A stretch of DNA of 49,568 bases from Candidatus Delongbacteria bacterium (lineage in GTDB: Bacteria > UBA4055), in NCBI GenBank assembly GCA_003252515.1, contig QKDR01000143.1, positions 1 to 49,568 on the forward strand, in the 5' to 3' direction. How positions within the stretch are numbered: position 1 is the stretch's first letter; every line of letters begins with the position of its first letter. Shown piece by piece: positions 1 to 49,568 of the stretch. Under the pieces are notes generated by a model. That model did not search any database, was not told the origin of the DNA, and saw only the letters and a list, made by a program, of their open reading frames with translations. Position numbers and translations under genes: made by a program.

Positions 1-339
1 GCAGTCTTTCAGCAGTTCCAGCCCGATCCCCTTCGTTTTAAGAAAGTTCTTTGCTTTTTGAACAGCTGCCGGCTTATCTATAGTAATAAGGACTACTCTG
101 AGCCCATTCTCAGAAAATTCTTTTGCGAGCTTATCAAATTCAGGAAGCTCTTCTTTACAAGGTTTACACCAGCTTGCCCAGAAATTCACCAAAACCGGTC
201 CTTTTGTGATCAGACTGTCCAGTTCAGTATATAAACCGTCAGTATTTTCGAGCCTGAATGAAGGGGCTTTCTTTAGATCATCCTGACTAAATGCAATAAA
301 AGACAATATTATTAAAATTACGATTATGAATTTTTTCAT
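1..339 (-). CDS. Secreted thioredoxin-like protein (TlpA/ResA type), C-terminus beyond window
   Basis: The frame is open from an ATG at 339 to the window edge (113 codons visible). A signal peptide covers about residues 1-18 (basic start, hydrophobic core, then FSQDD). The active site reads NFWASWCKPCKEELPEF, the CxxC of extracytoplasmic thioredoxins that reduce or exchange disulfides. AAGGAG lies just upstream. The gene is divergent from the formiminotransferase gene, behind a good promoter. It probably acts in the periplasm on disulfides or cytochrome c maturation; the substrate is unknown. Unlike the selenoprotein at 24508 it keeps an ordinary CxxC. Confidence 0.85.
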   Translation of the reverse strand, partial: MKKFIIVILIILSFIAFSQDDLKKAPSFRLENTDGLYTELDSLITKGPVLVNFWASWCKPCKEELPEFDKLAKEFSENGLRVVLITIDKPAAVQKAKNFLKTKGIGLELLKDC

Positions 340-369
340 AATTATACTCCTTAAAATAATTCTTCCGTA

Positions 370-398
370 AATTTATTGTCTAATTACTTTTTTGTCAA
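370..398 (-). promoter_or_regulatory. Promoter for the thioredoxin-like gene
   Basis: On the minus strand TTGACA (398-393), a 17-base spacer and TAAATT (375-370) form a sigma-70-type promoter about 30 bases before the ATG. A weaker plus-strand candidate overlaps it (TTGTCA 392-397, 17 bases, TCTATA 415-420) and could serve the formiminotransferase gene. Confidence 0.55.
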
Positions 399-511
399 TG
401 AAAATATAGTAACTTCTATATATAACATTGAAAAATCCCATAAATAAATTCTTTGATTATTTATTCAATTTTATTATTTTTACATCGCTTACTAAATAAA
501 ATGAGGTTCTG

Positions 512-2197
512 ATGAAAATAGTAGAATGCGTACCTAATTTCAGCGAAGGCAGAAATATGGCTGTAATTGATCAGATAACTGACGAGATCAAAAAAATTAA
601 AGGAGTAAAACTGCTTGATGTGGATCCCGGTTTTGATACTAACAGAACTGTGGTAACGTTCGTCGGTGATCCTGAAAGTGTAAAAGAGGCAGCGTTCAAT
701 GCTGTAAAAAAATCACATCAGCTGATAGATATGACCAAACACAAAGGTGCTCATCCCAGATTCGGCGCCTGTGATGTCTGCCCGATCATCCCGGTAAGCG
801 GTATTTCTATGGATGAGTGTGTTACTATTGCCAGGGATCTGGGGAAAAAACTGGGTAAAGAACTTGATTATCCGGTTTATTTTTACGAATATGCAGCCAC
901 AAAGAAAGAAAGAAAGAACCTCGCATGGGTCAGACAGGGTGAGTATGAGGAACTTGAATCCAACCTGAAGCAGGCAGACAGAGTTCCGGATGCCGGTCCC
1001 TGTAAGTTTCAACCGAAAGTTGGCGCAACTGCTGTCAGCGCTAGAGATTTTCTTATCGCCTACAATGTAAACCTGAATACGAAAAACGCAAAACTTGCAC
1101 ACGACATAGCTTTGAACATAAGAGAACAGGGCCGATTCCTTAAAGATGAAAATGATAAATTCGTAAAAGACAAAGAAGGAAATAAAGTCAAACAGCCAGG
1201 TATTTTTAAGAACTGCAAGGCTATCGGATGGTATGTTGACGATTATAAAAGAGCTCAGATCTCGATCAATCTGACAAATTTTCATATTACATCAATGCAC
1301 GATGTTTTCGATGAAATTTCCAGACAAGCCACAGAAAAAGGATTAAGAGTTACGGGAAGCGAGATAGTAGGAGTTGTTCCGAAAGAAGCGATGATAAAAG
1401 CCGGAATTCACTATCTTGAGAAACAGGGATCATGCGCCGGAGTTGACGACAGCGAGCTGATCAAGATCGCTGTTCAGTCCCTGGGATTGTCAGATGTCGC
1501 AGAGTTCAGAACCGATGAAAAGATTATTGAGTACATGATAACATCCGAAGGAAAACTTGCAGATCTGACAGTATCCGGTTTCTGCGACATGCTTTCTTCT
1601 GATGCACCGGCTCCGGGCGGGGGATCAGTAGCGGCCCTATGCGGTACTCTTGCAGCGAGCCTGGGGGCGATGGTAATGAACCTGACATACGGGAAAAAAG
1701 GATACAGGCAATTCGACGATGAGGTGAACGTACTGGGGAAAGAACTTCAGCTGCGTAAATCCGAACTGCTGTATCTGATAGATGCCGACACTGAAGCTTT
1801 CAATGTCCTAATGGACGCTTTAAGCGCTAAATCAAAGGCTAAAAGCTCTGATGATGAAATAGAACTCAAAGAAGCTGAAAAGAAATATTACGATGCTACA
1901 GTTCTTGCAACTGAAGTCCCGCTTAAGGTCATGTCGAAGATAATTGAATTGGCCGCACCTTTGAAAAGAATCGCCGAGATAGGCAATGTAAACGCCGCCA
2001 GCGACGCTGGGGTCGCTGCATTACTCATCCAGTCGGGAGTAAAAAGTGCAGGGCTTAATGTCAAGATCAATCTGTCGGGATTCGACAGCTCGGATGAGTA
2101 TAAAAACGTAACTCTTAAAAAAATGAACGACATACTTTCTTCAGTTGACAGTCTTACTCAGAGTATATTAGAAATAGTAGACAGCAAGATCAAATGA
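512..2197 (+). CDS. ftcD: Formiminotransferase-cyclodeaminase (bifunctional)
   Basis: A 561-residue protein close to the size of animal FTCD (about 540). The N-terminal part is glutamate formimidoyltransferase, opening MKIVECVPNFSEGRN, with the conserved HKGAHPRFGACDVCP block around His81. From about residue 345 to the end is the all-helical formimidoyl-THF cyclodeaminase, with the glycine-rich DAPAPGGGSVAALCG segment. Together they move the formimino group of N-formimino-glutamate (from histidine breakdown) to tetrahydrofolate and release ammonia, giving methenyl-THF. A GAGG site precedes the ATG. No other hut gene is in the window. Function is firm from family resemblance. Confidence 0.95.
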   Translation: MKIVECVPNFSEGRNMAVIDQITDEIKKIKGVKLLDVDPGFDTNRTVVTFVGDPESVKEAAFNAVKKSHQLIDMTKHKGAHPRFGACDVCPIIPVSGISMDECVTIARDLGKKLGKELDYPVYFYEYAATKKERKNLAWVRQGEYEELESNLKQADRVPDAGPCKFQPKVGATAVSARDFLIAYNVNLNTKNAKLAHDIALNIREQGRFLKDENDKFVKDKEGNKVKQPGIFKNCKAIGWYVDDYKRAQISINLTNFHITSMHDVFDEISRQATEKGLRVTGSEIVGVVPKEAMIKAGIHYLEKQGSCAGVDDSELIKIAVQSLGLSDVAEFRTDEKIIEYMITSEGKLADLTVSGFCDMLSSDAPAPGGGSVAALCGTLAASLGAMVMNLTYGKKGYRQFDDEVNVLGKELQLRKSELLYLIDADTEAFNVLMDALSAKSKAKSSDDEIELKEAEKKYYDATVLATEVPLKVMSKIIELAAPLKRIAEIGNVNAASDAGVAALLIQSGVKSAGLNVKINLSGFDSSDEYKNVTLKKMNDILSSVDSLTQSILEIVDSKIK

Positions 2198-2216
2198 TTT
2201 TCAAAGTAACCGCCAG

Positions 2217-2250
2217 TAAAAAAGGAGATCGTGAGATCTCCTTTTTATTT
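2217..2250. terminator. Bidirectional intrinsic terminator
   Basis: A perfect stem GGAGATC/GATCTCC (2224-2230 and 2235-2241) with a 4-base loop is flanked by A-rich and T-rich runs, so it can end both the ftcD transcript and the converging dnaE-like transcript. The last bases overlap the stop codon of the dnaE-like gene. Confidence 0.85.
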
Positions 2251-5226
2251 TATACCAATATAAAAGGGGACCTCTTTTAAAAGAAATTTCAACTTATACA
2301 AATTCAATTCATTCAGGTCTATTTTACCATTAAGTCCCAGCGCCTGTTTTGTATCAGAGAAATAAAGTTCCAATGAACAGTTCCCTTTATCAGAGATAAA
2401 CTTAGAGATCCCGTCGACAATACTGTTATCTTCGCTTTCGATTGATGCGTAGAGTATAAAATGATGGTTTTCATAAATATTTTCTATTCCGTGCCCTACA
2501 CGACCGGATCCGGGTTTCAAGAAACTGCAGAGTTCACATATTTCAGCTTCGGAAGAAGTAAATACAAGCCCTGTGAATTCGTCCTCAAAGTTCTTCTTTT
2601 CTTCTACGGTAAAATCCGTGGCGGAATCAACAGATATTTCGATTTCTGATATTTCGAAAAGCTCATTCTGGAGAGTATCTTCTTTTTTTATAGATTTATA
2701 ATACTTGTCGTTCATTTCGGACAATTCTTTCCGGTTTCTGTTAAAAATATCGAAGAACCCTATCTTTACAAGAATATCTATAGTGTTATGCCTTATTAAG
2801 TTCTTGTCGCATTTTTCTATGAAGTCCTGAAATGACATAGGCTCGTACTCATTAATGAAATCGAATAAATAATCCGAAATTTTCTGTGATATCCCTTTTA
2901 CACAGTAAAGAGGCAGAATAACATTCTTATCTTTTATTTCAGCTTCTTTATTCAGGCTGAGAAGTGATATCTTAATGAATTTGTAACCTGAATCTTTAAG
3001 GAATTTTATATATTTTCTCCATTCGCCGCCTGATCTTACTTCCTTTTCAAAAATGAATTTAACAAAACGGTCCGGATACTTTTCTTTCAATTCCAGAATT
3101 CTTAACGCTATCACTGTTTTAGCGGCGATCTCTGACAGAGAAAGGTAAAAAACGGTCGGTTGAACGGCTGCTCTTATATATTCACACTTCTCAGTACAGT
3201 TTTTGTTCTCTGATAACAGATTAAGTATAGAATTGAACTGGATCAGACTTGTTGATTCAAGTAGTCTTCTTTTCAATGAAAGGGTTTCTTTTGATGAGAA
3301 TAGTTTGTCGCAGATATAATAGAACTGCTCTTTGAAGACAATGAATCCCCGGGTGATCTGGAGCTCTTTTTTATACCTGATGCCCGGGGCCCCCGGAGAT
3401 TGCCTGTTCAAAAGAAAACTGAGATTGGATCTCCCGGACTCAAGATAAATTATCAGGTTGCAGAATGGATCTTTGCTCAGTTCAAGATATTTTTCTCTCA
3501 TATGGCTGTAGCTGAAATACGGTATCATCGCAAGATCATCTGAAATAATCTTTTCTGTCAGCTTCTCAGAAATCTTATTAAGGCTGGTCTCTACGAGAGG
3601 TCCCAGTTCAAAGTGCCTTCTGAGATCCAGGTAGCCGTTGGACTCGATATTTATATTCCATACTCCGAAATATCTCGCTGTACTCATGTTATAAAATGAA
3701 ACATCCAGCGGCATTTCATCGGATCTGGATGTTACAGGCAGTATAGTTTTAACGTCTTCACCACTTATTACTATCTGATTCGTATTCGTATTATAATTTC
3801 TGAAAACATCATCAAAATTTACAGCTACTTTAAGTATCTCTTTCTGGTCGGGATATTTTTCAAAAAGATCTTTAACTTCCTTGCTGTTCAGGATTTCCTC
3901 AAGCTGACCAGTCGATCTAAAATTCTGTTTATAATTCCTGAGAAGTATTTCAGACAGTTCTTTACTAAGCCCGTATTCAGATGTTAAAGTATTAATAATA
4001 GCCGTAAAGTGCCATTTCACATAATCGCTCAGAAAACAAATCCTGTCTGCAGGAAATTTACCGGCCAGATATTCGAATAGCTTATGACGGCTTTCCGGAG
4101 ATACAATAACAGTGATCTGAGGGTGGATCTTCTTGTTCGCCAGAACAGATCTGTGATAGTGATTTGAAGTGAAAACAGGTGTGGAAAGAGAAAGTCCGAA
4201 CAAATATGCAAGATGCAGGTCACTGATAAAACCCGAGAAGAAAATATCACGAGCGTAAATATTATAGAATTCCTTTTTTGCTTCGAGCATGAACAGAATA
4301 AGCGAAGATATATTATGTTTTCTAATATAAGCGAGCTCTTCAGTTATTAATGATTTCAGGACATCACTTTTGTCGTCAAACAGCAATTTCGTTTCAGCTT
4401 TAAGTGTTTCAAAACTCGAATAGTCGATCTTCCATTTAATATTAAGATCAGGATATTTAACAGGGACTTCTTCGAGAATGAAATGACATGACTTAGCTAT
4501 TTCAGACACATTTTCTACAGTTTTGTGATCGAAAATACTGTTTAAGTTTTCAACATTCTGTAAAAATTGATCCCGGTAATGCCTGATCTGCTTCGTTCCT
4601 GAAAATCTCGAAGCCATTTCTTTAAGTTTATGGTCACCTTCATTCAGATAATAAACAGGATTACATCCTAAAAGACGGATCCTGCCGGCTGAACTCATAA
4701 ATGACAGTTTTTCAGAAATCAGATTACTTTCAGATTCCTTCTCAGAATTGCATACAAAATATAAATCATTGATATCAATTCCTGTTACGGTTATTCTTTT
4801 CAGGATATATTCAGGATCATCTTCAGTTTCAACACTTTCTGAAAGAATATCTATTTTATACAGATTGATACAAATAAAACAATCGTGCAGAACTGAGATA
4901 TCGTCAACCAGACAGTAGCAGTATTTTTTATCATATCTGAATTTACGGACCAGATCAAGAACACTTTTATAACCGGAATAGTTTTTTATCAGCAAAGATA
5001 TCCTGAAGTATTTATCATTTTCGAGCCTGCAGAAGAAATCTGTACCAATTATAGGTTTGATGCCGAAATCAAGACATTTTGTATAGAACTCCGCTATACC
5101 TGAGAAATTACCATGGTCAGTCATCCCGAGAAATTTGACGCCTTTGCTCCTAGCATTGGTAACAAGGTCATCGAATTTTATCGTTCCTTCCGGTTTTGTA
5201 TACTGGCTGTATATTATAAGCGACAT
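2245..5226 (-). CDS. DnaE-like protein lacking the polymerase catalytic aspartates
   Basis: A 993-residue protein with the layout of bacterial DNA polymerase III alpha: a PHP-like start (MTDHGNFSGIAEFY near 35-48, but the first histidine motif is lost), a palm region, a recognisable finger block (GFIVFKEQFYYICDKLF, then the stretch matching KGVGEKA as KGISQKI) and a DnaE-like C-terminal tail. By eye alignment the catalytic PDxDxDF motif is replaced by HPQITVIV (368-375), so the two aspartates become Gln370 and Thr372. The third aspartate (FDFLG) falls at Asn526. The glycine-rich GPGRGS loop is gone and the OB-fold region looks shortened. It should not polymerise DNA and may be a structural or regulatory paralogue. 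It lies 3 bases after tsaC in the same operon; no imuA/imuB neighbours. Confidence 0.75.
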   Translation of the reverse strand: MSLIIYSQYTKPEGTIKFDDLVTNARSKGVKFLGMTDHGNFSGIAEFYTKCLDFGIKPIIGTDFFCRLENDKYFRISLLIKNYSGYKSVLDLVRKFRYDKKYCYCLVDDISVLHDCFICINLYKIDILSESVETEDDPEYILKRITVTGIDINDLYFVCNSEKESESNLISEKLSFMSSAGRIRLLGCNPVYYLNEGDHKLKEMASRFSGTKQIRHYRDQFLQNVENLNSIFDHKTVENVSEIAKSCHFILEEVPVKYPDLNIKWKIDYSSFETLKAETKLLFDDKSDVLKSLITEELAYIRKHNISSLILFMLEAKKEFYNIYARDIFFSGFISDLHLAYLFGLSLSTPVFTSNHYHRSVLANKKIHPQITVIVSPESRHKLFEYLAGKFPADRICFLSDYVKWHFTAIINTLTSEYGLSKELSEILLRNYKQNFRSTGQLEEILNSKEVKDLFEKYPDQKEILKVAVNFDDVFRNYNTNTNQIVISGEDVKTILPVTSRSDEMPLDVSFYNMSTARYFGVWNINIESNGYLDLRRHFELGPLVETSLNKISEKLTEKIISDDLAMIPYFSYSHMREKYLELSKDPFCNLIIYLESGRSNLSFLLNRQSPGAPGIRYKKELQITRGFIVFKEQFYYICDKLFSSKETLSLKRRLLESTSLIQFNSILNLLSENKNCTEKCEYIRAAVQPTVFYLSLSEIAAKTVIALRILELKEKYPDRFVKFIFEKEVRSGGEWRKYIKFLKDSGYKFIKISLLSLNKEAEIKDKNVILPLYCVKGISQKISDYLFDFINEYEPMSFQDFIEKCDKNLIRHNTIDILVKIGFFDIFNRNRKELSEMNDKYYKSIKKEDTLQNELFEISEIEISVDSATDFTVEEKKNFEDEFTGLVFTSSEAEICELCSFLKPGSGRVGHGIENIYENHHFILYASIESEDNSIVDGISKFISDKGNCSLELYFSDTKQALGLNGKIDLNELNLYKLKFLLKEVPFYIGIK

Positions 5227-5229
5227 CCT

Positions 5230-5853
5230 CTAGATCACCTCGAATTTCTTTTTAATGATCTCAACAGTTTCTTTATCTGAAGATCTTAGTATTCTTATTT
5301 TTTGTATATCACAATATAACTCTACGATCGTAGAGGACTTACTGCCTCCCGTTTTACCTCTGTATATATGGTCAACAGATTTGTCCCATCTTGAAATTAT
5401 CATTTCGATATCATTAAGATCGGGTTCGCCGGAAATATTAACGCTGGTACTTATTATACCTGTTCCCAATGCCATTGTGATATCACGTACTACACCAAAA
5501 TCCGTATATCTTACTGCAACTTTTTTATAATCTGATAAGAACTTGTATCCTGAAGAAGGATTTTTATCCGAAACAACAGTAATTCTGCCGGGCCACAACT
5601 CTTCTTTCAGCAGGTATTCCGTGAATGAAATCAAGAAATCGTTAAAATCAAAATACAGTTTCAGTCTTTCGGGAGATGAATCAAGTATTATAAACGGTTT
5701 CTGATCTCTTTTTTTTAGTTCCTGAAGCCTTTTGACTGCATCTTTATTGCGGGGGTCGCACGAGAGTCCAAAAATGGTATCGGTAGGTATAATTACTATA
5801 CCTCCGTTCTTAATGGTCTGAATTGCGGTATGAAGCTCATTTTTGTCTTTCAT
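5230..5853 (-). CDS. tsaC: Threonylcarbamoyl-AMP synthase (TsaC/Sua5/YrdC family)
   Basis: A 207-residue single-domain YrdC protein. Visible signatures are IIPTDTIFGLSCD near residues 21-33, KKRDQKPFIIL, the WPGRITVV segment and the nucleotide-binding KSSTIVEL near the C-terminus. It makes threonylcarbamoyl-AMP from threonine, bicarbonate and ATP for the t6A37 modification of ANN-decoding tRNAs. It lacks the extra Sua5 domain, so the short TsaC form is the better name. A TATAAT sits only five bases before the ATG and there is no Shine-Dalgarno site, so a leaderless message is possible. The dnaE-like gene follows after 3 bases. Confidence 0.9.
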   Translation of the reverse strand: MKDKNELHTAIQTIKNGGIVIIPTDTIFGLSCDPRNKDAVKRLQELKKRDQKPFIILDSSPERLKLYFDFNDFLISFTEYLLKEELWPGRITVVSDKNPSSGYKFLSDYKKVAVRYTDFGVVRDITMALGTGIISTSVNISGEPDLNDIEMIISRWDKSVDHIYRGKTGGSKSSTIVELYCDIQKIRILRSSDKETVEIIKKKFEVI

Positions 5854-5895
5854 ACCGGATTATAAGAATTTTTTTTAAAAGAAAATAGAAAAATA

Positions 5896-6429
5896 TTAAA
5901 TATCGTAACCTATACCTTTAAGCCAGTTACCTACTTTCTGCCTTACTTCTTCATGATAATAATTATCCCACCTTTCCTTGTCGCCGATATGTTTGACAAG
6001 AACTTCCTCGATCTCTTCCAGTGATGCGATATTTGCAATTGATGTATTTATTGTTACTTTAAGGTCCTCGTTAAACCCGTCTATAGAATTCATGTACTTT
6101 TCTATTATTTTTTTCACTTCCATGATAGTGATCGTCGGGATGGGTTCGTAATCATCCTGCTTAATGAACCTTATCCTTTTAATGAGTTCTTTTTCATCTA
6201 CTTCTTCATTTGGTGAATAAATTTTTTCATGGTACATATCATCGTCTTCCGAATCGTTACTCCACTCCTCTAAGGCTGTCAGCTGCTGCTCATAATCATC
6301 TTCTACGCTCGATGCGATATTTTCGTCAATGTAGACGATCTCGCCGGTTTCTTTGTTGAGATAATAAGTTATATCTTCCGCTTTCTCATGCATCGCCCGG
6401 ATGATTTCATCAATATCTAGATCTACCAT
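5896..6429 (-). CDS. UPF0158 family protein
   Basis: A 177-residue acidic protein. The N-terminal YYLNKETGEIVYI, a long acidic middle, and the C-terminal pattern with WDNYYHEEVRQKVGNWLKGIG match the UPF0158 family (usually LxxETGEV at the start and WYxFRxE...WLxxxGI at the end). The function of that family is not known. It starts behind AAAGGATT and a good promoter. The tsaC gene follows after 42 AT-rich bases. Family call from pattern memory; no enzymatic motif seen. Confidence 0.6.
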   Translation of the reverse strand: MVDLDIDEIIRAMHEKAEDITYYLNKETGEIVYIDENIASSVEDDYEQQLTALEEWSNDSEDDDMYHEKIYSPNEEVDEKELIKRIRFIKQDDYEPIPTITIMEVKKIIEKYMNSIDGFNEDLKVTINTSIANIASLEEIEEVLVKHIGDKERWDNYYHEEVRQKVGNWLKGIGYDI

Positions 6430-6469
6430 TTATAATCCTTTATTTAATTTCACACGGAATTTTTCGACA

Positions 6470-6499
6470 AATATATCAATTATGATAAGACAATGTCAA
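6470..6499 (-). promoter_or_regulatory. Promoter for the UPF0158 gene
   Basis: Minus-strand TTGACA (6499-6494), an 18-base spacer and TATATT (6475-6470) lie about 40 bases before the ATG at 6429. Confidence 0.6.
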
Positions 6500-6537
6500 T
6501 AGAAAAATTCAATAAAATTAATGAACAATTTTAAAAT

Positions 6538-8874
6538 TCACTGAAGGGGATAACCTACAGACAGAAAAATTCTGTTGTTTTTATTGATAATCCCATTGCC
6601 TGCCGTAATACCGAACCCGGCTTCTATAGGCGCAAGTTTAGTATTAAATATGATCCCTGTATAGAACGAATTCAAAAATCTTCTGTAGTTCCATTTAATT
6701 TCCGGTTCATCAAACCAGAACGCGTTCAGGTAATATGCTGCAGAAAAATACAGATCAAATAGCGCCGAATCTTTTATAAGAAGATCGTAACGGTTCTTTA
6801 TTCTAAAATACTGAATTACCGAATACTCCTCAAAAGAAGTTCCGGGGATAGTTTTTATCCCGCCGATCAGATATCTTTCATTAAATGGGACAAGATTATC
6901 GCCCGTACCTCCCGACACACCAAGTTCCACATTTAATTTTCTGAAAATATTTTTATATCCGGACAATTCCCACCATGTTTTCTGGAATTTCATCAGATCA
7001 TCGAAATCATACATGCCGGTTTCAATATTCCATGAGAAATAAACGCCTTTGCTCGGTACGACATTATCGTTCCTGCTGTCCGCCAGGATCCTGAATATTC
7101 CGGACGTTCTCTCATTCGAGCTTGCACCGTTGTCTATGAATTCCTGTATGATCGTAAACATCCCCTGATAATTGTCGAAAATCTGGAACCCCAGATTTAG
7201 ACCGGCTCCATATCTTTCTTCTTCATATCTGAGGTCATATAGCTGTTCATGATCCGTATCGTAAAAATTTCTTTCTTTGATCTGATAGTACGGCATTACT
7301 TCAAAAAAAAGAGTTGATCTTTTCATGAAAGGATTATAGTGAGAGATCTCAATTCTGTTAAAACTTTCACCGAAAGTAATACCAGCATAAATTTCTGCTC
7401 TTTTGCCGTAAACATTTTTATTGGCAACCTCAACGAGTCCGAGAAAACCTCTGTCTGTCTGATAATTTGCCCCTAATCTTATCAAGTGATACGGTTTTTC
7501 TTCAACGATGAAAGTTAATTCACATTTTTCCCGGTCCAATTCATAATTTACTTTATGAAAAAGTCCGGTACTATACAGATTATCTACCGAATTCTCCAAG
7601 TCATTAATATTTAAAGGTTTTTCAGTTGATACAGTAAGTTCTTCTCTAATGAATTTTTTTCTAGTGGAAGTATCACCCGTAATTCTTATACTTTTCAGAC
7701 TGCCTTCCTTAATCAATAAAGTATCAGGTTCACCCTCAATATATGACACATCACAAAGCATATATCCTTGATTTCTATAAAATTTTCTCACTGCGGCAAC
7801 AGCTTCCCTATCGTTCAGAATGCCGTTCAATTCTTTTATTATTTCATCTTTATCAAAAGAGCTGACGCCTGTGATTTGTGGAAGATGATCTATATTTGAT
7901 ATTATTTTTTGAGACTTATGCTCTTCATCTCCTACCAGCTTTCTTATCTCAGCGATCTTTTTATCTGTCTCAATATATCCGAGTCGTATCAGTGAATCAG
8001 GATCATTAAGTTCGGTTACCGAAACATCTTCAACATCCGGTCGTAATACAATGCCGGCGTTTTCCAGACTTTTCTCAATATTGGATTTTGTCATCAGAAT
8101 TGATATCCTGTCTAAAAGCTCAATAAAATTATATTCTCTGGATTTGTATGGAGAATCATGAGTTGTATTCGATGCAATGACCACATCGCATTCATCAAGT
8201 ACGCTTACAGGTATATTATCTGTCAACCCTCCGTCAAGCAGCATCATATCTTTATATCGAACAGGCTTAAAAAGACCGGGGAACGACATTGAACCGAGAA
8301 TAATCAGAGGCAGATCCCCGTTTCTGAATACCACTTTCGAAGAATTCTGAATGTCGGAACAAACAATTCTGAGCTTGTATTTCAATTTATCAAAATCATT
8401 GCTGCAGTATTCAGAACTGTTCACAAATGATCTGATTTTCTTTAAAACCTTGTGCCCGTTATTCAAAGCATTCGGCAGCTGGATCCCGGATTCAGTGAGT
8501 TCGAGCTCAACTACTGTTCTGTCCGATGTTTTCTTAATATAATTCTCGGTCATATTCCTGTCGGGTTTATTAGTAAAGACCTCCTGACTGTCGGATTCTT
8601 TTATCATCTTCTCGATCTGATATGTATTATAGCCCAGGCAGTACAAACCGGCTATCATTGCTCCCATGCTTGATCCGGATATCATATAAGGTTCAATACC
8701 TTCTTCTTCCAATCTTCTGAGCACACCAATATGAGCAAAACCTCTTACGCCTCCGCCTGACAGAGCTATCCCGATCTTAGGATATTCCTGAGAATTTACT
8801 TCAACTTCATCCGGAACTGACGAATATAGCAAATTAATTAAGGTCAGTAATATTAAAACAATTATTCTGAACAT
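6538..8874 (-). CDS. Patatin-like phospholipase fused to POTRA and Omp85-type barrel
   Basis: A 778-residue protein with a signal peptide (about 1-18). The patatin domain follows: oxyanion loop SGGGVRGFAHIG near 39-50, nucleophile elbow GSSMG with Ser69, and catalytic Asp214 in LLDGGLTDN. A POTRA-like segment (about 385-460, KSIRITGDTSTRKKF) and a C-terminal surface-antigen beta-barrel with many alternating aromatic strands follow. This is the layout of PlpD-type (type Vd) autotransporters and of FCB-group patatin-BamA proteins. It should lie in the outer membrane and act as a lipid acyl hydrolase. The -10 box ends 6 bases before the ATG, so the message may be leaderless. A GTG/ATG further in would cut the signal peptide, so this start is preferred. 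Confidence 0.88.
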   Translation of the reverse strand: MFRIIVLILLTLINLLYSSVPDEVEVNSQEYPKIGIALSGGGVRGFAHIGVLRRLEEEGIEPYMISGSSMGAMIAGLYCLGYNTYQIEKMIKESDSQEVFTNKPDRNMTENYIKKTSDRTVVELELTESGIQLPNALNNGHKVLKKIRSFVNSSEYCSNDFDKLKYKLRIVCSDIQNSSKVVFRNGDLPLIILGSMSFPGLFKPVRYKDMMLLDGGLTDNIPVSVLDECDVVIASNTTHDSPYKSREYNFIELLDRISILMTKSNIEKSLENAGIVLRPDVEDVSVTELNDPDSLIRLGYIETDKKIAEIRKLVGDEEHKSQKIISNIDHLPQITGVSSFDKDEIIKELNGILNDREAVAAVRKFYRNQGYMLCDVSYIEGEPDTLLIKEGSLKSIRITGDTSTRKKFIREELTVSTEKPLNINDLENSVDNLYSTGLFHKVNYELDREKCELTFIVEEKPYHLIRLGANYQTDRGFLGLVEVANKNVYGKRAEIYAGITFGESFNRIEISHYNPFMKRSTLFFEVMPYYQIKERNFYDTDHEQLYDLRYEEERYGAGLNLGFQIFDNYQGMFTIIQEFIDNGASSNERTSGIFRILADSRNDNVVPSKGVYFSWNIETGMYDFDDLMKFQKTWWELSGYKNIFRKLNVELGVSGGTGDNLVPFNERYLIGGIKTIPGTSFEEYSVIQYFRIKNRYDLLIKDSALFDLYFSAAYYLNAFWFDEPEIKWNYRRFLNSFYTGIIFNTKLAPIEAGFGITAGNGIINKNNRIFLSVGYPLQ

Positions 8875-8880
8875 AGGCGA

Positions 8881-8909
8881 AATATAATTATTACTTTCAT
8901 TTTAAGCAA
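8881..8909 (-). promoter_or_regulatory. Promoter for the patatin gene (leaderless candidate)
   Basis: Minus-strand TTGCTT (8909-8904), a 17-base spacer and TATATT (8886-8881) place the expected transcription start at or within a base or two of the ATG at 8874. No Shine-Dalgarno site is visible. Confidence 0.5.
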
Positions 8910-8933
8910 TACTGCAAAATAGCGGGTTTGTTG

Positions 8934-8962
8934 TTGTCAAAGCTTCATTTTTTCTATATCTT
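8934..8962 (+). promoter_or_regulatory. Promoter for the methyltransferase gene
   Basis: TTGTCA (8934-8939), a 17-base spacer and TATCTT (8957-8962) would start transcription near 8970, leaving only about 13 leader bases before the ATG at 8983. No Shine-Dalgarno site is seen there. Confidence 0.45.
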
Positions 8963-8982
8963 ACAAAAAAATCACGGCTGCA

Positions 8983-10158
8983 ATGGAATATATCGAATTA
9001 AAAAATAAAAAGTTTCTTGTTCCCGAAATGTTTTCAGACAAGATCAGCAATTCCTCGTCTTTCAGCGTCTTCAAAAATCACGAGGTCGAGAATACAGGAA
9101 AAATTATAAAAGAACTTAAATCGGGACGTTTTATACTTTTAGAAAATACCGATCAAAGAACTGTAGATAATCTTTACAATATAATTCTGCGAAGGATCAA
9201 TGAATTGATTTCATTTGACGATAACAACAGAATAAGATCGAAAAGTTTCTCCAGGAACAGAAGATCAGAATTCAGCAATGTCAAGAATGAGATACTGAAC
9301 AGGCTTCTGATAATTGCAGAAAATAACAATGTAATTTCTTTCAAATCCGGAGATACTTCTATCAGGAATCTGATATCGTTCTGCGGGCAGGAAATATATA
9401 GCTATAAAAGTGAAGTTTATATTGTTCCGTACAAATTTTTAATAGAACTGGAAGAGTCGTTGAAATTAACTGCTCAAGTTAATTCTATCAATACCGGGAT
9501 CTCTGCGGGAATTAATGTTCTGCTTCCAAAGTCACAGGAAACTACTGAACTGTTCAAAGCCGCGATGCTTTCTCAGGATGACAGATCTTCAAAAAAAATA
9601 CTGGACATGGGATGCGGCTCCGGCGTTCTTACGGTCCTCTCCGACAGCATATACAGCAATTCGGAAATTCATTTTACGGATATTCTGCCTGAATCTATAG
9701 CATCCACTATCTATAATATAGAAAACATTACCGGAACAGGATTCGATTTTGATGATGAATTCATTTCATGTAAAACCGATTCGAATAAAATTATCTGCCG
9801 CAGGACCGGTGACCTGTTCGAGCATGTTGAAGACAAGTTCGATGCGATATTTTTCAATCCCCCATGGATAAACGCAGAAGCCAGGAACAGGTCTGAGAAA
9901 GCTTTGAACGACAAGGATCAGATAGTACTAAAAAGATTTTTAATACAGGCTAAGAACGCACTAAAACCAGGCGGTAGTATAATTTTATCATATTCAGATA
10001 ACAGCGGTGAAAAGGCTGTAGCGAATCTTGACGCTCTCATATCGGAAAATAACTTCAATATATGTTTTGAAAAAGCTGAGAGAGTTCAGTCTTACCAGTC
10101 CGGCAGAAAGTGGATGAAGATATTAGTCAGGATACTGAAGAGGAAAGTAAATGAATAA
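8983..10158 (+). CDS. SAM-dependent methyltransferase, small-domain (MTS/HemK-like) type
   Basis: A 391-residue protein. The C-terminal half is a class I methyltransferase: SAM-binding ILDMGCGSGVLT at about 206-217, an acidic strand end at FTDILP, and the catalytic FNPPW (291-295) typical of enzymes that methylate amide or base nitrogens (PrmA, PrmC, RsmC, TrmN6-like). The N-terminal 170 residues resemble no family I recognise and may bind the substrate, an rRNA, tRNA or protein. It overlaps the next gene by 8 bases, so the two are translated together. The exact target is unknown. Confidence 0.8.
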   Translation: MEYIELKNKKFLVPEMFSDKISNSSSFSVFKNHEVENTGKIIKELKSGRFILLENTDQRTVDNLYNIILRRINELISFDDNNRIRSKSFSRNRRSEFSNVKNEILNRLLIIAENNNVISFKSGDTSIRNLISFCGQEIYSYKSEVYIVPYKFLIELEESLKLTAQVNSINTGISAGINVLLPKSQETTELFKAAMLSQDDRSSKKILDMGCGSGVLTVLSDSIYSNSEIHFTDILPESIASTIYNIENITGTGFDFDDEFISCKTDSNKIICRRTGDLFEHVEDKFDAIFFNPPWINAEARNRSEKALNDKDQIVLKRFLIQAKNALKPGGSIILSYSDNSGEKAVANLDALISENNFNICFEKAERVQSYQSGRKWMKILVRILKRKVNE

Positions 10159-10969
10159 TAGAAAATTTTATTTTTTTCTGCTGATCCTTGCTATATTTTT
10201 GATGTGGTATATTGTAATACACCGCGATGAAGCGAAAATGGCATCGTTAATATCTCCTTTAGAACCTTCTGAAATACGACATGTTCTTTGGGGATATCCT
10301 GTTAAGGAAGGCGTGATGATATTTGAATATGAAGGTTATACTTCGGGATATGATACTTTAAGACTGAACCCTCTATGGATATCCTACAATCTGAAAAAAG
10401 AATACATTAAGGGCAGAAAATATCTGAATATAAGAAAATTCGCTCCGGACCCGTCACTTGATAAAAAACATACTGCGGCGGACAGCGATTTCAGGAACAG
10501 CGGATTTGACAGAGGACATCTCGCAAGGCAGTCAGATATGAAAGGCAGAAGCGAACAATGCGAACTTCAGTCACTCTATTTTACTAATATCTCACCTCAG
10601 AAACAGAACTTTAACCGTAAGACATGGAACAACCTTGAGATGTCCGTTGACAGACTTACAGAATATTTCGGACAGTCCTGGATAGTAACAGGTCCCTACT
10701 TCGATAACGACAGACAGTTAATTAAAAACCGGGTCGAGATCCCGGACGGATTTTACAAGATCGTACTCCTCGACACACAGGAAGGTATTTATCCTCTGGC
10801 TTTTGTTCTTGATATGGATGACTCGGGAACTGATATTGAAAAATACACAGTCTCGATCGACAGCGTCGAGAGCCTGACGGGGATAGATTTTTTCAGTGAG
10901 TTAAATGATCCTGATGAAGATGCCATTGAATCAAAAGTTCTGAAAGTTCCGTACCATTGGAAGAAATGA
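10151..10969 (+). CDS. DNA/RNA non-specific endonuclease (NUC1 family), membrane-anchored or exported
   Basis: A 272-residue protein with one N-terminal hydrophobic segment (about 6-23) followed by a beta-beta-alpha-metal nuclease domain. The catalytic motif is DRGH at 120-123 (His123 the general base), followed by TNISPQKQNFNRKTWNNLE, where the metal-binding Asn lies. Family members (NucA, EndoG, Serratia nuclease) cut both DNA and RNA. The segment could be an uncleaved anchor or a signal peptide; no clear cleavage site is seen. AAGAGGAAAG precedes the ATG, inside the methyltransferase gene. Its role may be nutrient scavenging or defence of the periplasm against DNA. Confidence 0.9.
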   Translation: MNNRKFYFFLLILAIFLMWYIVIHRDEAKMASLISPLEPSEIRHVLWGYPVKEGVMIFEYEGYTSGYDTLRLNPLWISYNLKKEYIKGRKYLNIRKFAPDPSLDKKHTAADSDFRNSGFDRGHLARQSDMKGRSEQCELQSLYFTNISPQKQNFNRKTWNNLEMSVDRLTEYFGQSWIVTGPYFDNDRQLIKNRVEIPDGFYKIVLLDTQEGIYPLAFVLDMDDSGTDIEKYTVSIDSVESLTGIDFFSELNDPDEDAIESKVLKVPYHWKK

Positions 10970-10989
10970 TCAGTTTTCCTGCCCGGTGC

Positions 10990-11700
10990 TCATTTTATAA
11001 TATCTATCATATCTTCGACCGCTTTTCCGATACCTGTAAAAACTGATCTGGCAATTATCGAATGTCCTATGTTCAGCTCCTCGATCTCTTCTATCTGGAG
11101 AATATCTTTTACATTATGATAATTAAGACCGTGACCGGCACTTACTCCAAGCCCGGATTTCTCTGCATATACTGCCGCTGCCCTTATCTTTTCGAACTCT
11201 TCGATAATCTCCGATTCGGTTTTCGCATTGGCGTAATGCCCGGTATGTATCTCGATCAGATCAGCTTCAATGGAGGAACACTGTTTGATCTGGGATATAT
11301 CGGGATCAACGAAGATGGACACCTTGATACCTGCGCTTTTTAATCTGAATACTATATCCCTGAGATGGTCTTTTAGCGAGATCACATCAAGACCGCCCTC
11401 AGTTGTAAGTTCTTCCCTCTTTTCCGGTACGAGGGTCACCATATCCGGTCTGATCTTGGTCGCTATCCTAACCATTTCGTCATTTCCTGCCATTTCCAGA
11501 TTCAAATGGCTGTTGACAGCTTCCCTTATACGTCTCAGATCTTCGTCATTTATATGCCTTCTGTCTTCGCGCAAATGACATACGATACCGTCAGCGCCGG
11601 CAAGGTCGCAAAGGATCGCCGCTGCTACAGGGTCCGGTTCGTAAGTCTTTCTCGCTTCTCTTAAAGTCGCGATGTGGTCAATATTAACACCCAGTCTCAT
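10990..11700 (-). CDS. pdxJ: Pyridoxine 5'-phosphate synthase
   Basis: A 236-residue TIM-barrel protein. MRLGVNIDHIATLREAR is the family opening, followed by ICHLREDRRHI-type phosphate and substrate residues (HLREDRRHI near 42-50), NLEMAGNDEM, TLVPEKREELTTEGG and the C-terminal LNIGHSIIARSVF. It condenses 1-deoxyxylulose 5-phosphate with 3-amino-2-oxopropyl phosphate in the DXP-dependent vitamin B6 pathway. It starts behind GGAGGATAAA and is likely co-transcribed with the upstream TPR gene (17-base gap). Confidence 0.97.
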   Translation of the reverse strand: MRLGVNIDHIATLREARKTYEPDPVAAAILCDLAGADGIVCHLREDRRHINDEDLRRIREAVNSHLNLEMAGNDEMVRIATKIRPDMVTLVPEKREELTTEGGLDVISLKDHLRDIVFRLKSAGIKVSIFVDPDISQIKQCSSIEADLIEIHTGHYANAKTESEIIEEFEKIRAAAVYAEKSGLGVSAGHGLNYHNVKDILQIEEIEELNIGHSIIARSVFTGIGKAVEDMIDIIK

Positions 11701-11717
11701 TTTATCCTCCAGGATTA

Positions 11718-12455
11718 TTACCCTCTATATAGAGCGTTCTTTTTCATACCGCCCTGATGAACTCCGCCGGGCTGCATCATTCTTTTGGCGGAAGGTCTTT
11801 CAAGCATGAACTGATACCACGATTCTCCAAAAGATTTCATCCTCATCTTTCTGTTGTTTTTCAGTTCCAGTATATTCGATTTTATCCTGTCGTCTGCTTC
11901 TTTCAGTTTTTTATTGCCTTCCTCGAGTATTTTAAGCGCATCCTCTTTTTTCCCGGTCTTTTCAAGGCAATATGCATATAGCGCCCATGCAAGACCTTCT
12001 TTCTTTCCGGAAGTAATTACGGTCTTAAAAGACTCTTCCATTTTGTTATAGTTCTTTTCGTTCATATATATCACTGCAAGCATACCTTTCGCTACCCAGT
12101 TCATTGATGAAGCTTTCATTAGTGATTCTCTGGCTTTCTCGTTGTCTTTCCTAATATAATGTATCATTCCGATCATGCCATATATCTGTCCGACTATGAA
12201 AGGACTTTTCTTCCCGAGTTCAAGTCCGCTTTCATAGATCCTTAGAGCGCGGTCGAAATTTTGGGAATATAAAGCTTTCTGAGCTTTCTGATTTAGTATC
12301 TCCAGTTCTTTTGAAGCCTTTCTTATAAGAATAATAAAAACTGCTGTTGCAAAAATGATCCCGATCAGTATAGAGAATGATAAATTATCTAAAAGATAAT
12401 ACATTCCCGCTGTTACGGCGATCAGGGTCAATATTGTTATCAGAATATTTCTCAT
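11718..12455 (-). CDS. TPR protein with two N-terminal membrane segments
   Basis: A 245-residue protein. Residues 3-22 and 27-45 form two membrane helices; the rest is helical with about three to four tetratricopeptide-like repeats (for example NFDRALRIYESGLELGKKSPF and KKEDALKILEEGNKKL). The C-terminus is basic and glycine/methionine rich. It is probably a cytoplasm-facing scaffold anchored to the inner membrane. It lies between rlmH and pdxJ with gaps of 10 and 17 bases, so probably one operon, but this does not reveal its job. Confidence 0.7.
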   Translation of the reverse strand: MRNILITILTLIAVTAGMYYLLDNLSFSILIGIIFATAVFIILIRKASKELEILNQKAQKALYSQNFDRALRIYESGLELGKKSPFIVGQIYGMIGMIHYIRKDNEKARESLMKASSMNWVAKGMLAVIYMNEKNYNKMEESFKTVITSGKKEGLAWALYAYCLEKTGKKEDALKILEEGNKKLKEADDRIKSNILELKNNRKMRMKSFGESWYQFMLERPSAKRMMQPGGVHQGGMKKNALYRG

Positions 12456-12465
12456 TTATTTTGTC

Positions 12466-12921
12466 CTATTTGTGATATTTTTTGTTGTTTATAATGCTGT
12501 ATGCTCTGTATATCTGCTCTGCCAGAAAAAACCTGATCATCTGGTGAGTGAAAGTCAGGGCTGAAAACGACAGTCTATGACTGCATACGTTTCTTAATTT
12601 ATCACTGACACCTTCAGATCCCCCGATAATAAATACTATACCTAGTATTGATGAATCCCTCTTTGATCTTATCATCTCTGCGAACTCTTCCGATGTCGGA
12701 CTGTTCCCTTTTATATCCATGAGAACAGTAAAATAACCTGCGGGAATATTCTTAATAAGCTTATCGCTTTCAGTATCCGCAGGATTTGATTTTTCATCTT
12801 CTTCTTTCAGATATAATTCATCAATTGACACATACGGGTTAAGAAGCTTTTTATACCTTTCGATTCCCTCGATAAGGTATTTATGCTTGGTCTTTCCTAT
12901 ACCCAGGAATAATATCTTCAA
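12466..12921 (-). CDS. rlmH: 23S rRNA (pseudouridine1915-N3)-methyltransferase RlmH (SPOUT)
   Basis: A 151-residue SPOUT methyltransferase. Signatures are MKILFLGIGKTKHKYL, the SAM-binding IIGGSEGVS near 98-107, LSFSALTFTHQMIR and the C-terminal aromatic/His tail (NNKKYHK) that contacts the ribosome. It methylates pseudouridine 1915 in helix 69 of the 50S subunit. The start is TTG, overlapping the TGA of the preceding small gene (ATTGA), a translational coupling. No good Shine-Dalgarno site is seen, consistent with coupling. Confidence 0.95.
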   Translation of the reverse strand: MKILFLGIGKTKHKYLIEGIERYKKLLNPYVSIDELYLKEEDEKSNPADTESDKLIKNIPAGYFTVLMDIKGNSPTSEEFAEMIRSKRDSSILGIVFIIGGSEGVSDKLRNVCSHRLSFSALTFTHQMIRFFLAEQIYRAYSIINNKKYHK

Positions 12922-13100
12922 TTTTCAAACTGCTCTTTTTCTTCCTTAACGATCTTTATTTTCTTTATCTCGTTACTGTTAAAAAAGTATTCGTAGAGTC
13001 TTATAATATCTTTAACATCTCGTTTTGAGAGAGTGCTGACAGCATAGAAAGACGGTGCTTTTTTACTGTTGTCTATTATCGGTAAAAGTTTATTTATCAC
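12918..13100 (-). CDS. Small protein of unknown function, coupled to rlmH
   Basis: A 60-residue protein starting at GTG behind AAAGGG (6-base spacing); the nearby ATG is followed at once by a stop in its own frame. It looks helical, with a basic middle and a C-terminal KEEKEQFEN. I recognise no family. It could be a short RsfS-like remnant, since rsfS often precedes rlmH, and the YAVSTLSKRD/DIIRLYEYFF pattern would be compatible with this, but the core motif is absent. Its stop overlaps the rlmH start, supporting a real translated gene. Confidence 0.55.
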   Translation of the reverse strand: MINKLLPIIDNSKKAPSFYAVSTLSKRDVKDIIRLYEYFFNSNEIKKIKIVKEEKEQFEN

Positions 13101-13175
13101 TTCATGCCCTTTGTTTTTTTAGCGCCCTAAATATATGAAATCGGGTCGGGTTTCGCAAACTTAATTTTTTATTAT

Positions 13176-13200
13176 AAAAAAAGCGGCCGAAGCCGCTTTT
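13176..13200 (-). terminator. Intrinsic terminator with UUCG tetraloop
   Basis: On the minus strand AAAAGCGGC-TTCG-GCCGCTTTTTTT: a GC-rich stem closed by the very stable C(UUCG)G loop and followed by seven T. It lies just after the anti-sigma gene stop and should end the flippase/sigma/anti-sigma transcript. Confidence 0.9.
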
Positions 13201-13218
13201 ATATTGATCTGACCTGTT

Positions 13219-13746
13219 TTATTCTCCTGTGCTGACTTTCAGCCTGAGCTCTTCGTCTTCAGTTACATTCTTACCCAGACTTTCTAAAGAATCGGTTACG
13301 GTTTTGTCGTCGCTTTGGTCGTATTCTGATGCAACAGACATTCCGGAAGTACCTGGCTGGATCGAGTTACTATTATTTAAGTCAAGAATTCCTAGAGAAC
13401 TGACATATATGAAAGCTATCACTATTGCAGCGATACCAGAAACGTAATATACCGCTCTTGAAAAAAATGGAATTGACCTGTCAGCTTCTTTTTCTGAACT
13501 TTCTGCATTTACCTGCTCGATCTGACGAATCTTCGACCAAAGCCTTTCATTAAAATCAGCAGATACGCTGACTTTAGATAAGGATCTGATTTTATCCGAA
13601 ACAGATTTAATATCAGCTATAAGACTTTCGCAGTCCGAACAGCCGGCTAAGTGTCCGGATAATTCACTGTCCACAGTATCTGCAATAAAATCAATTTCAG
13701 TGTTCTCGTTTTTGATCATTTCTTCTATTCTGCTGCATTTGTTCAT
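13219..13746 (-). CDS. Anti-sigma factor with zinc-finger (zf-HC2) N-terminus
   Basis: A 175-residue protein. The cytoplasmic N-terminus has the HxxxCxxC of zinc-binding anti-sigma domains (His32, Cys36, Cys39, with Cys4 as the likely fourth ligand). A membrane helix runs about 98-120, followed by a short acidic extracytoplasmic part (about 121-175). It lies directly after the ECF sigma gene, the usual cognate arrangement: it should hold the sigma factor at the membrane until a stress signal releases it. GGAGTATAAA precedes the ATG. Confidence 0.88.
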   Translation of the reverse strand: MNKCSRIEEMIKNENTEIDFIADTVDSELSGHLAGCSDCESLIADIKSVSDKIRSLSKVSVSADFNERLWSKIRQIEQVNAESSEKEADRSIPFFSRAVYYVSGIAAIVIAFIYVSSLGILDLNNSNSIQPGTSGMSVASEYDQSDDKTVTDSLESLGKNVTEDEELRLKVSTGE

Positions 13747-13771
13747 TTTATACTCCGGTCGCTTAAATTAT

Positions 13772-14344
13772 TTATCTAATGTAGTCCGTTAAAGCATCCC
13801 TCAAATTCAGCCTTGCTCTGTTCAGCCTTGATTTCACCGTGCCTGTAGGAATATTAAGAAGCGCGGCGATCTCTTCGTAGCTCATTTCATCTATATCTCT
13901 GAGCATTACTATTTCACGGAACTTTTCTTCCAGACTGTCTATTGAACTCATGATAATATCTGAAAGTTCATTTTTCATTACATCACCGTCTGTTGATGAG
14001 TGTTTATCCTTTATTTCGTAATCATTTTCTCCGTCTTTACCTGTTATTGAGAACGAATTCATCTTCCCTGACCTTGAAAGGGCTGTTTTGGCAAGATTAA
14101 TCGCAATTGTATAGATCCATGTCGATACTTTTGCTATTTCTTTATACTTATCTTTATTCAGATAAACCCTTACAAATGTATCCTGGACAATATCCTCTGC
14201 CGATTCTCTGTCTTTCATATAATAAAATATATGATTCATAAGTTTATTCTTGTACCTTTCGACCAGCTCGGAATAAGAATTCTCATCACCGTTCTGGAAT
14301 CTCAGCATCAGATCTTCATCTGAAAGTCTTTTTAGATTTTCCAT
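13772..14344 (-). CDS. RNA polymerase ECF-type sigma-70 factor (RpoE-like)
   Basis: About 190 residues. Region 2 is visible in RESAEDIVQDTFVRVYLN and STWIYTIAINLAKTAL; region 4 in MSYEEIAALLNIPTGTVKSR followed by LNRARLNLRDAL, the helix-turn-helix that reads the -35 box. AGGA lies 7 bases before the second ATG (14344), which I prefer; an ATG at 14350 is too close to it. The anti-sigma gene follows after 25 bases. The signal and target genes are unknown, although the membrane flippase upstream hints at envelope stress. Confidence 0.93.
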   Translation of the reverse strand: MENLKRLSDEDLMLRFQNGDENSYSELVERYKNKLMNHIFYYMKDRESAEDIVQDTFVRVYLNKDKYKEIAKVSTWIYTIAINLAKTALSRSGKMNSFSITGKDGENDYEIKDKHSSTDGDVMKNELSDIIMSSIDSLEEKFREIVMLRDIDEMSYEEIAALLNIPTGTVKSRLNRARLNLRDALTDYIR

Positions 14345-14381
14345 GCTCATTTCCTGCTCTTTCCAGCAATTAAACTAATTA

Positions 14382-15341
14382 TTATTTATTTTGTTCTGTA
14401 GAATCATTTACATAGTCAGGTTTTTGATAAGTCAAATAAAAAATTGTTGTAAGAATTATTTCTGCGAATGAAATTATTATCCTGTGAATCCAAGGAAGTA
14501 CCAGTGCGTATTCAAGAGGTATAAAACCGCTTAACCAGAAAGACATAGCTCCCTCTCTTACTCCAATTCCCCCGGGAGCGAAAAAAGCAATAAGTCCCAG
14601 CGTCCAGCTGATAGGGAGTATAAACAACACTTCAGGATTTCTTATTATCGACAAGCTGGTATATGAATTTACTAATATTATGAAAGTAAAACTCATCAAG
14701 ACCCAGTTCACCGTTTGAAAAAGAATGAAGAGAATATAATTTCTTTTTGACAGAGAATTATCAATTTTTTCTCTATTGAATTTCGATAAGAAATAATTCG
14801 ATGATCTTAGAAAGAACGAAGGGAACCAAAGTACAAAAAAGAATACCGCTGTAAGAATTATAGTTATATGATATGTATTTGGAAACCGTCCTCCACTGCT
14901 TTTTATAAAAAGAAGAGAAAGTCCCATTAAAAGACCCAATCCGTTTGAGGCTATTTGGGAATAGAGTACACTCTGAACAGCCTTGTTTTTTGATACGCCT
15001 TCAGCCGCTGAGAAATAAACTAGTCCCGCTAGCTGAAGAACTTTACCCGGAATATATCTGCCAAGATTTGAGACAAACCATATTTTCAAAGCAGGAAGGG
15101 TGTTGATCTTCCCTCCAAGTGATCCGATAAGGAATTTCCACACAAAAACCGGATAAATTAGAGATATGAATACTGTGAGGACTGCCATGAACATATATAC
15201 AGGATCATAACTGCTGAAATCAGTATCTTTTAGCTTGTCAATATTTCCGCTTATATTGCTTATGACGAACCATATTACGGCGCTAAACAATAATATCTTT
15301 ATTATTCCTGTTAAATATTTCAGATGCCTTTTGTCTGTCAT
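14382..15341 (-). CDS. Flippase-like membrane protein, LPG synthase TM/UPF0104 family
   Basis: A 319-residue integral membrane protein with about eight hydrophobic segments. Diagnostic patterns are VWKFLIGSLGGK, WFVSNLGRYIPGKVLQLAGLV and FFAPGGIGVREGAMSFWL, as in the membrane domain of lysylphosphatidylglycerol synthase and in AglD/UPF0104 proteins. The cytoplasmic aminoacyl-transferase domain of MprF is absent, so lipid or glycolipid translocation is the likely role. It lies 31 bases ahead of the ECF sigma gene and probably in the same transcript. AGAGG precedes the ATG. Confidence 0.82.
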   Translation of the reverse strand: MTDKRHLKYLTGIIKILLFSAVIWFVISNISGNIDKLKDTDFSSYDPVYMFMAVLTVFISLIYPVFVWKFLIGSLGGKINTLPALKIWFVSNLGRYIPGKVLQLAGLVYFSAAEGVSKNKAVQSVLYSQIASNGLGLLMGLSLLFIKSSGGRFPNTYHITIILTAVFFFVLWFPSFFLRSSNYFLSKFNREKIDNSLSKRNYILFILFQTVNWVLMSFTFIILVNSYTSLSIIRNPEVLFILPISWTLGLIAFFAPGGIGVREGAMSFWLSGFIPLEYALVLPWIHRIIISFAEIILTTIFYLTYQKPDYVNDSTEQNK

Positions 15342-15432
15342 TTAAACCTCTATCACGCAGGAAATCAAATATAATTAAAAAATCATAGTTACGCTATTTA
15401 AAAAACATTAAAGTATTCAGAGTGTTTACACC

Positions 15433-15461
15433 TTGACAAACATGTTTTTTTTAATTTTATT
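15433..15461 (+). promoter_or_regulatory. Possible promoter for the WlbA-like gene
   Basis: TTGACA at 15433-15438, a 17-base spacer and a weak TTTATT at 15456-15461 would start transcription near 15468, shortly before the preferred ATG at 15487. The -10 match is poor. Confidence 0.35.
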
Positions 15462-15486
15462 TATGAAAAATCCGGGATTTATTTTT

Positions 15487-16512
15487 ATGATCAAATTCGG
15501 CTTAATTGGATGTGGAAGGATATCTGAGAATCATTTCAGAGCTGTAGAGCAGGTGCAGGATGCGGAAATAATTACATGCTGCGATATTGACGTTGCCAGA
15601 GCAAGAAGCAAAGCTCAAGAATTTCGTATCAGCTCGTTTTATGAAAACTATGAAGAAATGATAGATAAAGAACAGATAGATGCTGTTATTGTTTGCACGC
15701 CAAGCGGTCTCCATCCTGAAATAGGAATAGCATCAGCTTCAAGAAAATTGCATGTTGTAACCGAAAAACCTATGGCGACTGATCTTGAATCGGCTGACAA
15801 GCTTATTCAGACATGTGATAAAAATGACGTCAAATTATTCGTTGTCAAGCAAAACCGGCTTAACTCAACAATGAAGCTTTTAAAAAGTGCTATAGTAAAA
15901 AACAGATTTGGGAAAATTTATACAGTACAATCCAATGTATTCTGGCAGAGACCCCAATCTTATTATGATCAGGCAAAATGGAGAGGTACCTGGGAATTTG
16001 ACGGTGGCGCGTTTATGAACCAGGCAAGCCATTATGTTGATGCATTATATTGGTTAATCGGTCCGGTTGATCATGTTATGGCAGAAACTGCAACAATGGC
16101 AAGAAAAATAGAAACTGAAGATACCGGATCAGCGATATTAAAATTCAGGAACGGCGTAATAGGTACGCTTAATGTCACGCTGCTTGTATATCCTAAAAAT
16201 CTTGAAGGCTCCATAACTGTACTTGGTGAAAAAGGGACAGTCAAGTTGGGAGGTATTGCTGTAAATAAAATCGAGAAATGGGAATTCGATGAGTTCGACG
16301 AAGACGATACCTCTGTTTTTGATTCAAGCTACCAGACACCAAATGTTTACGGATACGGGCATCTTCAATATTACTACAACGTCATCAAAGCTCTGAAAGG
16401 TGAAATTGAACCAGATATAGATGGAAGGGACGGAAGGAAATCACTTGAAATTATTAAGGCTATATATTTATCCGCAAAAGAAGGTAAAAAAATCGCACTG
16501 CCCTTAAAATAA
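15487..16512 (+). CDS. Gfo/Idh/MocA oxidoreductase, WlbA/WbpB-like sugar dehydrogenase
   Basis: From the ATG at 15487, 341 residues. The Rossmann start is MIKFGLIGCGRISENH; EKPMATD carries the catalytic Lys of the family; DGGAFMNQASHYVDALYWLIGPVDH is the substrate region. The KQNRLN, WQRP..YYD and WRGTWEFDGG patterns are those of WlbA/WbpB, which oxidise C3 of UDP-N-acetylglucosaminuronate for diaminosugars in O-antigens. Longer frames start at TTG 15433, but that TTGACA looks like a -35 box. Function at family level is firm; the sugar is inferred. Confidence 0.85.
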   Translation: MIKFGLIGCGRISENHFRAVEQVQDAEIITCCDIDVARARSKAQEFRISSFYENYEEMIDKEQIDAVIVCTPSGLHPEIGIASASRKLHVVTEKPMATDLESADKLIQTCDKNDVKLFVVKQNRLNSTMKLLKSAIVKNRFGKIYTVQSNVFWQRPQSYYDQAKWRGTWEFDGGAFMNQASHYVDALYWLIGPVDHVMAETATMARKIETEDTGSAILKFRNGVIGTLNVTLLVYPKNLEGSITVLGEKGTVKLGGIAVNKIEKWEFDEFDEDDTSVFDSSYQTPNVYGYGHLQYYYNVIKALKGEIEPDIDGRDGRKSLEIIKAIYLSAKEGKKIALPLK

Positions 16513-16519
16513 TTTATTT

Positions 16520-16732
16520 TTAAATATCTTTTTCTTTGACTTCGTCCTTTAAAATTGTTGTATTTTGTTTCATTTTCCTTATTTCGGCAAGCAATTCATC
16601 CTGATTGAAAATATTGTGCTTAAGAAGCACTTGGATCAAAGCTTCGATCGTGATCGTATTAGTAAGTGACAGTTTCTCTAACGAAAGATCTATTTTGGGC
16701 TCCATGGCATCTTTTTTCTTGAACGACAGCAT
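16520..16732 (-). CDS. Small conserved-looking protein of unknown function
   Basis: A 70-residue, soluble, charged protein. GGAG sits 6 bases ahead of the ATG, which argues for real translation. The middle (SLTNTITIEALIQVLLKHNI, then FNQDELLAEIRKMKQ) looks like two helices of a small dimerising or partner-binding module. I recognise no family. It converges on the WlbA-like gene with a 7-base gap and no terminator visible between them. Confidence 0.6.
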   Translation of the reverse strand: MLSFKKKDAMEPKIDLSLEKLSLTNTITIEALIQVLLKHNIFNQDELLAEIRKMKQNTTILKDEVKEKDI

Positions 16733-16753
16733 TTTTTCTCCGGAATTTATAAT

Positions 16754-16782
16754 TTGATTATTTAGTCATGTTATGCTATATT
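16754..16782 (+). promoter_or_regulatory. Promoter for the lipoprotein gene
   Basis: TTGATT (16754-16759), a 17-base spacer and TATATT (16777-16782) predict a start near 16789, 26 bases before the ATG. Confidence 0.6.
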
Positions 16783-16814
16783 AGCTGTCCGGAATATATG
16801 AAAGCTGGTAAATT

Positions 16815-17378
16815 ATGGCAAGATTTTTATTTCTGATACTCATTTCCGCAATGATGTTTTCCTGTTCCGATATATTCTCGACAAGAGATCCGGAAGATCC
16901 GGAAGGTAATACAGGAAATAATTTAAACGAATCAGTTTCAGAACTTCAGATAAATTTCAAAACTTCTTTACTTGGTCTGGACCCTTACCTTTATGAATCT
17001 TTATTTATCAACCAGATCATATCAGAATATAGCTATACTTATATTTGTGAAGCATATGACACTGAAGCATCAATCTTCCGGGACTGGACAATAGAAAATG
17101 AAAAAAAATTTCTGACCGGTCTTAAAGTTTCGGAATACTCGATATCAGATATTCAATTCGTAAGCGGACCTGTCGACGAGACTGCTGATTCAACTTCTCT
17201 TGATATAGAATATTCTATGAAAATAACTACACCTGCAAATGAGTTTTCAGTTAACGGCAGTTTTATATTCGATCTGATCAAGGTCGACGGACATTTCTGG
17301 TATATCAGGAAATGGAGGGATATTTCTTCTCAGGATCAGACGAGCTTCAGCAAGCTGAAAGAACCTTACGCTTTCTGA
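16815..17378 (+). CDS. Predicted lipoprotein of unknown function
   Basis: A 187-residue protein. The N-terminus is a lipoprotein signal peptide ending in MMFSC with the lipidated Cys17, followed by an acidic, glycine/asparagine-rich linker (about 18-40). The rest is a compact alpha+beta region with several aromatic residues and a WYIRKWRD near the C-terminus; this resembles NTF2-like or other small envelope domains, but I cannot name a family. It is processed by an enzyme of the LspA kind (one is encoded at 34466). A terminator overlapping the tRNA promoter follows. Confidence 0.7.
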   Translation: MARFLFLILISAMMFSCSDIFSTRDPEDPEGNTGNNLNESVSELQINFKTSLLGLDPYLYESLFINQIISEYSYTYICEAYDTEASIFRDWTIENEKKFLTGLKVSEYSISDIQFVSGPVDETADSTSLDIEYSMKITTPANEFSVNGSFIFDLIKVDGHFWYIRKWRDISSQDQTSFSKLKEPYAF

Positions 17379-17401
17379 TAATGAATTACCATACAAATAA
17401 G

Positions 17402-17430
17402 TTGACAAAACCGAGTGGTTTTTTTATATT
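17402..17430 (+). promoter_or_regulatory. Promoter for tRNA-Arg
   Basis: TTGACA (17402-17407), a 17-base spacer and TATATT (17425-17430): a near-consensus promoter 25 bases before the tRNA. The spacer holds a terminator hairpin. Confidence 0.8.
17407..17425 (+). terminator. Intrinsic terminator of the lipoprotein gene, inside the tRNA promoter
   Basis: AAAACC-GAGT-GGTTTT followed by more T: a 6-base stem with a 4-base loop and a T tract, 29 bases after the lipoprotein stop. It occupies the spacer of the tRNA promoter. Confidence 0.6.
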
Positions 17431-17454
17431 CGATACTCTTTAAAATAGACTATT

Positions 17455-17527
17455 GCTCCCGTAGCTCAGTGGATAGAGCAGTGGTTTCCTAAACCATTGG
17501 TCGGAGGTTCAACTCCTCTCGGGAGTA
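17455..17527 (+). tRNA. tRNA-Arg, anticodon CCU
   Basis: A full 73-base cloverleaf: acceptor stem GCTCCCG/CGGGAGT with a G-U first pair and discriminator A; D-stem GCTC/GAGC with an 8-base loop; anticodon stem GTGGT/ACCAT around TTCCTAA, giving anticodon CCU for AGG; T-arm GGAGG-TTCAACT-CCTCT. CCA is not encoded, so it needs the CCA-adding enzyme. Confidence 0.95.
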
Positions 17528-17581
17528 CAAAACGAGCGAGGGAGTAAACCTTGTAAAGGCAACTCCTCTCGGGAGTACAAA
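17510..17581 (+). repeat. Direct duplication of the tRNA 3' end with hairpin between
   Basis: A 22-base stretch from the T-loop to just past the tRNA end (17510-17531) is repeated exactly at 17560-17581. The 28 bases between include a hairpin: GGAGT (17541-17545) pairs with ACTCC (17562-17566), and CCTT (17549-17552) with AAGG (17556-17559). This is the look of an attachment-site duplication or a replication-slippage scar. Confidence 0.8.
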
Positions 17582-17613
17582 GCTATAACTTTTGCATCAA
17601 ACAGGAGACGGAT

Positions 17614-18282
17614 ATGAATATCAAGTACAAAAGAAAACCTGAAAACGAAGAAATGATGGCGGTATATGAGTTCTTCAAAAAATACAGGAACCATATAATG
17701 TCGGCTCTGGTTATTATTGCCGTGACGATCTTAGCCGTAAATTTTTATTCATCAAATAAACTCAAGAACGAAAAAATATCAGCTGACAAACTTTTTGAAA
17801 TCAATAAGGCTTTTCAAAACGGAGAGGATGACACTGTAATATCAAAAGGATCAGAATATATAGACAAATACTCAGGATATGACTCTGCAGGAGATATCCT
17901 GATACTTATCGCAAAATCCTACATGAAGAAAAATGATACTGACGGAGCTGTTTCTGTTCTTGAGAAAAATATTTCTCTTACATCAAATGAGACATTTAAA
18001 TTTTCTGTATTGAACCTTCTCGGAGGTCTTTATATGGATAAATGGCTTGCTGAAAAAAATCCTGATCTGGCAGAAAAAGCCGGTGATTATTACATGAAAG
18101 CGGCAACTGCTGACAGAGAATTACACAAGGACAGAACATTATACTATGCAGGCAATTGCTATTTACAGGCGGGAAAAATAGAAAAAGCAAAGAAAACTCT
18201 TAAGTCTTTGTACGACCGTTCAAGAGATCTGGAATATAAATTAAGAGAACAGGTTAAATATCTTTACGAAAACCTTGACTGA
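17614..18282 (+). CDS. Membrane-anchored TPR protein (YfgM-like)
   Basis: A 222-residue protein with a short basic cytoplasmic start, one membrane helix (about 29-46) and a helical repeat domain outside. The order (NPENEEMMAVYEFFKKYRNHI, then helix, then TPR) resembles the YfgM/TPR_21 family, which helps the Sec translocon and periplasmic chaperones. AGGAG precedes the ATG. The gene lies behind the tRNA and could be partly co-transcribed with it. A perfect terminator follows 18 bases after the stop. Confidence 0.7.
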   Translation: MNIKYKRKPENEEMMAVYEFFKKYRNHIMSALVIIAVTILAVNFYSSNKLKNEKISADKLFEINKAFQNGEDDTVISKGSEYIDKYSGYDSAGDILILIAKSYMKKNDTDGAVSVLEKNISLTSNETFKFSVLNLLGGLYMDKWLAEKNPDLAEKAGDYYMKAATADRELHKDRTLYYAGNCYLQAGKIEKAKKTLKSLYDRSRDLEYKLREQVKYLYENLD

Positions 18283-18300
18283 TAATACCTTATCAGGTAA

Positions 18301-18326
18301 CGGGCAGATAAATTCTGCCCGTTTTT
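18301..18326 (+). terminator. Intrinsic terminator after the YfgM-like gene
   Basis: CGGGCAGA/TCTGCCCG (18301-18308 and 18314-18321), a 5-base loop and five T: a textbook terminator. It lies just ahead of, or inside, the start of the next reading frame. Confidence 0.9.
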
Positions 18327-18328
18327 AC

Positions 18329-19015
18329 TTGAATGATAAACCTAACATCAATCTGGCTGTTGTTTTTTCTTTTTTATTTTCGAGCGTGCTTTTTTTTACA
18401 TTTACACATTCCGTTTTACCGGCAATAATTTTTCTGTCTGTTAATACAGCTGCCGCTTTCTTTAAGAAAAATATATATTACAAGATTCTTATCCCTGTAT
18501 GGAATTACAGGATATTCCTTCTTTTCTCATTCTTATTTTCATTTTTGATGTCACATGATTTATTATCGTCTTCAAGACTATCTCTAAAATTCATTGTACT
18601 AATTTCCTTAAGCATATGGATGAATTACTTAATAGATTTTAAAGAGTTGCTCTTTATAATAGATAAAATGGGTACAAAAGTACTCCCTGCGTTTATTCAA
18701 CTCCATTTTATAAAAACCGTAAAATCTTTACTGCTGAGTATCGAATACACCCTAGAAATGATTTCTCATATCAGGGATCATAAGAACATAAAAACGACGA
18801 TGTCCGCAGATAAATCTTTTATCCGCAAAAATACTGAAATCTTTCTTTTACAATTCAACTTGGCTTTCAGTAAAGCCCGTGATCTCGAGATCAGGGATTT
18901 GAACTCTGAACATACTCATCAATATTCTTCCGCCGGTTATCAGCTAAGCAGATCTGATATTGCAGGAATTATATTATCATTGACCATTGTATTTCTTATC
19001 CCGTTCTCATCATGA
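18329..19015 (+). CDS. CbiQ-like integral membrane protein (ECF transporter T-component type)
   Basis: Several membrane helices followed by a charged loop and a final helix; IDFKELLFIIDKMGTKVLP and the later FSKARDLEIRDLNSE match the places of the coupling motifs of energy-coupling-factor T proteins (CbiQ/EcfT), but weakly. The open frame runs back to TTG 18275, overlapping the upstream gene, yet that would put a perfect terminator inside the coding region. The next possible start is TTG at 18329. Neither has a Shine-Dalgarno site. No ATPase or S component is nearby. It overlaps truA by 4 bases (ATGA). Confidence 0.5.
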   Translation: MNDKPNINLAVVFSFLFSSVLFFTFTHSVLPAIIFLSVNTAAAFFKKNIYYKILIPVWNYRIFLLFSFLFSFLMSHDLLSSSRLSLKFIVLISLSIWMNYLIDFKELLFIIDKMGTKVLPAFIQLHFIKTVKSLLLSIEYTLEMISHIRDHKNIKTTMSADKSFIRKNTEIFLLQFNLAFSKARDLEIRDLNSEHTHQYSSAGYQLSRSDIAGIILSLTIVFLIPFSS

Positions 19016-19740
19016 ACATAATGCTGAAAATACAATATGACGGAACGAATTTTTTCGGTTCTCAGATACAACCGGCAGGACGAACTGTTCAGGGAGAACT
19101 CGAATCTGTTCTTAATCAAATGTACTCAGCCAGGATTGTCACTGTCTTTTCTGGCAGAACTGATTCGGGAGTACACGCCAGAGAGCAGGTAGTGAATTTT
19201 CATATACCCGAAAGTAAAATTCCGCCGGAAAAGATATTTCATCCTCTGAATAGCCTTCTGCCCAACGATATACTTGTGATTTCTTCAGAAAAAGCTGATG
19301 ATGATTTTAATTCCAGATACAGTGCAAAAATGAGGACATACAGATATTTTTTCGGAAGGGAGCATAACCTTTTCAGAGAGAAGTATTCCCTCATATGTCC
19401 GTACGATATAAAGATCGAAGAACTCAACACTGCCGCTCATATTCTTATCGGCAAGAAAGATTTTCAGTCTTTCTGTTCATCGAATGCAGAAGTCAACAAT
19501 TATATTTGCAATGTAAAGAAAATACTATTCTTCAAATATAATGACGAAGTTGTTATGGAGATTACAGCTGACAGGTATCTTCAGAACATGGTCAGGATCA
19601 TCGTATCTGTATTCCTTGAATTTAACAGAGGAAAAATATCACAAAATGATATCTTGAACATTTTAGAAAAAAAAGACAGGCGGTCAGCACCCAAGACTAT
19701 ATCTCCTAAAGGCCTGTTCTTGTGGAAAGTCGATTATTGA
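19012..19740 (+). CDS. truA: tRNA pseudouridine(38-40) synthase TruA
   Basis: A 242-residue protein of the usual TruA length. MLKIQYDGTNFFGSQIQ opens it; the catalytic aspartate is Asp51 in FSGRTDSGVHAREQV; MRTYRYFF and NMVRIIV are further family motifs. It isomerises uridines 38-40 in the anticodon arm of many tRNAs. The start overlaps the preceding gene (ATGA); a second ATG three codons on is also possible. The stop overlaps the converging sppA stop by 7 bases. Confidence 0.96.
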   Translation: MNIMLKIQYDGTNFFGSQIQPAGRTVQGELESVLNQMYSARIVTVFSGRTDSGVHAREQVVNFHIPESKIPPEKIFHPLNSLLPNDILVISSEKADDDFNSRYSAKMRTYRYFFGREHNLFREKYSLICPYDIKIEELNTAAHILIGKKDFQSFCSSNAEVNNYICNVKKILFFKYNDEVVMEITADRYLQNMVRIIVSVFLEFNRGKISQNDILNILEKKDRRSAPKTISPKGLFLWKVDY

Positions 19741-21500
19741 TCAGTAAAAATCACAGGCATAAGTGTCAAAGGTTTATTGCCGTATAACATGATCATTCTG
19801 ATATTTTCAATTTCGTCTGCAAAATAACCACTGTCTTTAAACGGAGTTTTGACAGCAGTCTCCATTCCTTCGGTACTGAATATCTTTTCAGAAAAAGACC
19901 TGTTCTCAGGGAACCCGATAATATCATAATTCTCAATACCGGCTAACCTCGCCGCTTCTTCTATTGCAGAATTAATACCGCCGATATCATCGACAAGCCC
20001 GTTCTCTTTCGCCTGTCTTCCTGTCCATATCTGTCCCTGAGCGATCTGTTCAAGGCTGTCTGGATCAATGTTCCTTCCTGAAGATACTCTTCCCTTGAAT
20101 TCTATATATACTCTCTCCATCGCTTTTCTCATTATTTCGCTGTCTTCTGCCGATTTTTCTTTTGTCAGATCAAAAATATCCGAATATTTTCCGCGTACTA
20201 TTTTTTCGTTGTTGATCCCGATAGAATCAAGCATTTTTTTAAAATTGGGGATCATTGAAACTACGCCTATCGATCCGGTGACAGTATACGGATCCGCGAA
20301 TATCCTGCTTCCGTGACAGGATATATAATATCCTCCCGAAGCTGCGATCGAACCCATTGAAACGACAACAGGCATATCACCCTTCAGATTGATGATCTGT
20401 CTGAGAATCTTCTCAGATGCCAGAGCTGATCCTCCCGGCGAATTAACCCTTAGTACAACTGCCTTGATCTTATCGTCTTTTCTTATCTTTTTCAATATTC
20501 TGTCGAACTTGACAGGATTAATTACCGGCTCTGAAAACGCTGTCTCCTCATCAGAATCGACAATATTTCCTTCCGCATATATGACGGCAACTCTTTCCGT
20601 ATTATCATACGTTCTTTCTCGACTGTAATCTTCCAACCTCACCAACTGCTTTTCACCGATCATCCTCTCTGACAACATCTTATCGTACGGGAGTAAACGG
20701 TCTACAAGATCCATCTCCAGGGCTTCCTCTAGAGTAATTAATACTATTTCACCGTTCATCACCTTTTTAAAAACTTCAGCTTTCTCCAATTTTCTTTTTT
20801 CAGAAACGGTACCGGTAAAGAGATCAAGCCTGTCATCAATTATCCTTTCAATACTTGTTCTGAACTGATCGGACATTTTATCCCTTGTAAAATTCTCACC
20901 CGATCCTTTGTATTCACCGATATGAATAACCTCAACATTCATTCCTATCTTATCACCTATATCTTTGAAATACGGTACGCTTACGCTCATTCCGTTAAGA
21001 AGAATAGTAGCAGAAACTGAAGGATCGGCAATTATTTCGTCTGCTGAAAGCGCGGCCAGGTAATTACCTTTATCGAACCCGCTTCCGTAAGCTATGATCT
21101 CTTTATTATTTTCCCGGAATTTATTAAGAACATCTGAAAGTTCATGAGTATGCTCAAACGAAAGTTCCCAGTTGTCCAGGTCCAAAATAACACCTTTTAT
21201 CCTTCTGTCTTCTGAAGCAAAACTTACTTTCTGGAGAACTTCACCGAAAATTTGTTTCTTTCTGCTCAGATCACCAGGTGTAAAATCTTCAATATCAATA
21301 ATTTCAGATGGAGCTTCTAAAATATCAGAAGAAAAACTCAGTACCAAATATGACTCGTAAGGGATTGTTACATTTTTAAAATTTTCATATGATAATTTAG
21401 CGACAAAAGCCATTATAAAAAATATCAGAACAGCAAAAACTATAATGACTGTGAAAATAGTTTTGAAAAGCCACTTCAATGCATCACTTAATGTTCCCAA
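19734..21500 (-). CDS. sppA: Signal peptide peptidase SppA, long (67K) form
   Basis: A 588-residue S49 peptidase with an N-terminal membrane helix (about 13-34) and two S49-type repeats, as in the E. coli tetramer. The catalytic Lys is Lys198 (GEYKGSGENFTRDKMS), and the Ser is Ser388 in SMGSIAASGGYYIS, with VNSPGGSALASEKI before it. It cuts leftover signal peptides within the membrane. Translation begins at TTG behind a perfect AGGAGG at 5 bases; no in-frame ATG fits. It follows the glycosyltransferase gene by 14 bases. Confidence 0.95.
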   Translation of the reverse strand: MGTLSDALKWLFKTIFTVIIVFAVLIFFIMAFVAKLSYENFKNVTIPYESYLVLSFSSDILEAPSEIIDIEDFTPGDLSRKKQIFGEVLQKVSFASEDRRIKGVILDLDNWELSFEHTHELSDVLNKFRENNKEIIAYGSGFDKGNYLAALSADEIIADPSVSATILLNGMSVSVPYFKDIGDKIGMNVEVIHIGEYKGSGENFTRDKMSDQFRTSIERIIDDRLDLFTGTVSEKRKLEKAEVFKKVMNGEIVLITLEEALEMDLVDRLLPYDKMLSERMIGEKQLVRLEDYSRERTYDNTERVAVIYAEGNIVDSDEETAFSEPVINPVKFDRILKKIRKDDKIKAVVLRVNSPGGSALASEKILRQIINLKGDMPVVVSMGSIAASGGYYISCHGSRIFADPYTVTGSIGVVSMIPNFKKMLDSIGINNEKIVRGKYSDIFDLTKEKSAEDSEIMRKAMERVYIEFKGRVSSGRNIDPDSLEQIAQGQIWTGRQAKENGLVDDIGGINSAIEEAARLAGIENYDIIGFPENRSFSEKIFSTEGMETAVKTPFKDSGYFADEIENIRMIMLYGNKPLTLMPVIFTDQ

Positions 21501-21514
21501 AAAGCCCTCCTATT

Positions 21515-23110
21515 CTACTGTGAAATATTCAGGTAATTGATCTCACCACTCTTTATATTGATGAAATCAGGCAGTATTCTGTAAGTAACTTTATTATATT
21601 CCAGCATATCTCTGAAAACCAGTATTTTTGAAAGTGAAATACTTTTTAGAGAGAATATTATACTGTTAACCTGCTCTATTTTTATTATTTCTCTTATATT
21701 ATCTATATTACCTAATACCGCATATTTATCTATACTTTTGCCAAGGTATTCCTGACCTGTGTCAACATACCCGATTATACTTTTTCCTTCGTTAGCCAGA
21801 ATATTGTCATATCCGGTCAGTTCACTTGAAACATCATCTATACCTACAATAAGCGTTTTATCCAGGAAAAATCGTATCCTTCTTAACAGAATATATCTCC
21901 AGACGAACATTAGGCCTGTTGTAATTGCCAGCATAACTGCAAGGATTACTCTGGAATAAGCAAAGATCTTCATAAAATAAGTTATGCTCATCGATAAAAG
22001 AATAAAATAGCTTACTGAAAATATAAATTTCTTATATGAGAACTTAAACTCGCCGTAGAGTTTTGAGAAATAGAAGATCAGAAGAAGTATCAGGATATAA
22101 ATAAGTGAGACTCCGATATACATATCGAAGCTGATCGTGGACTTGCTTTCCGCATCGATTTTATCAAGAAATATTAGCACGGGCCTGTAGAACAGCAGTG
22201 CCGCCCATAATCCTGTTACATATGACAGAATATCAATTATCGGTAAAAGGTACATTCTGAATATTATCTTTCCTATCGAAACAAGAAAGGAGAACATAAT
22301 GGCAATGTCAAGAATGAACTTAAAAAATAAAGAATATTTCGATGTATAGTTTTTCTTTACGAATATCTTCATTGAATCAAAGAAATATTTCCTTAACTTT
22401 ATTTTATCTTTCTTGGAGCTCTGTCCCCTGTAATGAACAATTTCAGAAATCGGTACATATTCTATCTTATAACCTTGCCGTTTTATCTGATAGCAGAAAT
22501 CAATATCCTCGCCGTACATAAAATAATCTTCCGGCATTAATATCCCTTCGTCTATGATATTTCTTCTTAAAAGCATGAATGAACCTGATACGGCATCAAC
22601 TTCAGCTATCCTGTCGTCTTCCAGATATAGAAGGTTGTAGCTTGAGAACAGTCTCGAATTCGGGAACAGTTTGCTCAAACCGGAAAGATGACAGAAAGAA
22701 TTCCATATGGTCGGGAAAGATCTGTGACAAGAGGCGTCCAAAGTTCCCTCCGGACCTATGATCTTACAAGTTACAAGACCGGTTTTTTCATTCTTCTTAA
22801 GATATTCTACAAGCAGATTGACGGATTTCTCTTTTACGATGGTATCGGGATTGAGGATCAGTACATAATCACCTTTCGCTATCTTAAGTCCCTGATTATT
22901 CGCTTTCGCGAAACCGAGATTCGAATCATTGTAAATATAGTTTATATCATTGAACTTTGAAAGAATATGCTCTCTGCTTCCGTCTCTGGAAGCATTGTCG
23001 ATAATTATGATTTCATAACTGAGATTGCGGACAGTATCTTTCAAAGATCTGATAGTGTTCTCTAGGAAATATTTAACGTTATAATTGACTATTACAACAG
23101 AAAGGTCCAT
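21515..23110 (-). CDS. GT2 glycosyltransferase fused to a WbaP-type membrane and CoA_binding_3-like region
   Basis: A 531-residue protein in three parts. Residues 1-230 are a rhamnosyltransferase-type family 2 glycosyltransferase (SVVIVNYN, LNPDT with the metal site at 87-90, and MYGEDIDFCYQIKRQGY). Residues about 258-408 have five membrane helices. Residues about 416-525 (KTLIVGIDDVSSEL to RILPDFINI) resemble the nucleotide-binding-like domain of polyprenyl-phosphate sugar-1-phosphate transferases such as WbaP. Their catalytic C-terminal domain is missing. It should build a surface glycan at the inner membrane. A dolichyl-phosphate-mannose-synthase-like gene lies just upstream. Confidence 0.8.
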   Translation of the reverse strand: MDLSVVIVNYNVKYFLENTIRSLKDTVRNLSYEIIIIDNASRDGSREHILSKFNDINYIYNDSNLGFAKANNQGLKIAKGDYVLILNPDTIVKEKSVNLLVEYLKKNEKTGLVTCKIIGPEGTLDASCHRSFPTIWNSFCHLSGLSKLFPNSRLFSSYNLLYLEDDRIAEVDAVSGSFMLLRRNIIDEGILMPEDYFMYGEDIDFCYQIKRQGYKIEYVPISEIVHYRGQSSKKDKIKLRKYFFDSMKIFVKKNYTSKYSLFFKFILDIAIMFSFLVSIGKIIFRMYLLPIIDILSYVTGLWAALLFYRPVLIFLDKIDAESKSTISFDMYIGVSLIYILILLLIFYFSKLYGEFKFSYKKFIFSVSYFILLSMSITYFMKIFAYSRVILAVMLAITTGLMFVWRYILLRRIRFFLDKTLIVGIDDVSSELTGYDNILANEGKSIIGYVDTGQEYLGKSIDKYAVLGNIDNIREIIKIEQVNSIIFSLKSISLSKILVFRDMLEYNKVTYRILPDFINIKSGEINYLNISQ

Positions 23111-23122
23111 TTAAGAATCCGT

Positions 23123-23866
23123 TTATTTCTTCCCGAAAATATAAGGAAATCTAAGCTTCCATACCATTAATATAGCTTCTCTGACAATCGCCTTACCCAT
23201 CTTGGAATTACCGTCCACTCTGTCTGTAAAAATTATAGGCATTTCCTTGATCCTGAAATCTTTTTTCCAGGTTCTGAAGTGCATTTCGATCTGAAAAGAA
23301 TAGCCGTTTGAATGAATATTGTCAAGGTCTATTGATTCTATTACTTTTCTTCTGAAACATTTGAAACCTGAAGTCGCATCTTTTAAAGGCATTCCTGTAA
23401 TTATTCTTGTATAAAAAGAAGCACCAATGCTCAGAAGCAACCTTTTCAACGGCCAGTTAACCACATTTACACCCTGAATATACCTTGAACCGATCACCAG
23501 ATCATAATTTTTTATCTCTTTCAACAGCCTTGAAACATCTTTCGGGTCATGTGAAAAATCGCAGTCCATCTCAATGATCAGATCATAATCCCTTTCCAGC
23601 GCGTATCTGAATCCTTCAATATATGCAGTTCCAAGCCCCAGTTTTCCGGAACGTTCTACCAGATGAACATTTTTATTATTTATAGAAATTTCTTTAACTT
23701 TAGTGCCGGTGCCGTCAGGTGAATTATCATCTACAATGAGAACATCAGGAGCTTCCGGTAATCCTGTAACAGTGCTTATCATTTTTTCAACGTTCTCGAT
23801 TTCGTTGTATGTTGGAATAATCACTAAGGTCTTTTCAGATCTTACATCCTTTTCTTTTGAACTCAA
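23123..23866 (-). CDS. Polyprenol monophosphomannose synthase-like GT2
   Basis: A 247-residue soluble family 2 glycosyltransferase very like Dpm1/Ppm1: VIIPTYNEIENV, IVDDNSPDGT, the EMDCDFSHDP metal motif, VIGSRYIQG and DATSGFKCFRR. It transfers a sugar, usually mannose, from GDP to a polyprenyl phosphate. There are no membrane anchors after residue 230 beyond an aromatic tail. The start is TTG with AAGGAG 7 bases ahead, inside the end of purE (32-base overlap). The next gene, a glycosyltransferase fusion, may use the product. Confidence 0.9.
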   Translation of the reverse strand: MSSKEKDVRSEKTLVIIPTYNEIENVEKMISTVTGLPEAPDVLIVDDNSPDGTGTKVKEISINNKNVHLVERSGKLGLGTAYIEGFRYALERDYDLIIEMDCDFSHDPKDVSRLLKEIKNYDLVIGSRYIQGVNVVNWPLKRLLLSIGASFYTRIITGMPLKDATSGFKCFRRKVIESIDLDNIHSNGYSFQIEMHFRTWKKDFRIKEMPIIFTDRVDGNSKMGKAIVREAILMVWKLRFPYIFGKK

Positions 23867-24293
23867 TCAATTTCTCCTTAAAATTATTATCCGATAAAGC
23901 CAGTATCTGCACCGCAGTAATTGCCGCATTCTTTGCTCCGGCATTGCCTACTGACAAAGTCGGTACAGGAACACCGGCCGGCATCTGAACCATCGAAAGC
24001 AGAGCATCGAGCCCGTCCATGATACCTCCTTTCATAGGTACTCCAAGAACAGGAAGTACCGTATGAGCCGCTACGACCCCGCCGAGATGAGCCGCCATAC
24101 CGGCTGCTGTTATGATCACTTTTATTCCTCTTTTGTCAGCATTCCGTGCGAACTCAGCCACTTCATCAGGATTTCTGTGCGCCGATAATATCTTTATTTC
24201 ATATTCGGTTCCGAAATAATTAAGATAGTCCTCACAGTTCTTCATTGTTTCAGAATCACTGGGACTTCCCATAATTATTGCTACTTCAGGCAT
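23835..24293 (-). CDS. purE: N5-carboxyaminoimidazole ribonucleotide mutase PurE
   Basis: 152 residues from the preferred ATG. VAIIMGSPSDSETM is the nucleotide-binding start, SAHRNPDEV holds the catalytic His, and ITAAGMAAHLGGVVAAHT and MPAGVPVPTLSVG complete the class I PurE pattern. It moves the carboxyl group of N5-CAIR to C4 in purine synthesis. GGAGGAAAG stands directly before the ATG at 24293, so an in-frame ATG at 24311 is less likely. The other pur gene here (purL) is 18 kb away. Confidence 0.96.
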   Translation of the reverse strand: MPEVAIIMGSPSDSETMKNCEDYLNYFGTEYEIKILSAHRNPDEVAEFARNADKRGIKVIITAAGMAAHLGGVVAAHTVLPVLGVPMKGGIMDGLDALLSMVQMPAGVPVPTLSVGNAGAKNAAITAVQILALSDNNFKEKLIEFKRKGCKI

Positions 24294-24469
24294 CTTTCCT
24301 CCATGTTCCATATATGTTATTTTACTTATTTTTTCAGCGTTATATTATAAATCTCCTGAATGAGAAAGTTCAATAATAAAAAATTAATCCGACTTATGCA
24401 AATAAAATGCACTGAATTTTATGAGAATTTTTTATGATATATTTCATTTCTTTTAAGAATATGTTTGCT

Positions 24470-24475
24470 TATAAT
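24470..24475 (+). promoter_or_regulatory. Possible -10 box for the secreted selenoprotein gene
   Basis: A perfect TATAAT lies 32 bases before the GTG start, with TGCT just ahead, but no good -35 at 16-18 bases. The rest of 24294-24507 is AT-rich and I see no reading frame or structure in it. Confidence 0.3.
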
Positions 24476-24507
24476 TAATAAAATTGAAAAAGTGGAGAAA
24501 ACTGTAA

Positions 24508-26043
24508 GTGAAAACTATATTAAAAGTGGTATTATTAACAGGATTGTTAGGTAATTATATTTGGGGAACGACGATTGACGATCCTGTCGGAATAGGCAGG
24601 ATAAGTTTTTTGTCCGCAGAATGGGATAATGCCTACAATATTGATATATCAAGAAATACGATCTCAGAACATATTTCAAGAAACGAAGCTACGGTCCTTT
24701 TTATGTTCTATGCATGTATGTCCTGAACAGGATTAGCGATACTGCCGGAGGCAGTCAATCTTCAGAAGGCATTAAGATCGCAAAAAAACAACCTCCAGTA
24801 TTTCACTGTTGGAGGTTCTACAAATATTTCACGATACGAAGAGCTGCTTGAATTTAAGATCATTAATGACCTCTATTTCCCTTTATCAACTTTTTTTGAA
24901 CTCGGATACCTTTATACAGATTATTTCCCGAATACATTCACTTTCATTGGTAAATACAATCATATAATCGGCACTCTGGATGCGGACGCGTCAGTTGAAG
25001 ACATCGAGATAATGCTGAACAGAACTGCCTGTACTTTCAATGATATTTATGCCTTGAAATTCAATGACAGGCTATTACTTACCGACACAACAGAAACGAT
25101 CAATCTGAACGAAATATTTTATATCGGAGATATATCGAATGTTGAGTTTCAGATCAAGGAACAGGATAATCTGATTCCTGTTGTATCAGAGATAGATGGC
25201 AGTAAGCTTATTTTAAATAAAACTGACTTTCCGGGTTACGCCAGACTTAAAATTATAGCCAAACCTAAAGATAAGAAATATTATTGCCAGTTCGACCTTG
25301 AGATAATTAATCCGGGGTCTATGTATGAAGATTTTGAATATTCTGATTTCAGCGAATCATCTTTACCGTGGATAAACGATCAGCGCGAGCCCTGGTATGT
25401 AACAAACGAAGCTTCTTATCTCGGATCTTCATCATTACGGTCAGGAAATATCCTGCCCGGTCAATCATCTTCTGTCGGCTTTGATCTTGATCTGAAAGAG
25501 CCCGGCACTTTAGTTTTTGCTTATAAAACATCTACTAGACCTTATTTTGACAGGCTGATATTTTCAATAGACGGGCTGATTATTTCGGATCTTGAAAGTC
25601 CGTATCTCTGGTCTGACATGAACGATTGGAGAGTTCTTTCTTACAGCATACGTGCGGGAGAAAGATCAATAAAATGGGAATATAAAAAAGATGTTTATGA
25701 CCCGATGAATGAAGATGCTGTATGGATTGATGCTGTAGTAATACCTGATAAATTTAATAAGAACAGTATCTCAGCTGTTAACGACAAATCTTTATTATAT
25801 GCGCATCCGAACCCGTTCAATCCTGTTACGGAGATCACATTTGAGCTGCCTGACAAAATCCATTCTGAACTTATAATCTTTGATTCAAAGGGAAGAGAGG
25901 TCGAAAAATTATTTAGCGGAGACCTTGAGAAGGGTAAATATAATTTCAGCTTTAACGGAAGCAGATATTCAAGCGGTTTATATTATTCCGTCTTAAAATA
26001 CGGGAACAAAGTTCTGACGAATAAATTAATTCTGACTAAATAG
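24508..26043 (+). CDS. Secreted selenoprotein: thioredoxin-like CxxU domain with T9SS-type sorting tail
   Basis: One continuous frame of 511 residues, interrupted only by TGA at 24724-24726 (residue 73). GTG start; signal peptide about 1-20. Then a thioredoxin-like domain (about 25-168): the strand TVLFMFYA leads straight into C70-M-S-U73, and the C-terminal half has the cis-Pro-like YFPNTFTFIG. The frame stays open and domain-like on both sides of the TGA, which is followed by a SECIS-like hairpin. After this come an Ig-like segment (about 185-268), a jelly-roll domain (about 272-415, with DWRVLSYSIRAGERSIKWEY) and a cargo sorting domain (about 430-511, HPNPFNP to TNKLILTK). Predicted to be a cell-surface or secreted redox enzyme. 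The alternative is a recent Cys-to-stop mutation. Confidence 0.8.
24724..24760 (+). promoter_or_regulatory. UGA selenocysteine codon and bacterial SECIS-like hairpin
   Basis: After the UGA, 20 bases lead to a 3-base loop GGA (24747-24749) closed by ACTGCC/GGCAGT (24741-24746 and 24750-24755); GAT/ATC extends the stem across a 2-base bulge. A G at the first loop position and a distance of roughly 16-37 bases are the known demands of bacterial SelB-binding SECIS elements. Confidence 0.7.
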
Positions 26044-27361
26044 ATTTCATCAGATAATCATTAAAGTTCTTCCCTAATTCCGTATACAGATCATACAGCT
26101 TTTTAACACTTGCCTTTTCCACCCACTCATCCGCTCTATGTGAATTCCATCCTACAGGACCGCAGATGATAACAGGGATTTCAGGATTATAACGTCTGAA
26201 CACATTCTCATCCGCAACTGAATATCCCATATTATAGTTTCTGAATCTTCCGACCTTGTTGACACATTCTCTTACATAATTTGTAAACCGATCGTTCGAA
26301 GGTGTAAGATATGCTTCGCTGTAAGGTGTCGGTCTGTCCTTTAATCTAATACCTGCTTTCTTTACATTGCCTTCGATAGTCACCGGTTTCAGAATTTTCT
26401 TTTTATACAATCCGGCAATAAAATGTTTTAGAGTTCCCCTCAGTTTTCCAATATTCGTTAGTGGTGTAAAAGTACAGTCTATTACGATTCTTCCCGATGA
26501 CGGTATGGAAAGGCTTTCGTTACCGCAGTCAATTTTAGAGATGAACATGGATCCTTCAATCTCGTCGACAGCAAATTTATCAGGAACTTCTTCTGAATTG
26601 AATCTGAAAACATCTCTATAGTCTTTCCTGAACTTCTCGAACTCAACGCAGAATTTCGAAGCCTCAACTGCGGCATTAATAAAAGTCGGGTGTCCTGAAA
26701 TGGCTCCGTGCCCGCCCGTTCCGAAGAAATCCAGCTCGAACTCACAGCGTCCCAATCTTCCTATTCCTATTGTACCGTATCCGTAGAATTTATTGGGACC
26801 GTCCCCGATCTCAGGAACTACGACCGCTTTAACATCATCCATAAATGTGTTTTGTGCCAAAACGTTAGCACCTAGAGAATAAAATTCCTCATCTGCTCCG
26901 AATGCCACTTTGATCTTATAGCCTACAGGATCAATATTTTTAAAAGCCGTACTGATGACAGCAAGACCCGCCTTCATATCGTTTGACCCAAGACCCAAAA
27001 TGACCTCCCTGTTCTTACCCTGAAAATTTACTTTACCGGCCTTTGGGGTAAGAGCGCTTTTCTTTGACTTCCATGGTTGTGACGATACTGTATCGGAATG
27101 TCCGTAAAAAAGTATTGAATTATCACCCGATCCTTTCTCTCCAAGTATATTATAGTACTTCTTACCGTTTAGATCTTCGTGAACGAATTGTTTCTCTACT
27201 TTAAATCCTGCTTCTTTCAGCTTTTGAGATAAGATATTATTGATCTTCGTTTCATTTCCTGAGAGATAATATTTTCTATTCTTCTTACCTATCTTGAACG
27301 GATTTCTGGAATCTGTCTTGATAAGCTCCTCTAGCACTTCTATAACTTCATTTCCGGCCAT
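26036..27361 (-). CDS. M20 family metallopeptidase/deacylase (ArgE/DapE type)
   Basis: A 441-residue protein. The zinc ligands are in LFYGHSDTVSS (His, with the Asp two on), GLGSNDMKAGLA (bridging Asp) and ADEEFYSLGA (Glu-Glu pair with catalytic base). A dimerisation lid follows (GRCEFELDFFGTGGHGAISG) and the last ligand is near GWNSHRADEWV. Members remove acyl groups from amino acids (ArgE, DapE, CPG2, PepT-like); the substrate cannot be read. A strong AGGAGAGGG site precedes the ATG. Its stop overlaps the converging selenoprotein stop by 8 bases. Confidence 0.88.
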   Translation of the reverse strand: MAGNEVIEVLEELIKTDSRNPFKIGKKNRKYYLSGNETKINNILSQKLKEAGFKVEKQFVHEDLNGKKYYNILGEKGSGDNSILFYGHSDTVSSQPWKSKKSALTPKAGKVNFQGKNREVILGLGSNDMKAGLAVISTAFKNIDPVGYKIKVAFGADEEFYSLGANVLAQNTFMDDVKAVVVPEIGDGPNKFYGYGTIGIGRLGRCEFELDFFGTGGHGAISGHPTFINAAVEASKFCVEFEKFRKDYRDVFRFNSEEVPDKFAVDEIEGSMFISKIDCGNESLSIPSSGRIVIDCTFTPLTNIGKLRGTLKHFIAGLYKKKILKPVTIEGNVKKAGIRLKDRPTPYSEAYLTPSNDRFTNYVRECVNKVGRFRNYNMGYSVADENVFRRYNPEIPVIICGPVGWNSHRADEWVEKASVKKLYDLYTELGKNFNDYLMKSI

Positions 27362-27469
27362 AAACCCTCTCCTTCGAATATCTATTCCTGTATTATATAA
27401 AAAATGTCATTGTTTTAACAGCGAAATATGGTTTTATTTCGGATCGTAAATTTAAGAAAGGTACGACAA

Positions 27470-28636
27470 GTGGAAAATTCAACCGGTCAGGAAATTACGA
27501 AAAAGAAGTTTGACTATCCTACAGTATTAACGGTTTCAGTTTCACATCTGATCTCAGATATGTATTCGGCATTTCTGGCACCTGTTCTGCCTCTGCTTAT
27601 AACAGGCCTCGGCATTTCAAAATTTCAGGCCGGCATGCTTGATTTCGCCAGAAAGATCCCGTCTCTGCTCAATCCGCTTTTCGGAATGATCGCAGACCGT
27701 CTGGACGCAAAATACTTTCTTATATTAGGCTCCATAATAATCACTGTATCGATGAGCCTTCTGGGACTTGTAGGCGACTTTCCTACGTTGTTCATACTTA
27801 TCTTCATAGCCGGCATAGGCACCAGTATCTATCATGTTCCCGGTCCGGTCATAATCAAAAAAGTTGCTCCGGAAAGACTCGGTCTCGGAATGAGCTTTTA
27901 CATGCTTGGAGGCGAATTCGCGAGGACAATGGGACCGCTCGTTATCTTATCTTCCATCAGTATGTGGACATTTGAAGGAAGCTGGAAGGTAATGCCTCTT
28001 GGCCTTGCTGTCGCGGTTTTTCTATATTTTAAGGTCAGGAAGATCGAAGTGCACAAGAAAAATACGAACGGGAACGCTAGACTCCGTGATTATAAAAAAT
28101 ATATTCGGTTCTTCATCATCATAACAGGAATAGTCGTATTCAGATCAGGTATGCATTCAGCTCTTACATTATATCTTCCGACGTACATGACCTCAAAAGG
28201 CAATTCGTTGTGGCTGTCAGGGATCTCGCTTTCAATTCTGCAGTTCGCGGGAGCAGCCGGTACTTTCACGATAGGGAATCTTTCTGACAGGATCGGCAGA
28301 AAAAAAACACTTCTTATACTTTCCGTGCTCAATCCGCTGCTTATGCTCGCATTTATTTATTCGTCCGGGATATTACTTTTTCCGGTCCTTATACTTGCCG
28401 GATTCATACTTTTCGGCAGCAATCCAATAATTCTGGCTCTTGTTCAGGAAAGAGATTCTGAAAATCTGTCTTTTCTGAACGGTACATATATGACCATAAG
28501 CTTTGTGGGAAGTTCCGCAATGGTGCTGACAGTGGGTTATTTATCCGACATTTTCGGCCTTGATGCCACTTATCTGACTACCGTATTCCTTTCCGTCGCT
28601 GTCATACCTTTTGTTTTGATGCTCAGAACTAAATAA
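27470..28636 (+). CDS. MFS transporter, fosmidomycin-resistance (Fsr) type
   Basis: About 388 residues with twelve membrane helices. HLISDMYSAFLAPVLPLLIT and GMLDFARKIPSLLNPLFGMIADRLD are the typical Fsr-like start; the second-half loop has GNLSDRIGRKKTL. These are proton-driven drug or metabolite exporters. I prefer the GTG at 27470, which has AAAGG 8 bases ahead; the ATG at 27428 would add a basic 14-residue tail and lacks a ribosome site. The substrate is unknown. Confidence 0.85.
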   Translation: MENSTGQEITKKKFDYPTVLTVSVSHLISDMYSAFLAPVLPLLITGLGISKFQAGMLDFARKIPSLLNPLFGMIADRLDAKYFLILGSIIITVSMSLLGLVGDFPTLFILIFIAGIGTSIYHVPGPVIIKKVAPERLGLGMSFYMLGGEFARTMGPLVILSSISMWTFEGSWKVMPLGLAVAVFLYFKVRKIEVHKKNTNGNARLRDYKKYIRFFIIITGIVVFRSGMHSALTLYLPTYMTSKGNSLWLSGISLSILQFAGAAGTFTIGNLSDRIGRKKTLLILSVLNPLLMLAFIYSSGILLFPVLILAGFILFGSNPIILALVQERDSENLSFLNGTYMTISFVGSSAMVLTVGYLSDIFGLDATYLTTVFLSVAVIPFVLMLRTK

Positions 28637-28676
28637 AAAGAGCGTAAGTTCGTTCTTAGTCGTAAAAACAATATCT

Positions 28677-28757
28677 TTATTTGATCAGAACCATTTTCCT
28701 GCTTACAGTATTATCTCCTGATTCTAAAATTTTTGCTAAAACTATATTATTACGTAT
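28677..28757 (-). pseudogene. Vestige of a T9SS-type C-terminal sorting tail
   Basis: On the minus strand a 26-codon open stretch ends KILESGDNTVSRKMVLIK and a stop. The pattern G-[ND]-N-T-V-x-R-K-M-V-L-I-K is the hallmark end of type IX cargo sorting domains. The frame is closed by a stop just upstream and no start is available, so it looks like the last piece of a decayed cargo gene in the gap before acpP. The rest of 28637-28806 shows nothing else. Confidence 0.6.
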
Positions 28758-28806
28758 TTAAAGTCAATTCTAAAAATCATCCGGCAATAATTAAAGGATA
28801 AATTTC

Positions 28807-28835
28807 TTGACTTAAAAAAACACAGGAATTATATT
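28807..28835 (+). promoter_or_regulatory. Promoter of acpP-fabF-rnc
   Basis: TTGACT (28807-28812), a 17-base spacer and TATATT (28830-28835) predict a start near 28842, leaving a leader of about 33 bases with an AAGGAG site before acpP. Confidence 0.75.
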
Positions 28836-28874
28836 TCAACCGATTTAAAATAACCAACAATCAAGGAGAATAAA

Positions 28875-29111
28875 ATGTCGGTAGAACAAAGGGTAAAAGA
28901 AATCATAATGGACGAACTTGGCGTTGACGAAGCAGCAGTAGTTCCCGGAGCATCTTTCATCAATGACCTGGGTGCGGACTCCCTCGCGACAGTAGAACTT
29001 GTAATGAAATTCGAAGACGAGTTCGATATAAAGATCGAAGAGGAAGACGCGGAGAAGATCACTACAGTCGGATCGGCCGTTGATTTCATCAAAAAGCAGC
29101 TCGGCGAGTAA
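28875..29111 (+). CDS. acpP: Acyl carrier protein
   Basis: A 78-residue acidic four-helix protein. Ser36 in [13 protein letters not shown] carries the phosphopantetheine arm; the start [17 protein letters not shown] and the end DFIKKQLGE are typical. It holds growing chains in type II fatty acid synthesis. AAGGAG precedes the ATG. A terminator lies between it and fabF, which would give acpP more mRNA than the genes downstream. Confidence 0.98.
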
Positions 29112-29135
29112 TTGTTCATATAAATAAATGAAAAG

Positions 29136-29163
29136 TAAGGGAATGAATTTTCCCTTATTTTTT
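29136..29163 (+). terminator. Intrinsic terminator between acpP and fabF
   Basis: TAAGGGAA/TTCCCTTA (29136-29143 and 29150-29157) with a 6-base loop and six T. It ends 24 bases before the fabF start and probably works partially, as no separate fabF promoter is obvious. Confidence 0.85.
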
Positions 29164-29186
29164 ATCACTCCGAAGATTAATTAAAA

Positions 29187-30443
29187 ATGAGTAAATTTAT
29201 GAAAAGAAGGGTTGTGGTTACTGGAATGGGCGTTTTTTCAACGCTCGGAACAGATGTTGAGGAGTTCTACAATAACCTGCTTAACGGAGTATCGGGAATA
29301 TCTTCGATCGAAAGGTTCGACACTTCCGAGATATCCGTTAAAATAGCGGGAGAGATCAAGAACTATGATCCCGAAAAATATTTTGAGAAGAACGAGGCTA
29401 AAAGGCTCGACAGGTTCACACAATATGCCCTGATCGCGGCAGAAAGCGCTATGAAAGATTCAGGTCTTGATCTGGACTCAATAGACAGGAACAGGTTCGC
29501 GGTTATAACTGCATCAGGTATCGGCGGAATGGAGACATGGCAGTCAAACCATAAGATACTTCTTGAAAAAGGCCCGCGCCGCGTAAGCCCTTTATTCATA
29601 CCTATGATGATCTCGGATATCGCCGCCGGCAGGATCTCGATGAAATGGGATCTGAAGGGCCCGAACTTCTCCACTACATCCGCCTGTTCATCATCCGGAC
29701 ACGCTATCGGTACTTCGTACAGGACAATACAGTACGGCGACGCTGATTTCGCTATCTGCGGAGGAGCCGAGGCAGTCATCACCGACCTCGCGATCGCCGG
29801 ATTCGCCAACATGAAAGCGCTGTCTACAAGGAATGACGAACCTCAGAAAGCAAGCAGACCTTTTGATAAAGACAGGGACGGCTTCGTTATGGGAGAAGGT
29901 TCCGGTATGCTGATTCTGGAAGAATATGAACATGCAGTCAAAAGAGGCGCGAGAATATACGCAGAGATCGCGGGTATCGGTTTTTCGGGTGACGCGAAAG
30001 ACATAGTGGCTCCGGACCCCGAAGGCGACGGAGCTAAAAGAGCTATGCTCGCAGCTGTTGCCGATGCCGGAATAAAACCTGAGGATATCGATCATATAAA
30101 CACACACGGTACTTCCACACCTACCGGAGACATTCCCGAGACTCTGGCAATAAAAAAGGCTTTCGGAGATCACGCATATAAGATCGCTATTAATTCTACT
30201 AAATCAATGATAGGGCATCTTTTGGGTGCGGCTGGAGCTGTAGAGCTCATCGGTACTATTAAGGCCGTTCAGACAAACACAGTTCATCCTACCGTTAATC
30301 TTGACAATCCGGAGCTTCCGGTATGCGATCTCGATTATACTCCGAACAAGTCCGTAAAACGAACAGTTAATTATGCGCTCAGCAACACTTTCGGTTTCGG
30401 AGGACACAACGCCTCAATACTCGTAAAAAAGTTTGAAGGCTAG
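29187..30443 (+). CDS. fabF: Beta-ketoacyl-ACP synthase II
   Basis: A 418-residue thiolase-fold enzyme. The catalytic triad is visible: Cys167 (FSTTSACSSSGHAIG), His307 (HINTHGTSTPTGD) and His344 (NSTKSMIGHLLGAAGA). It elongates acyl-ACP with malonyl-ACP. The Cys-His-His set shows FabF/FabB rather than FabH. The ATG at 29187 has no clear ribosome site; an in-frame ATG at 29199 is an alternative. It is followed by rnc, whose start is 2 bases after the fabF stop. Confidence 0.97.
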   Translation: MSKFMKRRVVVTGMGVFSTLGTDVEEFYNNLLNGVSGISSIERFDTSEISVKIAGEIKNYDPEKYFEKNEAKRLDRFTQYALIAAESAMKDSGLDLDSIDRNRFAVITASGIGGMETWQSNHKILLEKGPRRVSPLFIPMMISDIAAGRISMKWDLKGPNFSTTSACSSSGHAIGTSYRTIQYGDADFAICGGAEAVITDLAIAGFANMKALSTRNDEPQKASRPFDKDRDGFVMGEGSGMLILEEYEHAVKRGARIYAEIAGIGFSGDAKDIVAPDPEGDGAKRAMLAAVADAGIKPEDIDHINTHGTSTPTGDIPETLAIKKAFGDHAYKIAINSTKSMIGHLLGAAGAVELIGTIKAVQTNTVHPTVNLDNPELPVCDLDYTPNKSVKRTVNYALSNTFGFGGHNASILVKKFEG

Positions 30444-30444
30444 A

Positions 30445-31233
30445 TTGTTCCGTAGATTTTTACAACGATTTTTCAGCAAAGACCTGAATATACCTCAGAA
30501 ACTCCTTGATAACATCAGGGAGCTTGAGAATTTTCTGCGTTATTCATTTACTGACAAACACCTGCTTCTTCAGGCGCTTAAACACAGATCATACGTCGCG
30601 GGAAGCGGCGAAAGCAGAAAAGAATCTAACGAAAGACTTGAATTTCTGGGCGATTCGGTACTTAACTTTATTGTGGGTAAACATTTTTATGAACAATACA
30701 GTGAAAAACAGGAAGGCGAACTGACCAAAATGAGATCTGTACTCGTTTCAGGAGGGAATCTGAGCGATACAGCAAGAGAGATCGGTCTCGGCAGATTTAT
30801 TCTTATAGGGGAATTCGAGGAAAGATCGGGCGGCAGAGATAAGGACTCTATCCTCGAGGACTGCATGGAAGCCCTTATCGGTGCGGTCTATCTGGACGGC
30901 GGAATTGAAAGAACATCAAAACTGATAGAACGGATCATTCTTGTAAAAGCGGTTGAAAAATTCGGCAGTAAAAAATATTCGAACTACAAATCGGAACTGC
31001 TTGAACTTGTTCAGTCGTACGGATTTTCCCCGCCCACTTACGAGACGGTTAATACTGAAGGTCCGGAACACGAGAAGACATTTACAGTGAACGTTCTTAT
31101 AAACGGCAATATCATTGCTGAAGGTATCGCTAATTCAAAGAAGAAAGCCGAACAGGAAGCCAGCGCCAAAGCTCTCGATTTGATCTCGAACGATGAAAAC
31201 ATACTGAAGATGATTAAAGTATCTGAAGAATAA
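30445..31233 (+). CDS. rnc: Ribonuclease III
   Basis: About 262 residues. The endonuclease domain has the signature ERLEFLGDSVLNFIV and the second metal site in ILEDCMEALIGAVYLDGG; the C-terminal part (about 185-255) is a double-stranded-RNA-binding domain ending AEQEASAKALDLI. It processes rRNA and cleaves structured RNA. I place the start at TTG 30445, with GAAGG 5 bases ahead inside the end of fabF; the frame also allows TTG 30433 without a ribosome site. The fabF-rnc order is common in bacteria. Confidence 0.95.
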   Translation: MFRRFLQRFFSKDLNIPQKLLDNIRELENFLRYSFTDKHLLLQALKHRSYVAGSGESRKESNERLEFLGDSVLNFIVGKHFYEQYSEKQEGELTKMRSVLVSGGNLSDTAREIGLGRFILIGEFEERSGGRDKDSILEDCMEALIGAVYLDGGIERTSKLIERIILVKAVEKFGSKKYSNYKSELLELVQSYGFSPPTYETVNTEGPEHEKTFTVNVLINGNIIAEGIANSKKKAEQEASAKALDLISNDENILKMIKVSEE

Positions 31234-31254
31234 TATAGAATGAAAATAATACAA

Positions 31255-31290
31255 AATAAAAAAGGCGGTTTCTCTGAACCGCCTTTTTTT
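31255..31290. terminator. Bidirectional terminator between rnc and rplT
   Basis: A 10-base stem AAAGGCGGTT/AACCGCCTTT (31261-31270 and 31277-31286), a 6-base loop, and T or A runs on both sides, so it can stop both converging operons. Confidence 0.92.
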
Positions 31291-31291
31291 C

Positions 31292-31636
31292 TTACTTAAC
31301 GCTTTCCACGAGTTTTTTGAAGCCTTCAGGATCTTCCACAGCCATAGCGGCAAGGACTCTCCTGTCAAGATCGATATTCTTAAGAGACAACTTGTGCATG
31401 AATTCGGAATATGACAGCCCGTTAAGTCTTGCTGCCGCATTGATCCTTATTATCCACAGCTCCCTGAATTTTCTTTTTTTGACTTTTCTGTCTCTGTAGG
31501 CGTACTGACCCGCCTTCTTGGTCGCGTCGTAAGCGGATTCTATTAGCTTACTCCGTCTTCCCCAATAACCTTTAGCGGCCTTTAAGACCTTCTTTCTGCG
31601 GTTACGGGAGGCTACTCTTGTGTTAGCTCTTGGCAT
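31292..31636 (-). CDS. rplT: 50S ribosomal protein L20
   Basis: A 114-residue very basic protein, [19 protein letters not shown] to the C-terminal [10 protein letters not shown], with GYWGRRSKL and the [14 protein letters not shown] block. L20 binds 23S rRNA early in 50S assembly and in some bacteria represses its own operon. It is the last gene of thrS-infC-rpmI-rplT, behind GAAGGAG and 25 bases after rpmI. Confidence 0.98.
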
Positions 31637-31661
31637 TTTTTCTCCTTCGTTTCAGCAATTA

Positions 31662-31859
31662 TTAATTGCCTTTGATTAATTGTCTTACCTTTACGGAATC
31701 TACAGCTGCTAAGATCCCTCCTCTTCTGAGTTTCCTTTTTCTTTTTGCGGACCTGTTGGTGAGAAGATGGCTTGTAAAAGCGGATCCGATCTTGACCTTT
31801 CCGCTGGCGGTCAGCCTCATTCTCTTCCTTGCAGCCCTGTGTGATTTGATCTTGGGCAT
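31662..31859 (-). CDS. rpmI: 50S ribosomal protein L35
   Basis: A 65-residue basic protein with the L35 opening MPKIKSHRAARKRMRLTASGK and the RKLRRGGILA block. It sits between infC and rplT as in most bacteria, behind AAGGAG. Nothing unusual. Confidence 0.97.
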   Translation of the reverse strand: MPKIKSHRAARKRMRLTASGKVKIGSAFTSHLLTNRSAKRKRKLRRGGILAAVDSVKVRQLIKGN

Positions 31860-31883
31860 TTTTACTCCTTGCTCGTTTTTGCG

Positions 31884-32426
31884 TTATTTCTTCGTAAGTA
31901 TCATTGAAATTCTTCTGTTCCCTTCCTGTTCGATATCTTTATCGATCTTCGCTATGTCCTCAATAAAACCGAAGAAAGTCTTTAAAAGTTCCATTCCCAT
32001 TTCCCTGTGGGCGATCTCCCTTCCCCTGTACTGAAGGAACACTTTAACTTTATTGCCTTCCTCCAGAAACTCTCTTGCTTTTTTGGACTTTATCTCGATG
32101 TCGTGATTATCAATATTTACCGACATTATCCTTATCGTCTTCAGAGAAACAGTATGCTGTTTCTTTTTGCTTTCCTTCTCTTTCTTCTGAAGCTCGTAAC
32201 GGTATTTGCCGTAATCGATTATCTTGCAGACCGGAGGATTTGCCTTGGGCGCTATTTCAACAAGGTCGAGGCTCTTTGATACAGCCATTTCCAGTGCTTC
32301 TTTGCTTGTGACTACACCTACCTGCTCTCCGTTCTCGTCTATCAGTCTCACCTTTTCATGAGTTATAGCATCATTGATGTTGAGCTCATTTTCATCTTTC
32401 TTTTTAAAAGCGAAGCCTTTCTTAAT
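31884..32426 (-). CDS. infC: Translation initiation factor IF-3, AUU start
   Basis: 180 residues from an ATT codon at 32426, the same length as E. coli IF-3. The extended N-terminus reads KKGFAFKKKDENELN then INDAITHEKVRLIDENGEQ, which matches the conserved IF-3 opening that a GTG start at 32351 would cut away. AGAGG lies 6 bases before the ATT. IF-3 blocks subunit joining and rejects non-standard start codons, so an AUU start makes its own translation self-limiting, as in E. coli. thrS ends 21 bases upstream. Confidence 0.93.
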   Translation of the reverse strand: MKKGFAFKKKDENELNINDAITHEKVRLIDENGEQVGVVTSKEALEMAVSKSLDLVEIAPKANPPVCKIIDYGKYRYELQKKEKESKKKQHTVSLKTIRIMSVNIDNHDIEIKSKKAREFLEEGNKVKVFLQYRGREIAHREMGMELLKTFFGFIEDIAKIDKDIEQEGNRRISMILTKK

Positions 32427-32447
32427 ACCGCACCTCTTTGATTTATT

Positions 32448-34379
32448 TTACAGTTCGAGTTTATATCCTTCGGGAAGAACTCTTCTGTTTCTTTCATCCT
32501 TTATCTTTCCGATGAATGAATCCAGGTCGAATTCACCGATATTTCCTTTTTTATGCTGTCTGACGGTAAATACGCCCGTGTCTTTCTCTTTTTCTCCGAT
32601 CACAAGCATATAAGGAACTCTTTTGACGCTCTCTGCTTCTCTTATCTTGTAGCCGATCTTTTCGCTTCTCTCGTCAAAATCGACTCTGAAACCCTCAGAT
32701 ACGAATTTATCCATTACCTCTTTTGCGAAATCGTTGAATCTGTCGCTGACTGGCATAACAGATATCTGGATGGGAGCAAGCCACAGAGGAAAGAATCCAC
32801 CGAAATGTTCCAGGATTATGCCGAGGAACCTTTCCAATGAGCCGTAAAGAGCTCTGTGGATCATTATTACTCTTTTTTTATCTGAATTCTCATCAATATA
32901 AGTCAGGTCGAACCTTTCAGGCAGGTTCATATCCAGCTGGACCGTGCCGCACTGCCAGGCTTTTCCGAGCGCGTTCCTGACGTAAATATCGATCTTGGGA
33001 CCGTAGAAAGCCGCGTCACCTTCGTTTATCACGTATTCCTGTCCGTATTCCTCAAGCGCAGAACGGAGACCTTCTGTCGCTATCTCCCAGTCCTCAAGCT
33101 TTCCTATATATTTCTCGCCTCTGGTTGACAGCGCCAGCGAGTATTCAAGTCCGAATGTTCTGTATATCCTGTCGGTCAGTCTGATTACGCCGAGTATCTC
33201 GTCCTTTATCTGATCGGCTCTCATGAATATGTGGGCATCGTCCTGAGTAAATGCGATTACCCTGAACAGTCCGGTCAGCGCGCCCGAGAACTCTTTTCTG
33301 TGAACGTGTCCCAATTCTGACACTCTAAGCGGAAGTTCTCTATACGAGTGAAGTTTCGATTTATACCAGAGCATACCGCCCGGGCAGTTCATCGGCTTCA
33401 GCGCGTTCTCTGTCTCCTCCATCTCTGTCACGAACATGTTGTCCTTGTAGTTCATCCAGTGGCCCGAAGTTTCCCAAAGCGATTTTGTCATAAGCTGAGG
33501 GGTCTGTATCTCCTGATAACCGTCTATGTTGTGCTCGTATCTCCAGTAGTCTATCAGCAACTGTTTGACGATAACGCCGCTGTGGTGATAGAACGGGATG
33601 CCGGGCGCTTCGGGATGGAAGCTGAACAGATCGAGCTCCCTGCCGAGTTTGCGGTGATCCCTTTTCTCAGCCTCTTCCCTTATCTTTAAGAACATATCGA
33701 GTTCTTCCTGAGACGGGAAGCTGATACCGTATATCCTCTGGAGCATGGCGTTCTTCGAATCTCCGCGCCAGTAGGCTCCTGAAGTTGAAAGTGTTTTGAA
33801 CTTTTTGACAGAAGAAGTGCTTATCAGATGCGGTCCGCGGCACAGATCGGTGAATTCGCCGTTGGTATACATCGAGATCGTCTCTCCTTCCGGCAGAACT
33901 TCGATCAGTTCGACTTTATATATCTCGTTCTTTGATCTGAAAAATTCGAGAGCCTCTTCTCTGCTCACGACCTTCCTTTCGAACTTCTGGTTCTCTTTAA
34001 TTATCTTCTGAACTTCTTTCTCAATCTTCTCCAAATCCTCGTCAGTAAACGGTTCGTGTTCGAAATCGTAATAAAATCCCTGCTCGATCGAAGGCCCTAT
34101 GGCGACTTTTGTTCCCGGGAAAAGCCTTATTACGGCCTGGGCCATTATATGAGAGGTCGAGTGCCAGTACACATCTTTGCCTTCCTCGTCAGAAAATTTC
34201 AGGAATTTCAATTCGCAGTTATTATCTATTTTAGCGGTCAGGTCTGTCAGCCTGCCGTCTATTTTCGCTATGACGGATTCCTTTGCTAAAGCGGGACTGA
34301 TGTTTTTAGCCACTTCTATTGCCGAAATTCCTTCATCGTATTCTTTTACGTTCCCGTCCGGGAATTTTATCTTTACCAT
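32448..34379 (-). CDS. thrS: Threonyl-tRNA synthetase
   Basis: A 643-residue class II synthetase, the usual full form: TGS domain (1-60), the editing domain with HSTSHIMAQAV, catalytic core with MNCPGGMLWYKSKLHSYREL (zinc Cys), and a C-terminal anticodon domain. It charges tRNA-Thr and clears Ser-tRNA. AGAGG precedes the ATG. The gap of 86 bases before it shows no T-box and no obvious tRNA-like leader. It heads the thrS-infC-rpmI-rplT group. Confidence 0.98.
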   Translation of the reverse strand: MVKIKFPDGNVKEYDEGISAIEVAKNISPALAKESVIAKIDGRLTDLTAKIDNNCELKFLKFSDEEGKDVYWHSTSHIMAQAVIRLFPGTKVAIGPSIEQGFYYDFEHEPFTDEDLEKIEKEVQKIIKENQKFERKVVSREEALEFFRSKNEIYKVELIEVLPEGETISMYTNGEFTDLCRGPHLISTSSVKKFKTLSTSGAYWRGDSKNAMLQRIYGISFPSQEELDMFLKIREEAEKRDHRKLGRELDLFSFHPEAPGIPFYHHSGVIVKQLLIDYWRYEHNIDGYQEIQTPQLMTKSLWETSGHWMNYKDNMFVTEMEETENALKPMNCPGGMLWYKSKLHSYRELPLRVSELGHVHRKEFSGALTGLFRVIAFTQDDAHIFMRADQIKDEILGVIRLTDRIYRTFGLEYSLALSTRGEKYIGKLEDWEIATEGLRSALEEYGQEYVINEGDAAFYGPKIDIYVRNALGKAWQCGTVQLDMNLPERFDLTYIDENSDKKRVIMIHRALYGSLERFLGIILEHFGGFFPLWLAPIQISVMPVSDRFNDFAKEVMDKFVSEGFRVDFDERSEKIGYKIREAESVKRVPYMLVIGEKEKDTGVFTVRQHKKGNIGEFDLDSFIGKIKDERNRRVLPEGYKLEL

Positions 34380-34465
34380 AATGCCTCTTCTCTATCGCGC
34401 GTTCCCTTTATTCTTAAAAAGCCTGATAATATATGTCTTATCTCGCCCCAAGTCAAGAAAAATCA

Positions 34466-34981
34466 TTACTGTCCGCTCTCATTCTTCTTTTCAAAAAAAA
34501 TATAATGAATTATCAGGAACGCCATACCGACTGTCACAAAGGAATCAGCTATGTTGAACACGGGCCACCTTTCCATAATAAAATCAGGAAAATCGCAGTC
34601 GATGAAATCGACCACTCTTCCCGTAGATATCCTGTCGACAAGATTTCCTGCAGCACCTCCCAGAATCATACTAAATGCCCACAATTCTGTTTTCTTTTTA
34701 ATATCAGTCTTAGCTATAAGCCAGATGATCGCCAGTGATGCCGCGATTGAAACCCCGGAAAGAAAATATCTGCCGCCGAGTTTAATGCTGAAAGCGATAC
34801 CTTCATTGTAGGCCAGAGTGAACCTGGCGAACTCTTCGCCGACGGCTTTTACTGAGTTTCCTTCGATGCCTGACAGATAATTCTCAAAAAAATTCTTTGA
34901 TATCCTGTCCGCGGCCACTATAATAGCCGAAACGGCAAAAAATGCCGATCTGCTCCGGAAAGATCCTAGAAAGCTTTTCAT
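34466..34981 (-). CDS. lspA: Lipoprotein signal peptidase
   Basis: A 171-residue protein with four membrane helices. The two catalytic aspartates are in AAGNLVDRISTG and FNIADSFVTVG; LAYNEGIAFSI is the usual NxGxAF-type region. It removes the signal peptide of diacylated lipoproteins. The lipoprotein at 16815 would be a client. It follows the dksA-like gene after 9 bases. Confidence 0.96.
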   Translation of the reverse strand: MKSFLGSFRSRSAFFAVSAIIVAADRISKNFFENYLSGIEGNSVKAVGEEFARFTLAYNEGIAFSIKLGGRYFLSGVSIAASLAIIWLIAKTDIKKKTELWAFSMILGGAAGNLVDRISTGRVVDFIDCDFPDFIMERWPVFNIADSFVTVGMAFLIIHYIFFEKKNESGQ

Positions 34982-34990
34982 ATCCGACTT

Positions 34991-35365
34991 CTAGTCTTTC
35001 CTTTCCTTGTTCGCTTTGCAGTCGAAACACAGTGTCGCGTGAGGGACTATTTTGAGTCTTTTCTTGTCTATGAGCTTACCGCATGACCTGCATACTCCGT
35101 AATTCCCTGTCTCTATCCTTCTGAGAGCCCCTTCAAGGTTCGTGATGAATTTTCCCTCTCTCTGAGCCATATAGAAATCGAGCTCTCTCGCCTGATGCTC
35201 AGTACCGAGCTCTTCGGAATGGGTTTCACCGGTCTGATCGACAATAGACTCGGAGTTATTCGCTATGTTGTGATCGATTATCTCCTTTGTTTCTTCGATC
35301 TGTTCGAGAATGATCTTCTTGAAGACTTCCAGCTCGGATTTGCTGTATTTCATCTTTTCGGCCAT
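34991..35365 (-). CDS. DksA/TraR-family C4 zinc-finger protein
   Basis: A 124-residue protein: a long coiled-coil hairpin (about 10-85) followed by a C4 zinc finger (Cys92, Cys95, Cys113, Cys116; YGVCRSCGKLI, then LCFDCKAN). The family binds in the RNA polymerase secondary channel and, with ppGpp, tunes rRNA and biosynthesis promoters. The acidic DxxDxA tip of true DksA is not visible, so the effect may differ. It lies between ileS and lspA, an order seen in several FCB genomes. GAGGAG precedes the ATG. Confidence 0.88.
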   Translation of the reverse strand: MAEKMKYSKSELEVFKKIILEQIEETKEIIDHNIANNSESIVDQTGETHSEELGTEHQARELDFYMAQREGKFITNLEGALRRIETGNYGVCRSCGKLIDKKRLKIVPHATLCFDCKANKERKD

Positions 35366-35390
35366 AGGTGCTCCTCTGTTTTTATAGCAA

Positions 35391-38300
35391 TTAATTTATT
35401 TTCTCTATCGTCAGAACGCAGTCAAGACCGTTTATGTCAAGATCGTTTCCGCCGTCTTTCAATTTTTCATCCCTCTCTATTGAAACGCTCAGGGTTTCAG
35501 ACGCTATGTAGTCTTTCTGCTTCGCTATTGCTTCGCTCAGTTCATCTCCGGCATTGAATCTTACTTTTATCCTGTCGGATATCTCGAAGCCGTTGTCCTT
35601 TCTCATGTTCTGTATCCTGTTTATCAGCTCACGTGCGTGACATTCCGCTAAAAGCTCAGGCGTTATCGTGGCGTCCAGCGAAACAGTTATATCACCTTCC
35701 GATGCGGAGAATATACCGGGTTTCGATTCGTGCTGAACTGTCAGGTCCTCAAGAGATACAGATTCGCCTTCGACGGTTATAGTACCGCCCTGCTCGACCG
35801 CCCTTATATCTTTCAGGGTAAGCGCTGATATGCCTGCCGCGATATCCTTTACTTTCGATCCGAATTTTTTTCCGAGTGTCCTGAAGTTCGGTTTCGCCGT
35901 TATTTTAGCCAGCTCTTCTTCGTTCACGATCACGGTTACATCTTTCACGTTAAGCTCTTCCTTTATCAGCTCGCTGTATTCCCTGACCGCATTCTGGGTT
36001 ATTTCTCTGTTGGCTACGACAGTGAAGTTCGAAAGAGGCTGTCTTATCTTTATATTCTTCTCGTTCCTGAGCACACGCCCAAGTCTTACCGCAGTCTCTA
36101 CGAAGGACATTTTTTCTTCGAGCTCCCTGTCTATGAACTTCTCATCAACTTCCGGATAGTCCCTGAGGTGTACCGAAGGAGCAGCGTTCGGGAAAGCTGT
36201 CAGCTCGAGGTTCTGATACATCTCCTCGGCCACGAACGGCATTACCGGAGCTATCAGTTTTGTCAATATCGAGAGTACTTCGTAAAGTGTCTCATACGCA
36301 TGCAGTTTATCCTGATCGTTGCCGCTTTTCCAGAATCTTCTTCTGGACCTTCTTATATACCAGTTGGTCAGGTTATCTATGAAGTTAACCATCGCGGGAA
36401 GCACATTGTAAAGCTTGTATGCGGACATCTGCTCGTTGACCTCTTTGGTTAAACTCTGCAGGTACGACATTATCCACCTGTCGAGGTCGTTGGTCAGATC
36501 TTCGGGTTTGAAATATTCGGCCTGTGGTTTCCAGTTGTCTATGTTCGCGTATGTAACGAGGAAGCTGTAGCTGTTCCAGAGAGGGAGCATGACTTTTTTT
36601 ATCACGTCCATTATGCCCGATTCCGAGAATCTGAGGTTCTCCGCCCGTACAGCAGGCGAGTTTATCAGATACATCCTCATCGCGTCAGCGCCGTATTTGT
36701 CGAGTATCTCGGTGACCGGCGGATAGTTCTTCTTGGATTTTGACATCTTGCTGCCGTCCTCCGCCAGAACCGTACCGTTCACTATAACGTTGAGATAGGC
36801 GGGTTTGTTGAAGAGCGCTGTAGATATGACCAGCAGCTTATTGAACCATCCTCTGGTCTGATCTATACCTTCGGCTATGAAGTCGCACGGAAAATTCTCG
36901 TCGAACCTTTCCTTGTTCTCGAAAGGATAGTGGTTCTGGGCGTACGGCATTGATCCTGATTCGAACCAGCAGTCGAGCACTTCGGAAGTCCTTCTCATCA
37001 CTCCGCCGCAGGAACACTTCATCGTCATCGGATCTACAAAATGCTTGTGTATGTCTGTTATCTCTGATATGCCTGTTCTGTCCTTGAGTTCCTGCACTGA
37101 TCCTATGCACTCGGTCTGTCCGCATGATTCGCATATCCATACGGGCAGCGGCGCTCCCCAGTACCTGTTCCTCGATATGTGCCATTCCGGCATCTGCTCG
37201 AGAAGATTCCCGAACCTGCCGTATTTTATATTATCCGGTATCCAGTTTATCTGTTCATTATTCGCGAGCATATCCTTTTTTATCGGCTCGACCTCTATAA
37301 CCCAGCTGTCCGTTGCTTTCTGTATCAATCCGGTATCGCAGCGCCAGCAGTGCGGGTAACTGTGCTGCAAGGTATCGTGTTTTATCATCTTGCCGGAAGC
37401 TTTCAGGTCCTTTATTATCTGCTTGTCGGCGACTTTTATGTTTATGCCCTCGTAATCCGGTACTTCGGAATTGAACCTGCCCATATCGTCTATCGGGTTG
37501 AGCACGGGTATGTTATACTTTTTACCCGCCTCGAAATCCTCCTGACCGAAAGCAGGCGCCTGATGTACTATTCCGGTACCGTCCTCGGTAGAAACATAGT
37601 CAGCCTCTATTACGGTGTGTATGTATTCGTCCATGTCCTTGTAGTAATCGAACAAAGGTTCGTATTTGAGTCCGACAAGCTCTGATCCCGGAACTGTTTT
37701 GACAACTTCATACGTACCTTCTTTGAAGAAATGGGATATTCTGTCCGTAGCCATTACGAGAACTTTTCCGTCCTCACTGCTCTTTACTAATGAATATTCT
37801 ATACTGTTCTTGACAGCCAGAGCCGCATTTGAAGGCAGGGTCCACGGTGTCGTAGTCCATGCCGTCAGCCACAGGTTCTCCTCGCCTCTGACCTTGAATA
37901 TCACGGTCACTGAAGGATCCTGAACGTCTTTGTACTCCAGACTGGCTTCATGCTTTGAAAGCGGCGTTGAACATCTTGTGCAGAAGTGGTTGACCCTGTA
38001 CCCTTTCTTGACGAGTCCTCTGTCCCATATGGTCTTGAACACCCACCAGACAGATTCCATATACTCGATGTCCATGGTCTTGTAGTCGTCCACGAAATCT
38101 ACCCATCTTCCTGTCCTGTCGATTATCTTTTCCCATTCGTCGACATATTTTAATACTATGCCTCTGCAAGCTTCGTTGAATTTATCTATCCCGAAATCCT
38201 CGATGTCTTTCTTGGACTCGAAATTAAGTTCTTTCTCCACTTCGTATTCTACCGGAAGACCGTGGCAGTCCCAGCCGAACCTTCTCGAAACGTATTTTCC

Positions 38301-38525
38301 CTTCATCGTCCAGTATCTCGGTATCACATCTTTCAGCGTTCCGCCTACCAGATGACCGTAATGCGGCAGTCCTGTAGCGAACGGGGGGCCGTCGTAAAAA
38401 ACGTATTCTTTCTGACCCTTTCTCTGCTCAAGGGATTTTTTGAATATATCGTTCTTTCTCCAGAATTCCAGGACTCTTTCTTCTATATCGGGAAAATTTA
38501 CTTTTGAATTTACGTCTTTGAACAT
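35391..38525 (-). CDS. ileS: Isoleucyl-tRNA synthetase, eukaryote-like (type 2) form
   Basis: A 1044-residue class I synthetase. The HIGH motif reads PHYGHL (54-59, in PPFATGLPHYGHLVGGTLKD), and KMSKS is exact at 593-597. FATGLPHYGH, the KMSKSKKNYPP context, the long C-terminal extension and the lack of the C-terminal zinc knot mark the eukaryote-like class, which includes mupirocin-insensitive enzymes. It has the editing domain (WTTTPWTLPSN). GAGG stands before the ATG. It opens the ileS-dksA-lspA run. Confidence 0.97.
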   Translation of the reverse strand: MFKDVNSKVNFPDIEERVLEFWRKNDIFKKSLEQRKGQKEYVFYDGPPFATGLPHYGHLVGGTLKDVIPRYWTMKGKYVSRRFGWDCHGLPVEYEVEKELNFESKKDIEDFGIDKFNEACRGIVLKYVDEWEKIIDRTGRWVDFVDDYKTMDIEYMESVWWVFKTIWDRGLVKKGYRVNHFCTRCSTPLSKHEASLEYKDVQDPSVTVIFKVRGEENLWLTAWTTTPWTLPSNAALAVKNSIEYSLVKSSEDGKVLVMATDRISHFFKEGTYEVVKTVPGSELVGLKYEPLFDYYKDMDEYIHTVIEADYVSTEDGTGIVHQAPAFGQEDFEAGKKYNIPVLNPIDDMGRFNSEVPDYEGINIKVADKQIIKDLKASGKMIKHDTLQHSYPHCWRCDTGLIQKATDSWVIEVEPIKKDMLANNEQINWIPDNIKYGRFGNLLEQMPEWHISRNRYWGAPLPVWICESCGQTECIGSVQELKDRTGISEITDIHKHFVDPMTMKCSCGGVMRRTSEVLDCWFESGSMPYAQNHYPFENKERFDENFPCDFIAEGIDQTRGWFNKLLVISTALFNKPAYLNVIVNGTVLAEDGSKMSKSKKNYPPVTEILDKYGADAMRMYLINSPAVRAENLRFSESGIMDVIKKVMLPLWNSYSFLVTYANIDNWKPQAEYFKPEDLTNDLDRWIMSYLQSLTKEVNEQMSAYKLYNVLPAMVNFIDNLTNWYIRRSRRRFWKSGNDQDKLHAYETLYEVLSILTKLIAPVMPFVAEEMYQNLELTAFPNAAPSVHLRDYPEVDEKFIDRELEEKMSFVETAVRLGRVLRNEKNIKIRQPLSNFTVVANREITQNAVREYSELIKEELNVKDVTVIVNEEELAKITAKPNFRTLGKKFGSKVKDIAAGISALTLKDIRAVEQGGTITVEGESVSLEDLTVQHESKPGIFSASEGDITVSLDATITPELLAECHARELINRIQNMRKDNGFEISDRIKVRFNAGDELSEAIAKQKDYIASETLSVSIERDEKLKDGGNDLDINGLDCVLTIEKIN

Positions 38526-38540
38526 TTTATCCTCTGTTTT

Positions 38541-39200
38541 TTATTTTTCCATTAATCTGAAGCCTTTCGGTCTCTCAGTGATCTTTTTATCCAGTTTCTC
38601 GAGCTCCTTAATGGAAACGATCTCTTTTTCAGAGACCCTGGTACCTCCTATACTCGCTATTTCTTTCACTACTATCCCGCCTGTATTTTTTATCTGCTCA
38701 AGCATATTCCTGATGTTCTTTGAATTCTGATTCATTTTACCCTGCTGCCTTATTATCAGGTCGGAAGGGAATCCTGTCTCTTTCGCGATATACATGTCGA
38801 GATCCATATCCATACCCATTATAACCGTTTTAGCCGTATATTTTTCAGCGTTCCACGGACCGATCTTCTGTTTATCTTCCGTTCTTGTAAGCTTAAAATC
38901 TTTTATCTGCGAATCCGAACTTGCCATAAGCTCTTCCAGCTCTTTGAAAGTCCTTCTGAAATATGAACTGTCGATCGTATTGTAGAACGAGTATGATTCA
39001 TCATCCATATAGCTGAGACTTATATCATCTTTCAAAACTATCAGCTTGTCTGATATGTAGGTTTCCTGAAATGTCGTATCTAATGACCCGTTGCCGTCAG
39101 CGTCGGCTATCAGCATCTGTTTTATATAATAATCTTTTGAGAAAACTACTGAAACGGCCGCCGCCAGCAAAAGTATCTGTATTTTAGCTTTAAGACTCAC
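38541..39200 (-). CDS. Exported protein of unknown function (DUF4412-like)
   Basis: 219 residues from a GTG with AAAGGAG 6 bases ahead; the open frame continues to TTG 39284, but this start has no ribosome site and hides the signal peptide (MSLKAKIQILLLAAAVSVVFS). The mature part, with DKLIVLKDDISLSYMD, KIGPWNAEKYTAKTV and MGMDMDLDMYIAKETGFP, resembles the DUF4412 or outer-membrane lipoprotein-sorting-like fold that probably binds a hydrophobic ligand. It lies downstream of the 422-residue exported protein. Confidence 0.65.
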   Translation of the reverse strand: MSLKAKIQILLLAAAVSVVFSKDYYIKQMLIADADGNGSLDTTFQETYISDKLIVLKDDISLSYMDDESYSFYNTIDSSYFRRTFKELEELMASSDSQIKDFKLTRTEDKQKIGPWNAEKYTAKTVIMGMDMDLDMYIAKETGFPSDLIIRQQGKMNQNSKNIRNMLEQIKNTGGIVVKEIASIGGTRVSEKEIVSIKELEKLDKKITERPKGFRLMEK

Positions 39201-39302
39201 AAGTCTCTCCTTTAATTTAATAAACTGTCCGCTTTTCATTAAAGAAAAGTCAGAAAATATATAAAAGTTATGTAATAATATCAAGTTAAAAATTAAGAAG
39301 AA

Positions 39303-40571
39303 TCATAATCTATTGAACCAGCTGTTCCTGTCTTTTCGGACTTCTGACGATGCGTAGATTTTGTATTCTGTAAAAAATGTCGCCTGACCGTCGTAGACTG
39401 TAATGACGGCGGCGTAATACGACATTCCGTTCTTGTCTTTCGAATAGATAAGTTCGGCCGTCCGCTTGACATTGGGTTCAGTAATACCTTCGGATAAGTG
39501 TATTCTAAGCCTGTCGGCACAAAGCTTTACATCGCCAGTGATATCAATAACAGATTCTGATTCAGTTTTACTTACTTCACCGGCGTCAAATGAATAGTCA
39601 GTTCCGGTCAGCCTTATAAATTTTGTATCAATGCTTCCGACCGCAGAATTAAAAAACTCGGAAAATTTCATCGTCCTGTTGACCGCTGCCTGCTCATCAT
39701 CACGCTTCTCATAAAATACGATGTCGAGCGTAAAATCAGGAACGGGCTCACTGCATCCGCAGTTGAATATCTCCATATCTTCGGTTTCTGTCACTTCTGA
39801 GACGGTTTCTTTATAACTTTCAGTATTGGCAGTATCTCCGGTTTCTACCCGCATTTCTTCATCTGCAGTATTAATGGTCTCAGCCGATGCAAAAGTCTTC
39901 TGCGGCTGTATTTTCGGGTGGTCATTAAGCGAGAAGAACCAGCTCTTTTTATCCCTGAACGGGTCGGTGCCGATGTAGAATCTGTACTCGGGATAAAGCG
40001 AGAACTGGTCGTCGAAATATGTCAGCTTTGTCGAGTAATACGCATCATTATCAGGGCTTTTGCCCCATATCCATTCGAGAGAGCTTTTTTTGTCCGATTT
40101 CAGCGCAGTCTGTTCTATTATCTCCATTATCTTCTCTTTAGACCGGTAATCAGGCTCTTTATCAAGATCTTTGAAGGAATTGTCCGTAAGTTTAAAATTC
40201 TTCCCGTTATCCAGATCAAGCTTGTTTATACGCAGAATTTTCGCTTTTTCTGTGAGTTCACTTATGAAGTCCAGTATTTCGGAAACGGTCATCTCGGATT
40301 GTTTCTCTATGAAATATTTATGTTTCTGTGGTTTATAAATATCGACTTTGAACGGTCTGAATATCTTCTTTGAGTCGGAAATATTTTTTAAAAACTGTCT
40401 GATCTCCTCCTTCACGAATACGGATGACAGAGAATCGATCACTGATTCTATATATACTGAATCGGAATTGATCTTCTCGGCTCTTTCATCATAATCCGTC
40501 GGACCTGCAGAATAAACGAGCGTGAATATAAAAAAAACTGCCGTGAGTATTTTCTGATTTATTCGCCTCAT
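39303..40571 (-). CDS. Exported protein of unknown function with an internal repeat
   Basis: A 422-residue protein with a signal peptide (about 1-22, ending YSAG). I recognise no family. The N-terminal half is helical and charged. Two similar segments can be aligned: one near 185-222 (YYSTKLTYFDD, then KKSWFFSL) and one at the C-terminus (SYYAAVITVYDG, then RNSWFNRL). Between them lies an acidic Thr/Glu-rich linker and a CGC near residue 274. It may be a periplasmic or surface structural protein. The HesB-like selenoprotein gene ends 51 bases upstream. Confidence 0.6.
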   Translation of the reverse strand: MRRINQKILTAVFFIFTLVYSAGPTDYDERAEKINSDSVYIESVIDSLSSVFVKEEIRQFLKNISDSKKIFRPFKVDIYKPQKHKYFIEKQSEMTVSEILDFISELTEKAKILRINKLDLDNGKNFKLTDNSFKDLDKEPDYRSKEKIMEIIEQTALKSDKKSSLEWIWGKSPDNDAYYSTKLTYFDDQFSLYPEYRFYIGTDPFRDKKSWFFSLNDHPKIQPQKTFASAETINTADEEMRVETGDTANTESYKETVSEVTETEDMEIFNCGCSEPVPDFTLDIVFYEKRDDEQAAVNRTMKFSEFFNSAVGSIDTKFIRLTGTDYSFDAGEVSKTESESVIDITGDVKLCADRLRIHLSEGITEPNVKRTAELIYSKDKNGMSYYAAVITVYDGQATFFTEYKIYASSEVRKDRNSWFNRL

Positions 40572-40622
40572 GACAGTAAAGTTAAGCTAAAAATGTTAAA
40601 AAACAAACCGTAATTTTATATT

Positions 40623-40928
40623 TTAGCAATCGACTACATCTCTGAGCTTTATTGTAAATCCGGCGCCGTAGAATTTTCTTTCGGTATAGTCGAGAACTGC
40701 TCCGCCGTATCTTTTAAGAAGCTCTTCGCTTCTGGGATCAACAAGGAATTCTATCTTTGATATATTCACAACTTTATCGTTATCGTTCTTTCCGTCAAGG
40801 GCGACGCCCAGTCTTGGTCCGCCTCAACCTATACCGTCAAAATATACTCTGACGAACTGGCCTTTATTTTCTTTCTGTTCCAGAACAGGTTTTATTTTTT
40901 CAATAGCAATATCAGTAACTTCCAGCAT
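40623..40928 (-). CDS. HesB-like selenoprotein (A-type Fe-S scaffold relative)
   Basis: 101 residues with UGA as codon 35 (40826-40824). MLEVTDIAIEKIKPVLEQ, then VRVYFDGIG-U-GGPRLGVALDG, then IEFLVDPRSEELL and the end FTIKLRDVVDC fit the IscA/HesB fold, with U replacing the Cys of the usual GCGGP. HesB-like proteins are an established bacterial selenoprotein family. AAGGGGG lies ahead of the ATG. A SECIS-like hairpin follows the UGA. The C-terminal Cys101 is the likely second ligand. It probably handles an Fe-S or other metal cluster. No other suf/isc gene is nearby. Confidence 0.88.
40796..40826 (-). promoter_or_regulatory. UGA selenocysteine codon and SECIS-like hairpin in the HesB-like gene
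   Basis: On the minus strand, 18 bases after the UGA, a 3-base loop GTC (40805-40803) is closed by GGGC/GCCC (40809-40806 and 40802-40799); CAA (40816-40814) and TTG (40798-40796) can pair below a bulge. Distance and the leading G in the loop match the first SECIS in this window. Confidence 0.7.
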
Positions 40929-40985
40929 GAACCGCCCCCTTATTATCAATAACGCTAAATATAAGATTTGCTAACATATGTACAC

Positions 40986-40999
40986 ATGATAATTATCAT
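40986..40999. promoter_or_regulatory. 14-base palindrome upstream of the HesB-like gene
   Basis: ATGATAATTATCAT is a perfect palindrome 58 bases before the HesB-like ATG, just upstream of a TATATT -10-like box (about 40960). It looks like an operator of the Fur/PerR sort, but it also spans the stop codon of the DUF512 gene. Confidence 0.3.
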
Positions 41000-42270
41000 A
41001 ATTTATCAAACACCTCGGCAGGATCTTCTATATAAATCACTCTGTAACCTGTTTTTCTGGCGATATCGCTAATAGTAAGATCATCAAGTAGAAGGCCGTC
41101 GCTATTGATGCAGGTTGAAGGTATAAGAAGAATATCGTTCCCGTTCTCTGCTTTCCCAGCAGCTCTGATAATATCTTCCCCGCTTAAAAGACCTGCTACA
41201 GTAACAGACTTTCCGAATATTGTATTTTCCACCTTTACGAGTTCCGTGTTCAGTTTCTTTACCTTATTAAATTCAGTAAGAACATATTTTTCAAGTACGG
41301 GATAGAACAGTTCTCCTGTCACTATCTTAACGGTAGTCTGCGTTCTGACCGACTTGGGTATACCTTTTTTCGATTCTTCAAAAGCGTCGATGAAAAATCT
41401 GGTCATGCCGATACCGTCCTCATACTGAAGATAGCCTTCGTAATAGTCGGCGGAGGGGAAATTTTTTCCCGACTTCAGGTACAGTTCGTCGGCGCCGAAG
41501 ACGAAATTCGTACCGAGTTCCTTCAGGAACTTTTTATTGAATTTCGCGATAATGTCAAGGGTTTCTGAGGCGCACTCTTCTGAAACGGACGGTATTGAGG
41601 GAAGTTTTTCCCTGTGAGAGGTCAGACCGACAGGAACGACCGCCACCGACCGCACTCCCGGGTGAAAAGCCGCCAGATCGGATATCGTTTTCCTAAGGAC
41701 TTTCCCGTTATTTATTCCCGGGCACATAACGATCTGAGTATGTATCTCGATCCCGCCGTCAACGAGAACTCTCAGCTTCCTTTCGAATTCGTCGTCCTTC
41801 TTCAGTCCGAGCAGAACTTTTCTTACATCCTGATCCGTCGCGTGTACCGAAACATACAACGGGCTCAGCCTCATTTTGAGTATTTTGTCAATATCCTTCG
41901 AAGTCAGGTTCGTCAATGTAAAATAATTCCCGTACAGGAACGAATATCTGTAATCCTCGTCCTTGATGTAAAGCGTTTTTCTGAGATCTTTAGGATTCTG
42001 GTCGATAAAACAGAAAACACATTTGTTGCCGCAGTGTTTTATCCTAAGCTCTTCAGTTTCAATACCTTCCAGTTCATGTTGTCCAGCCTTTAATACTGCT
42101 TCAACACCGCTCCTTACCAGAATGATCTCCAGTTCGTCGTCTGCGGAATAAAAATTAAAATCGAGCGCGTCTTCAATAAGATTGCCATTGATACTTACTA
42201 TGTGGTCGTTCTTTTTAAACCCGCTGTCAGCAGCCGGGGAACATTTTTCTATTGAAGTGATCTTCAGCAT
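40996..42270 (-). CDS. DUF512 protein: PDZ-like domain plus radical-SAM-like Fe-S region
   Basis: A 424-residue protein. Residues 1-65 form a PDZ-like domain (SPAADSGFKKNDHIVSING), followed by the Cys cluster HCGNKCVFCFIDQNPK at about 78-93, a radical-SAM-type barrel (YFTLTNL, SVHATD, TQIVMCPGIN) and the DUF512 C-terminus ending in a binding region (LIPSTCINSDG). The reaction is not known. It overlaps the purL stop by one base (TAATG), so it is translated with purL, and precedes the HesB-like gene, which could supply its cluster. Confidence 0.88.
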   Translation of the reverse strand: MLKITSIEKCSPAADSGFKKNDHIVSINGNLIEDALDFNFYSADDELEIILVRSGVEAVLKAGQHELEGIETEELRIKHCGNKCVFCFIDQNPKDLRKTLYIKDEDYRYSFLYGNYFTLTNLTSKDIDKILKMRLSPLYVSVHATDQDVRKVLLGLKKDDEFERKLRVLVDGGIEIHTQIVMCPGINNGKVLRKTISDLAAFHPGVRSVAVVPVGLTSHREKLPSIPSVSEECASETLDIIAKFNKKFLKELGTNFVFGADELYLKSGKNFPSADYYEGYLQYEDGIGMTRFFIDAFEESKKGIPKSVRTQTTVKIVTGELFYPVLEKYVLTEFNKVKKLNTELVKVENTIFGKSVTVAGLLSGEDIIRAAGKAENGNDILLIPSTCINSDGLLLDDLTISDIARKTGYRVIYIEDPAEVFDKL

Positions 42271-45104
42271 TATTTGAAATATTTCATGAACGGTTTTTTC
42301 CAGGCGTTCTCGACTTCCGTCATATCAAGATCTATGAATTTCCCTTTGAAGTCTGTAGCCGACGCCCTGTATTTCGATATGGTCGTACCCAGCTGTGTCG
42401 CGTAACCGGTTTCTATAAGCACGTCCGCAGACTCCAGATCCTTCATCTCCACAACGAAAGCCGCCGGTACTTCCGCGAAAAGCGTCTTAACTTTATCGTT
42501 TACAAAGATGTCGAACCCTTTTTTACCGGCAATGCACATCTCCGCAAGGGTTATTAGCGCTCCTCCCTCACTGACATCGGACGCCGAAACGATATTGCCT
42601 TTTCTAATATTCTCATACATCAGTTCATACACTGCTTTCGCCGATTCCATTTTGACCTCAGGGACCTTTGTACCGAGCTGTCCGAGTTTGTCGAAGAATA
42701 TCGATCCTCCGAGCGCGGCGCCCGTGTAATCCCCGACGAGAAGTATTGGCGATCCGGACTTTTTAATATCCGGCGATATTGTTCTCCTCCAATCGTCGCA
42801 GACCGATCTTGCCGAAATGCATACGACAGGCGGCACCTCTATTGTAATTTCCTTGTTCTTATATGTTGAAGAGAGCGAATCCTTTCCTGAAATGATCGGG
42901 GTACCGAAATATTTACATGCTTCGGAGAGCGCTTCAGCCGTGCTGTAGAGATCGGCCAGATTCGCTTCGGTGGGTTTCGGCCAGATATGGTTCTCGATCA
43001 GAAAAGTCCGCTTCGGATCACCACCTAGAGCTATCACGTTGCTCAGTGCTTCATAGTATGCCCAAAGTGTCCCTTTGTACGGGTCGATCCTGTTCAGCAC
43101 CGGATTGAGTCCGTGACCGAAAACAAGCGCCGCGTCCGAATTTTTGAGCGGTTTCAGTACGCACGCACCGGTCGGACCGTCGTTGTTGACGCCGCAGAGA
43201 GGTCCTTCCACACAGGTTCCCTGAACTCCGTGGTCGTACTGCCTGATGACCGGTTCCTTCGAGCATACGTTTAAATGTGATATGATATCAATAAATGCTT
43301 CGTTGTAATTTATCTCCTCCTCATAGAACTCCGCGTCTTTGAGGTCGGTCTTCGGCTTCGTTGTCGCCGTGATCGTCTCGAGCGGCTGTCCTTTGTGCAA
43401 AAATTCCATATCAAGATCGCAGACCAGTTCGCCACCATCATAAATGGTGAGTCGTTTCGTGTCGGACGCTTCTCCGAGAACGAAATATTCGACATTATAT
43501 TTTTTACAGACGCTGTCGATCTTGTCGAGATGCTCTGCGGGAACTGTCGCCACCATTCTTTCCTGCGACTCGGATATCCACTTTTCAAATGAGGACAGTC
43601 CGGGATACTTTAAAGGTATCCTGTCAAGGTAAACCACGGCGCCCGTCTTCTCGCCCATTTCTCCGACGGCTGAAGAATAGCCTCCGGCCCCGCAGTCGGT
43701 AAGAGCGGTGAAAATATCCATATCCCTCAGTTCGAGAAGGCAGTCGAAAGTCCTCTTTTCCTCTATCGGGTTACCGATCTGTACGGCACCGCTGTTCAAA
43801 TTCGCGGTCTTTTCGGTCATCTCGGCAGACGAGAAGGTCGCTCCGTGAATGCCGTCCTTGCCTGTTTTTCCCCCGAAGGAAACGAAAAGGTCACCCTTTC
43901 TGCACTGGCCTTTTTTGGCATACTTAAGAGGGACTATACCGTCGGCGCCCACAAGAACAGTCGGCTTGGGTCCGAAATCGTTGTGAAAATGGAACGATCC
44001 GTTGTTCGTCGGAATACCCATCCTGTTGCCGTAATCCCTGACGCCCTCGATGACGCCTGTCAGTATCCTTCTCGGATGCAGACATCCGGGATATACGTCC
44101 TCAAGCTTCATGTCGGGATTGCCGAGACAAAATACATTTATTGACGAGATGTTCTTGGCGCCTTTGCCTGTACCCGCGATATCCCTCAGCACGCCGCCTG
44201 TTCCGGTCATCGCTCCTCCGTACGGGTCGAGTCCCGACGGCGAATTGTGCGTTTCGGCCTTGATGCAGATACCGTATTCGACACCGTCCGCTTCAGCGAA
44301 CCTGAATACACCGGAATTGTCCTCGAATTTTGATATCACATCGGGATGACCTATCGCCTTTTCGGTATTTCTCACAATCCCGATTATCGATCTTTTTTCG
44401 ACCCCGTCCAAAATAACCTTAGCCTTAAAAGTCTTGTGGCCGCAGTGCTCCGACCATGTCTGAGCCAGCGTCTCAAGCTCGACGTCGTATGCATCCCTGC
44501 CGAGTTCTTTATAGTAATTCTGAATAGTTCTCATTTCATTGAGGTTCAGGAACAGTTTATAATCAGAAAGTTCCATCAGTTCCTTATCGTTCATCTCTCT
44601 GACAGGGATCACCGCAGTCTTTTCGGCTTTAAGACTGACGAGAAGACTTTCAGGTACCTTTTTGAGTTCCATCTGTATCTGACCGTTCATAAGCACTCTG
44701 TTCTTTATGAGATCAAGCTTATCGCTGCCGATCTCGTCCCTGAAGGAATAAGTGTATGATATCATCACGGCTTCGGCATTATAACCTTTGTCTTTAAGTT
44801 CCTCTTTAATAGTTTCGGCTTCAGGGTTCATCACGCCCGGCTGGAACGCTATTTCAGTTCTTATCTTATGGCCGCCAAAAAATTCTCCGTTGACCTTATA
44901 TGTTTCTGTTATCGGGCATGCCAGTATCTCGCCGGCGATCACTTCAGCCTCATTTTCGCTGATCCCATGTATATAAAAATTCTTTTCGATCTTTATTTCC
45001 GAAAGCCCGACCGACAGGAATTCCTTAATGTTGTTGCGGATGTGCTTTTCTTTCGGGTCCTCGACTTTCGCCATTACCGTTATTTTCTGAATTCCGGCAG
45101 CCAT
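42270..45104 (-). CDS. purL: Phosphoribosylformylglycinamidine synthase, PurS-PurL fusion
   Basis: A 944-residue protein. The N-terminal 160 residues hold two PurS-like halves (KITVMAKVEDPKE and KIRTEIAFQPGVMNPE), and the rest is PurL: WSEHCGHKTFK, CIKAETHNSPSGLDPYGGA, two ATP-grasp-like AIRS repeats (TDCGAGGYSSAVGEMGE; SASDVSEGGALI). No glutaminase domain is present, so a separate PurQ must supply ammonia. It makes FGAM in purine synthesis. Strong ribosome site GGAGGGAG and a good promoter lie upstream. Confidence 0.95.
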   Translation of the reverse strand: MAAGIQKITVMAKVEDPKEKHIRNNIKEFLSVGLSEIKIEKNFYIHGISENEAEVIAGEILACPITETYKVNGEFFGGHKIRTEIAFQPGVMNPEAETIKEELKDKGYNAEAVMISYTYSFRDEIGSDKLDLIKNRVLMNGQIQMELKKVPESLLVSLKAEKTAVIPVREMNDKELMELSDYKLFLNLNEMRTIQNYYKELGRDAYDVELETLAQTWSEHCGHKTFKAKVILDGVEKRSIIGIVRNTEKAIGHPDVISKFEDNSGVFRFAEADGVEYGICIKAETHNSPSGLDPYGGAMTGTGGVLRDIAGTGKGAKNISSINVFCLGNPDMKLEDVYPGCLHPRRILTGVIEGVRDYGNRMGIPTNNGSFHFHNDFGPKPTVLVGADGIVPLKYAKKGQCRKGDLFVSFGGKTGKDGIHGATFSSAEMTEKTANLNSGAVQIGNPIEEKRTFDCLLELRDMDIFTALTDCGAGGYSSAVGEMGEKTGAVVYLDRIPLKYPGLSSFEKWISESQERMVATVPAEHLDKIDSVCKKYNVEYFVLGEASDTKRLTIYDGGELVCDLDMEFLHKGQPLETITATTKPKTDLKDAEFYEEEINYNEAFIDIISHLNVCSKEPVIRQYDHGVQGTCVEGPLCGVNNDGPTGACVLKPLKNSDAALVFGHGLNPVLNRIDPYKGTLWAYYEALSNVIALGGDPKRTFLIENHIWPKPTEANLADLYSTAEALSEACKYFGTPIISGKDSLSSTYKNKEITIEVPPVVCISARSVCDDWRRTISPDIKKSGSPILLVGDYTGAALGGSIFFDKLGQLGTKVPEVKMESAKAVYELMYENIRKGNIVSASDVSEGGALITLAEMCIAGKKGFDIFVNDKVKTLFAEVPAAFVVEMKDLESADVLIETGYATQLGTTISKYRASATDFKGKFIDLDMTEVENAWKKPFMKYFK

Positions 45105-45163
45105 AAATTTCTCCCTCCGGGTTGATTTTCGTGCCTGTTATCAGACACAATTACAGGTCTGAG

Positions 45164-45192
45164 AATATAAGATTTCAAAAGGATGTTTGCAA
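45164..45192 (-). promoter_or_regulatory. Promoter of the purL operon
   Basis: Minus-strand TTGCAA (45192-45187), a 17-base spacer and TATATT (45169-45164); start predicted near 45157, with about 53 leader bases. No purine riboswitch fold is recognised in that leader. Confidence 0.65.
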
Positions 45193-45229
45193 CATCATAA
45201 ATATACAAAAATTATTGTATAAAAAGTCA

Positions 45230-45258
45230 TTGACAGGAATTTTAACATACTTTATATT
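45230..45258 (+). promoter_or_regulatory. Promoter of the arcC-korDABC operon
   Basis: TTGACA (45230-45235), a 17-base spacer and TATATT (45253-45258), near-consensus, with an expected start near 45265. The divergent purL promoter lies 38 bases away. Confidence 0.8.
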
Positions 45259-45326
45259 GCATTTTCCTTTCCCGTGAAAGTGCGGAAGAGGTTGTTCATT
45301 TCAATAAATAATTAATGGAAGATCAA

Positions 45327-46277
45327 ATGTACAACAAAAGAGTTGTGATCGCGATCGGCGGTAATTCGCTGACTCCGACCGACAAATCAAACTGGATCGG
45401 ATCGCAGTACAAAAATACCAGAACGAGTATCGAATCCCTGATACCTCTCATAGACCAGGGTTACTCTGTGGCGATAACGCACGGTAACGGACCTCAGGTC
45501 GGCATCGCTCTGAAAAGGGTCGAGGAGACCAGGAGCACTTTGCCTGAAGTACCGCTCGGTGTTCTTGTAGCCGATACCGAGGGCAGTATGGGATACATGA
45601 TCGAGCAGTCGCTCCAGAACAAGCTTTTCGACAAAGGCCTGAAAATACCTGTGACGACCATTCTCACTCAGGTTATAGTTAATAAAGATGATCCCGCGCT
45701 CATCAATCCTACTAAATACATCGGCAGTTTCTATACCGAGGAGGAAGCGAAAAAATACGCGGCTGATTTCGGGTGGAGCGTCAAGAAAGACTCTGACAGA
45801 GGGTGGCGAAGAGTGGTCGGATCACCAAAACCTATCGATATTGTGAACAAGAATACTATAAAACAGCTTTTAGACCAGAAAAACATCGTGATCGCGGCCG
45901 GCGGAGGCGGGATACCGGTTTATCTCGACGAGAACAAACATTTTGAAGGTATTGACGCCGTGATAGACAAGGACATGGCCAGCGCTCTTCTCGGCAACCT
46001 TGTGGGAGCGGACGAACTCTATATCCTGACCGCAGTGAATAAAGTCGCGCTGAATTTCGGAACTCCTGAGCAGAAGAATCTTGATATAATGACCGCTTCT
46101 GAAGCGGATAAATATCTGAATGAGGGACATTTCCCGTACGGAAGCATGGGACCGAAAATGAAGTCGGCGATAATGTTCTTAAAGAACGGCGGCAAAAGAG
46201 TGATAATAACCGCGATAGACAAGCTTATGGACGCTATCGAAGGCAAAGACGGAACAAGTATCGTTAACGATAAATAA
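45327..46277 (+). CDS. arcC: Carbamate kinase
   Basis: About 316 residues of the amino-acid-kinase fold: VVIAIGGNSLTP at the start, AITHGNGPQVGIAL, VVGSPKPIDIV, AAGGGGIPVYLD and the C-terminal GPKMKSAIMFL. It transfers phosphate from carbamoyl phosphate to ADP, making ATP and carbamate, as in fermentation of arginine, citrulline or related compounds. I prefer the ATG at 45327 with GGAAG ahead; ATG 45315 has no ribosome site. It heads the operon of 2-oxoacid oxidoreductase genes; no arcA/arcB is in view. Confidence 0.95.
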   Translation: MYNKRVVIAIGGNSLTPTDKSNWIGSQYKNTRTSIESLIPLIDQGYSVAITHGNGPQVGIALKRVEETRSTLPEVPLGVLVADTEGSMGYMIEQSLQNKLFDKGLKIPVTTILTQVIVNKDDPALINPTKYIGSFYTEEEAKKYAADFGWSVKKDSDRGWRRVVGSPKPIDIVNKNTIKQLLDQKNIVIAAGGGGIPVYLDENKHFEGIDAVIDKDMASALLGNLVGADELYILTAVNKVALNFGTPEQKNLDIMTASEADKYLNEGHFPYGSMGPKMKSAIMFLKNGGKRVIITAIDKLMDAIEGKDGTSIVNDK

Positions 46278-46299
46278 CAAACTCAAAGGCGGAAACTCT

Positions 46300-46575
46300 A
46301 TGAGTGAAAAGATCAATATCCCCGAACATTACGGGAGATGGGAAGCCGACATAACGATCGGAAAAAAGGAAGACCACGTCACCATCGGATACTGGAGAGA
46401 CGGCTGTAAGGGCTGCGGAATATGCGTAGACGTGTGCCCGAAAAAAGTCTGGGAAATAATCGAAGCGAAAGACAAGTGGAACGGTCAGGTGGTACAGGTG
46501 ACAGACGCTGCCAAATGCATCAAATGCATGCTTTGCGAGATCCACTGCCCGGATTTCTGCATCAAGATCTATTAA
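46300..46575 (+). CDS. korD: 2-oxoacid:ferredoxin oxidoreductase, delta (ferredoxin-like) subunit
   Basis: A 91-residue protein with two 4Fe-4S motifs: CKGCGICVDVCPKK near 36-49 and CIKCMLCEIHCP near 74-84. It carries electrons from the catalytic subunits to ferredoxin. The order D-A-B-C is typical of 2-oxoglutarate oxidoreductase (KorDABC). It starts 22 bases after arcC. Confidence 0.9.
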   Translation: MSEKINIPEHYGRWEADITIGKKEDHVTIGYWRDGCKGCGICVDVCPKKVWEIIEAKDKWNGQVVQVTDAAKCIKCMLCEIHCPDFCIKIY

Positions 46576-46592
46576 TTAAAATTTAAAGAGGT

Positions 46593-47732
46593 ATGGCCTT
46601 GAAGAAATCAGTCAGATTTTACTCCGGAGCGGAGCTTGTGGGAAAAGCGGCTATAGACGCCGGCTGCAGGTTCTTCGGAGGTTATCCGATCACTCCCTCT
46701 TCGGAGATCGCGGAATACATGTCCGTCGAGATGCCGAAAGTGAACGGAACATACATACAGATGGAAGACGAGATAGGCGCGATGGGTTCTATTATCGGAG
46801 CTTCTCTTACGGGTGCGAAAGTGCTTACCGCGACAAGCGGACCCGGATTTTCGCTTAAACAGGAGAATATCGGTTACGCGTACATGGCTGAGGTCCCCTG
46901 CGTTATATGCAACGTGATGAGAGGCGGCCCGTCAACCGGGCTTCCGACAGCTCTCGCTCAGGCGGACATCATGCAGGCGAAATGGGGTACTCACGGAGAC
47001 CATCCCGTAATAGCTCTGACACCTGCCTATCTGGAAGAAATATACGAACTTACTATCAAGGCGTTCAATTTCGCCGAAATCTACAGGATGCCGATAATGC
47101 TTCTTCTCGACGAGGTAATAGCGCATCTCAGCGCCGCTATCGAACTGCCAAAGAAAGAAATGCTGGTAATAAAAGACCGAAGAAAACCGACAGTACCGCC
47201 GGAAAAATATTTCCCTTACGATACTGCTTATGGAGATGTTCCTCCGATGGCTAATTTCTTTGAAGGCTACAGATACCACGTTACAGGTCTGAGCCATGAT
47301 AAAACCGGATTCCCGACGACAGATCCGGATCTTGTTCAGGCGGATCAGGAAAGACATCTGAGAAAGGTAAAGGCGAACATCAATAATATTATAGACTATG
47401 AATATTATCAGATGAAAGATGCTGAAGTGATAGTTTTCGCATACGGTTCTACGGCCAGAGCGGCCAGAGTAGCGGTTGATAACGCGAGAAAACTCGGCAT
47501 AAAAGTGGGAATGATGAGATTCAGAGTTATCTGGCCTCTTCCCGAGACCGAGATACTCAAGCTCTGCAGCAAGGCTAAAGCGATAATAATACCCGAAATG
47601 AACATGGGCCAGCTCAGCGACGTGATAGAAAGATACGCCGCCGACAGAACGAAAATACTGAGAATAAATCATGTCGGAGGAGTTCCAATTCACCCCACCG
47701 ACATATGCAATGTAATAAAGGAGGCGATATAA
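46593..47732 (+). CDS. korA: 2-oxoacid:ferredoxin oxidoreductase, alpha subunit
   Basis: A 379-residue protein: SGAELVGKAAIDAGCRFFGGYPITPSSEI is the pyrimidine-side TPP domain, MRGGPSTGLPT the substrate-pocket segment, and FAYGSTARAARVAV with MMRFRVIWPLPE the second domain. It oxidatively decarboxylates a 2-oxoacid, most likely 2-oxoglutarate, to the acyl-CoA. AGAGG stands 1 base before the ATG but 7 before a TTG at 46599, so the real start may be that TTG. It overlaps korB (TAATG). Confidence 0.92.
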   Translation: MALKKSVRFYSGAELVGKAAIDAGCRFFGGYPITPSSEIAEYMSVEMPKVNGTYIQMEDEIGAMGSIIGASLTGAKVLTATSGPGFSLKQENIGYAYMAEVPCVICNVMRGGPSTGLPTALAQADIMQAKWGTHGDHPVIALTPAYLEEIYELTIKAFNFAEIYRMPIMLLLDEVIAHLSAAIELPKKEMLVIKDRRKPTVPPEKYFPYDTAYGDVPPMANFFEGYRYHVTGLSHDKTGFPTTDPDLVQADQERHLRKVKANINNIIDYEYYQMKDAEVIVFAYGSTARAARVAVDNARKLGIKVGMMRFRVIWPLPETEILKLCSKAKAIIIPEMNMGQLSDVIERYAADRTKILRINHVGGVPIHPTDICNVIKEAI

Positions 47733-48592
47733 TGGCTTTCGAATATGAAAAATATCTCAGAATGGATAAGATCCCGCACCTCTGGTGCCCCGGATGCGGT
47801 ATAGGTGTCGTTCTTAAAGCGATGCTCAGGTCCGTTGAGAACATGGGCTGGGACAAGAACGATATAGCCTTTGTTTCAGGGATCGGTTGTACCAGCAGGG
47901 CGCCCGGATATATTGACTGCAACACTCTTCACACCACTCACGGAAGAGCTTTGTCGTTCGCAACGGGGATCAAACTCGCCCAGCCTGCAAAACATGTAGT
48001 TGTATTCTCGGGCGACGGAGACGCTACGGCGATAGGCGGTAATCATTTCATCCACGCCTGCAGAAGGAATATAGACATAACTCTGGTAGTTGTTAACAAC
48101 AACACTTACGGAATGACCGGAGGGCAGCATTCTCCGACCACTCCGATCGGATACAAAGCAAGTACCACGATCTACGGTAATATAGACCCCACTTTCGACA
48201 TCTGCCTTCTGGCTAAAGCGGCCGGAGCTTCGTATGTTGCCAGAGCTACAGTAAATAAAGGAAAAATGCTGGAGAAATATATCACCAAAGGATTTGAGCA
48301 CAAGGGATTTTCCGTTATAGTCGCGACAGCCAACTGCCACACGCAGTTCGGAAGAAAGAACAAAATGAGCGATCCGATCTCTGCGAGAAAATGGATCGAA
48401 TCCAGAGAGATCCCGATCGACAAAGCAAGAAATATGAAAGCCCTCGAACTTAACGACAAGATAATAACCGGAGAGTTCATCTCCGAAGAACCCGAACAGA
48501 CCTACTGGGAGAATTACAATCACCCGATCCACGAATATACTGAAGCATATCAGAGGATCAGGGAAAAAGCCCAGGCTCAGGACAAACATTAA
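47732..48592 (+). CDS. korB: 2-oxoacid:ferredoxin oxidoreductase, beta subunit
   Basis: 286 residues from an ATG that overlaps the korA stop, behind a perfect AAGGAGG. HLWCPGCGIG binds the cluster or cofactor edge; SGDGDATAIGGNHF and NNNTYGMTGGQHSPTTP are the TPP-diphosphate and Mg sites (GDGD...NNxxYxMTGGQ). It completes the TPP active site with KorA. The frame is open upstream into korA, but the ribosome site fixes this start. Confidence 0.95.
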   Translation: MAFEYEKYLRMDKIPHLWCPGCGIGVVLKAMLRSVENMGWDKNDIAFVSGIGCTSRAPGYIDCNTLHTTHGRALSFATGIKLAQPAKHVVVFSGDGDATAIGGNHFIHACRRNIDITLVVVNNNTYGMTGGQHSPTTPIGYKASTTIYGNIDPTFDICLLAKAAGASYVARATVNKGKMLEKYITKGFEHKGFSVIVATANCHTQFGRKNKMSDPISARKWIESREIPIDKARNMKALELNDKIITGEFISEEPEQTYWENYNHPIHEYTEAYQRIREKAQAQDKH

Positions 48593-48612
48593 TTACGACG
48601 GAGACCAAAGGA

Positions 48613-49230
48613 ATGAAAACAGATCATTATGAAGCCCGTTTTGCCGGAGTAGGCGGTCAGGGTGTTATACTTGCGGGAAAGATACTCGCGTACGGCATGG
48701 TCAGCTTTGAGGAATGCAGAGCTATCGAAACTCCCACTTACACCGCTCAGGTAAGAGGCGGAGCCACCAAAGTTGATGTCGTTATAGATAAAAATCACAT
48801 TGAATATCCGAGGACCGAGAACCTTGATTTCTTTCTCTGCCTTCATCAGAAATCTTTCAACATCTACTTTAAGGAGATAAAGTCTGACGCTATAGTGGTT
48901 GTCGACCCTAACCTCACACCCAGCATACCTGAAAAAATCACTCAGAAGCTTGTACTTGTAGATCTTATAGATATCGCTAAGAAACAGATGGGTAAAACAC
49001 TTTATGCGGCCGTTATCGCAGTCGGTATTTTTGCGGGAATGACAAAAGTTATCAAAGAAAGCAATATTCAGAAAGCTGTTCTTGACAAAGCTCCAAAGGG
49101 AACAGAAATAGAGAACCTGAAAGCTGTAAAGCTTGGTCTTGAACTGGGTAAGAAAGCTCTTAGATCAAAAGACGCTATCGTGAAACTGACGGTGGAAGAC
49201 GCGTTCATTCCGCCCAACGCCGATAAATAA
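48613..49230 (+). CDS. korC: 2-oxoacid:ferredoxin oxidoreductase, gamma subunit
   Basis: A 205-residue protein: RFAGVGGQGVILAGKILA is the gamma-domain opening, followed by TPTYTAQVRGGATKVDVV. It binds CoA and completes the complex. It starts 20 bases after korB. GGAG is 9 bases ahead of the ATG. Confidence 0.93.
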   Translation: MKTDHYEARFAGVGGQGVILAGKILAYGMVSFEECRAIETPTYTAQVRGGATKVDVVIDKNHIEYPRTENLDFFLCLHQKSFNIYFKEIKSDAIVVVDPNLTPSIPEKITQKLVLVDLIDIAKKQMGKTLYAAVIAVGIFAGMTKVIKESNIQKAVLDKAPKGTEIENLKAVKLGLELGKKALRSKDAIVKLTVEDAFIPPNADK

Positions 49231-49245
49231 ACCCGGGAACGAACT

Positions 49246-49568
49246 ATGCTTGAACTCAGTCTTTGTATGGTCAAACCCCATGCTTTCGCGACAAAAAAGC
49301 TTGGTACGATCATATCTATGCTTGAAAAAAATGATTTCCATATTGTCGGTATCAAATCCGTAAAGCTGACACCGGAACTGGCAAAAAGATTTTATTTTGT
49401 ACACGACGGTAAAGAATTTTTCGGAAGACTTACCGATTATATGAGTTCCGATACCGTGGCGGCTATTTGCGTTGAAAAAGAGAACTGCGTTGCCGATCTC
49501 AGAAAACTTGTCGGAGCCACCGATCCGGCAAAAGCCGAAGAGGGCACGATCAGAAGAACATGCGGTAC
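49246..49568 (+). CDS. ndk: Nucleoside diphosphate kinase, start only
   Basis: About 107 codons before the window ends. LCMVKPHAFATKKLGTII matches the NDK opening (usually IKPDA; Asp is His here), and FYFVHDGKEFFGRLTDYM, GATDPAKAEEGTIRRTCG match the rest. The catalytic His (NxxHxSD) lies beyond the edge and cannot be checked. It balances NTP pools. It is the last visible gene of the korDABC run, 15 bases after korC. Confidence 0.85.
   Translation, partial: MLELSLCMVKPHAFATKKLGTIISMLEKNDFHIVGIKSVKLTPELAKRFYFVHDGKEFFGRLTDYMSSDTVAAICVEKENCVADLRKLVGATDPAKAEEGTIRRTCG

Follow-up and report, generated by a model that had tools for sequence, protein, structure and literature searches.

Most bacterial selenoproteins are enzymes of the cytoplasm or the periplasm. 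A review of 2026 counts 119 prokaryotic selenoprotein families or subfamilies, which include UxxC TlpA-like proteins, peroxiredoxins of the TxxU and CxxU types and a TonB-receptor selenoprotein, and none of the 119 is listed as a cargo of the type IX secretion system (T9SS) or with its sorting tail (PMC13188914). Among the titles and abstracts listed in searches of the open-access literature, no paper describes such a protein, in which selenocysteine meets a sorting domain or type IX secretion, and none connects Delongbacteria with selenium.

The window analysed here is a stretch of 49,568 nucleotides from a Candidatus Delongbacteria bacterium (contig QKDR01000143.1). The protein described in this work shares with the catalogued TlpA-like and thiol-disulfide isomerase-like selenoproteins the thioredoxin fold, a predicted selenocysteine (Sec) and a bacterial SECIS element, and differs from them in its CxxU motif, as the catalogued proteins are UxxC or UGC and have no sorting tail listed (PMC13188914 Table 1). 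With the TlpA/ResA thiol-disulfide oxidoreductases (cd02966; PF00578/PF08534), its best Foldseek matches, it has in common that the active site directly follows the core beta strand; it departs from them by the putative Sec, located at the second position of the motif, by the loss of the cis-proline in its clade, by an insertion after the motif, and by the added beta domains and sorting tail. The TonB-dependent receptor FCYXU and the MucD-like protease are likewise selenoproteins whose annotation points to the envelope or to secretion (PMC13188914, PMC2398784), but they belong to other protein families and are not described as T9SS cargo. The parts are of known kinds, while the combination, the scale and the shift of the Sec position are, as far as could be checked, new.

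The sequence-only reading of this locus had proposed a single frame of 511 codons running through one TGA, and the sequence bears this out, with the TGA at codon 73 as the sole internal stop (coordinates of all features are given in the table). The GTG start is immediately 3' of an in-frame TAA, and the context of codon 73 is ACMSU, i.e. CxxU. Mechanical ORF calling recovers just the downstream piece 25012-26043 of the gene. TGA is also a normal stop, ending 11 of the 38 main ORFs of the window, so the genetic code is not globally changed.

Features of the putative selenoprotein gene (positions in the window) and the evidence on which each is based
Feature	Position	Strand	Evidence
Putative selenoprotein gene	24508..26043	+	511 codons plus TAG, GTG start; single in-frame TGA, same TGA in seven orthologues
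Likely ribosome-binding site GGAG, 10 nt upstream of GTG	24494..24497	+	sequence
Hydrophobic signal-peptide-like segment, residues 1-20	24508..24567	+	sequence, judged by eye
Thioredoxin-like domain, ~residues 30-190	24595..25077	+	AlphaFold2 pLDDT 86; Foldseek best: TlpA/ResA thiol-disulfide oxidoreductases
Cys70 codon, first position of CxxU	24715..24717	+	invariant in 8/8 orthologous-group sequences
TGA, predicted selenocysteine codon 73	24724..24726	+	TGA in 8/8 sequences
Predicted bacterial SECIS hairpin with a GGA loop on a stem of 6 bp (ACTGCC/GGCAGT)	24741..24755	+	loop starts 20 nt after TGA
Beta-rich linker domain, ~residues 186-268	25063..25311	+	predicted strands
Jelly-roll (carbohydrate-binding-module-like) domain, ~residues 272-415	25321..25752	+	Foldseek matches to CBM16/CBM22 (target TM-score 0.54-0.58)
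C-terminal type IX sorting domain (PF18962), residues 434-508	25807..26031	+	Pfam match

The 13 genomes of the window's family, which are the same 13 that constitute its phylum in the data set, were searched for orthologues. Seven further full-length genes from three genera were found (34-52% protein identity to the window gene), each with exactly one TGA in the identical alignment column. This recurrence in 8/8 sequences of the orthologous group puts the TGA beyond chance and confirms the original observation. The MAGs bearing the gene are mostly Candidatus Delongbacteria, with one UBP11. The orthologues are syntenic: one flank carries, in the nearer genera, purE and glycosyltransferase genes, and the other an M20 peptidase and an MFS transporter wherever the contig extends that far. 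For the pairs close enough to be measured, dN/dS after the TGA is 0.09 (L010/L011), 0.10 (L014/L016), 0.13 (L014/L015) and 0.18 (L012/L013), and on this sequence comparison the 440 codons downstream of the TGA are under strong purifying selection. Relatives with a Cys codon at this position or with relaxed constraint after it, which the sequence-only reading had named as counter-evidence, were not seen: no Cys form occurs among the orthologues (8/8 TGA). A nonsense mutation, an assembly error or a pseudogene remnant would fit with TGA being an ordinary stop in the window's genome; nevertheless, eight genomes from three genera share the identical TGA, the codons after it are under purifying selection, and dozens of paralogues have it too, which leaves this explanation a negligible probability.

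The genes for Sec synthesis and insertion, which the sequence-only reading had suggested looking for, are all present in the window's own genome: SelA (E 3e-137), SelB (E 5e-114), SelD, itself with a TGA (E 7e-107), and a tRNA-Sec with UCA anticodon, which scored 56.1 bits against a gathering score of 47 in Rfam, though ARAGORN did not detect it in this genome. Phylum-wide, SelA is over the cut-off in 13/13 genomes, SelB in 11/13 and tRNA-Sec in 10/13, the genomes without it being all less than 90% complete, and SelD is found in 12/13, in 11 of them as a TGA-containing gene. Two SelB matches are present in the window's genome (G000:C181 and G000:C40), one of them partial and near a contig end; this could reflect a duplicate SelB or contamination, which is reported at 4.9%. 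Two Delongbacteria genomes (G004 and G006) have the Sec machinery with no detected member of the thioredoxin-like selenoprotein family described below. On the evidence of orthologues, machinery and stop usage we reject a pseudogene, a sequencing error and a reassigned TGA.

Published limits for the bacterial SECIS (bSECIS) are a loop of 3-9 nt with a G in the first two positions, a stem of 4-16 bp, a spacing of 16-37 nt and a minimum free energy (MFE) of at most -7.5 kcal/mol (PMC13188914). The hairpin noted after the TGA, which starts 15 nt downstream of it, is within all of them, with a 3-nt GGA loop, 6 bp, a spacing of 20 and -9.1 kcal/mol. Taken alone, the 47-nt element does not stand out in folding energy (z -0.69), so that the case for a SECIS rests on comparison. 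Among synonymous recodings keeping the protein, about 1% were as good as the window hairpin (p 0.0115); the median for the 54 sites tested was 3%, giving a very small combined p, albeit from relatives that are not independent of each other. In 47 distinct hairpins 77% of the cells of the first six stem pairs are paired; sliding the partner lowers this to 33-41%, and shuffling the columns to 52% (at most 60%). Across the paralogues compensatory changes with many pair types re-form the hairpin, and the mean stem score is 14.4 in the Sec genes versus 4.0 at the same site in Cys thioredoxins, which are mostly without a hairpin there. Because MAFFT shifted the hairpin registers, pairs were counted in ungapped segments aligned at the TGA. 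Rfam gave no SECIS family in the window gene, its two matches there being chance. The simple bSECIS rule gave no hairpin in three family members (L097, L124 and L127) and weak ones only in two (L125 and L126); L124, L125 and L127 are short (~270 aa), sorting-tailed proteins with no convincing simple-type bSECIS hairpin after the TGA, and may use an atypical SECIS element.

Sec insertion is itself deduced from sequence, and to that extent UGA could be read as a standard amino acid, e.g. Trp. The complete Sec machinery, the covariation of the SECIS, the alignment of codon 73 with a Cys of CxxC and the lack of a hairpin in the sole stop-free CxxC member argue against this, and we regard it as very unlikely compared with Sec at codon 73.

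The Sec had been placed at the second Cys of a thioredoxin-like CxxC, and profile-profile alignment supports this placement. With hhalign the window's CxxU clade (clade A) aligned to the UxxC clades with 98% probability, Cys70 falling on the Sec of UxxC and Sec73 on the Cys of that motif, which puts Sec at the second motif position in the window's clade. In the predicted structure residues 70-73 come directly after strand 61-67, where the first active-site helix begins. The full-length model gave Foldseek results dominated by the beta domains, and the thioredoxin matches were obtained with a separate model of the domain. A profile of the paralogues matches a thioredoxin-family protein of the PDB (E 1e-8), and paralogues match PF00578/PF08534. 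The window protein's own domain has no Pfam or NCBIfam family match at E 0.01, and no NCBIfam selenoprotein model matches the protein. The residue aligned with the cis-proline, which is invariant in the UxxC set, is not a proline in clade A. The window protein is expected to work like a TlpA-type oxidoreductase; strict membership of the TlpA family is not claimed, because the cis-proline is absent in the clade and there is no Pfam or NCBIfam thioredoxin match.

Sec in a thioredoxin-like fold is also the arrangement of the Sec peroxiredoxins (TxxU) and of Prx-SUH (CxxU), and the sister clade of the window's clade (clade D) has TFSU, the TxxU layout. Unlike the TxxU peroxiredoxins, the window protein carries Cys at the T position; the signature PxxxTxxC/U does not hold in clade A, which has Cys for Thr, and the match of the window protein to the peroxiredoxin profile is insignificant (E 0.32). 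A link to peroxiredoxins is suggestive in clade D and has no significance for the window protein. L033 and L042 of the sister clade read ITFSUGSMC, i.e. the peroxiredoxin-like TxxU with a Cys four residues on (UxxxC), and are possibly a peroxidase branch.

Cys70 and Sec73 are the only conserved Cys or Sec positions and should therefore cycle between thiol-selenol and selenenylsulfide. A non-redox role of Sec73, in metal binding, in selenium storage or delivery or in a structural surface protein, would agree with the lost cis-proline of clade A, with the single conserved Cys besides Sec and with the outcome that no reductant partner was found. Such a role is improbable, since a thioredoxin fold with CxxU, and with UxxC in its paralogues, has the layout typical of redox proteins (PMC13188914).

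Downstream of the thioredoxin-like domain, the jelly-roll seen in the sequence-only reading is matched by Foldseek to CBM16/CBM22-type modules, and the type IX sorting tail that it named is over the Pfam cut-off for Por_Secre_tail (27.7 bits versus 27). The "Ig-like" segment stood in part: beta strands are predicted at about residues 186-268, with no Pfam Ig domain there. Of the T9SS genes, whose presence had been suggested for checking, two central components were searched, SprA/Sov and PorV, and both are over the cut-off in 13/13 genomes of the phylum. TlpA-like proteins are classically periplasmic, and this, with a weak match of FlgD_ig to the tail, would fit a true selenoprotein that stays in the periplasm and works like the periplasmic TlpA/DsbE, its C-terminal domain being an adhesion or folding module. 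Por_Secre_tail is however found in 41/41 full-length members scanned, one of these (L122) from another phylum, and SprA and PorV are present, so that we consider a periplasmic location unlikely and export to the surface the better reading.

The window gene was thus rightly recognised by the sequence-only reading, which missed that it is one of dozens of paralogues. A scan of the genomes with the single window protein gave no matches, and an alignment-based scan succeeded. With a profile of 22 paralogue domains at least 48 TGA-bearing members were found in 11/13 Delongbacteria genomes, up to seven per genome, and 47 members were read in detail. Some are in tandem (G005:C74, G011:C50 and G010:C355). 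Together with its one Cys member, the Delongbacteria set forms a clade with support of 97/96; within it the window's CxxU clade is supported at 100/94, and its UxxxC sister at 100/99. The remaining clades are UxxC, as are most members, and the window's clade is CxxU, which means that Sec changed place within the family. Most UxxC genes have the SECIS loop 17 nt downstream of the TGA, and the CxxU clade has it one codon further, at 20 nt. The sole CxxC member found in Delongbacteria (L118:2881-3420, on G002:C184; ETWCVPC) has the sorting tail and no SECIS hairpin, and either replaced Sec by Cys or retains an ancestral Cys. Sec/Cys pairs are seen with this one Cys paralogue (CVPC) and with the CxxC of distant TlpA proteins. 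It is probable that Delongbacteria run an expanded extracellular selenoproteome of at least 48 lineage-specific, T9SS-tagged thioredoxin-fold proteins, almost never replaced by Cys forms, with the Sec moved between UxxC and CxxU and the SECIS loop one codon further on in the CxxU clade.

Outside the phylum, L122:1608-3422 (on G013:C35) is a TlpA-like UxxC selenoprotein that bears a type IX sorting tail; it comes from a phylum represented by one genome in the data set, and the combination of Sec and sorting tail is thus not confined to Delongbacteria. Two further genomes outside the phylum carry UxxC selenoproteins of 660-710 aa (L120:1832-3961 and L121:1730-3709), exported-looking and with proline/threonine linkers, in which no sorting tail was seen.

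Taken as a whole, the frame, the conserved TGA, the covarying hairpin, the machinery, the predicted fold and the sorting domain, all read from sequence, are best explained by a selenoprotein exported via the type IX system and acting as a TlpA/ResA-like redox enzyme; selenium insertion, export and redox activity are what we infer from them, and we hold this explanation to be highly probable. Sec would be inserted at UGA codon 73 in the cytoplasm, directed by the downstream hairpin with SelB and tRNA-Sec. The putative signal peptide would then lead the protein across the inner membrane. The type IX system would bring it to the outer face of the cell or into the medium, and the enzyme would be held at the surface by its jelly-roll and sorting domains. 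The catalytic part would be the TlpA/ResA-like thioredoxin-fold domain, in which Cys70 and Sec73, passing from the reduced thiol-selenol to the S-Se selenenylsulfide and back, may reduce an extracellular disulfide, polysulfide or peroxide.

As relatives carry dozens of similar surface-tagged genes, Delongbacteria appear to carry out extracellular selenium chemistry, and addressing a whole family to the surface implies the investment of a costly amino acid in redox reactions outside the cell, where no NADPH-driven reductant is known. This raises the questions of what reduces these proteins, what their targets are and why Cys is not tolerated. The natural series of UxxC, UxxxC, CxxU and one CxxC makes Sec positions comparable within one fold. 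For annotation, the family is a warning that standard gene calling truncates dozens of its genes at the TGA.

Two neighbourhood observations may be added. In one genus (g7; G011:C3 and G012:C84) selA is found about 2-3 kb from the orthologue of the window gene, a possible functional association. The window itself carries, at 1-372 on the minus strand, a ResA-like Cys thioredoxin (NFWASWCKPC) running off its left edge.
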